Shown: piece after piece, positions 1 to 64,000 of the stretch
Numbering within the stretch: the first letter of the stretch is position 1
How the letters are laid out: every line of letters begins with the position of its first letter
The notes under the pieces: generated by a model
Databases searched by the model: none
Told to the model about the DNA's origin: nothing
Seen by the model: the letters and a program-made list of their open reading frames with translations, nothing else
Assembly (NCBI GenBank): GCA_024138025.1
Contig: JAMXBD010000023.1
Location: 1,736,001-1,800,000, forward strand
Direction of reading: 5' to 3'
Origin: Combretum micranthum
Taxonomy: Eukaryota; Streptophyta; Magnoliopsida; Myrtales; Combretaceae
Length of the DNA stretch: 64,000 bases
Translations under genes and position numbers: made by a program

Positions 1-714
1 TAAGTTGTTAATGTTTTGAAAACACGTTTTTCTATTCTTGAGTCTTCACAAGGCACGGTTCCTACTTATGTATTATGTATATTTATGTAAGTGAAGTAAT
101 GTCTTTTCATCTATATTTGAAAATCTTCTTATGATAGTTTTAAACCTTTATATTTCTTAATAAAGTTATGGCATATCTTGTAAAATTAATTCAAGCATAG
201 TTGTAACTAACTATTGTGCTCGTATAGGATAAAATCATTGTTAAAAATTGTAATTTAACTAAGTGTTAAGAAGAGGAAAAAAAAATTAAGCGGGTCACGG
301 ACGGGGCGGGTCAAGGTCAAGACCCTACAAGGGCGGGTTTAAGTATTAAATAGATAACCCTGTAGGGTCGGGGCGGGTTTGGGAAACCTATTGGGAAGCG
401 GGGTGGGTTCAGTCTTATATGACCCGTTCCAAATCTACCCCGGTTGCATCCTTAGGTACTATTGTCCCAAAGTGCTTTGACAGAACCCTATATTTGATTG
501 TTGTTGTTATCATATGCCATCTTAACTTCTTGCACTTCTTCTGTTTTCTCTTCTTAACTGATGCAAGGTACGCTCTATTTCAAGATCTAATGGTAGAAGC
601 TTAGCACTTCTACTCCTATGCATAAAATACCTGCAAAGGGAACAAGAAACAAATAAATGATGTAAATTACACCTAAACTAACAACAAAACTAAAAGTGGT
701 CTAATATTAAGTTA
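1..714. other. Intergenic sequence with a G-rich patch
   Basis: No gene is supported here. A G-rich stretch at about 290-425 repeats GGCGGGT-like words (GGGGCGGGT, GGGCGGGTTT, GGGGTGGGTT). It resembles the subterminal parts of some plant hAT-type elements, but I could not find paired ends. The short ORF at 419-604 has no recognisable domain. Confidence 0.4.
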
Positions 715-2290
715 ATCCCCGACAATGGCACTCAAAACTTGATCCGACAACTATATAGATAAAAATAAGTGCGAATTCTACCAGCAAGTACATGGGCCAG
801 ATCAAGTAATATAGTAATGAGTAGAGTATCGATCTTACAAGAATTACTTAATAACTAAATCTATATTGAATTTTATTATTATTCATGCAATAAAATTGAG
901 AGAATTAATCTAATTAACAACTAATTAACCTAGATTATCAAAAAGAGTAGAGAGAGATTGATTATAAAAATATATATCATTTGAGAGTGAGAAGAATATA
1001 ATCCACCCTTGTTTCACTAATCAGATTACCATCATGTTTTAATAATTCTTAGTTATGTGGATCTTCATAAGAAATTGTCAAAGCCTTTGATTATTTTCCA
1101 AGTTTTAAAGTCTCAAACCACAAATTAATCCATTAGCTCTCGCTAGACAAATTAACAGTGAATTCTAATATACAACCACCCTTCTAATTCTATGGTTGAC
1201 TAATGCCCTAAATTAATCTCTCCTAATCCCTTTGAAAGAAATTAACTAGAAACATTTCATTAATCCCTAGGACAATTTCCAATAAGGTTAAACAACACCG
1301 CTTCTACTTTATTATTCAATCTTCATTGAGAATTCCCAATCTGAGTCATTAACATTCATATAAACCTAGTTCAACCAAGAAACATGATTTATAGTAAGAA
1401 TTACAATATGAATTTTCCACATATCTATGAATTCGATAACATGGCTACAATCATCATCTTAGTTATTCTAGGGTTTCATCATATTCCCACAAAAATAGTT
1501 TAGAACATCATGAAATTGATAACACTAAAACGAATAATAGGAGAAATTGCGATGAGATTCATATTTAACAAGAAGAACTAAACACTGAATTGCATGAATA
1601 AACAAATTTTAGAGATTACCAATTCAATAAAATGACAATATGAAAACCCTCAATTACAAAACTCCACAAAAGCTTTAAGAACAATGATCTTCAATCCTCC
1701 AGAATAATTCCAAAGCTTCTCAATTAACAACACCGATTGTCGTAATAACAACTCTCTATCAACAAATCTAATCCTAGTTCCAAAATTCTTCAAGATAAAA
1801 GATACAATAAGATAATATATCTAAAACAACACCATAGGCGATTTTCATAGGACAAATAAAGAAGTCCATTTGACAGATTATAGGTCGAATCAAGGCTGGC
1901 AGTGTAAAAAGTAGGTCGGTTATCATATGTGACAACACGATAGAGTGAGTGGCTCTTTTAGTCGAGTAGCTGTCTGACAATACGACAGAGAAAGTGGCGC
2001 TTTCGTGTTAACTCCATCATGGCCGACGTTGATGTATGCAAGGCTAGCGTAGATGCAAGGCTAGCGGTGTAGGTTCAAGGCCAACCCAAAACTATTCAAA
2101 TTCCCTTTAATTGCATAAAACTCCTCCAATTTGCTTGTAATTGCACTATAAGTCCTCAACAATACGAAATATCATAATAAACATAATTAGGTACCATTTC
2201 CTTATGATTTCTATAAAACCAATAATAATTAAGCATGATTCGTTTAATAAAAAGTGAGTATAATAAGCTCTTATCAAGAGCTGAATGGCA
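715..2290 (+). repeat. Probable LTR-retrotransposon remnant
   Basis: The stretch starts with a 'CCCCGACAATGGCACTCAAA' type sequence followed by 'AACTTGATCCGACAA' and 'GAGTATCGATC'. From memory, this wording is common next to the ends of plant Ty3-type (Tat/Athila-like) elements ('CGGCAACGGCGCCAAAAACTTGAT'). The rest is AT-rich without an intact ORF and fades out near 'GCTCTTATCAAGAG' at about 2270-2280. I found no paired LTR or target duplication, so the limits and the family are tentative. Confidence 0.3.
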
Positions 2291-3798
2291 ATAGAAATTA
2301 TATTATTTAAGTTACTATCATAATTTTCGTTTTAAGTTCGAGGTTTTTATCATGCCTGAGACAAGTTTCATTTCTATCTTAAATGTCATGTTTTAATTGC
2401 ACAAAATATACTAGTTTGGCCACTAGCAATATATGTAAGACATTATTGAGTTTCTAATCAAGTTTTATTTAAGAAATTCTCATTATTTTTTATAAGAATT
2501 TTGTTAGAGTATTGTTTGTTTTTATCATGATGTGAATGATTTCATAAACATGGAAAAGACATATTTAAAAGATAATTTCATAAAAATATTTAGATATTAA
2601 AAGAACTTAACATTGGCTTCACATGTGAACATGGTTCACTCCATAAAAAATGTGGGATCTATAAGTCCATAAAAAGTATAAATATATAGAAATGAAGTTT
2701 GATATAATCATCCCAAAGAAAAAGTATCTTCAAGTCTTGCAATAACCGTAACGCTATCCATAAAGCCTACTCAATATCTTCATCTATGAATCCATGGAAT
2801 CATAATGCAAATCCACACATAAGTCATCGATAGTGTCCGAATGATCAAAAGTAAGCAGCAAAGTCTAATACACGGTAAAAAACCACATTCATACATGTCA
2901 CATGCTCTTATTCTAATGCAATGTAATATATTTAAACCTAAGGTAGGAAACAAGTATTTCCATCGTCACAAAAATACCAAATAAGCACGCGAGTAGTCAA
3001 TATGACTCCTACTAAACAAATAAGGGGGACGGAATGGATTTGAATCAAGCATCGAAAGATTGATAGGACTCTAGAACTTGTGATAATAGAAAAAGAAAAG
3101 TGGTAGTTTCATCTAGCTCACTTCTCAATTTTAGTCATCAGTGGGCAAAATCCATTACAACACTTTATACATAGTCTTATAAACCCACATAACTCATTGC
3201 AACTTCGCCCTAACTCCATCGATCATCTTATCTCAAAGCTCCCTTATTGATTACCTATTGAGCAATACCACACATTCCATGTGGATTGAAGCGCCTAAAC
3301 TACTACATGTTCAAAAATTGCAATTAGGCTCGTAGCTCGGTCCAAAGTTGCCAGTTGTTGGAGTAAGTAGCTACGCAACAACCAACAAACCGCAATATGA
3401 GTTTTAGTATTAGTTTGATTTTTATATTTACCTTAACTAGCAACACGCTTATATTGCATGATTGATAACATACCTCAAACCCTTTTCTCCTTTTTCATGG
3501 CTTAATTGATAATAACTATTTATGGGTTCAAAGACTTATGTTAGGATAATGTCTCAGATAATCTTAATAAGTTCATCTCTTGTTCTCATTATTTGGATTA
3601 TCAGGTTAAGGTCCATGTGTTTATAGATCCTAATCCATAATTTCTAGCAACCATATTGCCTAAAAATCAACCTAACACTCCAATTTACATATCTCCAAAG
3701 AAACCCACATAAAAATTTACAAATTTCTAACACTAGGTGTAAGTGTAGTAGCTTACTTTACTTAAGATTGTTCCAAATGATTTAATCTCTAGCTTACA
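2291..3798. other. AT-rich intergenic stretch, nothing recognised
   Basis: I see no ORF with a recognisable domain, no paired terminal repeats and no RNA gene. It ends at the TTACA target duplication (3794-3798) of the Cassandra element. Confidence 0.5.
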
Positions 3799-4020
3799 TG
3801 TAACGCCTCTGAACTCCACCCACCCAGGTATTTGTCCACTTTGATCATACGTTGCACGGTTTTATCCTTTTGGTGCCAGTGCTTACTAGGGAGCCACACA
3901 TCCTAGTATTGCTCTGCCCAGAGTACGCTTAACTTTGGAGTTCCAATAAACTTTAAGCCATTACACCAAAAGGCGTCTCTGTTATTAGAGTTCCACGATC
4001 TATATTTGAGATGTATCACA
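3799..4020 (-). repeat. Cassandra 3' LTR
   Basis: Minus-strand 3' LTR, 222 bp. On the plus strand it opens with TGTAACGCC and closes with TGTATCACA. The 5S-like core lies at about 3895-3944. Confidence 0.85.
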
Positions 4021-4138
4021 TACTCCCACACTTACAAAACTGATGTCTTCGTCAGTATCATTATATAGGTCTAGAACCACACCAGGTAGTGAGGTCACAC
4101 CCTTTTACTTTCGATTGGTAAACTGCTCTGATATCACC

Positions 4139-4357
4139 TATAACGCTCTGGAACTCCGCCCATCAAGGTATTGTCCGTTTTAGCCACATGCCATATGGTT
4201 TTTGTTTTGATGCCAGTGTTCCCCAAGGGGTCACCCATTCTAGGATTGCTCTGCCTAGAGCATGCTTAACTTTGGAGTTCCGACAAACTCTAAACCATTA
4301 CACCAAAAGGCAACTCTGTGATTAGAGTTCTATGATCTATATTTGAGGAGTATCACA
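4139..4357 (-). repeat. Cassandra 5' LTR
   Basis: Minus-strand 5' LTR, 219 bp, clearly similar to the copy at 3799-4020. Its terminal TG is changed (TATAACG instead of TGTAACG on the plus strand). The primer-binding site adjoins it at about 4126-4138. Confidence 0.85.
4222..4283 (-). promoter_or_regulatory. 5S rRNA-like internal pol III promoter in Cassandra LTR
   Basis: On the minus strand this reads GAACTCCAAAGTTAAGC, then AGAGCAATCC, then AGAATGGGTGACCCC. These match the A-box/IE/C-box side of plant 5S rRNA (…AACTCCGAAGTTAAGC … GATGGGTGACC). A related segment is in the other LTR at about 3895-3944. Whether either is still transcribed cannot be seen. Confidence 0.7.
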
Positions 4358-4362
4358 TTACA

Positions 4363-5310
4363 TTCTTAGGACATGCTTCAAAATGTCCATTGACCTAAAG
4401 TTCAACTACTTCCATAATTTTGCAACATGCTCATGTTAATTTTCATACTTTAAAATGCTATACAATTCACCTTAAAATATCATTTTTTTCTCCTTACGAA
4501 TTTTGAGTAGCCTCTCCCTCTACTAAATCTGCATCTGTTATGTAACTTATTCGTATTTGATATATTTGATCTGTTTATGAGTAAAAATATTTATCTTTCA
4601 TCTATATCTATTTCTTAACAAATAGTTTGAACCAAATAGCATGCAAACGAACCAAACAGAGGGTCTATTTTGGATTGTCTTATTTCCATATGTGTCTATA
4701 TCTATATTTGATTTGCATCAGTATCTTATTTGTAGTCGATATGTCTCTAATCTATTTGATCCGTTTATGAATAAAAATATATGTATCTGTTTTTGACAAA
4801 CACAATTTTAAGTGCCCAAGTTTTTTAGTAGTCTTTTTTTATGAGATTTTTTTAAATAATATATATTTTTGTATATTATGTATTCAAGATACCCATGGAT
4901 TTAAATTTTATGCTTTTATATTTTATTTAGCAAATATAGGATAAAACATTACTAATATATACTAAGAAGATGAAAAAGATTTTAGAACAATAAATGTAAT
5001 ATTGAAATAAGATAAGAAAATTTCACCGTTTTTCTATGCATTTTGTAAGAGACCGTTTAAGTTAGTAAAGAGGATAATCAGACATATTAATTTCTTCATT
5101 CACATGAAGTATGCAAAATAATTCGACATTTTCTCCATTTATTAAAACTTAAATATGAAAATTGTAAAGTTTCCATTTCCCAAAAAAAAAAAAAGAAAAA
5201 TGGAAGAAGAAGAAGAAAAGGAAAAGGATAAATTCTAAATATATTCCTTTATAGTTGTGTTACTATGAATTATGACACTAGTCTCGGTATTTTTAAATTG
5301 AGTATTTATA
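4363..5310. other. AT-rich intergenic stretch
   Basis: No gene seen. Two loosely similar segments (about 4530-4620 and 4700-4790) share wording such as 'TATTTGATCTGTTTATGA' and 'AATAAAAATAT', suggesting an old duplicated or MITE-like repeat. A purine run sits at about 5170-5225. Confidence 0.35.
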
Positions 5311-6997
5311 CTATAATATAAAAATAAATAAATTATAATGAAGTGCAAAAGTGTCATATATTAATTAATAGGAGGGTTTTATGATCCAACCTAATATGAA
5401 TAATGATTTATGGATAAATGACATATGTATTTGATCAAGAGGGAGTTGTCTAAGAAGGATTTGAGGACGCAATGTTTAAGCCACCTTAAGGCCATCGGCC
5501 TTGACATGTAAACTGCCAACCTTGCCTTCTACGCTGCGGCATTGAGTGTCAGCCTACATGGCCTCAATTTCGTCCTTGAAAGTTTTAAGCCGCCAGTGTA
5601 AATCCTAAACCGCTAGCCTATGTTCCTATACTACTAGCCTTCTTGTTAGTGTTCATATGCATTTTTTTTAATGATTTCCATGTTCTATATATAACCTTAA
5701 CCGATCTTTCCTTTTCTCAAAACTTCTTCTAAGCTCTTAGAAAACTGTAAGATCTTTATCAAGGCTATGATCTTGCTTCAAGGAGGAAGAAGAATCAATA
5801 AATAGGTGATCCTTTTCAATCCTTTTGGTCATCTAATGATCTTTTTTGAATTTCTTGATTTATATTAAAGGGAGTCATAGTTCGGAGGAGTTTTTTAAAG
5901 AAACCTTAATTTTCTTGGAGATTTTGTGGTTTTACAATAAAAAAAAGAAAGGTGCTTATTAATTTAGGGTTTAAATGATAATAGAATTATGTTTATCTTG
6001 TGAAAACAAGTTTTGAATGAGTATTTGATGAAATTCAGGTGTTTTTAGTGAAGTTAGGTTTTCTGTTCCAAGAGTTGTTTTAGGTAGAACCTTACCTTGC
6101 TTGTTGATTGTGATTATAGGCTTGGAATCTACAAATAAAATTAATACTATTCAACTTTAATTGGTTTGCTGCTTCTGCTTAAATAGGTCTAATAAATTGA
6201 GAGTACCGTTGCTACTAGGACGAAGCCCTGATGATCTATGTGTGGCGTTGTTCCTAGTGGAGTTGTGCACAGGTATGATTCTAGTAGTCTATAATTGGTA
6301 CGAGTACAGCACCGGGATGTGTGGGGAATTCCTAACACCAATATACGTATATATTATTATTTTCTATATTGATTAGTTTTTACGAAGTCATGAGTTACTT
6401 CGGGTTTAGGACTAGTTGCAAATAGTTATAAATTGTGTTGGTTACCTAGCTAATTAAAGATAATAACGTGTGTTTATTACATATGATATTATGATGCATG
6501 TGGATTTGTATGTTGTTTGCTCATGTGTAAATGATTGTGGTATGGCATTCTGGGCCTTTATGCTCACTTTTTTATTTTTCAAGTACAGGTAATGACCCAG
6601 TAGTGTTTGATTTATCAGGATATGATGTGTCGTGGATTATAGGGAGGAGGACAATGGACCCAACTTTCCTACTGACCTATAGATTTTTATCGGATTGAAG
6701 ATAGCTAAATTTGAAGACCTTGTGAAGTTTTATATAATTTTTTATTTTATGAATCCGAATTTTCTATGAGACCTTTTCTTTTAATGTTTTAAGTTTGATA
6801 TAAGTTGGTTTTTGGTTATGCCGACTAGGTTGTTCAGGAGTTTTGTTCATACATAAAGTTTTAAAAGTATCCTTATGTGAGATATTGATGTTATATGATA
6901 TTTAAATTTGTGGATTACAGGAATTATAGCCTTAAGGTGTCCATCTCTAGTAAGGACACGTGACGGGCTGATAACACCTTCAGTTTAAGATGTTACG
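5311..6997 (+). mobile_element. Solo LTR of the Tekay-like Ty3 family
   Basis: This block parallels the two LTRs of the element at 7538-19359 over its whole length: the start (TAATATA … TTATAATGAAG), the 'GGTTTTATG' segment, the 'GATCTTGCTTCAAGGAGGA' region, the 'TGCTCACTTTTTTATTTTTCA' region and the end ('CTGATAACACC … TGTTAC'). No internal region follows, so it is a solitary LTR, or the leftover of an older element that lost its body by LTR-LTR recombination. I could not confirm a target duplication. The ends are good to roughly 10 bp. Confidence 0.75.
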
Positions 6998-7183
6998 TAT
7001 ACTTTCAAATTACAAAAGATATTTTTAGATAATTTAATGTATAACCAATGTTGCATTTGATTCTATGTACTTTTTAAAAATTTTAATAGTAGAGTTGATT
7101 TTAAGAGCACATAAATCTATGCATTTACAATTAAGAAAAATGAAAAATCAAATAAATATTTACATGAATGTGAAGCTATCTTA

Positions 7184-7537
7184 GAACATCCACAGTCTAA
7201 GGTCCTTAAGGTATCACAATAGCTTCTAAAGAAGCTCTTTTTTTTTCTAAGAACCTTATCACTCCCTAGGCCCTTCAGATAAGGTCTTTTACATTTTTTA
7301 GGATTTTATGGGCTCCATGTACATTTTATATGATACTTTTTCTTTTCAAGTAATATTAAGGTAAATAATAATTTACAAAATTATGTAAGAATAAATTAAA
7401 TAAAAATGGAAAATACTTAATTATATTATTAATTAATATTTAATTTATTATTAAAAAAATTATCTGAGTTTGTCGTTGCATATGGTCATTTTGCAATTCA
7501 TTTCGGCTGGAAAATTATTATTATTTTTTCTGCCGAA
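7184..7537. mobile_element. Left half of a PIF/Harbinger-like MITE
   Basis: The left end GAACATCCACAGTC follows a TTA (7181-7183). The right half at 19360-19666 ends in a complementary terminus (reverse complement GAGCATCCCCATCTC) followed by TTA (19667-19669). Three-base TTA duplications with GAGCATC-type ends are typical of PIF/Harbinger MITEs. The subterminal 'AAGGTCCTT' words also occur in both halves. The element was split by the Tekay-like insertion at 7538. Confidence 0.6.
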
Positions 7538-9296
7538 TGTAATATATAAATTAATAATTTATAATGAAGGGAAAAAGTACCATTTGTTGATTAATAAAGG
7601 GGTTTTATGGTCCACCCTAAAATAAATAATAATATAATGTTCAATGGCAAATACATTTGATCAAGTGGGAGTCATTCAAAAAAGACAAGAGAAGACAACC
7701 CAATGTCGTCCCCGAGGCCACAGACCTTGGTATCTACACTGTTGGCCTTGGAGCTGTACGCCAGCAGCGTTGGTGCCAGCCCACATGGCCTCAGTTTCAT
7801 CTTTTAAAGTTTAAGCTGCCTATGTAAATTATAGGCTACCAACCTATGTTCATACGCTGCCAGTGTTTGTGCTAACCTTCCTATATGGAATTTTTAAGGT
7901 TTCCATGCTGTTTATATAAACCTAGCTTTATTCTTCCTTCTCCAAAACCTTTCCTAAGCTGTACAAAAACCCAAAAAGCTCTCTCAAGCTTTTAGAAAAA
8001 CCCTAAGAGATCTATCAAGCTATGATCTTGCTTCAAGGAGGACCGAGATTTAAGAACTTGGTAAGATTGACCCTTTTCAATCCTTTAGCAATCTAAAAGA
8101 GTCATCTTTTTTAAATGTTCTTATTAATATTGAAGGGAATCAAATTCTTAGAGAAATTTTAAAGAAACCAAAATTTTGGCGATTGGAGGTTCTGTGATTT
8201 TACCATCAAAGGAGAAAAGTGTGCATAAACCTAAGGTTTGTAGTTTTTTTTTTTTTTTTTTCAGTTTAGGGTTTAGATGATGATAAGAGTATGTTTACTT
8301 ATGAAAATGGGTTGAAATAGCTTTCTTTATGTGATTGGGTGATTTTGGTGAAACTAGATTTTTTGTTCCATACATTATTTCAGGTACAACCTTACCTTGC
8401 TTGTTGTTTATGCTTGTAGGATTAGTATTTTTAAATTGACATAATATTATCTGGCTTTAATCGAATTTACTACTTGTCTTTGGTTAGGTCTAGGAGATCG
8501 GGAGTACCCTTGCTACTAGGATAGTGCCCTAATGATTTGTGTGTGTCATTGTCCGGAGTGGAGTCGTGTACAGAGATGATTCCAGTAGTCTAAGAGTGGT
8601 ACAAGTACGGTACCCAAGGTGTGTAGGGAGTATCTAATATCAATATATGTATATATTATTATTTTCTAAATTGATTGTTTTTATGTAGTCATGAGTTACT
8701 TTGGATTTATGACTAGTTGCAAATGGTTCTAAATAGTTGTATACCTGGCTAATCAAAGATAATAACCTGTGTTTGTTGCATAAGTTATTAGGTTGCATGT
8801 GAAATTTGTATGATTTTTGTTCATGTAAATGTGTTTGTGGTATGGTGTACTGGGTCTTTGTGCTCACTCTTTTATTTTTCAGGAGTAGGTGATGGTCTCA
8901 TAGTGTTCGATCTATCTAGATATGATGTTTATGTGGATTATGGGGATGACGATAGCGAAGCCAACTTTCCTACCGATTTTTAGATATTTTAAATTTGAGA
9001 AAACCAAAGTTGAAGATTGTTATCAAATTTTAAATGGTTTTATGATTCTAAATTTTTAGAAGACCTTTTATTATGATGTTTTAAGTTTGATAAAAGTTGG
9101 CGTTTTGGCTTATGCCAACTATGTTATTTAGAAGTTTTATTATTACATAGAATTTTTAAAAAGGTACCCTTTTATGTGAGATATTGATGATATATGGTAT
9201 TTACAATTGTGGGTTAGTGAAATAATAGGCTTAGGATATCTATATCTAGTGAAGACACATGGCGGGTTGATAACACTTTTAGTTTAAGGTGTTACA
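7538..9296 (+). repeat. Tekay-like 5' LTR
   Basis: Starts TGTAATATATAAA and ends GGTGTTACA. It is about 1.76 kb and matches the 3' LTR (17648-19359) with many substitutions and small indels, indicating an old insertion. A promoter-like 'TTTATATAAACCTAGC' lies at about 7912-7927. Confidence 0.85.
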
Positions 9297-9303
9297 GCTT
9301 AAG

Positions 9304-9320
9304 TGGTGTCAAAACTTAGG
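9304..9320 (+). other. Primer-binding site of the Tekay-like element
   Basis: TGGTGTCAAAACTTAGG, eight bases downstream of the 5' LTR, differs by a few transitions from the usual TGGTATCAGAGC initiator-tRNA-Met primer site. Confidence 0.6.
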
Positions 9321-9457
9321 TTGTGAATCTCACTAGATCTAAGTTATGAACTCCTTAGGACGGTGAGCAATGATGAGTGGGTAGCAAATAGTTGAGGTTG
9401 CTTATCTACAATAGTATTGTTGTTATCTTGTAGTTTTCTATAGTGTTTTAATCCTTT

Positions 9458-9735
9458 TTGTTTGCTTTACCTCTTGATATCTATATCCTTACTCAAGATA
9501 AGGGAAAGTGGTCGATCGCACCACAGGTTAGATCAACAATTCAGGGTACCGAAAGGAAATGTATTAGCTACTATGGACCATATGATCTTAAAGACTGCAA
9601 ATGGCCCAAGAATGCTTGCTTTTCATGTGGCAAGGTTGAGCACAGCTACAGATTCTGTATAAAGAAAGTTGTCCCATAGGTGTTCTATTTCAAGCGTGGG
9701 TAGTGAGGACATAAGTGTCATCCTTCAACAAGTAC
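9458..9735 (+). pseudogene. gag remnant with CCHC zinc knuckle (Tekay-like)
   Basis: The frame starting at 9458 contains the nucleic-acid-binding zinc knuckle CFSCGKVEHSYRFC (CX2CX4HX4C) at 9617-9658. A stop follows at 9677-9679. Only about 300 bp separate it from the primer-binding site, so the matrix/capsid part of gag, normally several hundred residues, has been deleted. In an intact element this region would package the RNA. The continuing gag/protease sequence is resumed after the insertion, from about 13455. Confidence 0.75.
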
Positions 9736-9743
9736 CTTAAACG

Positions 9744-12700
9744 TGACAGCCCGTCGTATACAATATTAAAACTTGAAAATGACTACTTTAGTCACTCGAA
9801 AGCTTTCATATTGGTATAAGGCGTACGTTCACAACAAAGGGAGACTGGTGAAGTTATACATTTTAAGATAATGGCAGCGGAACATACAAAATAATATTCA
9901 TATGATTCATTAAAATATAAAGTTTTACAACTTCTACGGGACATTTCCCTGATAATCTTCATAACAATATAGTCTTAATATGAAGATTAACTAAAGCTAG
10001 AAGATTTTAAATGAAATCTAATGTAAGACTTAAAAATAGAATTCCTCTAAAAGATTCCCAAGAGCATAAACTCTACTCGGACAGATAGGGTGGTTTTGGG
10101 TGCAAAATCACGATCCTGCAACATCAAAAGTCTATTGGGGAATAAACATTACTAGCCTAGTGAGATATTCCTTACCCAAAAGTACTCATAACAAGCATTC
10201 AACTAAGTTCATTAAACAAACATATGAAATGCAACAATCATATGATCAAACACTACATATGACTATCCGGTTTTGTATGTATGATGGATTTACCCTCCAT
10301 CGGTGGTTAGTGAATGATTTAAACTGGGCCCCAAACGACCTCTTTGAGATTTTGCACGCATCTTGGGTTTCCAACAAACCGTACTATTAGTCCCCGGCTT
10401 TCCTTACCTAAAGCAATCGATCCGATTCGGTTATAATTTGAGGTCGTATTCCCCGAATGTCCTAATTCCTCAAGATGTAGTTAGCACTTACATTTCTGGT
10501 CCTACGCTAAGGAGTAGTAGCAAAAATGTGAAATGATATTCTAAGTGACATGCATGGGCAATTTAACTTAAGGGAATTTCCAATCCAACATTAATTCATT
10601 TAAAGTGATCAATCAATATTTACACACACAACAATATACATAAAGACAATTATAACAATCACAAATAAGGTTCCGATATACTTATCTTTCATTGATCACA
10701 CATAACAATTCACGTACATAATTCCCATGATAACCCACATGCATATCAATTTATCTTTTCCTAACACCTATGCTCTATTCTATAAGCACATGCGCGAATA
10801 CATGAAGTGGAAAGGAAAACTCACTTGTCCATAGCGATCTTCTATCAATCGAAGTAATCCTCGGAAAAGAGAAGATATTGGTCCTGGTCACCTAGACAAA
10901 AGAAATACCCGAAAAGAGTATTTCATCCAAGTTCTACTTAAATTCTCTTACTCTATCTTATTGAATTTGTCAAAATTCGCATGAGTGGAAATTCCAACTT
11001 AAAATAGTCATAACTTGCTTATTTTAACTCGAAATTTCTCATATTATATACCGTTTTCTACCTACTCGAAAAGATCTACCAATTTCTAAGGTTATTTTAT
11101 CAAAAGAAGATGTTTGGGTCTCGGAACAGTGACGCACAGATTCATCACGAAAATTCAAGATTTCAAAACTCAAGTTTTCAAACTTTTCTTCATCCAAAAA
11201 TTCTTGTACAGAATATAGATATTTGTATGGTTGAAAAATTCTTTGAATATATATATAGACTCATATTATATCATGAATTTAGTGGCGTTGTCTCAACAAT
11301 GATTTTTGTAAAACAATATGTCTTAAAAGTTAAAAAGTGCTAAGACCTGAATAATTCCTTTTTTTTTTAATTTTGTTGGAAATTTTTCTTAAATTATTAT
11401 AAGTGAGTATTTCCTTCTTTTAACTTCATTTATTAACCTTTGAGAATACTTTAAAATTTCTAAAATTAATTTTAGTCATTTTAAAATTCCTACAACTCCA
11501 TTATAGTAGTTGAAAAATGTAGTTTTTCTAAAGTTTCTTAAAGTAGTCATGTTTATATGTTCTAAAGTTTTCCTAAAGTTAGTTCCACTTTAAATAAATA
11601 ATATTAATGATCTTATAAGTTATTTACTAACTTTATTTCCTAATTAAGGCTTATATTTAAAAAGGTTATTATTTATTATTTTGTAAAACTTGTTTAGACT
11701 TTAGTATTTTAGAGTATTGATGTAAAACTTTGATAAATGAGTTTAAGAAAAACCTTTGTTAAACAATGATTTAGCAATATTAATTTTTAAAGAAACTTTC
11801 TTATTTCATTGGTTTAAAAAGAAAGTATGTGATAACTTTACTTTATGTATACTTGGATGAAATCTCATGTACTATTATTACTAGAACCTTGTGATAAACT
11901 TTTCTAACTTTGGAAAATATTTGTTAAGATAAAACTTTATGTTTTTATGAAAAAACCATTTCTTATGTGACAAAATTTATTTTTAAAGAGAGTTCTTATT
12001 TTTCTTTACTTAAGAAAGCTCCTTTTCATAGTTGTTGAGACAATATCAACATGTTCATGCATCAATGAGAATATGTAGCTATGAGAAATATAATAATATT
12101 AAATAATAAGATAAGATATATACGAAAATAAATAAGAGCATAATAATAAGGTCAAGTATTTGGAACCTTAGCTTCATCAAGGTATCCCAGAACTAAGAAT
12201 AGATTAGTCTAAAAAAAAATTATTTTGACTTAATCAGGACAAGTCTAAGACCAAAAAGGTTATTCTTAAAATAGCATGAAATAAGTAAATAAATTACAAA
12301 GCATGAAAATAAATAAATAAAAAACAAGTGAGCTTATATGCTCTAAAAGATATATATAGATACATAAACATATTTAGTTAGATATAAATAAGAAGTTAGC
12401 ATAATAACAACAATAATAACATAATAGAAAATATAAACATGAACAAAAACAAAACAAAAACAAAACATAAACATATTGTTGCTTCTTTAACTCTCATGAG
12501 TCTAAGAAACATATACTAAGCTCATGCTAAGTTATATGGACATGATTAGTATAAGTAAGGAGTTTTACCTAAAGTTATGTGTATGTTGAAGAGGAAAAGA
12601 AGTAGTTGTAGTAATATGTGAGAAATGGTTTTGTGAGAGGAGAGAATTTTGGAGAGAATTTAAGAGAGAGAGTTTATGAAGTAATTTTGATAGAGTTTTG

Positions 12701-13454
12701 ATATGAAAATGAGTTGTGTGAAAGAATGAAGGAGGAATGGGATATTTATAGAATTTTGGAGTTAAAATCAGATGTAATTAAATAAAATAAAAAAGACAAT
12801 AAATTGAGAGTGATAGGAGAGAGAGGGTGGATGACAACTTTGGGAATGGGAGAGAGAAATTGATTAAATTTGTTATTTGTAATGAAAAGAAATAATATGT
12901 AAGGTGTGATGTGATCAAAGTTGTATGGGGAATGTAAATTGTAAGATATAGGTATGGTAGAGTGTAAGAGCAGATTGTAAGAAAAAATAGAGATAGTGAA
13001 ATAGTAATGAATAGTAGAAATAGTATTATGAATAGTAAACTAGACAATCAAAATACTAGTAGTAAAGAAAATACGTGTAAACTGTCTATATATGATCTTT
13101 TTAGTGACCAAAAAATTCTAATATTGATATTTTTCAAAACCTTATATTTTTACGAGTCTAATAGTGTTTTCGAAATATTTTCATCATCTGGTGTACCAGG
13201 GCATGCTTTTCGAAAACTAATCCCGTTCAGATCCGAAAAACACTAGAAATTTGCGAATTGATATTTTTAAGCTTTCCTATATTATTACAAACCATTATCC
13301 ATGATTATTTGAATTCCATTGTTTAGTGTTTAAGAACACGGGATTGTCGAATCTAGATTCACTAAACTAATCATAAAACTAGGTTAACTTTAAGGTTTCA
13401 GTTTAACTTCCGGTTCTAGGTTTACTATGTTACCGAAAAGTCTAGGGGCTTACA
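9744..13454 (-). mobile_element. Large reverse-strand solo LTR nested in the Tekay-like gag/protease junction
   Basis: The interrupted gag/protease reading resumes at about 13455. On the minus strand the insert starts TGTAAGCCCCTAGAC and ends GGGCTGTCA, typical Ty3-LTR ends. At 12741-12750 it has a minus-strand TATAAATATC, followed by a CT-rich leader, the usual layout of an LTR promoter. No gag or pol domain is found in its 3.7 kb and I saw no terminal duplication, so I read it as a solitary LTR, although a non-autonomous element is possible. A/G-rich stretches (12590-12960) and A/T-rich stretches (12060-12480) lie inside. I could not confirm a target duplication (flanks AAACG and ATTAG). 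Confidence 0.55.
12741..12750 (-). promoter_or_regulatory. TATA box of the nested reverse-strand LTR
   Basis: Minus strand TATAAATATC, followed by a pyrimidine-rich leader running toward 12600. It supports the minus orientation of the 9744-13454 insert. Confidence 0.4.
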
Positions 13455-13479
13455 ATTAGGCCATAAACTACAAGGAGCT

Positions 13480-16400
13480 AGGTCGATTTCAAGGTGGTCA
13501 AGGATTAAAAGCACCAGCTAAAGTTTATGCCGTCTAACTTAGGATACATCTAGTTAGACACTATTGCAGGTACACTTCTTATACTCCCGCATAGTGCTTA
13601 TGTTCTTTTTTATACTGGTGTGAGTTTTTCATGTATCTCTTGAGTTATTAATATCTGTATGTGGTGTGTGTGTTGAATGTACGTTTAAATTTTTGTTTGT
13701 AAACACATCTTTGGGGAGTGGAGCTATGCTGAACCGGATTTGTAAAGATGTGGATATAGAAATAGAAGATAGGCATCTTCCTGTGGATTTAGTAGTCTTG
13801 GATATGGTAGATTTTGATATAATCTTAGGAGTAGACTAGTTGGTAAAGTATCATGCTATGATTGATTGTTACAACCTGGTAGTGGAATTTAGTATGCCAG
13901 ATGGGGATCAGTTTGTATATAAGCTTAAAGTGCAAAGATCTAGCTCTACCTACATATGAGTTGTGGGGAAGGTCAGTTTTAGTGATGGTAGCTATGATGA
14001 TAGAAAGTGAACAAAGGATAGACCTTGTACGGATACCATTTGTATGTGAATACCTTAATGTTTTTTCAGAAGATCTACTAAGGTTGTCACTCGAGAGAGA
14101 AGTAGAGTTTTGCATGGAATTAGTGCCAGGTATTTTGCCTACATCTAAGATACCCTATCGCATGGCTCCAGCAAAACTTGCAAAGCTCAAGGTTCAATTA
14201 GAAGATCTGCTCAAAAAGAATTTTATTGGACCTAGTGTATCACCTTAGGGAGCTCTATTCTATTTGTAAAGAAGAATGATGGCAGTGTGAGGTTATGAAT
14301 AGACTATAGAGAGCTAAACCAAGTGACTATGAAGAATAAGTACTCTCTGCTAAGAATAGATGATTTCTTTGACCGGCTGATAGGAGCACAAATATTTTCA
14401 AAGATTGATCTCAGATCAGATATCACCGGCTGTGGGTTAGAGCAGAGCACATATAGAAGACAGCCTTTAGACCAGGTATGGATGAGTATGTGGTCATGTC
14501 ATTTGGTCTTACAAAATGCATCAGCCATCTTCATGGACCTTATAAACACAGTCTTCAGAGATTATTTAGGTCTGTTTATAGTAGTCTTTATAGATGATGT
14601 TTTGGTGCACTCTAAAACCAAGAAAGAATATGAAGAGCATCTGAGGTTAGTTTTGAATAGATTACAATATGAGAAATTATATGCTAAATTCATGAAGTGT
14701 GAGTTCTTGTTAGAACAAGTATCTTTTTTGGGGCATGCTATTGATGGAAATAGGATAGCAGTGGATCCTGAGAAAGTGAAGGTAGTAGTAGAATGGCTAA
14801 CTCCTAAAATTGTGTCAGAAATTAAAAGTTTATAGGAATGGTAGGATACTACAGAAGATTCGTAGAGGATTTTTCCAAGATTGCAAGTCCTTTAACCAGA
14901 TTGACATAGAAAAGAGTAAAGTATGAATGAGATGAAGACTATGAGAATAACTTCCAGCAGTTAAAGGAAAAGCTAGTATTTGCACTAATGCTAGCCTTAC
15001 CAGTGAATGGTGAGGAGTCTGTTACATATAGTGATGCCTCTATACAAGGATTAGGTTGTGTGTTGATGCAAAGAGGTAGGTTAATAGCATATACTTCCAG
15101 ACAGCTGAAGCCTTATGAAACAATTTGCCCTACACATGATCCGAAACTGGCAGCAGTGGTTCATGTCTTGAAGTTGTGGAGGCATTAACTGTATGGGGAG
15201 AGATATAAAATATATACGGATCATAAAATTATGAAGTATATCTTCACCCAGAAAGAGTTGAATATGAGACAAATGAGATGGTTAGAGCTTATCAATGACT
15301 ATGACATGGATATTCAGTACCATCCTGGGAAGGCGAATGTAGTAGTAGACACCTTAAGTAGAAAGTGAGTTAAGAATCTAGCAGCTTGAATCACTATGTC
15401 ATTAATAGCTTATATGAGAAAGTTAGAGCTAGAGATAGTGACCAGATAAGTAGGTGCAAGACTGATGAACTTGCAGATTCAAGCTACTATTATAGAAAGG
15501 ATCAAAGCAACATGGATAGATAATCCAAGTATATAGGAGGTAAAGAAGAGGATGGAAGTAGGCAGAGTGGCTGGATTTCATATTGATGAAGAAGCTATCA
15601 TGAGATATAAAGGAAGGTTATGTGTGCCAGAGCAAGGAGAACATAAGAAAGAGTTACTTGAAGAGGCACATTACTCTAGTTATTCTATTCATCCGGGAGG
15701 TAACAAGATGTATCATGATCTGAAAGAGCTATATTAGTGGAATAATATGAGAAAAAAAAAAGATTTAAGAATAGTTTTCAAGTGCTACACTTGTCAATCA
15801 ATCAATATTGAGCACAGGAGACAGTAGGTGAATTAAAGCCTCTACTTATACCTCAGTGGAAGTGGAAGCACATAACGATGGATTTTGTTTCTGCTTTGCC
15901 TAAAATAAGGGAAAAGTTCGACTCGGTATGGTTGATTATAGACAGGCTTACAAAGGGAACATGCTTTATAACGATTAAAACTAGGTACCAATTAGAGCAA
16001 TTGGCAAAGTTGTATATCAAGGAGATAGTAAGGTTGCATGGAATACCAGTAACCATTGTATCAGACAGAGATGCTAGATTAGTTAGAAGGTTTTGGAAAA
16101 GCCTACATGAAGGTTTAGGTACTAAAGTTGTTTTCAGTACCACTTACCTCTAGGGGTGTGAAAAAAAACCGAATGTTTAGGATAACCAAACTGAAACCTG
16201 GAAACCAATCCGAAAAAAAACGGTTAACCAATCCATCGGTTTCAGTTTAGGATTAGCATTTTTAATTTTTTCGGTTTTCGGTTTCGGTTTTAATTTTTAG
16301 ATTCTAGAAACCGATGGATTCGGTTAACCGATCCATAATTATAAATATATATAATTTATAATATACCCATATAATTATTTTTTTAGTATTATCAATATGA

Positions 16401-17630
16401 ATTATGTTAAAATGAATGATTTAGATAAGAAGAAACAAATGCATATATGCTTGAAAATTAGAATGGTGGTGTTGGATTGAGATTTTATATTGAGCTCAAT
16501 TAATCAAGGTTAACAAGAACACATGACTTAAAGGCTATTATGATGATTATCTTGATGGTATTGATATATATTAATAATTAGTTTACAGGTCTTACATTCT
16601 TAATTTATAGTTTTTAATATAATTATACAAAAAAATACTATAATTTTTTTACATATATATTGAAAAATATGGTTAATTACAAAATTTGCATAACCATTAT
16701 GTTAAATGGTTAAAAACCTTAACCGTTTATAATGGATCGATTTAGGATCAAGATATTGAAAATCAGATTATTACAGTTAGGATAAAAAAATAGGGTCATG
16801 GACCAGTTAACCGAACCATGAACACCCTTGCTTACCTCCCTCAGATAGATGGGTAATCTGAACGAACTATCCAAATCTTTGAGGACATGTTAAGAGCATG
16901 CATTTTAGATTTTGAAGGTAGCTAGAATGAGTATTTTCCTTTGGTAGAGTTTACTTACAATAAAAGCTATCAAGCGTCAATTGAGATGCTACCTTATGAA
17001 GCCTTATATGATAGGAAATCTCGATCGCCAATTCATTGGGATGAAGTTGGTGACAAACAGATATTGGGACCAGAGCTGGTACGGGATGCTATTAACAAGG
17101 TCAAAGTGATCAGACAAAAGTTGTAAGCAACTCAAAGCTATCATAAAAGTCATGCGGACGAGAAGAGGAGACATTTGGAGTTTCAAGTAAGAGAACATGT
17201 CCTACTTAAGATTTCACCAACCAAGGGTGTTGTTAGATTTAGTTTAAGGGGCAAGTTAAACCCCAGATATGTGAGACCTTCTGAAATTCTGGAAAAGATA
17301 AGCGATGTAGCTTATAGATTAGCTTTACTACTTAGTTTAGATGAAGTACACAACATGTTTCGTGTATCTATGTTAAGAAAGTATGTGAAGGATCCTGAAC
17401 CGATTTTAGCTTTGGAACCATTAGAAGTGTAATCAAATCTCTCTACAATTGAAAAACTAGTACAAATTGTTGACACTAGCAGATTTTTAGAAGGCAAGTG
17501 ATCAAATATGTATAGGTGTAATGGATGAACCAATCTAAACGAGAAGCTACTTAGCAGCTAGAGGAGGAGATGAGAACAGAGTATCTCCAGCTTTTCAATG
17601 ATCCAAGTAACTTTCGAGGACGAACGTTTC
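13480..17630 (+). pseudogene. Ty3-type pol polyprotein, multiply disrupted
   Basis: Domains follow the Ty3 order. An aspartic protease region lies at about 13550-13900 ('VDFDIILGVD' style ending). The reverse transcriptase spans about 14020-14840, with [14 protein letters not shown] and the catalytic FIDD box at 14587-14598. RNase H is at about 14985-15370 (SDAS box near 15030, YTDHK near 15220, [15 protein letters not shown] near 15325). The integrase has an H2C2-type zinc finger at about 15665-15810 and a core with MDFVSALP, DRLTK and VSDRDAR (15878-16150). It is interrupted by a hAT-like insertion and resumes at 16839. A chromodomain-like tail is at about 17480-17610. Stops lie throughout; many replace expected Trp or Gln codons (for example 14245, 15736, 16853, 16922, 17557). 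No functional polyprotein can be made from this copy. Confidence 0.9.
16151..16830. mobile_element. Non-autonomous hAT-like element inside the integrase
   Basis: The 680-bp insert is flanked by an exact 8-bp duplication CTTACCTC (16143-16150 and 16831-16838), the size made by hAT transposases. Its ends are imperfect inverted repeats: left TAGGGGTGTGAA…AACCGAA, right reverse complement CAAGGGTGTTCATGGTTCGG. Subterminal copies of 'CGGTTAACC' and 'AACCGA' occur near both ends. There is no coding sequence. Removing the insert and one duplication restores the integrase reading from the TTYL codons to the following 'PQ' codons, showing that it arrived after the Ty3 element. Confidence 0.9.
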
Positions 17631-17634
17631 TCTT

Positions 17635-17647
17635 AAGGGGGAAGAGA
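17635..17647 (+). other. Polypurine tract of the Tekay-like element
   Basis: AAGGGGGAAGAGA directly abuts the TG of the 3' LTR, as expected for the plus-strand primer of reverse transcription. Confidence 0.8.
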
Positions 17648-19359
17648 TGTAATATATAAATAATTTATAATGAAAGGCAAAAGTGTCATTTGTTTATTAA
17701 TAAGAGGGTTTTATGGTCCACCTAAAATGAATAATAATATAATGTTTAATGGCAAATACATATGATCAAGTGGGATTCATTTAAGAAAGACATGAGAAGA
17801 CAACCTAAAGTCATTCTCAAGGCTGCTGGCCTTGATATGTATACCACTGGCCTTGGACCTATACGCTGGCGGTGTTGGTACTGGCCTACATGGCCTTAGT
17901 TTTGTCTTTTGAAGTTTAAGCCGCTAGCGTAAATTATAGGCCGCCAACCTATGCTCCTATGCTGCCAGCCTTTGCGTTAACCTTCCTACAAGAAATTTTT
18001 AAGGTTTCCATGCTCTTTATATAAACCTAGCCTTATTCTTCATTCTCCAAAACCTTCATGAGTTGTAGAAAAACCTAAAAACCTCTCTCAAGCTTTTAGA
18101 AAACCCTAAGAGATCTATCAAGTCATGATCTTGCTTCAAGGAGGACCAAGATTCAAGAACTAAAAAAGATTGATCCTTTTTAATCCTTTAACGATCTAAA
18201 ATAATCATCTTTTTTTCTGAATGTTCTCATTGATATTGAAAAGAATCAAATTCTTGGAGAAATTTTGAAGAAACCAAATTTTTGGTGATTGGAGATTTTG
18301 TGATTTTACAATCAAAAGAGGAAGGTATGTATAAACCTAGGGTTTGTAGTCCTTTTTCAGTTCATGTTTTAGATGATGATAGGAGTATGTTTATCTTGTG
18401 AAAACGGGTTGAAATGGGTTTCTTTATGTGATCAAATGATTTTAGTGAAGTTGGGTTTTCTGTTTCATACATTGTTTCAGGTACAACATTACCTTGCTTG
18501 TTGTTTGTGATTATATGATTAGTATTTGTAGATTGACATAATACTATGCGGCTTTAATTGAATTTGTTGCTTGTCTTTGGCTGGGTATAGTAGATCGAGA
18601 TTACCGTTACTATTAGTGATGATTTGTGTGTGCCATTGTCTCGAGTGGAGTCGTGAACAAAGATGATTCCGGTAGTCTATTAGTGGCCCAAGCTATGTGG
18701 AGAGTACCCAACACCAATATATGTATATATTATTATTTTCTATATTGATTATTTCTACGGAATCATGAGTTATTTAGGTTTAAGACTAATTGCAAATGGT
18801 TCTAAATATTGTATGCGGGCTAATCAAGATAATAACTTATATTTGTTGCATAATTTATTGGGTTGCATGTGGAATTTATATGATTCTTGTTCGTGCACAT
18901 GTTTTTGTGGTATGGCGTATTGAGACTTTGTGCTCACTCTTTTATTTTTCAATAATAGCTGATGATCTCGTAGTGTTCAATCTATCTGGATATGATGTTT
19001 ATGTGGACTATAGGGAGGATGATAGTGAAGCCGATTTTTTGCTGATTTTTAGATATTTTAGATTTAAAAATACCAGAGTTCAAAACTTTTATCAAATTTT
19101 AAATGGTTTTATGATTCTGAATTTTAAGAAAACCTTGTATTATGATGTTTTAAGTTTGATAAAGTTGGCATCTTTGGTTTATGCCAACTATGTTGTTTGA
19201 AGTTTTATTATTGCATATAATTTTTAAAAGGTGCCATTTTATGTGAGATTGATGATATATGGTATTTACAATTGTGGATTAATGAAATAATAGCCTTAGT
19301 ATACCAAAATCTAGTAAGGACACGTGATGTTGATACCACCTTCAATTTAGGATGTTATA
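17648..19359 (+). repeat. Tekay-like 3' LTR
   Basis: Starts TGTAATATATAAA and ends GGATGTTATA (the final CA has become TA). It matches the 5' LTR along its length. It carries an open stretch of 136 codons at 18790-19200; part of this, the GYDVYVDYREDDSEADF segment, recurs in the other LTR copies. Confidence 0.85.
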
Positions 19360-19666
19360 CTGAAGGTGGAAAATTAATTGAAGGAGTGAAAGTAAAAAAA
19401 AAAAGTGTCATTTTTCACATGCAAATTGAAGCATGAATTAGAAAAGAAAATGGAAAAAACAAGTGGTTGGAACTAGAACTAGAACTAAAATGTGAACTCG
19501 CAATATTTGACCAAGAAAGAATAAAATAAAGGTAAGGAAAAGCTAAAGACCAGTCCTTCACAAAGGACCCGATTTAATTTTACAGAACTCCCTCTATCCC
19601 GTAGGACCTTAAAAAGTAGGTCCTTGACATAGGGTCCCATGTCAAGGTCCCGAGATGGGGATGCTC
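19360..19666. mobile_element. Right half of the split PIF/Harbinger-like MITE
   Basis: Continues from the CTGAA duplication to the terminus GAGATGGGGATGCTC, followed by TTA (19667-19669). It contains words related to the left end (AAGGTCC, AGGACC). See the left half at 7184-7537. Confidence 0.6.
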
Positions 19667-19669
19667 TTA

Positions 19670-20780
19670 TACATCATATCTCAAGCCTTCACACCACCAA
19701 AAATGGTAAATAAATGGATGTTGAACCTAAAAAGGCTTCTTTGCACAAAAAATTAGAGAGCTGCAGAGTAAAAGAGAAATGCTTTGATAATACCAACATG
19801 TTACATGAATTGATTAGTGATAGAAATACCAATAAAATTTTTAATATAAGTAATTTTACAAAAATTATATATTATTTTTATTATTTATTTTAAATATATT
19901 AACACTTATCTATCAAATAAGATTGTATTAGTACCATATTCGAGTAAAGCGGGTACAACCATATCCAAACCTAAACCTCTGAGTTCCGGATCTAATGGCT
20001 TTCAGTGGCTCAGGTTCCTTTCAGATTGAGTGCATCACATGTATTCTACAACTGCCTGCACACCCTTTCAATAAATCATTATTGGTTACAATCAATTGTT
20101 TTTGTCTTATCCTTTTCTTTTATATATACCGTATTTATTCCTTAAATTATAGCATAATTAAAAATAAATCTCGAGTTATAAACTCTTTGAATTTTTAGAT
20201 GTGTTTTTGTCTTTTTATAATTTTTCAAAGCATACACTCATAATTATTCTTTCATAACTATCATAGGTTGGAAAAAGCATTGCTAAATAATGCACAAGAT
20301 AGAGAAGAAAATGTTGTATCTGAAGTGATACAGAGATGAAACTAAAGCTTATAGGTATTTATAAATTTTCTTAAAAATAATAGGAATCCTATTCCCATCT
20401 CATAATTGTAATGGAGTTTGTCTTCTTCAATTTGTTTTCTTCTCTTTTTCATTTTTTTTCTTTTAAGTAAAAGATAAATTATTCATCCCATTGAAAAGTA
20501 TGGTGTTATGATGGTCCTATTAATGGGATTGTCGAGTTAATTATTTAACTATTAAAATAAATATGATAAGTAATATATTAAGTACACAATTAAATGTAAA
20601 TTTGAACCGTTAAATAACCAACAATATTGGTTACTTAAGAAAATGTTGCATTACATTCATCTAATGATTGATACAAAAGGGTTTATAAATGGATTGTTAA
20701 AGGTAATATAGCTAGTCTAATAAACATATACATCTTTTCAAAAGTCAATTTACTCTTTAAGCTAATCAAACAACCTAAAT
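19670..20780. other. Intergenic AT-rich stretch
   Basis: No gene, RNA gene or paired terminal repeats recognised. Small ORFs such as 19995-20198 have no known domain and are most likely chance. Confidence 0.5.
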
Positions 20781-21185
20781 GGCATGTTTGATACGTAAGA
20801 ACGGGCCAGAATGGAATCGTGATGCTTCTATTCCTTTCCCGATGTTTAGAAGCGCTTTTAGAAGTGGAATTGTGATTTCTTGTAATAGACGATTTCAACT
20901 TTGAAGGGGAATTCGATTTCAATTCCACCTTTGTGAAGGTGGAATCGTGATTCCATTCTATCCTTATAAATTATATGTAGTGTAATTACTTTTTAATCCT
21001 ATTATGTATTGTTATTTTGTATTTATTACTAAGGACATTCCCGATAATTACATTTTTAGGCATTCCATTCCATGTAATCTTCCATGGATTTGTCATTCCT
21101 AAACTCATTCATCATTCCAATCCATTCCATTCCATTCCAATCCAATCCAATCCATTCCAAATCATTCTTTCATACCAAATATAAC
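20781..21185. mobile_element. Probable MITE with ATTCC-rich arms
   Basis: The left end GGCATGTTTGATACG and right end CATACCAAATATAAC form an imperfect terminal inverted repeat of about 15 bp. Inside, 'GGAATCGTGATTCC'-like palindromes and a pentamer run (CCATT/CCAAT, about 21108-21160) repeat. This resembles hAT-type MITEs of the form GGCATGTTTGGTA…TACCAAACATGCC. No clear target duplication was seen. Confidence 0.45.
21108..21163. repeat. Degenerate ATTCC/AATCC pentanucleotide repeat
   Basis: About ten near-tandem pentamers alternating between CCATT and CCAAT, near the right end of the probable MITE. Confidence 0.7.
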
Positions 21186-22435
21186 ATAAGTTCCATAGAA
21201 GGGATAGCACTATTTCACATAAATATGACGATTAAAAGAAAAAGAGCTACTTTATCAAACAATTATTGACAAACCAGCATCTTGATCACCATAATGTCTT
21301 CACACTTACTACACTTGTAGGAGTAAACTTATGATAGAGGATACAAAATCCATTATTTTTTCCATTTTGAAAGGGTTATTGAAAGTGGAATTGTGATTTT
21401 TGATGGATGATTCGACTTTAAATAGGAATTAGATTTTAAATTTGAGAAAACTAAATCACAATTTTTATCTATTCCCATCAATTATACCTAATTACTTCTT
21501 TATCATAGCATAATTTTATTATCTACATTTATACTTATAGCATTTTTATACACATGAAAAATTTCTATATGGTTCCTTTCTATTTCTAATAAGATCAATT
21601 CTGTTGTTTAGATGACTAATTGGACAATTTCGTTGATGCCATTGTGGAAGTATGCCATATATACACTATATTCACATTTTGAGAATTTCTAATTGACCGA
21701 GCACTTTATACTTGAAAAAAAAAACTAAAAATATAAAATGGTGAAGAGTTATAAGGCAATTGTAAAGTGGAAGGAAAAGAAAAAGAAAAAAATATGTTTG
21801 AAAAAAGTTGGAGTATATAGCAATTTATCAACAACAATGTTGTAATTTATGGTCTTAAAAAAATGTTGTAACTTATGGAAGATTTATTAAGAGATATTTA
21901 ATCGCATGAGCATGTAATAAAATAGTATAATTTATTGAATTAAATATTGAATGAAATTAAGAGTAAGCTTAGTCAATTTTACAATAATAGGATGGAGTAA
22001 CTTTGCAAAATTATTATTACATTTGATTTGTGAATTAGTTATATCATGACAATTTTAAAATGGTTAAATTAAATTTTTAATTCCTATATGTCTTAATATC
22101 TTTCATCATATTTTTTAATTCCTATATTCCTTCTAATGATTATAATGTATGCATTATTAGATGGAAAAAAAAAATAATCCATGTGTTTGCTTAACTTTAT
22201 TTTTGTGCTCTAGAATATAAGCTAATTATTATTATTATTAGATAAAGAAAGAACAAAAATAACTCAAAATCAGACATTTTTAAAATATACTGCACCTAAA
22301 ACCGTGTATTGATACAATTTTTTAAATACTTTATTTTCAGATTTTATTTAAAAAATTTTAGATACGAACAACTTTTTTTTTTTTCCCTTCCTCTTCTTGG
22401 ACACATTATTATAAATTCAAGTCTTGTATTGAATT
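21186..22435. other. Upstream region of VPS52, no gene seen
   Basis: Very AT-rich sequence. 21350-21600 repeats MITE-like words (GTGGAATTGTGATTTTTGATGG…) akin to the element at 20781-21185. No coding or RNA gene is supported. Confidence 0.4.
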
Positions 22436-22690
22436 GGAAATATATATATTATTTTTATGTATATATTATCTTTTTCATCTTTTTCCAAAGCCCAAAACAC
22501 ATTCACTCTTCATTTGGATCTAACACGCAGAAACTGAAACAGATTGCAGAACTTCGATCTGTCCATAATTAATTGCTTTGATTTAGCTTTTTCTTCTTCA
22601 ATCTTGGTGTATTACAGCTGCTGCGACTTCTATAGATGTAACCCGTTTCCATTTAATACTAGGTCATACTTGTATAGTCCAAAAATTACA
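22436..22690 (+). promoter_or_regulatory. Putative VPS52 core promoter and 5' UTR
   Basis: TATATATATTATTTTTATG (from about 22441) is a TATA-like run. It lies 200-250 bp upstream of the ATG at 22691, and the CT-rich segment after it (22470-22530) is a plausible transcription start region. An upstream in-frame ATG at 22544 exists, but the protein start at 22691 fits the family much better. The assignment is by position only. Confidence 0.3.
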
Positions 22691-25600
22691 ATGGCGGAAG
22701 CATCACCAAAGCTCCCGGTACGATTATTCAATCTATTGTCCTTCAATTTTGTGTGTTCTCTCGAAATTTTAATTTAGATTCTGCTGCACGAGTTTTCTCT
22801 ATTACTAGCTGTGAAAGTAGTAGATGCTGTCTTGTGTGACTTAGAATATTAATTTGGTTGTGTTAGATTTATTTAACGTATGAAGAAGTGTGATCGATGA
22901 AGATATGAAGGGATTAAATGAGATGAGTATTAAATGATGGAATTCAAGAGCAGGTTAGTAGAGGAAGTTTGTATAGAATGTGACATTCTCCTTAGCAACT
23001 AATATATCAATAAAAAAGGAAATGCGAATGACGAATTCTAATTCTAGTATTGGAGGACATTGTGGAATTAGATCTTTGTTCTTTTATAAAGCTTGATTAA
23101 CAATTTGTGGTGTGAGGTCTTCATATTGCCTGTATGTAGAGGTGAGGTGAATTGAGTGTTGGCAAATGGTTAAGTTGCTCATTTGGCTGCATGCATGTGT
23201 GTCATCCTCTGCAAACAAGATACCATTTGCTTCTCATTACATAACATTTAGGATTCATTCCATGTATACTGCACAAAATAGGGTATGATGTTTTTGATGA
23301 ATATGCATATGTCTTTTGTATTTTAAAAAAATAAAACTCCAAGCCTTTGCAAGTTTCTCTTTACTTGTGCTCCAACAAATCCAAATGCACTTGCTTTATG
23401 TTCTTCATCTTCTTCTTCTTCTTGTTCCTCCTCCTCCTCCTTCTCCTTTTATTGCAATTAATTGCAGATATGAGCAGTTTTCTCCCTTGACCACCTGTAA
23501 TTGAACAGAATGTGCATTCTGGAGCTAGCCATCGCAAGACCCTTACTTTTGTTTACCCTTAATTATTTTATTTTATCCTTAGTTTGTATTAGCACTCTTG
23601 GTTTAGAAGATGAGGGAAGCACAATTTAGATGGATTTTCTATGTACAAGGACGAAATTTAGGGGTATTGGTTAGATTTTATGATACTTTAGAGGTGATAT
23701 AATGAGGTTGAGGGAGACCAAGAATGACATGGAAAAGAGAAATGAAGAATGATACGGCATTTTAGGTGTTGATGAAAATATTTTCCATGATAGATTGTAG
23801 TTATGAAACAGGTTCAATATAGCAGACTTCACATAATGGAATATGGCTTGAGTGTTGTTATATTTTGCATTCTGTGAAATCATTCTCTTTCTTTCCTTTG
23901 CAGGATCATTCATTTGTTGCAACAAATGGGGCCCAAAAGAACATGTTTGATCTAGGTGAATTTGTTGGGGACTTGTCGATTGAGGATGATGCAGATAGGT
24001 GTGACTTATTACTGTTTTTTTCCTGTGTAGAACCATTATGGTATTAGATCATAGACATAAATGAGAATCCACGTGGAAATCCTCATTTACATGGTGGTAT
24101 TTTGGGCAGTGATGATATATCATTGGAAGGGCTTCAGCAAGAACTTGAAGAGTGCAAGATGATGATGTGAGTATTGTTAGCTATAAAGTCTCATCATGAT
24201 ATAGCATATGGCAGCCATAAACATATTGCTTATGGGAATTATTTGTGATTTTATTATTTGCTCCTCATACCTCTATTCACCTTGCTACTGGTTGACCTAA
24301 TATTTGTTTTATTTAGTGGTCCTTATGTGTAGTTTCGGTTAGAAGCTGGTTTGCTTTGAACAGTTATCTATAAACAGTGTCCGATCCCAGTATGTCCTGG
24401 CTTTCTATGCTTATTACCTTCATCAAGTCATTGATAACTTAAGAAAACTGGATTTTGTTATTTGCTCAATAGTTCTTTTTGTTTTTCCTTTCTCGGATTG
24501 TTAGGTTTTCTTCTGTCTTGCAAGAACTGAAACTTAACCATCTATGCTCCCTTCATTTGTGCAGGTAGTAACAAACATACTATCTGAAGGTACAAAACTA
24601 AGGGAGTATACGAAGGGGGTAGAGAACAATCTGCGAAAAGTCGAATTGGAGTCAATTCAGGTTCTATTTCATGCATACCGTGCTTACTAATGGAACAATT
24701 AAGATGTGTGAATGTACCTTTGTCTTTGCCCAGAATAATTTTCTTTCTTAATATCTTTCTATTACACTAGGTTTATGCAATGAGTAGGAAGTTGTGACCA
24801 CTATCCTTTTGCTTTAACATTAGAACTTTTGTCTCTATGGATGTTGACGCATGGTAACTCTAGACGGCATTGCTCTTGTTTTTACTATCCTATCTACCGT
24901 TTTTTGGGGGATTCTGATTATTTTCAGTCCGAAGCTTCGTATGACAATGGGGATATCTTAAAATTTTTCTAAATCTTGTGTTTTATTTATATACTTATCC
25001 ATTATTTTTATGAAATGTTTAAAACCAATCTTTAAGCTAGAGGCTCTTTGATTCAGATACACAGAGCAGTTGTTATGTATGTAACAGAGCAACTTACAGG
25101 ATAAATAGTGGTAGACCTTGGGTTGGGGCATGACAGGAATTCTTCAGCAACATTCTTTTGCTTTTTGAATATTCATTAATCATTTGGAATCTCTTGGTTT
25201 CTTCAACTCACCAATTCTTGAGATACTGTCTATATTATCTATTCACTAGTTGATGTGTAATAGCAATCCAAATTTAGAAACAGGTTTCAATAGTATAGGG
25301 AGGGAAGATGAAGGGATTTTGCGAAGAGCGTAAATTGTAAGTGTGAAGAATAAATTAACTGGAAGAGGGACTTGGGGGACCATTTGTCTTTTTCTGTTGC
25401 TTTCTTATAAGAGTTGAGGTTCTATCTAATAATGATTATTTACAGGACTATATAAAAGAAAGTGACAATCTTGTCTCTCTTCATGATCAAATTCGTGAAT
25501 GCGACAATATTTTGTCGCAGATGGAAACTCTCCTAAGTGGATTTCAGGTATCAAGCTATCAGCTAACACTTTATTTTCTACTGATTAGTATTGAGCTTCA

Positions 25601-28600
25601 ATGTTAACTTATATATAACATATAAGGGTTTACATGGTCTGCCGTTTTGCTAAGCATTCTAGTTGTAATCATATAAGAAGTCAAACAGTAGAAATTTGTA
25701 AGAAGCCATTTGTTGCCTGTGAAATGGATGGTATAATATAATATGTGATAATCTCCATTTTGGAAGAAGATACAGTTGACAGATAGATAAATGAATTTAC
25801 AAAAAATTGGACAACTTCTCAAAGGACAAGGGATACATAAAAAGAGAAGAGATGATTGTTTAAATGAGACTGCATAGGTGCAGTGATGTGCTAAGGGTAA
25901 AAGAAACTAATGTTCGATTACAGTGCTTTTGCTGTCAATATCCATCTTTTTGAATTGCAGGGTTCCTATTATACTTAATATTTGGACTTGTTTAATTTAA
26001 GTTATCAGCATTCTAAAATTATAATTAGTTATACACAAATCTTTCAAAACCAAAAATCAAAAGGAGCTATAAAGAGGAAGAGAGAGACCAGTTTTTGCAT
26101 TTGCTGTGATGATATAGATATATTTGCAATTGATACCAGTTTTTGCATTTGCTGTGATGATATAGATATATTTGCAATTGATGGCATGTAATATGTCTGT
26201 CATTCTATTTTCTTGATGTATGAAGATGCTTCTCAGGCTGAAATTGGTTCCATTAGTTCGGACATTAAGGTTCTTCAGGAGAAATCCATGGATATGGGAC
26301 TTAAGTTGAAGAATCGCAAGGTATATATTCTTCTTCTTTTTTTCCTACTCCTTTTTTCTTCTTTTCCGGGTTAGTTACATCTCATTTTTCATCACCTTCA
26401 ATGATTATAAGGATTCTACTATGTTAGATTATTGTCTTAAATTATTTATATTATTGGAGGATGCTGGAGCTTTTAATTGTATGTGAGAATTTAAGTATTC
26501 TAAAGGAGATCTGGGAAAATAGTGCCTCGAGAGCGACGGTGATATCTTTGATTGAGATTGCAGTTGCAATCATCCCAGTATGACCGATATTTTCAAGGAA
26601 ATCATTTTATATTGCAAAGAATCCTGGTTTTTCTGGTCTTACTGAGATGAATCATTGCCTCTTGGCAACATTTTTTCTCTATAGAGCATTTGAAAACGAT
26701 AGGTGATGGTGGGTTGGAGCAAATTTTTTAATGTTGGATTACTAACTGGTTAATGATATTAAGCAGGTGGCAGAATCAAAATTAGCAAAATTTGTAGAAG
26801 ACATCATTGTCCCTCCAAGAATGATTGACATTATTGTTGATGGAGAGGTAAATTAGCCCATTCTCTTCCTTCCAACTCATCTTTTATCTCTGTTTTAATC
26901 AGTCAGGCAATGATTTGGAGACCTACATAAGCTTTTCTTTCATTTAGGAGCCTGAAATTCCCTATCATGCAGGTGAATGATGAGTATATGAGAAGTCTGG
27001 AGATATTAAGTAAGAAGTTGAAGTTTATTGAAGTTGATCTCATGGTTAAGACATCTAAAGCGTTAAAAGATGTGCAGCCTGAACTTGAAAAGTTGAGACA
27101 GAAGGCAGTTTCAAAGGTATCTTGACTCATGGTAGACATCTTATGCTTGTTATTAAATGTGTGTATATGTACGCATTATCTTTAAATTTACAATCAGAAA
27201 TTTGCTTTTTAGTTGCCTACTCAACTTGGTCACACCCTAAAGGCTTAATCTAATGTAATTTCCTCTGGGCTTAGAAATGTAGGCTTCATCTTTTCTTAGC
27301 AACAGCTTACTTGAGTGGTATAATGTTCTCCATGTTAGAAATTCCTTGGGTCTTTAATTTTGTATGGAACATACAGAAGCAGTTTAAATCATTAAAAGAG
27401 TGGTTCTATGTGCAACTTTTTGGCAAGTTGCTGCTGCTCCAATCTGTTATGGTTCTAGGTTCTTTGCCTTATTTCTATTCGAAGCCTTTTATCTTTTTGT
27501 TGATGTAGATACAGTGCTTTATTTTGGTTGAAGATTCCAATTTACCATGCCATAATTTACTAATGGCGATTCTTATATAATTGTTGTGTTAAACATCTGA
27601 GCTATTGAATTTTCTTATTTGGTTTTAAATGTATCAGGTTGTTATTAGCATATTAGAACATTTAATTGTTTTATCTATCCATGACAAATTGAGTGGATTA
27701 ATTATAGATGGAAAACCCTTTACACATTCAATGACATTAAAACTTAAATAAGAAAATAGTTTTCAAGAAAATAATGGTATCATAATATTGTATGTGAAAA
27801 AAGCTTGCATGAAAATATAATTAGTACATCTTCTGTGATGTGCATGGTATTCTTCACTCCTCACTTAGAAGTTTGGCATTTCATCTTGAAGGTCTTTAAC
27901 TTTTTCTTGGTTATCTTATCTTCAATAGCAACTCCTGTTTTGCTAACTCTGACACTCCATTTAACCATGCCTTTCATCTGCAGATTTTACATGAGCTATT
28001 TTATTGTGACAGGTTTTTGAGTTCATTGTTCAAAAGCTCTATGCATTGAGAAAGCCAAAGACAAATATTCAGATTCTTCAGCAGAGTGTTCTTTTGAAGT
28101 ACAAGTAAGTTGTATATGCTCAGCTTATACAGATATTGACTATACATAAGTACGGTTGATGTTCCAGGGACATATAGACACCATTTTGCCTTTTGTTTTA
28201 TCCTACATTTTTTTTTTTTTTGTTATAAATATAATTCAACTTTGTATGCCACTGTTAACTTCAATACAATACAGATGGAAGTGTGGAGAGTAGAATACAC
28301 TCCTGAACATGGGTCTTATATGTGAAGCTGTATGCAGGATTTTTTTCCTTATTAATTTTGCTCATCTGAAAAAATCCCATCAAATGTTCTTGTGAATAGA
28401 GAGAAGAAAAAGAAACCTTTCAAAAATATTTTATTAGTGTAATAAATAATATATAGTACAAGTATATATACATGTACAAAAGACGTATATACCATTCTAA
28501 GCCATGTCGGATATATAAACATATATGTAACTCATCACTTACCCTCAAGTTGGAGCATGCAAATCATATACACCAAGCTTGTTTCAAATATATCCAATAC

Positions 28601-31600
28601 GAGAACCTTTACGAGATTTAGTCAAATATCAGCTAATTGATTATTTGAATTGACATGGTTAGTGATAATGCAGTCAGGATGATCTTTTCTCAAATGAAGT
28701 GATAGTGAATCTTTATATGTTTAGTCCTCTTATGAAAGACTGGATTAGAGGATATATGTAATGCAGCTTAGTTATCACAAATCAGCTTCATCTGTGATAT
28801 TTTACAAAATTTTAACTCCAAAGAGTAATTGTTTCAACCAAATGAGCTCACAAGTTGCCAAGGCTATGGCATGGTATTCTGTTTGCACTTGACCTAGCCA
28901 TAATATCTTGCTTTTTACTTTTCATAATATTAGGCTACCTCCAATAAGTACACAATAACCAAAAGTAAATTGTTTATCAAATTGAGAACTTGTTCAGTCA
29001 GCATCACAATATCCAATTACTTAAGAATGACCGCGATTACTTAAGAATGACCACAATCTTTATATAGTAGACTTCTACCTAGAGCACTTTAATATATTGC
29101 TGACAAGTGACAACTGTGTTCCAATGACTTGTACAATGGGATTGGAGAAATTGGCTAACAACACTAATTGCAAAGGATATATTAGATAACTAATTCTGCT
29201 AACCAACTGATGGTATCTACAAGGACCTGCAAATGACTCTCCCTGCCCTAGTAACAATTTCACATTGGGATCCATTGGAGAATCTGTAGACTTGCAATTA
29301 AGCTCGCTTTCTTCTAGAATATCTAAAGCATATTTTCTTTGAGAAATTACTATACCAAAACAGAATGAGCAATTTCTATGCCAAGAAAGTACTTTAATAA
29401 GCCAAAATCCTTGGTCTAGAAATGTTTGAAAGATGTGCCTTTAAGCGATTAGTACCATCTTGATTATCACCAATTATGACAATATCATCTATATACACTG
29501 TTAAGTAAATGCATTGTCCCTTAGATGTGTGCTTATAGAAAACTGAATTATCAGATGTGTTGCCAATCATACCAAACTCTACTACTACAGCACTAAACTA
29601 GCTGAACCAAGCATGTAGAAATTGTTTCAAACCATAACGTGAGCCTTGAAGTTTACATAATAGATTAGACTCTCCTTAAGCAAGACAACTAGGCGATTGC
29701 TCCATATAAATCTCTTCTTGGAGTTCACCATGGAGAAATGCATTTTTAATGTCTAGTTGGTATAAAGGCTAATATTTCATAGCTGCAATGGATAGAAGCA
29801 AGCGAACATAGGACATTTTAGCTACAGGAGAAAATGTATCAACATAATCCAAACCATACACCTGAGTATAACTCTTAACAACCAAGTGAGCGTTAAGTTG
29901 ATCAACTTTACCATCAGGATCAACCTTTATAGCATAAAACCGACACCCAATGAGAGATTTACTAGGAGGTAACAGAACTAAATCCTAAGTACCACTTGTA
30001 TGCAAAGTGGTCATCGCTCTACCATCGCTTGTGTCTACCCTGGATCTGACAGAGCCTCACTCACAATTTTAGGAACAGAAATGGAAAACAAAGATGAAAC
30101 AACGGTACAATAGGATGGGGATAATCGGTGATAGTTAAGACAATTGTAAATGGGGTAAGGATTACAAGTGGAACGGTTACTTTCTGAGGGCTATGGGGAG
30201 GTCTACTTCAGGTAGGTCCTTGGCAGGTGGAGACGTTGGATCAGAAGGTGAGTCAACATGAACCTTTAAAAAATGTGTGTGTAATGAAGGTGGGTGTCGA
30301 AAGCGCCAATGGTAAGCCTATAATGGTGGAAAGGAAGGAATGGAATCAGAAGCAACAAGGACAGGCTCAGGAAGAGTTAACTAAGATGGAATAGGGAAGA
30401 CCTCAGACATAGGGCTTTTAGAGGAGGATGAGGAATAAATGGAAGAAGATTAAAAAATGTAACATCAGGGGAACAGAGAGTAGCGATGAGTAATGGGTGA
30501 ATAACACTTGTAACCTTTTTGATGTTTGGAGTAACCATTGGAAATGCACTTGATGGAATGTGCTGATAGTTTATCCTGACTCAAAGACATATTATGAACA
30601 AAACATGTGTAGCCAAAGATATGTAATGGAAGAGCATACAACGGTTGATCAGGGAATAAGATCGTGAGGAATTTTGTGCTAAAGAACAAAAGAAGACATT
30701 CTGTTAATGCAATAACAAGTAGCAAGAATGGCATTAGCTTAGAAACGAGTGGGTACATGATGGTGTAAAAGACGTACGAGCAATTTCAGTTAGATTCATT
30801 TTTATACTCAGCAACTTTGTTTTGTTGAGGTGTGTAAGCACAAAAGGATTGATGTAAAATGCCATGAGAGGACAAAAATTTAGTAAATAGGGTAGAAAAG
30901 TATTCAGGAACATTGTTAATGCGCAAAATTTGTATAGATGTATTAAATTGTGTTTTGATTTCAGCACAAAATGATTCAAAAATTGAAAATAATTTAAAGC
31001 GACTTCTCATTAAATATAACAAGTACAGTGCGAATAGTCATCAATAAAGGTTACAAAGTACTAAATCCCAAAACTAACTCGACACGACTAGGGCTCCAAA
31101 TATCAAAGTGAACAACAGAAAAGGAGAGGCAACCTGATTATCGACTCGCTTAGGAAAGGAATTTCTAGACTGTCTCCCTAGTTGACAAGACTCATAAGAC
31201 AAATGAGATAAATGAGGAACCATATTCTGAAGCTTAGAGAGACTAGGATGACCAAACGATTGCGAAGAAAAGCTGGAGATACGATAGCAGAACATGCAAT
31301 AGAAGTATTGGAGGATTTGTGAGGTAGTAAAGCCCTTAACCCACATCTCATGTTAACCGTTTGTCCTGTACTGAGGGATTGAAAGATAATAGAATGAGAG
31401 TCCAATTTAATAGAATAGTTTAGAGCATGAGTGACCTTACTAATAGAGACAAGATTAAAAGAACAATGTGGAATATAAAGAATACACTCCCAAGTCAAAG
31501 ATGGTAAGGATTGTGCACTACTTACAGCTTTAGCTATTGCGTTTGAACCATTAGCTATAATCACAGAAGGTAATGAGGCAGATTTTGAAAAGTGAGAAAA

Positions 31601-34600
31601 AAGATGAGGATTACTAGAAATGTGTTCAGAAGCACTAGAATCAACTACCCAAGGACCTAGAGAGGAAGTTTGAGTAAGACATGCAACGAAATTACCATCG
31701 TGGGCAAGGGAAGCAGATAAGGACTACTGTGAAGCTTGATACTGAAGATAATTCTTAAGATCAACTCCAAAGAAGGAGAGATTCGCTATGTTGTCCATTA
31801 GAAGATATAGGATTGGTATTCTGAATGATATTATACCATGGAGGGTGTCCATGCAACTTATGACACTTATCCTATAACCCACCGATGACACTAGGTACAC
31901 CTAGGACAATTTCCCCTATTACCTCACGATCTCCCTTTTGTTCTTCTCTTGTATTTATATGAACTTTGGAAGCCATCTGAGAAGCTAAAGCTAAAATATC
32001 TATAGGAGAAGAACCTTGCAAGGATGCATTAGAAACTAATGATACTTGGAAAAGGCAAGAGAAAACTTCATCCATAGTCGGTACAGTAACACTAGCCAGT
32101 ATTTGATCACGAACTAAAGTAAGATCAGGACCAAGGATAGCAAGAATGCAAACCATGGAAAATTTGTCTCTTTGAGTTAAATCATTCTTGATAGACTGAC
32201 CAGGAGGGAGTGAAGAATTGTACTCAGCCTTAATAGATGCCCATCTATCAAGGAAATCAGTTACAGATATACCCGTCTTAAATTAGGCAAATCAGATATC
32301 ATTGAGTACAAACGTTGATATCATTAGTATAAAGAGCCTTTGTCTGAATTCAAACATCATGACAATTAGTATAATGATTATAAATTAGATAAAGAGAGAG
32401 ATCAATATATTGCCACAAAAGATTCGGTAATAAAGCATCGGCTCTCAACCATTGATCCCTATTCTTTAATACAACATCTGGTGTAGTAATCAAATGGTCG
32501 TGTAGAACCTGACCCATACACTATAATTCAACAGCCTTTGACCAAGAGATGTAATTGGAACTCCCTAGTAGTTTTTCTATTGCAATAGTCGAGGCTAGGG
32601 ATGAGAAGCTCAAAAAAGGACCGGATGCTAAGGACAAACCACCGGTAGTCATGTTAGGATGGAGACAACCCTTAAGAAGAGTTAAAAAATCATTGGTAGA
32701 CAATTGATGGTGGTGATTGACTACAACGGTGCGGCAAAAAGCCTGGCGTTTTTGTGTTTGGACGGCCAATCCTTAACAAAGAAGAAGAGCCGTCAGGTGT
32801 TACAAGAAACGGCTGAAAAAGCAAAATAAAAAAGAAAAGACAAGCAGCGATGGCAGCGGTGTAGTGTGTGGGGGCCTCCGGCGGTTGTCCTCTTGCATTA
32901 TGACGTTGGAGAAGGGAGGAACACGGTGATGTGATTGGATTTCAAATTTGACACCGTGAAGAGAGACAACACTCTTTGACAGCTGCTGGCGTTAGGGTTA
33001 GGGTTTGTGTTTGGGGTTTTTGTTTAAGTGATTTAGATGGTCTAAGGTTTCTCACCTCGTGGCTCTGATACTCTATGTGAATAGAGGGAAGAGAGAGAGA
33101 AACCTTTTGAAATACTTTATTAAAGTATAATAAAATAATATATAGTACAAGTATATATTCATGTACAAAGGACAGTATATGCTAGTCTAAGCCATGTGAG
33201 ATATACAGGCATATATATATATATAACTCAACAGTTGTCATATCCTCTTCCTTTTAATTCTCAAATTTCTATGAATTAGTGAATGATGCAGTTGGTTTTA
33301 CCTTTAACCAAGGAACTGTGTTAGTACAGGGGAACTAGGAGAGAGGATAAAGGGCTGCTTACTTTGAGATGAAAAACTCAATCCCAAATTTCTGCATTTC
33401 TGTGCTGATAAAGTCATTGTAAATTTAGTTCTTGCTATCCTAGAGTTTCAGCTATGAATATGCTAACACTTTTTCTGCTTAAGCTTGAATGTACTAAGAT
33501 AGCATGTAGTGGACCTGACTTTCTGATATACATTGTTTTGATTCGTGTTACTTTGTACCCAGGACTGGGGACTTGTGTATAAAAATGCAATATGGTGAAT
33601 AAAAAATAAAATTTTGATGGGAACAAAGACATATTCTTATATTTGAAGAAATTAATCAATTATATGGACGCTTTTTGCACATTATATGTATTTATTGCCT
33701 CTAGCTGATAGAAATTTTTTCTGTTGTTTTCAGTATTTTGTAGACTGTTTTAATTATATGTGTCCGTATTACTGTCTTACTGAGATGTAGCAGTATTTGC
33801 TCTTTGCACAATCTAGCAAAATTGATGGCTATGTGAACTTTGCAGATACATTATCATCTTCTTGAAGGAGCATGGCAAGGAGGTATATCTTGAGGTTCGC
33901 AGTGCGTATATAGACACCATGAATAAGGTATCATCAATTGTTTCTATCAGTTTTCTGAATGAATTTGGGACAGAATTGTGAATCATAGTGGTTCATGCAC
34001 ATGTTTCTTGATCATTTTCTCTATATGCCTTCTGCACCTGTGTTTTGCTTAAGAACAACAAAACCAAATATAGGACAGCACTAATCATATCTTTGAAACT
34101 TAGTGAATATATTTCTGAAAATTCCCTTCCCAATTTGATGATTGTAACCCAGCAAAGGTTTCCCGTGAAGATAAGGAAAGTCTTTTAAGTATTCAAATTT
34201 CAAGTACTTTTCTCCACACTTAGAACTGTTACATTAATGACTCTGTATCTTTGTTTTGTGACTTTAAACTGTTGAATATACTTTAACCATCTACTATCTA
34301 TTTATCTATTTTGTCAAATGCTCCTTTTCAGTTTAATTATTGCCTAGTGCCTGCGTGCCTAATGCCTGTTATGTTTTCTTTTAATGTTTCTGTTCTGTGC
34401 AAGCCACCTTTTGGGACTACAGAAAACTTTTGTGCTGCTAAGCTTAATGTTAAATTTTGAAAGGATGTCTCCAAAGAACCTTATAATGAAGGAAGGATGA
34501 CTTGCACTTTTTCAGCACATGGAGTGCATTGGGGATATTAACATGCACAGGCATATCTCTAGAAGGCTTTTCTCATTTGGATGACCCTCTCCTTTTAGAC

Positions 34601-37600
34601 ATGTTTGATTCAACACATTCATTATCAAGATACTATCTTCTAGGAGCATCATGTTCCAATTAAAGTATATTTCATGTAGTTATTCAATGTCCTGTAGTCC
34701 TTTATGCAATGGTTTTGAAACAATAAATATTAAATGTGGATGTAACTATGTTCTGTGCAGAGATATTCTACTCTTTTCCCATACAGAATACAGTATAAGC
34801 AGTGAATTATTTTACCACACCACAAGTGATGGAAGTTTGAGATTTTTTATAATTAGTGTGTCCTAATGACTGAATTCACTGATTTTTTTATAATTTACAC
34901 CCATTACCTAACTAAAATGTTAAAATTTGAGATGTGGGTATGATTTCATATCTATCTTTTATCACTCTTAGACGTGGACTAAGATATTGATTGAGACATA
35001 AGTAAATGAAACTGAAAACCTCTTGCTTTGGTATGATAGTAAATTTAGGTCCAAATCCAGTCCAACTGTTGAAGCTTCAAGATGCATGTATGATTCATTT
35101 ATCCATTCTCTACATTTTAGCAAATTTTCTTACAAACTGCTTTTACCTTTCTAACATTTCTTTTCTTAACCTTGAATAGATTCATTGTGAATTTCAGGTA
35201 ATAACTGATTTTGCATGTGTCACAGGTTCTGAGTGCACATTTCCGTGCTTACATTCAAGCACTGGAAAAGTTACAATTAGACATAGCAACAGCCAGTGAT
35301 TTGATTGGTGTCGAGGCCAGGACTGCAAGTCTATTTTACAGAGGACGAGAACCATTAAAGAACCGGTCTGCGGTTTTTGCTCTGGGGGACAGGATTAACA
35401 TATTGAAGGTTCAGTGCTCAAATTGAAAATCATAGCTTTCATTTAATTATTTTCTACATGTTGAGTTTGTCTAGGCTGTTAAATTGTCCACAGAATGAAG
35501 AAAAGTGACATTTTAATTGGGTCTTATAAAAATTTAAGAAATAATCTGGAGGCTGCTGAAAATTGCACATGAAGATTTATTCACATGTTTTTGTAGGCAC
35601 AGTTTGTCTCCTTTCATATTCACCTTCTTGGTATCTGTAAAAGATTCCATAATCCTTTTCTTAATTATTTTACCACTTGCTCTTGTGGATTCAGGAAATT
35701 GACCAGCCTGCATTGATTCCACATATTGCTGAAGCAAGCTCCCTCAAGTATCCTTATGAAGTTCTCTTTAGGAGCATACACAAGCTTCTGATGGATACTG
35801 CAACTTCTGAGTACTTTCTCTGTGGCTTCATGTCACCCTCATAGTTTATGTACTTGAGTAATTTGTTGTAGGATGTGAACGAATTAGTTGCCACTTTGTA
35901 GGTACCTCTTCTGTGGTGACTTCTTTGGAGAAGAATCCATATTCTATGAAATTTTTGCAGGTTGGTTTCCAACTGCAAATTTAAGGTTTTGGGAATTCCC
36001 ACTTTCCACCTCCACAGCCCAATGCTGCAGCAAAACATCATAAAGAAATATTTGCAACTTTATGGAATTGACCCCTCTTTTGTTTTTCCTCTCAGCATCA
36101 AAAATTCAAAATGCTTTACCTCGTCCATTATCTAGGTTCAATAAATATGATGTCTTAAAAAGATCAGAACATGTGGAGTTTATCCTGCTTATTCATGCAT
36201 CAAATTTAATATGTTTTGGAAATCTGTCAAACATCATCTAAGTATAAAATATATATTATTCTAAACAGGCCCATTTGCTGTCATGGATGAACATTTTTCT
36301 ACAATACTTCCAAATTGTTATGATGCCATTGGCCTGATGCTCATGATAAGAATCACACATCAACACCAGGTAATTGAATCTTCTCTTGTGTTACCATTTC
36401 TCTTTCCATCTTTATATAACCTACTTGGAAAGCACTATAGCATAAGCTTTTGAAGAACTCAATGCTGTCTTCATATTGATAGATGGTATCTCTTATGCAT
36501 GATCTTGTATTGGGATGGGTATCCCTGTTTCACCATCTATACAAATGCCTTCTCTTTGGTGAAAAAGGATCAATAGTTGTTTAATTTGAGCATTAATGAA
36601 TTCTTGGGCAAATCACTATTTTACCAACAAAACTGTATGTATAAATATAACCTGCACACTCTAAAAACCTTTTTTTTTTCTATATTTCTACAGATTTTTC
36701 CTAAGAGTTGACAAGTAAGAAATTTTGACGATCCATTCCCCTCCAGTACTCCTGATTGGAGGAAATCAATTAATCGGCCAATTCTTTAGGATTTTGGAGC
36801 AAAAAACATGTTTTTGGGATTTCAGTGTATACACATGACCAATAATTCTAGAGTTCATGGAAAAATGTCTACAAAAAGAAAATTCTATTTCTTCATAAAT
36901 CAACCATCACAACCCCTATTCCCCCCCCACCCCCCCACCCCAACAATATTCTTTCCAACAGAAAAAGAAAACAGGCTTTGTGCATTTTTCTCCTTTTCTT
37001 TGCTTAGTTTATTTTCAGTTTGTTAGTCAAAGTTTCTTCATTCTTGCTTGTGATTATCAAGTCCTTTGCTTAAAGATTGTTGTCTTGGTTTTCAAAGAAT
37101 TTTGCTTTTGGTTCTTGCTATATTCTTCCAGATTTTGTTTTACCCCCTTTTCCTCTTACCATGACCCTACAAACCTTCCTTCCCCATTCACATAAATGTC
37201 CCTTTCCTCCTCATTCTTCAAAAAGCCTAGTTGGACCAAAGTCCAAAAATCAACCTATGTCAACCCTTCCTCCCCATCCTTGTCCCTTCTAAGCGACCCT
37301 TGTTGCTTCTGAGGGAAAAAGGTAATCCTTTGACCATCTTTTGTATTTTAGTGGTTTATTCTAGTTTCATTGGTGTAAATATTGGATTGCTCTTATCGTG
37401 CGTTACTGGTTGTATTTCTTCACTTTTTGGGTGATTAATGAATCAATTATTTTACCAAATAAAAAGGCCAAAATAATCCTAAGAAAAAAGGTGATTTTTT
37501 TAGGTGCACAACTTTTTGTTAGATGATACAGGTTCTTCTTGTCAAAGCCAGTTGGCCAAGTAGGATATGGCTAATAGACCTTTGATCCTTGCCCCTTCTT

Positions 37601-40600
37601 ATGCCGATGCCCAACTTGAGAAACTAAAGATCCCTGGCAACACGCCACTACCAAGTCTATAACCTAGGCAGCCACGGTCAACATAGCAAAGAAAATTGAA
37701 AATAATGTTATCAATTTGGGTAACTTTTTCTCTCCCAAGATCACAGTTTTCTTCCTCCTTTGCTTAGCTGGGCTCTAGTACCAAACCTTAAACTTTGTTG
37801 AGGATGACTCTATCACAATTTTTATAAAGTGGATGATGAAATCAAAGTAACTTCACTTTGATGGTCTTTGGGGAGAAGTTATGGGTTAATATTTTGGTTG
37901 GTTACTTACTTACCATTCTTAATTGTCTGAAGATAGCCAAGAGCTTGTGGAGTAGAAATGGCCTTCTGAAAGCCCTCACAAATGGCTTGAGTAATATTTT
38001 TTTAATCTTGCATTTGATTTATAGGAATGGAATTGATATTTTGTCTTATTACAACGGAATAGTTGTTATCTTGTTTAATTTGTAAAAAATTCTACCATGA
38101 GAAATGCCTCAGAACTTGGCTTACCCCTAATCGCTAGTGACTTACTCTCAATATCCAATTTTTCAGAAACATGGGTAGGAACTTGTCTAGTCTCTTGAGG
38201 CGGAAGTTGAGTTGGACTAGAAGTTGATTCCAATTTGCAGTTTCCATCACTACCGGTTTTAAGGGGACAATCACCTTTTCTTTACTGACCAAAGGATTGA
38301 TCCTTCTAATGGGCATAATAGGAGGCTCCTTATGTGTAGATTCAGGCTCCAAATCAATAGGAACTTTGTTCTAGTTAGATCCATGGGGGGGAGAAAGGTC
38401 CTGCAATTTTAGAGTTATGTTGTTTAGGCAAGCAAGAATGGCCAAATACCTTACACTTCAAATAAGGTTGTAGCCACTGATATTCTATAGAAACAAAAGT
38501 AGAAACTCTGTCATCTCTCGGAACTTCCACTTGAAAAGTGGGGTCATCACCAGCGTCAACCTTGACAAGCACTCATATGGTTCGCCCTTTCTCTAGAGAT
38601 AGTCAGAGTATTAGCTTGGATGGGTTTACCCACACTAGCTTATATTTGATACCATCCTCATCTAAATATTCACACGAAATTCTAGAGTTTAGCAACCAAG
38701 CTGGTACAACTGAAGGCTAGGGTTTGTCCAATGACATGCTAGGCCATCTTTGTAAAACCAAGTATCTCTGAGCAAAGTACCGAGGCTTTGCAAGAATAAT
38801 ATGAAGATTAGCCTAGCGGGCAAAGCAAAATTAAAAGAAGCCCTCCTTACTCCTAAGAAAATCAAAATGCCACGGTTTGTCTAGATCCTAAGAGCAGTGG
38901 CTTGCGCTAGAGAAAATGGTATCTTGCGACCCAAAAAGTAACCCTCTATTGTTTTCAAGTGTCAGTTCGCATAGAATACATTGGAGCTGTTGAGAACAGA
39001 ACATTCTTGGAATTCCTTTGTCTATAATCTCACCTTGGATCATGATAGAGTTTTTTAGGCCCCTATACAGGCATCAACTGACTTCAAGGAAAGCAATTAC
39101 AGTGGCTTGTTACACATGGCAAGAAATAACAAAAAGATTAGATAGAAGGATTTCTAGTCCAAAAAGTATTCTTGGGAAAATTATTGTTTCATCTTAACCT
39201 CGGTAGGAGATAGTTTCATGGCTAGGTTTTGAGTTGTCACTTTTTGAGGAGTGCTGGCTATTCTCTCTTGTCATCAAGAGCATGGTCCAACACTTTCGTG
39301 CTTTATGTTCACATATAATCTACAATTTTTTTTTTTTTTTGCGTTTTGGTACAGTGGATTATACACTAACTTTTCTTCCAATAAATAATTAAAAACTGAT
39401 TCTAGAGCTCTAATGTCATTTTCCTTGAGCTTTCCATGGGCAAGTGAATATCTAACAATATGTGTGTCTGTGTGTGTGTGTATATTTTTTTTTTTTCATT
39501 TTTTGTGTTGGTTTCAGCTTATCATGTCTCGGCGGCGAATTCCATGCTTGGATTCATACTTGGATAAGGTTTGTAATGCTGCATACTGGCCATTTATTAA
39601 TTGTACGCCTAAGGAACATTGCAATTACACATTCCATTTTTATCCCATGCTTGCATATTCTCAATCCCTTATATTGTTTAGCCCTATTTAACTGGTAATC
39701 CAGTGGCAGTTTGTTGAAATTGAGGTTTGAAGGATATAATGGCAACATTGCAATTCCGTTGTTCTTGAGTGGCCCAAGGGGGTCACTTCTCGGATAATTT
39801 GCTTGGATTAAGCTCAAATTACATGTTTTATGTTCTGGAATTTCAATTCTGCCCAAATTTTCACTTCATCTCATCCATTTACTTTCATGAAATGATGAGC
39901 ATTCTACAGATATATGCAGCAAGAAGTTATGTTGCATTTTTTTTTTTTTAAATCATCCGATTTATTTTATAACAGTGAATTTATGAAAATATGTGGTATG
40001 CTTTTACATGGCTAACCACTAATGGGAAATAAACAGGTTAATATTTCTCTCTGGCCACGTTTTAAAATGGTGTTTGACGAGCACCTCAACAGTCTACGCA
40101 GTGCAAATGTGAAGACGCTCTGGGAAGATGATGTCCATCCGCACTATGTCATGAGGCGGTATGCTGAATTCACAGCATCACTTATTCACCTCAATGTTGA
40201 ATATGGGGATGGTCAGGTGTGGATATCTCCATAGTTGAACTCTTGTTACTTTTATTGTCCTTCATAATCCAACTGACACTAAATTTGATGTTGCAGCTCG
40301 ATCTGAACTTGGAAAGGCTGAGGATGGCTATTGACGATTTACTTTTAAAGCTTGCGAGATTGTTCACAAAATCAAAATTACAAACTGTGTTTCTTATAAA
40401 TAACTATGATATGACAATTTCTGTTCTCAAGGTGGGTTTGACATGAGTGGACTTCAAAGAATTTGCTATCATAGCCTTCTGGAACTCTTCTTGTGCCTGA
40501 CAGATTTACATTGCTTCTATTCCATCCCAGGAAGCTGGTCCAGAGGGTGGGAAAATTCAACTTCATTTTGAGGAACTACTGAAGAGCAATACAACGTTAT

Positions 40601-41171
40601 TTGTGGTATATATGCTATCTTTATTTTTTGTTTTGTGCTTGGTATTCAAAATATTATACATCCTCTAATTCCAAAATCTTGTGTTGCACTAACAGGAAGA
40701 ACTGCTTGTTGAACATTTCAGTGATCTGATCAGATTTGTAAAAACCCGTGCCTGTAAGTACTTCAGCCACTGTTGACATGTATGAATACTAGAGATTGTG
40801 TGAAATGTTGGATTTCATGACCCACCCTTTATTCTTTCTTTTTTTTTTTTTTCCCCTTCCTTCTTTCAGCTGAGGATCCAGGTTCATCTGAACGAGCGAT
40901 AACAGTTTCTGAAGTTGAGCCAATCGTGAAGGATTTTGCACACAGATGGAAAGCTGCAATAGAATTGATGCACAAAGATGTCATCACTTCTTTCAGCAAC
41001 TTTTTGTGTGGAATGGAGATATTGAGGGCTACATTGACCCAATTGTTGCTTTACTATACCAGACTCTCAGATTGTATAAAGAAAATCTCTGGCGGTTCAT
41101 CCTTAAATAAGGATCTTGTATCCATATCTGCAATCATGTATGAAATCAAGAAGTACTCAAGGACATTCTGA
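22691..41171 (+). CDS. VPS52: VPS52 (GARP/EARP tethering complex subunit), 20 coding exons
   Basis: Vps52 joins Vps51, Vps53 and Vps54 (GARP) or VPS50 (EARP) to tether endosome-derived vesicles at the trans-Golgi network and endosomes; the Arabidopsis counterpart is POK, needed for pollen-tube growth. Exons: 22691-22717, 23904-23998, 24110-24166, 24565-24660, 25446-25547, 26237-26320, 26767-26847, 26973-27116, 28013-28104, 33846-33927, 35226-35408, 35695-35810, 35902-35960, 36269-36369, 39518-39568, 40037-40216, 40297-40431, 40531-40605, 40696-40753, 40870-41171. All junctions are GT-AG. Recognisable segments include FDLGEFVGDLS, SLEGLQQELEECK, LREYTKGVENNLRKVE, SAHFRAYIQALEKLQLD, MSRRRIPCLDSYLDK, DDVHPHYVMRRYAEFTAS and the end SIMYEIKKYSRTF. 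The N-terminal third is Glu/Lys/Leu-rich, consistent with coiled coil. The exons total 2120 nt, one short of a 706-residue frame. The missing base lies at the end of exon 3, where AAG ATGATGAT precedes GTGAGT; with a base added there the product is very near the roughly 707 residues of the plant family. All exons after it are open and conserved, so a sequence error or a very recent mutation is likelier than an old pseudogene. Introns 9 and 14 carry transposons. Confidence 0.96.
23404..23452. repeat. Pyrimidine microsatellite in VPS52 intron 1
   Basis: Runs of CTT then CCT trinucleotides (TCTTCTTCTTCTT…CCTCCTCCTCC). The in-frame ORF across it (23316-23504) is low complexity, not a gene. Confidence 0.8.
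26087..26182. repeat. Perfect 48-bp tandem duplication in VPS52 intron 5
   Basis: Two consecutive identical 48-bp units (26087-26134 and 26135-26182), each starting ACCAGTTTTTGCAT and ending TTGCAATTGAT. The identity implies a recent duplication. It lies 55 bp before exon 6, close to its acceptor region. Confidence 0.9.
28391..28537 (-). repeat. Copia 3' LTR
   Basis: 147 bp. Plus-strand start TGTGAATAGAGAGAAG, end GTAACTCATCA. It pairs with 33076-33233 and differs by several substitutions and small indels. Confidence 0.85.
28700..32800 (-). pseudogene. Copia gag-pol, degenerate
   Basis: Read on the minus strand from high to low coordinates. A gag-like start is at 32769 (LLGSSNYISWSKAVEL; a later LYTNDI motif lies near 32310). 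A GAG-pre-integrase segment is at 31564-31178 (LTWECILYIPHCSFNLVSISK). The integrase follows: CQLGRQSRNSFPKRV near 31190-31140 and HGILHQSFCAYTPQQNKVAE near 30870-30800. Reverse transcriptase has the YIDD catalytic box at 29484-29495, followed by a GDNQDGTNRLKAHL segment. RNase H ends with an 'EYHAIALATCELIW' segment near 28900-28840. Frameshifts and stops separate all domains, so no active protein is expected. Confidence 0.85.
33060..33071 (-). other. Copia primer-binding site
   Basis: Minus strand GTATCAGAGCCA, next to the 5' LTR; it continues CGAGGTGAG. It matches the 3' end of initiator tRNA-Met. Confidence 0.8.
33076..33233 (-). repeat. Copia 5' LTR
   Basis: 158 bp, plus-strand start TGTGAATAGAGGG and end AACTCAACA. 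It contains an (AT)n run of about 16 bp at 33210-33224 that is shorter in the other LTR. Confidence 0.85.
36919..36944. repeat. Poly-C tract in VPS52 intron 14
   Basis: CCCCCCCCACCCCCCCACCCC on the plus strand; the other strand is a G-run with short interruptions that could form a quadruplex. It is unusual in this AT-rich window. Confidence 0.8.
38134..39010 (-). pseudogene. LINE-type ORF1 remnant (DUF4283 plus CCHC-like) in VPS52 intron 14
   Basis: On the minus strand a DUF4283-like start, GYFLGRKIPFSLAQATALRIW, is read near 38950-38880. A 'TWFYKDGLA'-like piece follows near 38750. Next comes a segment VEVPRDDRVSTFVSIEYQW, and then a zinc-knuckle-like LKCKVFGHSCLP at about 38470-38430. This is the order seen in ORF1 of plant L1-type LINEs (DUF4283, then zf-CCHC_4). 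Stops and frameshifts abound, and neither an endonuclease nor a reverse transcriptase follows, so only a truncated ORF1 remains. It is antisense to VPS52 and helps explain the 3.1-kb intron 14. Confidence 0.6.
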
Positions 41172-41660
41172 ATTTTCAAGAGTTGTTTGCATGGAGAAGG
41201 TGATGGCAGAAAAGCTGTATTTTCATAGCAACAGAAAAATTTTGAGATTTGCATTGGCGTTCATGATGAGTCTTGATTTTAACAATGTATTTCTATTTAA
41301 TGCAGAACTATCTTTTTGTTTAGTTACCACCACCGGGATATTTGATTGAAGAAAAGACTAATGTTTAAGCACAAGTAAGAAAGCTCAGAAGTAACATGTA
41401 GGCAGGATTTAAAAAAAATGGAATTAGAAAAAAGAAAAAGGGGAAAGAAAGACCATCTCCTCCGCGGCATCCTTCTTCTTCTTCACTTGATCTGTCAACT
41501 GCTAGCATTTCAGCTACTAAATTTCCATACCTTCGAACAAATGAGATCTCAATATCCTCATAAGAGCATAGTTTTACCCTGCATGCTCTAATATCATGAG
41601 AGTATTTGTTCGCAGTAATTTACTTATTTAAAATAAAATTTATCCTATGTTGTGGAACCA
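41172..41660 (+). terminator. VPS52 3' UTR with candidate polyadenylation signal
   Basis: After the TGA at 41169-41171 there is no further ORF. AATAAA occurs at 41632-41637 within a T/A-rich segment, a plausible poly(A) signal about 460 bp past the stop. The real cleavage site cannot be seen from sequence. Confidence 0.35.
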
Positions 41661-41716
41661 GGTTAGCTTCATTTGTTTTTTATTTATTTCGAAACCAATA
41701 ATTGGTAACGGTGGAG

Positions 41717-41905
41717 GGGAAAAAGAACATAATATTATTATTTTTAAAAATAATTACGAAAATGCCATTGGGATGAAATTAATCTCAAGTTTAGGCAACG
41801 TGACCTCGTCTCTTCAAGAGACGAGACCGTTAGTGCTTGATCTCGTCTCCTGAAGAAATGATGTCAAAAACATGAAGTTACCTCATCTCTTTAAGAGACG
41901 AAGTC
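41717..41905. repeat. MULE left terminal inverted repeat with three hairpin motifs
   Basis: Three palindrome-like units follow the AT-rich tip: 41802-41827 (CCTCGTCTCTTCAAGAGACG…), about 41840-41865 (CTCGTCTCCTGAAGAAATGA) and 41881-41903 (CCTCATCTCTTTAAGAGACG). The right end has the same three in mirror order. Confidence 0.85.
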
Positions 41906-42689
41906 ATCGGAGTCATAACTCGCAACAGCCTTCTTCTTCTTTATTCTGCTTCAGAGGAGAAAAGCCCCAAATTGAAAAATCTGAAACTTTAACTCTCAAT
42001 TTTTTATTTCCAACCCGACTTCCAAGCAATTGCCTCCGTATTTTGCATTATTTGGATCACTAGGCGTTGTGGAAGTGTTAATTTGATGAAGAGAAGTGAT
42101 TCGCGCAAGAAGGTAGAAATTTTTTTTATTTTTTTAGTGTTGCGATTTTGTTCTTCGATTTTATCCAAATTATTTGTCGTTTTTGATGTTGCATTGCTAT
42201 ATATTAGGTGTTATGGGTGTTGTTTTGTTGAAATTGTTAAGTGCATTTGATGTTGCATTGATGTATATCATTAAATTGTTAAGTGCTATTATGTTTGATT
42301 TTTTTTTTCGTAATCCAATTTTGTCCAAATTTTTTATCGTTTTTGATGTTGCATTGCTATATATTAGGTGTTGTTGGTGTTATTTTGTTGAAATTGTTAT
42401 ATACATTTGATGTTGCATTGTTGTATATCGTTAAATTGTTAAGTACTATTACGTTTAATTAATAAAATCCCAATTTAGCTTAATTACATTATTTGTTAAA
42501 TTAAAATAGGATAAATAAGTTAATATGGGTTAAATTAATAAAATAGGTCCATATAACACATAATGTTAAATATAGTCAAGGTCGATATTGTTGTATTAGG
42601 ACTTATGTGAAATATTATGATGGTGCAATTGATAAGTGATGATGCAACTTTCATGCATTCGAACTATATTTTATGAGATGGCAGGGTCG

Positions 42690-45209
42690 GTAAGGAAATG
42701 GATAAGGCAAAATTTATATTGTATGCTCATGGGAATATTATACAAGGCGACGATGGTTTTGGTTATGATCAGTAGCCAGTTGTTGTGGTCAGTGTTAGTA
42801 AAACTCATCATATGAGCAAATAGTGGACATCATTTGCAATAGACTCAAGGTAAACAAGTGTACACATCGAGTGGAGCTATACCATAGGGTAGCTATTGGA
42901 GATAGGACACTGCATTATGATATAATTCCAATGACTGATGATGATACTGCATAGGAGATGTTTGTATACACTGAAGGGTTAGTAGCTGTTTATGTTCAGA
43001 TATTTGAAAATGAGTTGTTACAGGCACCTGCAGGTGAAATACGCATTCATGGGAATGTTGGGAGCCAAGGCTTGTTAGACTCGAACTCTACTCCAGCTCA
43101 AATAGTAGGGAGCGAACAACTGAACATGGGTAACTTTCAAATGTGTGCACCGAAATTGACAGGCGGTCGTGATACGGATGGCATTATGGACTCCACGGCA
43201 AGTGAATCAAGTTATGACTGCGATGATGGTGGAAATGATAATATAGAAGCTTGCCCTGAACTAGATACTATTCCAAAAGTGCAACAAAGGAGAAATGGCT
43301 GGCGCTGGTTTCTTGCTCCCATTCGATGCCTGTACCATTTATTACTACTAAAGTTAGCAGTAGTTATCCTACATATGATGATGAGCAGGAAATGAGCGCT
43401 AGGAATTGGAGTTTCAGTGATGAATTCAAGGTTAGGATGCAGTTTAAGACTAAAGATCATCTGATACGGGCAGTTAAAATGTGGCATATATCGAATCATT
43501 ACAATTTCAAGGTGGTGGACTTGGACCCAAGATCATGGGCAGTTAAATGTACTGATACTAATAGGAGAGGTCATAAGTGGAGACTCAGAGGTAGTTACAA
43601 GAAACATGATGGGTGGTTTCACATCACTAAATATGAAGGACCTTACACCTGCTTTGATGAAATAACTAGACAGGATCACTTCCAGCTGAACTCCACCTAC
43701 ATGTCCAAATGCATCATATTGGAGATTCGTAACTCACCAGATGTGAGGGCGACGGACCTATAATTGACCATCTTAAAGGAGTTTGGATACAATGTTCATA
43801 TAAAGAGAATTTGTAAGGCGAAGAGAAAAGCTATTGAGCAGGTTTATGGAAGTTGGGAAGATTCATATGTAGATCTCACACATTTACTAAATGCAATAAC
43901 TGAGGCTAATCCGAGAACAAAATATGAGTGGAGAATCGTTGATTCAAATATCGTTGGACACGTCTTTTTAGACAAGATATTTTGGGCTTTTGGGCCTTAC
44001 GTTGAAGCATTTCAGTACTGTAGGTATGCTCTCCATATATGATCAAATTTAGTTAAAACAATAACATCTATGAACTAAATTTAATCTTTTAATTCTTTGC
44101 AAACCTGTAATCATAGTGGATGGAACCTTCTTGTATGGCAAGTATAAGCACAAATTGCTTATTGCAGTAGCAGTTGATGGGGCAAATCATATTGTTCCGC
44201 TAGCGTATGCTGTTGTCGACGAGGAAAGCGCGGATACTTGGATTTGGTTCCTTGCGATAGTGTTAAAACATGTTATCAAAGACTGATCAAATATATGCTT
44301 GATATCGGATCGGCATGATAGGATCAAGAGTGCGGTTGAGGGTAAGAATGTTGTGTAGCCTAAAGGATGGCCTTAGCGTTGGTGTATCTGGCATGTTGCT
44401 AGCAATTTCAATTCCAATTCCAAGGCTAAAAGTAAGGAATGTAAGGAAATAGTTAAAAGAGCTGCATACCAAACCCAGAGAAGAAAGTTCCATGACTACT
44501 TCAATACCGCAGTACAAAATAGTCTTTGGACATCGCGATATTTTCGCGAGTTGCCTCAATGTATGTGGACTTTATGTTATAACGAAGGGGTGAGGTTTGG
44601 GATAGGTATAACAAACATGGCTAAAAGTTACAATTCAGTCATAAAAGATGCTCGGTGCTTACCCGTGGCGATGTTAGTTAAAAAAACATTCTATAATTGC
44701 AACTCAATCTTCAACAAGCAAAGGATGGAGGCAACCGAGGTAATGAGTATGGGGAAGTTGCTCACAGGATTTGTTGCGGATAAGTTTGAGAGATGGAACA
44801 ACATCTCAAGTGTCCATAGAGTAACTTGTTTCGACTACCAGGAACGAATATTTGAAGTTATAATCGCTTTGTGCCCTACGATGTATGGTCAGAAGGGGGA
44901 CCACATACAAAAAGTACAGTTGAGGGCAAGCAAATGTATTTGTAACAAGTGGCAGACATATAGAATTCCATGCTCACATGCAATGGCTGTCATGGGAACA
45001 CTGCACATGGATTGTGTTGCCCAAGTGGGACAATGGTACAGGTGGAACACCCAGCTTAAGGTGTATGGCCGCTCATTCATACCGGCAGCCGATAAGTGTA
45101 ATTGGACTCCTTTGGATATTGCGAAATGGTACCCCCACCTAAGTCTTATAAGGAAAAAGGGTAGACATAGGGAGAAGCTATCAGAACGAGATGGATATTC
45201 GAGATGACC
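42690..45209 (+). pseudogene. MURA-type MULE transposase, degenerate
   Basis: An N-terminal PB1-like segment (ELYHRVAIGDRTLHYD … DDDTA) at about 42860-42960 is followed by a spacer. The MuDR DNA-binding domain comes next (FSDEFKVRMQFKTKDHLIRAV, KYEGPYTC, about 43410-43760). The DDE transposase domain has VDGTFLYGKY (first Asp at 44119-44121) and ISDRHDRIKSAVE (near 44300). A SWIM zinc finger CIC-KWQTYRIPCSH lies at about 44935-44979. Defects are a stop at 43761-43763, a TGA at 44284-44286, another near 42953, frameshifts at about 43390 and 44340-44560, and an intron (44024-44102) whose 3' end reads GCAAA where GCAGA is expected, so the acceptor AG is lost. The protein would have cut and joined the element's ends. 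This copy cannot. Confidence 0.9.
44024..44102 (+). other. Transposase intron with a lost splice acceptor
   Basis: Donor TGTAG|GTATGC at 44024. The protein frame resumes with the CCT GTA ATC codons after TTTGCAAA, where AG has become AA (44101-44102). Position and phase match the usual 'YCR-PV..VDGT' junction. Confidence 0.6.
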
Positions 45210-45421
45210 CACGAGGTCACTCATGCGATTCCTGTGGACAGTCAAGGCATAACATTCGAAGTTATCCTAATAAGGGTCGGCTAGTAGAACAATGACGTCA
45301 TTTGAGTCATAGTGTAAGTTTTTGTATGCTTTGTTTTATTGAACTTATCTATCATACTTTTATATTTTAGTTAGTTCTTTACTTTCATCACTAATAATGT
45401 TCATTACTTTTTCTATTACAA

Positions 45422-47560
45422 ATGGATCCAGGACCTAGCGATGACTCTCTACTTTATGGACAGCCTGTGCATAGATCGAAGCTGGCATAGAGAGGCAGGT
45501 AAGCTTTTGTCTTTAGACAATTGCTTTCAACATATGAAGATTGTTACTAATAAGTTTGATGACTTTTCTACAGGAGCATGTTGTTTTACACTGCCGCCGT
45601 AGGGAGGCGAGGCTGAGGTGGTAGGATGGCAAACCTGCACATCTAGACGATCGGTTGGTGCCATTCCTATCTTAGGCCGGTTTCATAGGGGTAGCCTAAA
45701 TTCCTTTTGTACAGCTTGATTGGCATCAAATCATGGCGTTGGTGGAGAGGTGGCGCCCCGGGACACATACTTTCCACATGACCACGAGGGAGTGGTCTGT
45801 TACGCTACAGGATGTTGCTGTCTTGACCGGCCTTCCTGTAGATGGTGATGTAGTTATGGGCACGGCTCGGCTGGATTGGGGTGATCCGTGTGAGGAGCTC
45901 CTTAGCCTTCGACCTGTGGTAGGGACTCATATGGATGGTGGTCGTCTGAGGATGTCATGGTTAGACGCCCACTTCAAAGTGCTACCCGACTATGTTGATG
46001 ATCAAACGCCATGCCAAGTATACATCTTGCTGTTGCTTGGAGGATTCATTGTTACAGACAAGTCGTCCAACTATGTCTACCTGATGTACTTACAGTTGCT
46101 CCGGGATTTTGAGAGAGCCGGGTAGTACGCGTGGGGAGTGGCCTCTTTGGCATGGTTGTACAGGTAGCTTTGCTTGGCTTCAAACATTGACACATGGGAC
46201 ATTGCTGGACCATTAGTTCCTCCAAATATGGGCCTGGAAGGACTTCCCCCACATTGCCCCGATGCGGCAGCAGATTACTTTAGTCACAGAAGGCTGCCCA
46301 CTCCTTAGTCAATGGGGTGCGTCTTTTGACATGGCCCGGATAGCCACCCACTTACTCATTAAGTATCGAGGATGTTTTGACAGGCAGATTGATCGACATG
46401 TATGATTTCCACTATCTTCTTTCCTACCAGTTGCAGCTTTTACACAATTCATACTATACTTTTCGTCTTGAACAGGTTGTGTGGGAACCATATAGGACTA
46501 TCGTGGCTCCTACCTCCATACTACCGTGTGGGCAGTGATATTTGGCGTTCACGGGTCCTCCTAGTTGCTTCTATCTTGTAGAGCACTACTACCCAGATAG
46601 AGTGATCAGACAGTTCGGAGGATTCCAGGGGATCCTACACCCGCCTGCCAGCATGAGAGCCATGCATGAGATTGACATGCGAGGGCGTTCCAAGTAGAAT
46701 TGGCAGGCAGAGCACGCCAGATGGATAGCTGAGTGGGATGGTCAGCGTGATCGGATTGTGGAAGTGATCCATATGGACACTAGCACCTCTGATGATTACT
46801 TTGATTAGTTTCATTAGATGACCCGGCACTGGATCGGTCTCACAGGGGCTATCATACACTACATGGTAAGCTCACTGACTATATAAGATGTACATGGACA
46901 TACACTGTGTTTTTTCCATTCCCTGATACACCTATTTTCTTTTGCTTACAAGCAGATTTCATTCGTCGCGTCCCACACATGCCTGTAGAGAACACTCCAT
47001 CCTTTGCACTAGAGGTCATTCGTGTAGTAGATGAGTTCATGGGAATTAACTTAAATGATCCAGCACCACCAGCGCTAGGACCTGATGACCCACAACCTCA
47101 GCCAGTATAGAGGCGGCGTCCACATAGAGAGAGGCGTGTGCGGGGATAGGGTGGTCGGCCATGACATGTTCACATTACAAACGAGCTTGAGTCGTTCGAT
47201 GTACCTGTGTTTGATGAGCCCGCTCCTCCACAGCTCATTCATGGTGAGCCTAGCACGTCTTCTTCATATACTTGTCTGGGGAATATCCCTATGCCAGACC
47301 CATCATACAGTGAGTTTCATACCCCTTTAGCTCCACAGAAAAGGCGACCATCGCCTTCACATGATATAGGGGAGGGACTCATACAGGTGGAGCCAGACCC
47401 TATCACATTTCATCGTTACAGTCCTGTTGGTGGAGATGATGAGGGCACGCTCACACAAATTGACCCATCCATGCAACATCCTTATCAGCACACACCATTC
47501 TCTCGTACTTTTTTCGGATGGGGACAAGGGAGGTGGGGTAGACAGCAGCAGCAACAGTAG
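45422..47560 (+). pseudogene. Plant mobile domain (PMD/MAIN-like) gene carried by the MULE
   Basis: Exon 1 starts ATGGATCCAGG (45422) and ends 45498. Exon 2 runs 45574-46399 and holds the core PMD (Pfam PF10536): VERWRPGTHTFHMTTREWSVTLQDVAVLTGLPVDG-type reading, then the LLLLGGFIVTDKS and 'YAWGVASLAWLYR' segments. Exon 3 (46476-46865) has VVWEPYR and YYPDRVIRQFGG. The last exon (from about 46956 to 47560) is Pro-rich and ends in a Gln run. GT-AG borders support this layout. At least ten stops break it, many at expected Gln or Trp codons (for example 45489-45491, 46123-46125 and 46165-46167). PMD proteins occur as host genes (MAIN family, genome stability and TE silencing) and inside transposons. 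Its role in this MULE is unknown. Confidence 0.88.
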
Positions 47561-47816
47561 TTACGCCTATATTTTTTCCTTTTCGATTACTTTGTACAGC
47601 TTCTATGATGATTGGGTTTGGAATTGTGTTTGAATGAATTGGGTTAGAACTGTATTTGGATGGATTGGGGTGTATTTTACAATTAGTTTAGCCATGGTAG
47701 ATGAGGGCTAATTTTTATGTTGTCTGATAGTTATTTACATGTGATTTTCACAGGTTTTATTACTAATGTAAAAAAAAGGCAAATTTTTTTCAAAAAAGTT
47801 AGGTTTTTGGAGAAAT

Positions 47817-48013
47817 AGTCTAACCTCGTCTCTTCAAAAGACGAGGTATCTCCGTGTTTTTAATCTCGTCTCTTTACGAGACGAGGTCATGCACTAACGA
47901 CCTCGTTTCTTGAAAATACGAGGTCAATATGCCTAAAGTTGGGATTAATTTCATCCCAGTAGCATTTTCGTAATTATTTTTAAAAATAATAATATTATAT
48001 TCCTTGTCTCAAT
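47817..48013. repeat. MULE right terminal inverted repeat with three hairpin motifs
   Basis: Palindromic units at 47823-47847 (CCTCGTCTCTTCAAAAGACG…), 47863-47886 (CTCGTCTCTTTACGAGACGA) and 47900-47925 (CCTCGTTTCTTGAAAATACG…). Then comes the AT-rich tip that pairs with the left end. Confidence 0.85.
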
Positions 48014-49248
48014 GGTGGAGTCCCTAGTGTAGTCCCCAGATTTCCAGACTCATACTATGTTTAGTTGAATAAAATGAAATCAGTATTTCAGTTTCATCCC
48101 TGCGAAATATTTATTCATTTGTTTGGTTTGCGAAGAAATCTATTAAAAGAATGTCTATTTCATAGGATGTGGAAAAGGTAAGGAATCTTCATTTCTTCAT
48201 TAGAGGAACAACTATTTCTGATTAAAAAGTATGTTATGTTTCAAAAACATCTCTAATTATAAAATGAATAACAATTCATTTCCAATCTTATTCTATTAAG
48301 TGTACCAAATTCTAGTTGGCCTACTTTTCTAAAGTAGCTTATTATCCAATTGTCTTTGTTGGTGGTGGATGATTCCCCCACCGTCTAGGAAGTTTCAGCA
48401 TTGCATTAAGGTTTTGCATTTATATCTTTTCTTAATTTAATAAACAATATCATAATTAGTGAAAATTATTTGAAAATCGGATTGATTTTTTTTTAAGTTT
48501 TAAAAAATTATAAACTGAACCATGCATTTAGGTTTCATTTAAAAAAAAAAGAAATTATTGAATCATAAAATTTGATTAGGTTGGTTAAAGAGGCAGATTA
48601 TATCAAACTGTACTGCACCTACCTCCATATATAAGTTCTTCAACTTACAAATTTTTGCTTTTGTAGTAGACATCACTTTTTATTAAGTCAAGTCTAAAGA
48701 GCGGGTTAATGATGAGTAATGGCACTCAAGTTTAAATAGAGTATTAAATTTTAGTGGTCAAAATAAAATATCGTACTAAGTAGTTTAAATAAAGAATCCA
48801 TTGCAATGTGGTTATAACACTTACCATAATATTGGTATCCATTGAAAGTTTATCTCTCTTTTTTGACTGTATAGTATAACATTGATCATATATATTAATC
48901 ATTGAAATTTTGATCTTTATTTAAACTTGATCTTGTTTCCATTTTTCGTTTAAATTCCAAGAACTAAGTTATCAAAATAAGTCAAATTACGATGTTTTTT
49001 TAATTTCAAGAATTAATGGAAAACTTGGATCTTCCAATGTTTTTTTAATTTCATTTCAAGACCTGTAGCTTAATTTAATTTTGTTACTATTTCAACAAAA
49101 TTTTGACGGTCTTGAAATGGGAGTGACTGAGATCCTATTTTTGACACAAATTCACTTCGGTTGTGAAACAAAAGTTCCAAAAACACAAGTGCTAAAAAAA
49201 AAATTACAGGACCTTTTTATGTATTTTGTCCAATTTATCCCCTATAAA
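48014..49248. other. Intergenic AT-rich stretch
   Basis: No gene, RNA gene or paired repeat recognised. The short ORF at 49081-49266 has no known domain. Confidence 0.5.
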
Positions 49249-50140
49249 TCAACCAAAGATGCATAGGTGCACCTTCTTCTTTACCTTAATTGAAAGCTTC
49301 ATTGATCCAAACCAATTATTGTCATTAAATTGCATGTCGAGACTCTCATTTATGCAATTAAGAAATTGAAGTTTCAATAAAAATTTGGATGGCAAAGATG
49401 CGATTTGTAAATCGAATCGCATGCTTGACATGCCGTTTCCTTTTAATATGAACTTGGACATTAGAAGGTGATTTCTTTTTACCACTAGCTCAAGGATTTT
49501 TAAACCAACCATATTACAATACCGTTGCAAAAGCATGTTTAGACCAATACAACTGCAACATCTTAAATCGAAGCAACTATCAATGCATCGCAATTTTCTG
49601 CCCAATTCTCAAATATATCATAACACCATGACATATCAAACGCTAATACAATTCTAAATTTCATCGCATAATAAACTCCGTAGATTTTCAACTCCTTCGG
49701 ATTCACAACTTCACAACAAATTCTTAACTTATCAAAATTTTCAACTCCATGATGGCTTAGCATTGTGACAGTTATCAGACCATCACAACAGCTAACATGT
49801 TATATTTACATATAACATATACAAAGGTGATAGCAAATACTTGCTTTGCTTGAAATTAAGAACAATTATCTGTAATCATATGCATAAGAACCACAAAAAT
49901 GTCAGTCTAATCTTACCTTCCATGTCACCAAATTGTGGACTTATTCATGCTAGTCGTATGTATCACCAACAAGGAAAGAGCGACTCAAATCCATTGCATC
50001 AGGAAGCTTATGGAAAAATATATAGGCGGTCCTTAAACCATCTATTTTTGGCAACACCCTCCACTGAGGGTATGCCATATAAGCAAGTGGGGCTACATGC
50101 GGTATATATGCGATATTGCATATGGTCCCATATTCTTATT
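49249..50140 (-). other. Unassigned reverse-strand coding debris
   Basis: Two adjoining open stretches on the minus strand (49563-49763 and 49249-49605) have amino-acid composition unlike the surrounding AT-rich spacer (many Cys, Trp, His), but I recognise no domain. They may be the downstream part of the MULE-like remnant at 55905-57000, separated from it by the later LTR insertions. This is inference from order and strand only. Confidence 0.25.
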
Positions 50141-50942
50141 TAACATACATTTTGTAATAGCCATGCTTTTATTCCCAATATCATATTATATATGTCGAGC
50201 CTGGATTTTTCCACTATCTGGTTCATTTCTCCTAACCCGATTCACATTAAACCCGAACCCATTTAACATGAATCCTCGACTAGAGGTTAAGAGAAATTTT
50301 AATTTTTGAAAATTTTTAGAGTCGCCACCCGATATAAATTTGGAAAAAAAAAAGCTAGGATCAATGGGTCGGTTGATCCTAACTTAGTTACTAGTCTGCG
50401 AAAATTTGATTTAAAAACCAAACTTTTAAAACCAGATATCATGGATTCGGGGGCTAACCTATTAAAACCAAATGGTTATCACTTTTGGAATTTTAAATTT
50501 ATAATCTATCCTTTTCATACTCAAAAACTCAAATAATATATTTACAAGTCACATTTTTTGTTTTTCTTTTTATATTTTTATATTTTTATTGCTCAAAAAT
50601 TTCACAAAAATAACCAAAATGATAAACAAAAATATTTTTTCATTTTTTATTGTCGCCCCGTAGGTGCGTACGTACTCGCTAATCGAGATCAGACAAAACG
50701 TAGTTCTTTTAAAAAAAGAACTTAATTTGTTGATCAATTTTATATTTTTGAACTATTCTCACTTTAAGTTCATTAAATTTTAAATTTTTATGAAAATCAT
50801 TTTTGATGATCCTATGATCTAATCAATTGATTTTTTATGTTATGAAAACATATTTTTCTAAGTCCAAAAATCATTTTTTCTAAAATCATTTCATGATAAT
50901 TCATGGCTAATTTAATGCTACATGAAAAATCAATTTGATTAA

Positions 50943-51390
50943 ACTTGAATGAATATTTTCATAGCAAATTTATAAAAATATTTTGATGAAAACTTTAATT
51001 ATTATTTCCATAGTAAATTTATGAAAATAATTTGAACAATTTTTTATTATTATCTTCATAGTAAATTTATGAAGATAATATTGAGGAAAAACTTTATTAT
51101 CTTCATAGCAAATTTATGAAGATAACTTGATTGAAACTTTCAATTATTTTCATAGACAATTTATGAAAATAATTTGATTAAAAACTTTTGATTATTATTT
51201 TCATAGCAAATTTATGAAAATATTTGATGAAAAACTTGAATTATTATCTTCATAGCAAATTTATGAAGATATTTTGAGGAAAAACTTTAATGATTATCTT
51301 CATAGCAAATTTATGAAGATATTTTTGAGGAAACTTTAATGATTATCTTCATGGCAAATTTATTATATGAAGATAATTTGATTAAAACTT
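50943..51390. repeat. Minisatellite, 9 copies of about 49 bp, each with a small hairpin
   Basis: Core CTTCATAGCAAATTTATGAAG or TTTCATAGCAAATTTATGAAA recurs at about 50958, 51007, 51053, 51101, 51148, 51199, 51248, 51298 and 51346. Spacers are AT-rich (GATGAAAACTTTAATTATT type). In each of seven copies both arms carry the same variant, so the stem is kept. The last copy has an ATTAT insertion in the right arm. Confidence 0.9.
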
Positions 51391-52325
51391 GATTAATTTC
51401 ATGATTCTCAGAAATATTCAACAATAATTTTTCATTTTCATTCATCTCATTCATCATTCACAAATCCAATTTTTTATTAAACAAAATTCATTCTATTTCA
51501 TTTATTTTCATCCAAAAACAATTTTGGTTTTGGAAAACCCATTTTGTCATTTTTATTTATCATTTTATTTATTTTACCAAAATTCAATAATCATCACATA
51601 CACTCAAAATATATTCAAAATATATCCTCTCAACATTATATTACAAATATAATACATTAAAATTATTTTTCATGCATCATCTACACATTTCAAAATCAAT
51701 CCATGTACATAAAATATCAAAAATTAATAAAAAAAATAAATTTTTATGAAAAATAATTATTTTGATTTTTCTGGATTTTTTTGAATTTTTCTGAATTTTT
51801 TATGATTTTTTCTGAATTTTTTACTATTTTCCGAAATTAATTATATAATAAAAATATAATAAAATAATGCGGACTGACTTGGGCCGTTAGATCTTCTCGA
51901 ATCAGATCTAGATCGTCTGATCTGATTACTTAATCAGAGCCGTCTAATCTTTTGACTTTAAATCTGGAGCGTTGATTAGCTTGATCAAATCTGGGCCGTC
52001 TGATCTGGTGATCGAATCTGGAGCGTAGGATCTGGGCTGACTATTGACCGTTGTCCGACGACCGTTGACCGATGACCGACGACAACAACGATGACAATGA
52101 TAATAATTATAACTAATCAAAAAAATTTTGGAACCTTGTCAATGATCTGGTCGGCTTCGTTGGAGGCTGAGACGTGCAATGATGGTGGTGGTTGAAGCGG
52201 CTGGTCACGAGTTGGGTGCGGCTGCTTTTGATTTTTTTTTTCTCGAAGTTCTTCTTCGGATTTTTTTTTTTCGAAAATTTTTCTCTAATCTTGATCTTGT
52301 CTCTTGAGGAGGATCGAGGTTGTGG

Positions 52326-52334
52326 TTTATATAG
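52326..52334 (-). promoter_or_regulatory. TATA box of the reverse-strand LTR
   Basis: Minus strand CTATATAAA followed by CCACAACCTCGATCC. It lies about 0.93 kb from the LTR start at 53266, a reasonable U3 length. Confidence 0.5.
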
Positions 52335-52350
52335 AGCTGGAGGGGAAGTG

Positions 52351-52508
52351 AAACGGATCACGACCATTAATGGCCGTTACAAAACTTGAACTCGTCGGTT
52401 ACAAATTGATTCTAAGGATCGGGGGATTGAAACGGATCATGACCATTAATGGTCGTTACAAAACTTGAACTCGTCAGTTACAAATTGATTCTAAGGATCG
52501 GGGGTTAC
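52351..52508. repeat. 79-bp tandem duplication
   Basis: Two units (52351-52429, 52430-52508) starting AAACGGATCA and ending GATCGGGGG plus two or three bases. They differ at a few transitions (CACGACC/CATGACC, GGCCG/GGTCG, CGGTT/CAGTT). It is located upstream of the LTR's minus-strand TATA box, in its U3. Confidence 0.9.
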
Positions 52509-52624
52509 GAAATTTCCACCATAAATTTGTTTTAAAGCACATTGATGATTGAATTTAAAGTAAATAGGTGCTTTTTTATCTTCCTATAAAAAAAAAGAAG
52601 CTCAAAACGAGCTTACATGCTCGA

Positions 52625-52745
52625 AAATGGCGGACGCAGAGATGAGGAAGACGACGCGCGTGTGGTACACGCACGTGTCTTCCAAGGCGCGTGAAATTCC
52701 GCGCCGCGCATGCATTGCACGCGCGTCAAAAAAATGAATGTCCGC
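52625..52745. other. CpG-rich island in AT-rich LTR
   Basis: Contains GACGACGCGCGTGTGG, ACACGCACGTGTC, AAGGCGCGTG, CCGCGCCGCGCATGC and GCACGCGCGTC. Most are palindromic or near-palindromic CG/GCGC words. It stands out sharply from the surrounding sequence and directly adjoins the tRNA-like segment. Confidence 0.7.
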
Positions 52746-52815
52746 GCTCGCCTGGGATCAAACCTTGATCTCCTGCACTCCAAGCGAATGCCTTAACCAA
52801 CTGAGCTGAATGTTT
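52745..52815 (-). other. tRNA-like segment with A-box and B-box
   Basis: On the minus strand it reads AGCTCAGTTGGTTAAGGC (tRNA D-arm and A-box), then a CTTGGAGTGCAGGAGATC anticodon-arm/variable part, then AGGTTTGATCCC (T-arm, B-box; consensus GGTTCGANTCC). The outer acceptor arms do not pair convincingly, so I read it as a tRNA-derived fragment, not a working tRNA gene. Confidence 0.6.
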
Positions 52816-52944
52816 TCCCCACTTCAAATATACTTAACCCCTTCAAACTAGGCTTAATATAATTCAAATGAAAACGAGCCAAATTTGATACAAGTTTGTG
52901 ATTTAAATTAATTTCCAAATATAGCCTAAAACATGACAAGACCA

Positions 52945-52968
52945 ATTATTATTATTATTATTATTATT
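52945..52968. repeat. (ATT)8 microsatellite
   Basis: Uninterrupted ATT trinucleotide run in the U3 of the reverse-strand LTR. Confidence 0.9.
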
Positions 52969-54177
52969 TTCCTCTCTTCTTTTTTTTAATTTTTTTAATT
53001 TTTTAAACTTCTAAAAACTTATTTACTAAAGATGGGGTTTATCATCATTATTATTTTTTTTTTAGATTTCTTAATTTTCAAATTTTTATATTCTTTTCCA
53101 ATTTTGTAATTTTTTATTTTTTAATTTAGCTAATTTATTTATTTATTATTTTTTTTACGATTTTCAATTTTTATTGTATTTTCTACCTTTTATAATTTTT
53201 ATTATTTTTTTATTTTTTTATTATTTTTTTTATTTTAAAAAAGGGGGTAAAAATGGGGTGTCAACAATATATATAAATGATTATAGTTGCTTAAAATAAA
53301 TAAATAACATGTATATATTTGAGTAGTGTAGAATAATTATGTTTGCATTAGTATAATAAATACTTAATATTAATTTACATATTGATGTTGTATATGAAAT
53401 GAATAATATTAGATATATATATATATTTTCAAGTATAGTGTAGTAGTTTTTTTGGGAAACCAAAAGCTAAATAAATGCTTTTATTTTACTTAAATTAATA
53501 ACATTAATTAACTCTAATTAAAAGCTACTTTATGACTTTATGTGGGCTGTCTTAAAAGTCAATCTTTGGATAAACATTAAGCCAAAAATACCCCATTTTC
53601 GTCCAAAATCAGACCACCCTCAAAACAACCTCCCAAACAAGCACAAAACCCATTATTTTCTCTCCCAAAGCCACCCCAACTTCAATACCAAGATCCACAT
53701 CCAAATTCTTGCAAGTTGGCCACCAAAAGATCATTCTAAAGTCTTGAAAACCAAGCCCAAAGATTTGAAGTAAGTTTGAGCTATATTTGATGTAAGTTTC
53801 ATAGTGTAAGTTTGTTAAATGTGAATTTGATATGTATATATGTGTTAGTGATGTGTTGATCAAGGTTTGGTCTACCAAATGAAGTATAATATATGCATGT
53901 TTAGTAGTTGAAGTGTGAGAATGAAAATGGAATGATGTATGAGTGGTAGTAAGGGTTAAGTGAAGTTGAGCTTGTGAAAGTTGTATTGATTGGAGGGTGG
54001 AGATTAAAGTGAAATGATGTTGTTTAATGAGTTGGAAATGTATAATAGATGATGTGGAGTTCATATATCAAGTTATAGAGAGCTAAGAAAGTGTTTTGGT
54101 TGAAGTTAAAAGTGTTAAAATTTGATAAAATGAAGTTTGAAAAACAAGAAAATTCGTAACTCAGGGGAAACCATGAA

Positions 54178-54354
54178 TCACGGGCGCGATTCAAACCTTG
54201 GTAGGCTCGGGTTGGACAAATTTCATGAATCACGGGCGTGATTTTGAGAGAAAAAGCTCTGTTTTGGAAGTCTTCATGAATCACGGTCGTGATCCATCCC
54301 TTGGTAGCCTCGGGTTGGTCAAAAACTTTGAAACTCAAAAATCACGGTCGTGAC
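54178..54354. repeat. Four spaced ATCACG-G-CGTGAT palindromes
   Basis: ATCACGGGCGCGAT (54178), ATCACGGGCGTGAT (54229), ATCACGGTCGTGAT (54280) and ATCACGGTCGTGAC (54341), spaced 51, 51 and 61 bp. Accompanying words CCTTGGTAG-CTCGGGTTGG and TTCATGAATC also repeat. Confidence 0.85.
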
Positions 54355-55487
54355 TCGTATTTTCTCTAACACAATACTATTTTGTATTTTAATCATAACT
54401 TTTTCATCCAACCTCCGATTGAGGTGATTCAAATTGCGTTGAAAATCTTAAAAAGAGATCTACAGCTTTCGTGTTTTAATTTTTCACAAATTTTAAGAGT
54501 AACAATGCTTAAATTTTAGTTCTTTTCAACTGATACACTTTTCAAACAAAGTTTAAAACTTATTATTGGTTGTTAAAAGTTCTCCTAAGCTTGATAAATG
54601 ATCATTTAAGTATTTTTTGAGTATTGTATGATAATATATGATATCTAAATGCTATGTGATGATGTTGTAATGATTTATTTGAATTTCTTTGGATGATTAT
54701 ACTTGAGATTTGATGAATATATATATACTTGAACTAAGTGTGAGTTTGTAATTACTTCTTTTTACAGTGAGTGATCCCCTTTCGGTTATTCCCATTGATT
54801 CTCGAGCTAGTACAGGTACGCAGTAACGTGTTTGCTCTTTGCTTAGGATAGGCATATCTTTAATAAATTTTAATATAGAAAACTTAAAACCTTTGTTTGA
54901 ATTGGATGTCTCTTATGCTATTTAAATCCGTATCTGGTCTAGATGGCACATCGGTATCCGGCTCGAGGAGTAGCATCTTGCTCAGATTGGGGGCACGGTA
55001 GATTAGGCGCTTAAGCCACCCCTGTCTTTTGATAAGACTTTCCTAAGTGATACGGCGGGTAACTGATGGGGAAAATGGTATCGGTGTAACGTTTGCTTAA
55101 ACTTAGAATGAAATAATATGATTTAGTTCAAATGTTTATGGGAACAGTTAGACTAAGTGATGTTATGGACTAAGATGAGTGAAGTTGTGTAACGGCTGTT
55201 AACCCTAGATGAAGTTACTTTCTCTTTTATGGATTTATCATCTAGGAGATATAAGTGTTCGAGCTACTTATATCAACTCCCTGAGCATCGTGATCGTTAC
55301 TCAGGACCCCTAAATATCCTTATTGTTCGGAGTTTAAATACTCCAGTGATACTTGACTAATTAAAGATTATCTAATAAATGAATGATTGTCACATTGCAT
55401 TATAGTTTAAGATCGTGTGAGCCATTACGCATTTGTTTTTGTTACTTGTGTACTGGGCCTCTGGCTCATATTTTATCCTTTTCAGGT

Positions 55488-55562
55488 ATGGATGACAAAT
55501 TCTATACGAATATGGGATTTGGATCGAATTTTGAGGAGTTCTTAGATGATTGGAAGGAGTAG
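55488..55562 (+). other. Short acidic ORF inside the LTR
   Basis: ATG right after CTTTTCAGGT opens a 24-codon frame (starts MDDKFYTNMGFGSNFEEF, many Asp and Glu, ends at TAG). Comparable short acidic frames sit at the matching place of the other LTRs in the window (about 6600, 8935, 18995, 60595). Function unknown; it may be a spliced terminal exon or chance. Confidence 0.3.
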
Positions 55563-55904
55563 AGATGACCTTGATGTTGATAGAACCCTTATGTAATAGA
55601 ATAGTTACATGTACATATATGCTTTGAAAACTTATGTATTAGTTAATAGGATTTTTGTTATCTTTTGATGTATTTGTAAATGGCTTGTTTACAAGCCTTG
55701 TTTGTAATGCATGTATGTATGTATATATATATATGGTTGTATTATATACTCTTAGTAATAAAGTTTATTCTTATAAGACATTGAGGCAAATAACTATACA
55801 AATTGATCCTGGATTACAACCTTACATATAATACTGCAGATTATATGTGGTTGGGGAACTGGGTTTGCTTATTTTAAATATAGGGGTAAATCTGGGACCT
55901 TACA

Positions 55905-57000
55905 CATTCAATGGGGGGTGTTACCAAAGATAAGTCATTCTCATCTATATGGTTAGCATTGTACATATTGCACGCAATCAACGATTTATGTCCATATTTG
56001 CTTTACAAAAAGGTACTATTATTACTTGCAAATGGCCTATAATGTTTAAAAGCTCATATGCATCAACCAAACATCGAAAGCACTTTCTGGAAAATAATTT
56101 CAGCTTCTTTAAAAATTGGCTAACCTTGCCAATGCACCCTTGTATCTGGGTTACTCATTTAGATAGTGTTCAAAAGTTTTAGCAAATCCGTGTATGACTT
56201 ATCTCAATAATCATAGACAACGTCAATCACTCCGCTTGTCGCCCCACACTAGTCTCTTCATCAATAAATACTCGATGTGTCTAAAATAATTTATTTGAGC
56301 ATAGAGAGCTTAGCATCATGTTCACCTAAGTTATCTTAGAAAACAACATCCCAAAAAGCTTGAGTCTAATAATAGATAGTTTTGATTAAGCATGGGACAA
56401 AGACATGCATGTGGACCTTCAACTATCGTAATAGAAAATCAATATCCATGTGCTTTTAGGATACACAGAGCTACCATCCACAGCCATATCCCCATCTTTA
56501 TAAACAAAAGACCACATGGTAGTCATGGCGAAGCTTGATGTGAAATTCCTTCATTGTGCAAATCAAATAAATCTTTTTGGTAATTACATTCATTTCTTCA
56601 AATCATTGCAAAAACTTAATTTTATAAAGATATAACATTTACCTCAAATGTTATGTGACCATTACTCTCATCCATCTTAAGAAATGGAATGAAATCCTTG
56701 AAAGGACATATTAATTAGATGAATTATCCACAAGCTAGGCATAGTCTCATGGAATGTTTTCTAATGACTCTAGTAGAGGATTATTGGATGTATCTATCTC
56801 AAGATTAATGCAGAGGCCATCGGCTACATCCTCTTCATTTACTAATTTATTTCTTGAGCCATAATTCTCGGTAGCCTCCATGGTCTCCTCAATATCTCTA
56901 ACAAAATCATCTATAGTGGGCAAATCTACGTTCTTAGGTTATGGCTCATGCCTATCAATTTGTTCGTGGGTTGCCAAAGTATTTACAAATTATTACACTA
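55905..57000 (-). pseudogene. Probable MULE transposase remnant
   Basis: On the minus strand I read ITIVEGPHACLCP near 56440 (compare the 'GPHTC' box of the MuDR DNA-binding domain). After frameshifts comes AFKHYRPFASNNSTFL-SKYGHKSLIA near 56060-55980, which fits the start of the DDE domain ('CRPVIVVDGTFLYGKYKG…LIA') with the key Asp replaced. All frames are broken. The assignment rests on two short motifs in the right order and spacing. Confidence 0.4.
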
Positions 57001-59400
57001 ATGAAAAACGAGGCATAATAATCTTATTAAGAGTATTTTGCTCATGATCATGATGGAGTCATCTTACAACTTGATAAATAGCTCCTAGATGCATCAAAGA
57101 ATTGTTTCTTTAGCGAATTCAATTATACTCTTTACACCATCATTGTTAGTGATAGGTATCAATGAGTACTTCAATTCTATTGTACACATGAGTCAAAAAC
57201 TATTTGAATATCTATCAAACACCTCCACTTAATGGATATTAGGATTAACTTCCATATTTGTACATATCTGTGTAAAAATCATGCATACCCATATCTACTT
57301 TCACTATAATCTTCTTTAGTAGCCCCTTTCATAATTTTCCCCATCTTGACCATACAAAATATTCACATGAGAAAAAAATTATAAATATGATCAATTTCTC
57401 TATTTCCACCTTGACTTGACTAAGATTTGTTTATGTTAATGAAATTGCATTGTTGATTTGGGAAGCTTGTAAGTACTTCTTGTTAGGCATTATTGGCTTG
57501 TCTAGTTTGATGATTTTGAAGGATGCTTATGTTCTTATTATTTAGTCTAGGTTATATTGTGTGTTTGCGGCATTTATATCGACTTAAGCTGAAACTTTTT
57601 TAGTTTTTGTACCCAAATCCTTTTTCCTCTTGACCTCCTAGTTTTCATTTGTAATTTTTAATGTGACACAAGGGGGAAAAGGATTGAATATGTCCTAAAA
57701 CAAAACTTTAAATGAAAAATTGACTATCTAAATATTAAAATTATGTAATCTAGTTCCTTCCTCAAGATGGAAAAACATACTTTTGGTTCCCTTAAGTTAA
57801 GTATGATTTCTTGGATTAATATTGCAAATTATTTTAAAAAACTCATATGCTTAATATATGGACAGTTATGTGTGCAAAGTTTTATCCCCATAAAAATGGG
57901 GAGATTATTTAAGTAAGTACATTCTTAGTTGATATAATGAAAACAAAATTGAGAAATCAACTTAATGAATTAATCATAAAATCATACTTGATTCTACTAA
58001 TAAAAAACTTGATTAATTTTCATAACAAAAGAATCAAGGTATGTGAAGTTTGAGCCTACTATAAGGTTGTCAGTAGTTTTTCGCGCAAAATTGTTTGTGT
58101 AAAAATGTGCTTAAAACATTGTTATATGTTTATATGTGTTGGTAAGATGCCTTTTCAAGGATGTCGAAATTTAGCCTATAAACAAGTTAGTCGATCAAAA
58201 GGTGTACTAGATGCATGCCTCACCTAGCCAGTGGAACTTATATATGGAAATATAACTGGATGGGTTCTTATAGAGTACCTGACCTGTCCAATGTTTGAGA
58301 TGGGCATAAAACTCATTGGGAACTCGAACCTGTCATAAAAAAAAAATTATTAATTTTTTTCAATTAATATAACAACTAATTTTAAGTTTATATATTTTAA
58401 GTACTTATTCAATTTAATGAATAGTATATATATTTTTATAATTTTTAGTTCATTTTAATAAATGACACATGCATTTTTAACTTTGTCGATCATTCATTTT
58501 AATAATATTTTATTATAATTAATCATGGTGACTTATTTCAATGTAAAGCTAATTGAGATTAAATTTGGAAGGATTTATTTTACACATAAATACTAATGGA
58601 AATAAATTTTTCCATGAGTAAATAAAAATAATAGTATGGGTACGTATATTATGAAAAGAATGTTTTATCTCTTTTTCAAAAGATAGCTTTAAATTATATA
58701 ATAAAATAAAATAAAATAACCTACTTAAAAGTTCTCTCTAGTTTACCTTTAAGTGCTTTGATTATAAGCCTTTTTTTTAATAATATCTAGCTAAGAAATT
58801 TAAATTGAGAAGGAAGAAATAAGAAAGATTTTTTTTTTTTTAAGATAGAAATGTAAGGAATTTTTATAGTGCATTAAACTCTCTAAGGCCAATATGACTA
58901 TGAAAGTTAATATAAATAGTTTATGAGCTAAAGAGTGTAGACCTAGAATTGGAATCATCAAAGGCAATTTTGTGGCAAGTGTTAGAGTTGTGATCTTTGA
59001 ACTTTTTTAACTTAAAATTGGAAAAAGAAAAAAAAATATATATATATATATAAAGACAAATTTTAAACATGTTAAACTTGAAACTTAAACTAAAAGTAGA
59101 GGCCAATAAATTTATAGTCCTAATGAAAAAAAGAGAGAAAAGTTTATAGACATTAACTTATGTTTTAAATGATCTTTAAGGATATATTTGTGAAAGAACT
59201 TAAAATAAATATAGAAAGAAATATAATTATATAGAAGAGTAGAACCGTAATTTTATATATAAAGGAGGAACAAGTTTTTCCAACCATAATTTTTTTAAAA
59301 GATACATTAATTGGACCAACATATTTAATTGTCTTGTTTCTCCTTTCTCCTTGAGTTTTGAAGTTTCTTACTTCCCATCGATTAAGCACTTCAAATCTTT
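57001..59400. other. AT-rich stretch, no gene recognised
   Basis: No ORF with a known domain; A/T runs and a (TA)n run at about 59036-59052. 57001-57560 may still belong to the N-terminal side of the neighbouring MULE remnant. Confidence 0.4.
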
Positions 59401-61026
59401 GAAGAATCCCAACAAAATTTTGCAGTGAATATTAGTTTTTTCCCTTTTTCTTACTAGTTTCTAATGAGATAATCATGTGGTGACAAAATCTTAACGTTCC
59501 AAAGTTGACATCAATACTCTTTAGAAAACAACAAATTTTGGAGAGAGATTTTTTAAGAAATCTCAAAATGCAAGGGGCAAAGAAATTCTAGAAGAAGAAA
59601 ATATTGAAAAGCTACAAGGATGTAATGTGGTTTTAACATGATTTTTAATTTTTTAATTGTTGATTATGCTAGAGATGCATGTGTGTGTGTGTTTAAAATG
59701 GTGTGAGGATGTACAATGTTGATAGAAAAGGGGTTAAAACATTTTGAAATTTAGAACAAGAGAAAATTTTTATGAAAGTATGATCAATGCACAAACTTGT
59801 GTATGAAGCTGTGTAACATTCTGTGACTTGTAGTAACTAGTGCACGGGACCACGTATGAGATCGTGTACTATTTTATGACCCACACTTTTCCATTAGTAA
59901 AGTACATGGCCATGTTTTGTACTAGCCCGCACTTTTTGTAACTTTTTCAAATTTACCTTTTTCTTTTCCAAAAGCAATTGCAACTCACTTAACTCCTTCC
60001 TTTAAGATTAAAGTTTATTATAAGATCTTAAAACCTAGGAACTAGAGGGGTAAAGTGCAGGAACTATAAAAGTGTAGATCAGAAGTAAGCTAGTGGCAAG
60101 GACAAATTAACTTTCCAAGCACATGTATTACCTTATGTGTCCTAGTGCTTGTTTATGATTTAAGCTTAAAATTACTAAATGAATACTCGCCTATATAACT
60201 AAATGTTGTGTGCACTTAGATGTGGTTAGTGGACTGATAGTACCGATATTGTTAACGTGGTATCCTGATGATCCATGTTTGATGCTATCCCAACATGGAG
60301 TCATAGCTAGAAATGACTACAAGTAGATTTAGGTCTTGGACCCATGGATGTTGGGAAGTACTCAATATTATATATGCATATAGTATATATGTGTGTGTGT
60401 GGTTGGGATACTGAGTTATCCCTGTGCTATTTGATGGACCTAAATTCAAAGATGATAAATAATAGGTTGATAAATTAATTATATATTTGCATGTGAATGT
60501 ATTGACGCATGCCAACGCACTTGTGCCTGTGGTAGTATCATGTAGGTTTTGACTCACTCCTTTCTTCTTTTTCAATCTTAGGTGAAAATCCCATTATGAT
60601 CGATATTTTTATATACAATATCGTTGTTGACCATAGAGGTGACACTAGTAAAGAAGACCATCTAACAAATGATTAGTATAGCTTGATCCTTTAAAAACTA
60701 AGACTTAATTTAAATGTGATCATACATTACATAAGTATGTATTAGAGTGCTTTTGTAGGATATGGACCCAGTTGAATTCATTGGTTTATTTTATTATTTT
60801 GACTTGATAGACTCTATAGCCATCTAGTGTTAGTGATATCTAGGATTGTGGTTACTCTCTGTGGTTATATGTAGAGCTATTTATTGTGTAAATGCTAATT
60901 TGAAGCTATTAAATTTAGTGTGCATTGATGGTTATAATGTGCAGGATTTTAGTTAGATTTGACCCATTATATATTAACTATGGATACCTAAGGGATCGTA
61001 AATGATCTAAAGTTTAAAATATTACA
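59400..61026 (+). mobile_element. Possible chromovirus-type LTR remnant
   Basis: It shows the same order of landmarks as the clearer LTRs: GCACGGGACCACG…ATCGTGTAC near 59840, a GTGCCTGTGG…GACTCACTCC region near 60520-60560, a TTTCTTCTTTTTCAATCTTAG acceptor-like run and a short acidic frame after it, ending near ATTACA (61026). There is no paired LTR or target duplication, so both limits are approximate. Confidence 0.35.
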
Positions 61027-61306
61027 ATTTATTTATATGCAATTTTATCAAATTCTCAATATAGTACTAATGATGTGGAACTATAAGTTATTTAGAGGTT
61101 AGAAAGTAGATTAAAAAGCAAAAGCTAATAAAAAATGTTCCGTTCATTTGATAGAAATTTATGTGAATTAAATCTCACATATTTTGAATGTATAACTATT
61201 TCTTATGTTGTTAAATGATGTGAGTGAGAAACAATTACTTCCAATTCATATAAAATATTTTAAATATATTATTTGATTATGGATTTTTAGTTTTTTACCT
61301 TTTCTT

Positions 61307-61340
61307 TATATATATATATATATATATATACATATATATA
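61307..61340. repeat. (TA)n microsatellite
   Basis: TA dinucleotides broken once by CA; 34 bp. Confidence 0.9.
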
Positions 61341-61549
61341 TTTTTTAAGGGTTGACTTATGTACACTATTAGGTCCACCCCTTATCGGGTCTTTTAGTAG
61401 GTCTAAACCAGGACGAATGGTTGTGTAGGTTTTTGTTCCTAAAGAGTACGGATTTAAAAAAAAAAATCGCAAACAGGTTAGTGGGAAAAAATGATACAAA
61501 TTTGGGTCAGTAGAGGCACTGTCATTAATAACGCATTTGTGTTTACATT

Positions 61550-61682
61550 GTAGGCGCCCTCTGGGACAGTGCCTTCAATGTGAATCGATTAAATTGAAGG
61601 CACCGTCATAGAAGGCGCCTACAACATGCATGACCCCTTTAGTGTAAATAATGAAGGAGCCCTCTACAATGAAGCCTTCATT
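61550..61682. repeat. Palindromic terminal-type repeats of the second PMD element
   Basis: A 73-bp imperfect palindrome (61550-61622) pairs GTAGGCGCC…TGCCTTCAAT with ATTGAAGGCA…GGCGCCTAC around a centre near ATCGAT. A second palindrome (61650-61682) is AATGAAGG…CCTTCATT. This parallels the hairpins in the ends of the MULE at 41717-48013, but with unrelated sequence. Confidence 0.8.
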
Positions 61683-62300
61683 GTAAAACCAAAAAAAAAA
61701 AAAGCAACCAACATGAAACACTGTTCCCTGTTAGTCCATTACATCCAACCTCAAATGATCCATTCATCAACTTGCAAAACATCATTCCCTAATTCATTGT
61801 GATTACTAACACCAATGACAACAATTTCAATCATATCATCCCTTTCCAACTAAACTCTAAACAATTCAACAATGAAATAATGAAAATGATAAAACAAAGC
61901 ATAATATATCCATAAACTAAAATAAATTCCAATACAAAGTATGAGATAAGAGTACATGTTTCTCGGATAATATAAATCATAAACAGGAAAGAAATCGATG
62001 ATGAACTATCTTTGCCTCCTCAAACCCCTCTGGAGTCTTCAAGCTATCCTAAACACAATGGATCAACTCTTCTCTGGAGCTGATGGCCCCTCTCCAAAGC
62101 TGCATCAGTCCCTTGCCCATGTCATGATCATCAACAACACGTCTCTTTTATGGTATAGGTAGAGTAGGACCTAAAGATGTCCTATACTCACTACATGAAG
62201 TGTAGTACAATATGGGATTGACCCCAAATGAATGTGGAACCGAGAAGTGCTATGATGCCCATGATATATAGATGGTGCTCATTGGGTAATATGGTAGTCT
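61683..62300. other. Non-coding part of the second PMD element
   Basis: No domain recognised. By position it is the 3' region between the PMD pseudogene (minus strand) and its palindromic end. Confidence 0.35.
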
Positions 62301-64000
62301 TGCTTTGCATTGCCATCCTCTTCATCTCTAGCAGTAGCCTATGAGCACTGTTGTCATGCTCCTCTACTCCACTTCCTCATGAGCTTCATATCGAACCTCT
62401 GGATGCAAATGATCATGGGCTCCATGATCATCCACCTTCTTTATGGTTGCATTTGCAATTACATAAAACCCTAGAAGGTTGTCTGATAACCATATATGAC
62501 AAAACTAGTCGACCTGCAAAAAAAGGGGAAACACACAAAGTGGGTATTTAAAAAAAACGCAATCTTATGTCATCGAAGGTAGAATGTCGACAATTCTTCA
62601 CTTACCAAGCGACCGCTATAGCTTCGATATAGCTAACATATCGCCTAATAATACGTCTATACCATCATAGATAGTTTAGATCAACACCAAAGGGATGCTC
62701 GATGGGACCAATTGGTCTCGCCTGTCATTCCATATCCCATGATAAGTAGCATGATGCACTAGCCAATTGGTTTCAACCCTCCCTCTCAAATCGATCTGGT
62801 GTAGATTCGGTTTAGTGTTAACAGAAAGTAGATTTTTCTAGGTTCCCCCAAACTGTCTAATGACACGGTCTGGGAAGCACCACTCCACAAATGCATAAGC
62901 ATATAATGGGGACTCGTGCTGTCTACACTTCAACACTGGTGCGACAGTATTGGGAAGCCTACTCATAATATCATTAGTGGAAGGCATCCAAACCACCTGT
63001 TTGAAAGCATAAAGAAGACCTCACAATTAATGTTATTATAAAGCATAACATAACATTGATAAAGCAAAAGAACAAGTACTTGCCGAGAACCTATAATATC
63101 AAATGCCTGTTGATAAGCTGAAACCACATGAGATGGATGGTGGGTCGCGTTTAAAACAATCTACCATCAGGTAGCAAGGGGTGCCTATCTTGTAATGGAG
63201 GTCCGAAATGGGCACGGAAGGCAACGATGGAAATTTGTTCCATACCTAAACCCACAGTAGCACAACTGCTATACCTATTGGAGCAACATCCTCACCAGAT
63301 GTTCAACACAATTGCCGATATAACCAACTCAAGTAAGCAAACCCCTAACTATATTAGCCAACTCACGTATGTCCTCTAACAAGGGTAACAACATAACATG
63401 AACCAACGATCCAGATTTGTCAACAAAAAGACATCCTCCAATGAACTGAAGGATGTGGGTACGTACATGCCTCACAATTTGCTCCTCTAGTGCATTCTCA
63501 GCAAATAGGTGAATGTAGTGCGCAACCAATGCAGACTCAAGTGCCCTACTTGCGAGGTATTTCTTTCCCTTCATGGATAGTCCCCTAATAAATTCATACA
63601 TATTTCCCTCCATCTAGTTGAAGGAGGGGGAGAAGGAGGTGTTGTGATACCCATAAATGGCATGATGTCAACTAAGAGGCTAAGATGTACTGGCACATCC
63701 TATAAGGTAATGGTCATCTCCCCATGTAGCATGTGGAATGTATACATCTACGATCTCCAGCACTCAACTAATGTTGTGATAAGATGCCAGTCAAGATGAA
63801 TGAATGGTAGATATCTTATCCTTAAAAGGCCAGCTTGCTCCATATAGGGAAGAAGGCGGTCATCAATTGGTCTTCCTGCCTGTATATGCCTAGAATTTGG
63901 CTCCCTTCATCTAACGACAAAGGCAGTTGCAGAAGCCTGAAAATTGAAATAACATAACATAATGAACTCAATTGTTTGTTTGTACTGGTGGAAACTAAAC
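62300..64000 (-). pseudogene. Plant mobile domain (PMD) gene, degenerate, cut by window end
   Basis: On the minus strand, starting at the right edge, the PMD begins with GRPIDDRLLPYMEQAGLL and YLPFIHLDWHLITTLVECW near 63870-63750, then YTFHMLHGEMTITL near 63750-63710. After frameshifts an open stretch (63613-63329) continues with HYIHLFAENALEEQIVRHVR, HILQFIGGCLFVDKSGSLVH and LLPLLEDIRELANI. A further part has VWMPSTNDIMSRLP near 63000 and, lower, a 'YAFVHLWSGASQTV' segment. Domain order agrees with the PMD in the MULE at 45422-47560, but the sequences are only distantly alike. Stops and shifts are frequent. The start of the gene, and any transposase, would lie beyond 64000. Confidence 0.75.

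Follow-up and report, generated by a model that had tools for sequence, protein, structure and literature searches.

The stretch of Combretum micranthum DNA analysed here (the window, 64,000 nucleotides) contains at 41717-48010 a dead Mutator-like element (MULE) that retains remnants of a transposase gene and of a plant mobile domain (PMD) gene, and each of its ends carries three palindromic units. Units of this kind recur across the genome as arrays at a fixed distance from the tips of related elements, and a second family of PMD-bearing MULEs has the same end layout built on an unrelated palindrome. We propose, with about even confidence, that the palindromes are arrays of putative dyad-symmetric, family-specific binding sites whose reader is encoded by the elements themselves.

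Table 1. Features of the family 1 element in the window (TSD, target site duplication; TIR, terminal inverted repeat; E values from Pfam).
Feature	Position	Strand	Remarks
Left TSD, AACGGTGGAG	41707-41716	.	9/10 identical to right TSD
Left TIR	41717-41906	+	Likeness stops at inner edge of palindrome 3; 83% identical to right end over 186 bp
Outer AT-rich 18-bp palindrome	left 41737-41754, right 47973-47990	.	TIR positions 21-38
Second outer inverted repeat, TGGGAT..AT(C/T)(C/T)CA	left 41769-41787, right 47940-47958	.	TIR positions 53-71
Palindromic unit 1, left	41801-41829	.	
Palindromic unit 2, left	41838-41866	.	Most decayed; 9/14 pairs remain
Palindromic unit 3, left	41878-41906	.	
Transposase piece, DBD_Tnp_Mut	43260-43763	+	E 3.1e-4, 20.8 bits; below cut-off (25)
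Transposase piece, MULE transposase domain	44074-44286	+	E 3.6e-11; above cut-off
Transposase piece, SWIM zinc finger	44377-45207	+	E 1.7e-5; above cut-off; motif E to K
PMD, first part	45700-46125	+	E 7.8e-29
PMD, second part	46217-46405	+	E 5.3e-4; below cut-off
Probable C-terminal part of PMD gene	47165-47560	+	No Pfam family
Right TIR	47821-48010	-	83% identical to left end over 186 bp
Palindromic unit 3, right	47821-47849	.	
Palindromic unit 2, right	47861-47889	.	
Palindromic unit 1, right	47898-47926	.	
Right TSD, AATGGTGGAG	48011-48020	.	10 bp; 9/10 identical to left TSD

Transposase domains, long TIRs and a TSD place the element in the MULE superfamily (Table 1). A preliminary description had set its limits at 41717 and 48013; the left end stands, while TIR and TSD both put the right end 3 bp further in. 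The PMD gene adjoins the transposase gene, an order shared with the second family, and a frame similar to its probable C-terminal part occurs at 17 of the 20 loci L001-L020, being missing in L010, L011 and L014. The transposase exon has three in-frame stops and the TNMAESYN motif reads K for E. This dead state, and the two outer short inverted repeats in each tip, had been overlooked in the preliminary description. When small shifts of the ends were permitted, 16 of 19 other copies had a best flanking repeat of 8-11 bp with at most 1 mismatch, 9 of them perfect; no such TSD was found at L003, L007 or L009. An Rfam search of the window gave no match.

All six palindromic units first described in this element are present where they had been placed, and the spacer GTTAGTGC was found at both ends. 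Five of the six differ from CTCGTCTCTTNAAGAGACGAG at no more than 3 positions, as against 0 such matches in 100 shuffles. The preliminary remark that most sites retain a palindromic form is fair: 64 of 84 stem pairs are unaltered, and the changes comprise 18 on one side, 2 on both sides without pairing and 0 that are compensated. The outer 18-bp palindrome pairs in 455 of 554 pair cells across 63 hand-placed ends (control stretches, 90/874 and 264/869), and the second outer inverted repeat in 395 of 562.

The 21-bp core of the palindrome has 3,550 exact copies in the 1.86-Gb genome, and its reversed control has 0. Several samples of this family (family 1) underlie the counts that follow. The 40 scored TIR matches, of 1,776 candidates, were obtained with a query that itself contained units; the sample retrieved by the palindrome only consists of 20 loci on contig C1 among the 100 matches listed, which form 22 clusters (the other two are L017 and L055). 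The 63 hand-placed ends, used for subfamily, outer-repeat and geometry counts, come from the window and L001-L040, with L031 and several other tips omitted, and every outer-TIR match in all loci was therefore recounted, giving 95 tips. L041-L055 are part of this recount and of the covariation set, and lie outside the hand-placed geometry counts. One array is common to L004 and L010, and another to L009 and L018; these were counted as separate fetched loci. Units were counted up to 7-8 mismatches.

A lack of hairpins in other copies, which would have spoken against the preliminary description, is not what the recount shows: 91 of the 95 tips found by the outer repeat have a unit, and in 80 the first unit has its centre 97-101 bp inward of the tip. 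Among the four exceptions, the L012 tip has half a unit left, L009:4467 has lost its inner part, and L009:1504 and L063:1280 look like tips with decayed units. A further 12 partial outer-TIR matches divide into 8 with a unit and 4 without (L004, L013, L030 and L055). The first unit-to-unit gap is 37 bp in 39 of 58 ends, and 195 of 220 pooled gaps (those up to 60 bp) measure 37-40 bp. Ends have 1-8 units; their TIRs are composite and differ in how many internal repeats they contain, as in foldback-type MULEs; L002 has a higher-order repeat of ~77 bp. Arrays also occur in gene-less copies. Three copies (L024, L025 and L036) are short, at 306-313 bp, have TSDs and contain little besides the outer TIR and two units per end, which suggests that these parts suffice in cis. 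Among elements with TSDs, the left ends of L017 and L019 have one unit (TSD 8/9 in both) and that of L012 has half a unit (TSD 9/9), and several sites at both ends are therefore not strictly required.

Neighbouring units are 83.9% identical (n=160), and neighbouring spacers, compared for unit gaps of 34-43 bp, resemble each other about as much as chance predicts (0.285 vs 0.263 shuffled, n=100); plain tandem duplication thus does not explain the identical units. Between subfamilies A and B the units have similarities of 0.79 and 0.73 and the outer TIR 0.80, as against 0.50 for spacer 1. Within subfamily A, spacer 1 (0.73, on only 8 columns) is nearly level with the units (0.78 and 0.79), and the outer ~85 bp reach 0.865; this outer block is conserved at least as well as the units. 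The preliminary description had held that stems decaying at the rate of spacers would speak against its hairpins. Such equal decay is seen within the window copy, whose ends differ at 19 of 87 unit and 3 of 19 spacer positions, whereas the comparison between subfamilies shows the units preserved and spacer 1 diverged. After insertion, stems decay as fast as elsewhere. Among the C/G positions within unit positions 3-23, decay is strongest at the CpG positions 5, 6, 20 and 21.

We considered the conserved outer block as the transposase site. The longest identical run between the two ends of the window element is 37 bp (permutation P 0.013). This run is rich in A and T, and the proportion of G/C sites that differ between the ends is alike in units (18/47) and outer TIR (10/26), a split biased by definition in that transversions are the one kind of difference open to A/T-only sites; the identity is thus mostly a matter of composition, and the candidate was set aside. 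Two known motifs were likewise rejected. The unit contains GTCTC..GAGAC, like the auxin response element, yet the preceding base is mostly C; for a W-box, the unit edges are too variable.

The second family (family 2) repeats this layout with a palindrome unrelated to that of family 1. Its first centre lies 96-98 bp from the tip in 7 of 9 placed ends, a set that leaves out the tips of L063 and L077, which could not be placed. The stems have ten pairs around many different 3-nt centres, and exist in a C-type, GGCGCCGTT-NNN-AACGGCGCC, with 147 exact sites, and a T-type, GGCGCTGTC-NNN-GACAGCGCC, with 76. Only 1 site is a hybrid of C-type and T-type arms, while simple arithmetic gives ~101 were the arms independent. 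Compared with the window element, family 2 is 35-37% identical in the DBD and 30-43% in the C-terminal transposase pieces. Two families with two motifs amount to family-specific motif arrays in noncoding DNA, a trait shared with VANDAL/VANC systems.

The preliminary description, which offered transposase sites, hairpin or small-RNA sources and replication structures as possible roles and asked whether a PMD reads the ends, is partly supported. The binding-site reading, to which we give roughly equal chances of being right or wrong, would account for these observations as follows. An element-encoded protein would bind the units, most likely a transposase dimer that uses its N-terminal zinc finger; the end complex would owe its geometry to a first site ~98 bp from the tip and a second ~37 bp inward, and extra sites, which can be gained or lost, would raise occupancy. 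As families diverge, site and reader would change together, such that each transposase mobilises its own family. There is precedent in maize MURA, which is described in PMC3310237 as binding a ~32-bp motif in the TIR. Counting against the proposal, the outer ~85 bp could hold the transposase site alone, and gene-less copies are uninformative as to which protein acts in trans.

Should the units instead form hairpins in RNA or DNA, acting as cruciforms, foldback structures or sources of small RNA, the folding of the right end as single-stranded DNA into five hairpins (z = -5.6) and of the left end as RNA (z = -3.8) would be expected, as would the ten-pair stems of family 2, which keep pairing in both forms with 1 hybrid against ~101. 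The compensatory changes that the preliminary description proposed seeking show no excess over expectation in family 1 (25 vs 22.6 +- 4.0) and take the shape in family 2 of two symmetric forms with one hybrid, possibly a single old change. Among 275 distinct family 1 units, identical 33-mers being counted once, 2839 cells pair versus 2832.1 +- 8.2, so that arms change independently, although the test is weak for the active period because many changes arose after insertion in dead copies. The lack of covariation in family 1 makes RNA hairpins less favoured; moreover, 250 of the 275 family 1 units have C or G at the centre and the units are regularly spaced, neither of which hairpins require, and we regard the hairpin reading as improbable. 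We judge equally improbable a promoter in which host transcription factors dimerise on the units and drive transcription from the ends. MuDR TIRs do have promoters and enhancer motifs according to PMC3310237, and the transposase pieces are found downstream of the left array, but unrelated factors would be needed at one address in two families, and arrays persist at both ends as well as in short elements that lack genes. Least probable of all, to the point of being very doubtful, is a functionless repeat spread by unequal exchange and passively carried. The range of 1-8 units, the higher-order repeat in L002, post-insertion decay as fast in stems as elsewhere and the near-equal similarity of spacer 1 and units in subfamily A speak for it; unrelated neighbouring spacers and the same geometry with another motif in family 2 argue against it.

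The remaining alternative concerns the PMD. Palindromes of one or the other family's kind adjoin 16 of 19 sampled PMD loci; these flanks were hand-picked from 117 scored matches and cover the downstream side only. An anti-silencing role, in which the PMD or another accessory protein binds the arrays and keeps the ends unsilenced as VANC does, with fast motif divergence confining it to its own family, seems to us rather unlikely, though less so than hairpins or a promoter. It fits the association with PMD loci, the unrelated motif in the same layout in a second PMD family, which is a VANC-like prediction, and the most-decayed CpG positions, which are expected of methylated DNA. VANC targets, as PMC10398659 describes them, are fast-diverging repeats in noncoding parts of VANDALs; in PMC5418596 the use of a captured PMD against silencing is a stated speculation, and a table in PMC6446971 gives "PMD and/or DUF" for half of the VANDAL group. 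On the other side, the account of VANC targets in PMC10398659 is of short-motif tandem repeats, with neither palindromes nor a fixed tip distance, and we infer that a fixed address suits end assembly better. Arrays are present in L001, L003, L005 and L008 with no detected PMD, although service in trans is conceivable. PMD is also not known to bind DNA. Searched against Pfam, seven pieces of the decayed window element matched above cut-off just transposase and PMD families, and no VANC-like gene was recognised among them. Slightly more plausible, but still tentative, is a lock-and-key end code in PMD-bearing MULEs, in which each family combines the fixed address (~98 bp, then ~37 bp on) with its own palindrome and its own reader, which could be the PMD as a sequence-specific anti-silencer. 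If so, the PMD would be a MULE counterpart of VANC, a hint at the captured domain's job.

These observations bear on how MULE transposases recognise long ends and on why some MULEs bear a PMD gene, a matter taken up in the discussion of PMC5418596. Two families with equal end geometry and unrelated palindromes constitute a natural swap experiment. If the transposase reads the palindromes, they clearly exemplify a joint change of site and reader; if the PMD does, it becomes possible to test what the PMD does in MULEs and perhaps what the host proteins MAIN and MAIL1 do.

The union of MULE and PMD is already known, as are repeat-built MULE ends. The preliminary statement that such hairpins are not a standard MULE feature was thus too strong, given the ends of Muta1 and Tm1, although we found no description in the literature of spaced palindromes at a fixed address in MULE ends. 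The sole literature match to six family 1 motif strings was 12 letters in an unrelated cardiology paper. Family 2 strings of 10 letters match 215 papers; the 20 of these that were listed are unrelated, judged by title and opening of the abstract, which allows no conclusion for family 2. In the collections viral_contigs and genome_contigs, which are poor in plant DNA and whose negatives therefore say little, there were no exact palindrome matches and no transposase relatives, and when the translation of a frame running across an array served as protein query, also against collections poor in plant DNA, 0 of 561 candidates scored. Closest in gene content are the plant MULEs with a PMD gene (MUDR, MDR and MUDRAVI2, PMC6446971; MULE-borne PMD-C, PMC5418596), which share the MULE/SWIM transposase, PMD, long TIRs and a 9-10-bp TSD; the likeness drawn here is one of domains and TIR/TSD, and palindrome arrays go unmentioned where these papers describe the elements. 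Muta1 and other Aedes MULEs, as presented in PMC5225508, share a short outer TIR motif followed by a subterminal repeat array whose number varies among derivatives, and the Muta1 transposase mobilises derivatives whose TIRs vary in length; they differ in having 12-bp tandem repeats with 3-4-bp spacers and an animal host, and that account names no PMD and leaves repeat symmetry unstated. In the Tm1 Mutator/Foldback elements of root-knot nematodes the TIRs are composite and contain a ~14-bp motif in varying copy number, the TSD is 9 bp long and there are MITE-like derivatives, but the transposase is of Phantom type and the motif is a different one, and the relevant part of PMC3169594 describes no fixed-address palindromes. 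The SIRC cassettes of Arabidopsis have short repeats, some of them palindromic, with unrelated spacers and a MITE/MuDR link, whereas most of their repeats are non-palindromic or short-armed and no fixed address figures in their description in PMC10342631. VANDAL/VANC systems share family-specific, fast-diverging noncoding motif arrays in a plant MULE with an accessory gene (PMC10398659), and some VANDALs may bear a PMD, to judge from the table line in PMC6446971. As described in PMC10398659, VANDALs have degenerate TIRs and motifs in tandem repeats, whereas the window element has long TIRs and palindromes at a fixed distance.

The element in the window (see table) has terminal inverted repeats with 83% identity across 186 bp, and the three palindromic units, near TGACCTCGTCTCTT-N-AAGAGACGAGGTCA, that the preliminary description had reported for each terminal repeat are present at both ends. 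Its reading of the element as a MULE with transposase and PMD gene was also borne out, as MULE, SWIM and PMD pieces were recovered with Pfam on the + strand, with DBD_Tnp_Mut below the cut-off. The copy is dead: across a 370-residue alignment (59%) to a relative's transposase, its own is broken by three in-frame stops, and the E of its TNMAESYN motif, which, as in IS256-type transposases, would be the catalytic E, is replaced by K. A 160-bp tandem duplication (42127-42446, 84-90% alike) lies between the transposase and the left TIR.

Features located in the window
Feature	Coordinates	Strand	Details
MULE	41717-48010		TSD 10 bp, 9 identical
Reverse transcriptase piece	14299-14835	+	RVT_1
Retrotransposon polyprotein piece	31178-31723	-	Pol_BBD
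AT-rich tandem array	50926-51363		period 49, about 9 copies
Tandem repeat	52342-52504		79 bp, 94% matches

Querying all 5,442 contigs (1.86 Gb) of the genome with the left TIR of this element gave 1,776 first-look candidates, 40 of which were scored and all inspected: the window's two ends, 24 matches in loci L001-L020 and 14 in L041-L054. Of the 41 ends that we placed across the window and loci L001-L020, 40 have at least one unit, the lone exception being the left end of L012, where half a unit is left, and two or more units were found at 14/14 matches of L041-L054. The palindromes recur in other copies of this family (family 1); the preliminary description had named their absence from other copies as a refutation. 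When loci on a single contig were picked by palindrome alone, the TIR outer part adjoined in 20/20, the weakest being L031 (E 7e-7). Genome-wide, exact matches to the core CTCGTCTCTTNAAGAGACGAG number 3,550, against 0 for its reversed-sequence control; for the unit in 221,291 bases of fetched DNA, a shuffled control preserving single-base composition only gave 0 and a reversed control 1.

We then counted every full outer-TIR match over all fetched loci, which yielded 95 tips, the outermost ends of the TIR. A unit accompanied 80/83 tips in the window and L001-L055 and 11/12 in PMD flanks, and the centre of the outermost unit lay 97-101 bp from the tip in 80/95 (73 + 7). The four tips without a unit comprise L012, with its half unit, L009:1504 and L063:1280, which look like holders of decayed units, and L009:4467, whose outer-TIR match ends at TIR position 65. 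Twelve more matches to the outer TIR were partial; a unit accompanied 8 of these and was absent from 4. Among 63 hand-placed ends, unbroken runs held 0-8 units, most commonly 3 or 4, and the first unit-to-unit gap was 37 bp in 39/58; pooled gaps (up to 60 bp) were 37-40 bp in 195/220. The left end of L002 contains, at about 387-640, a higher-order repeat of about 77 bp, each period comprising two units with their two spacers, a pattern that unequal exchange would produce.

Transposase pieces occur in most of the fetched coding family-1 copies and PMD in many. PMD was not detected in L001, L003, L005 and L008, nor any gene at all in L011 and L014; palindrome arrays are nonetheless present in all six. 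Short nonautonomous elements of 306-313 bp (L024, L025 and L036) are made up almost wholly of an outer TIR part and a pair of units at each end, and with small shifts permitted have TSDs of 10/11, a perfect 11 bp and a perfect 9 bp, respectively.

The preliminary description had further counted stem decay at the spacer rate as a refutation, and such decay is what the window copy shows: its left and right ends differ at 19/87 unit positions, 3/19 spacer positions and 11/84 positions of the outer part. Its 84 stem pairs comprise 64 intact ones, 18 altered on one side and 2 altered on both sides that no longer pair, with 0 compensated; post-insertion stem decay here is like that of the rest, as a dead copy would show. 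Across family 1, neighbouring units share 83.9% identity (n=160), and neighbouring spacers score 0.285 versus 0.263 when shuffled (n=100). Copies form two subfamilies, A and B, whose identity to the window inside the element is mostly 82-90% and mostly 68-82%. Mean identities for outer TIR, unit 1, unit 2 and spacer 1 are 0.80, 0.79, 0.73 and 0.50 between A and B, 0.865, 0.78, 0.79 and 0.73 within A, and 0.85, 0.88, 0.72 and 0.485 within B; the contrast of units over spacers is thus clear between subfamilies and within B and weak within A, and conservation of the outer TIR is similar to that of the units. In L011, L012, L014 and L015, with end divergence of 1-2%, there are 1.2-1.7 mismatches per 24 unit positions, so units were near perfect when these copies moved. 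In 275 distinct family-1 units, 2,839/3,300 cells pair, against 2,832.1 +- 8.2 with arms redealt, and 25 compensatory changes were observed against 22.6 +- 4.0. The arms change independently, a result of little weight for the active period because many changes are decay after insertion. The unit centre is C or G in 250/275, and among 460 changes in 233 units, 220 are of the G-to-A or C-to-T type.

A genome search with PMD (PF10536) gave 7,649 candidates, 117 of them scored. Dozens of the matches have long stop-free frames and near-identical scores, a pattern suggesting that a PMD element family was recently active. In 19 hand-picked PMD flanks, downstream side only, family-1 units were found in 11 (L075 one only), another palindrome in 5 (L074 one clear unit only) and neither in 3 (L064, L067 and L071); the stop-free PMD of L064 is perhaps a host gene.

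This other palindrome, AGGCGCCGTT-NNN-AACGGCGCCT, marks a second PMD-MULE family; its exact core is present at 147 genome sites with many different centres (reversed control 0). In three whole elements (L068-L070) transposase and PMD stand in the order of the window element, and identity to the latter is 35-37% in the DBD, 30-43% in C-terminal transposase pieces, 36-49% in PMD pieces and 45-88% over short stretches of N-terminal transposase pieces. TSDs match at 10/10 in L069 and 8/10 in L070; none was found for L068. The first centre lies 96-98 bp from the tip in 7/9 placed ends, a set that leaves out L063 and L077, whose tips are unplaceable. The ends off this address are L059 (121) and the right end of L068 (134, not about 98), where a long G run lies between the tip of the TIR and its first palindrome. 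In sequence the family-2 outer part does not resemble the family-1 one, but two short inverted repeats are present here too. The palindrome also has a symmetric variant, GGCGCTGTC-NNN-GACAGCGCC, found at 76 genome sites (control 0); it was the outermost unit in 6/6 cases among 34 units. Hybrids of the two forms number 1 genome site versus about 101 expected for independent arms (from 147, 76 and 1), a scarcity that may reflect one old change that later spread, because the sites are related by descent. The family-1 outer TIR at L063:1280 (+), with its decayed unit, is close to a family-2 array that has also decayed; one may have inserted into the other.

A shared address, similar spacing and unrelated dyad-symmetric motifs are the trace that a two-fold symmetric DNA-binding protein, different in each family, would be expected to leave, and such a protein is the putative reader of the units. 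The transposase is the likelier candidate, since the units keep a constant distance from the cut ends and are retained, together with the outer part, in the shortest mobile copies. The most interesting rival is that the arrays may have a PMD-linked anti-silencing role, as VANC proteins have in VANDALs (PMC10398659) and as the authors of PMC5418596 speculate for PMD captured by MULEs.

Our family counts all come from one genome, and in the open-licence literature searched we found no description of spaced, fixed-address palindromes differing between PMD-MULE families. Published work already records PMD-bearing MULEs (PMC6446971, including its table; PMC5418596), MULE ends built from repeats in Muta1 and in Tm1 (PMC3169594 for Tm1), and repeat-bearing VANDALs and SIRC cassettes (PMC10342631 for SIRC). 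The maize MURA binding site is a ~32-bp TIR motif, and promoters reside in MuDR TIRs (PMC3310237). Muta1 ends are built of repeats whose number varies, and derivatives are mobilised by the Muta1 transposase (PMC5225508).
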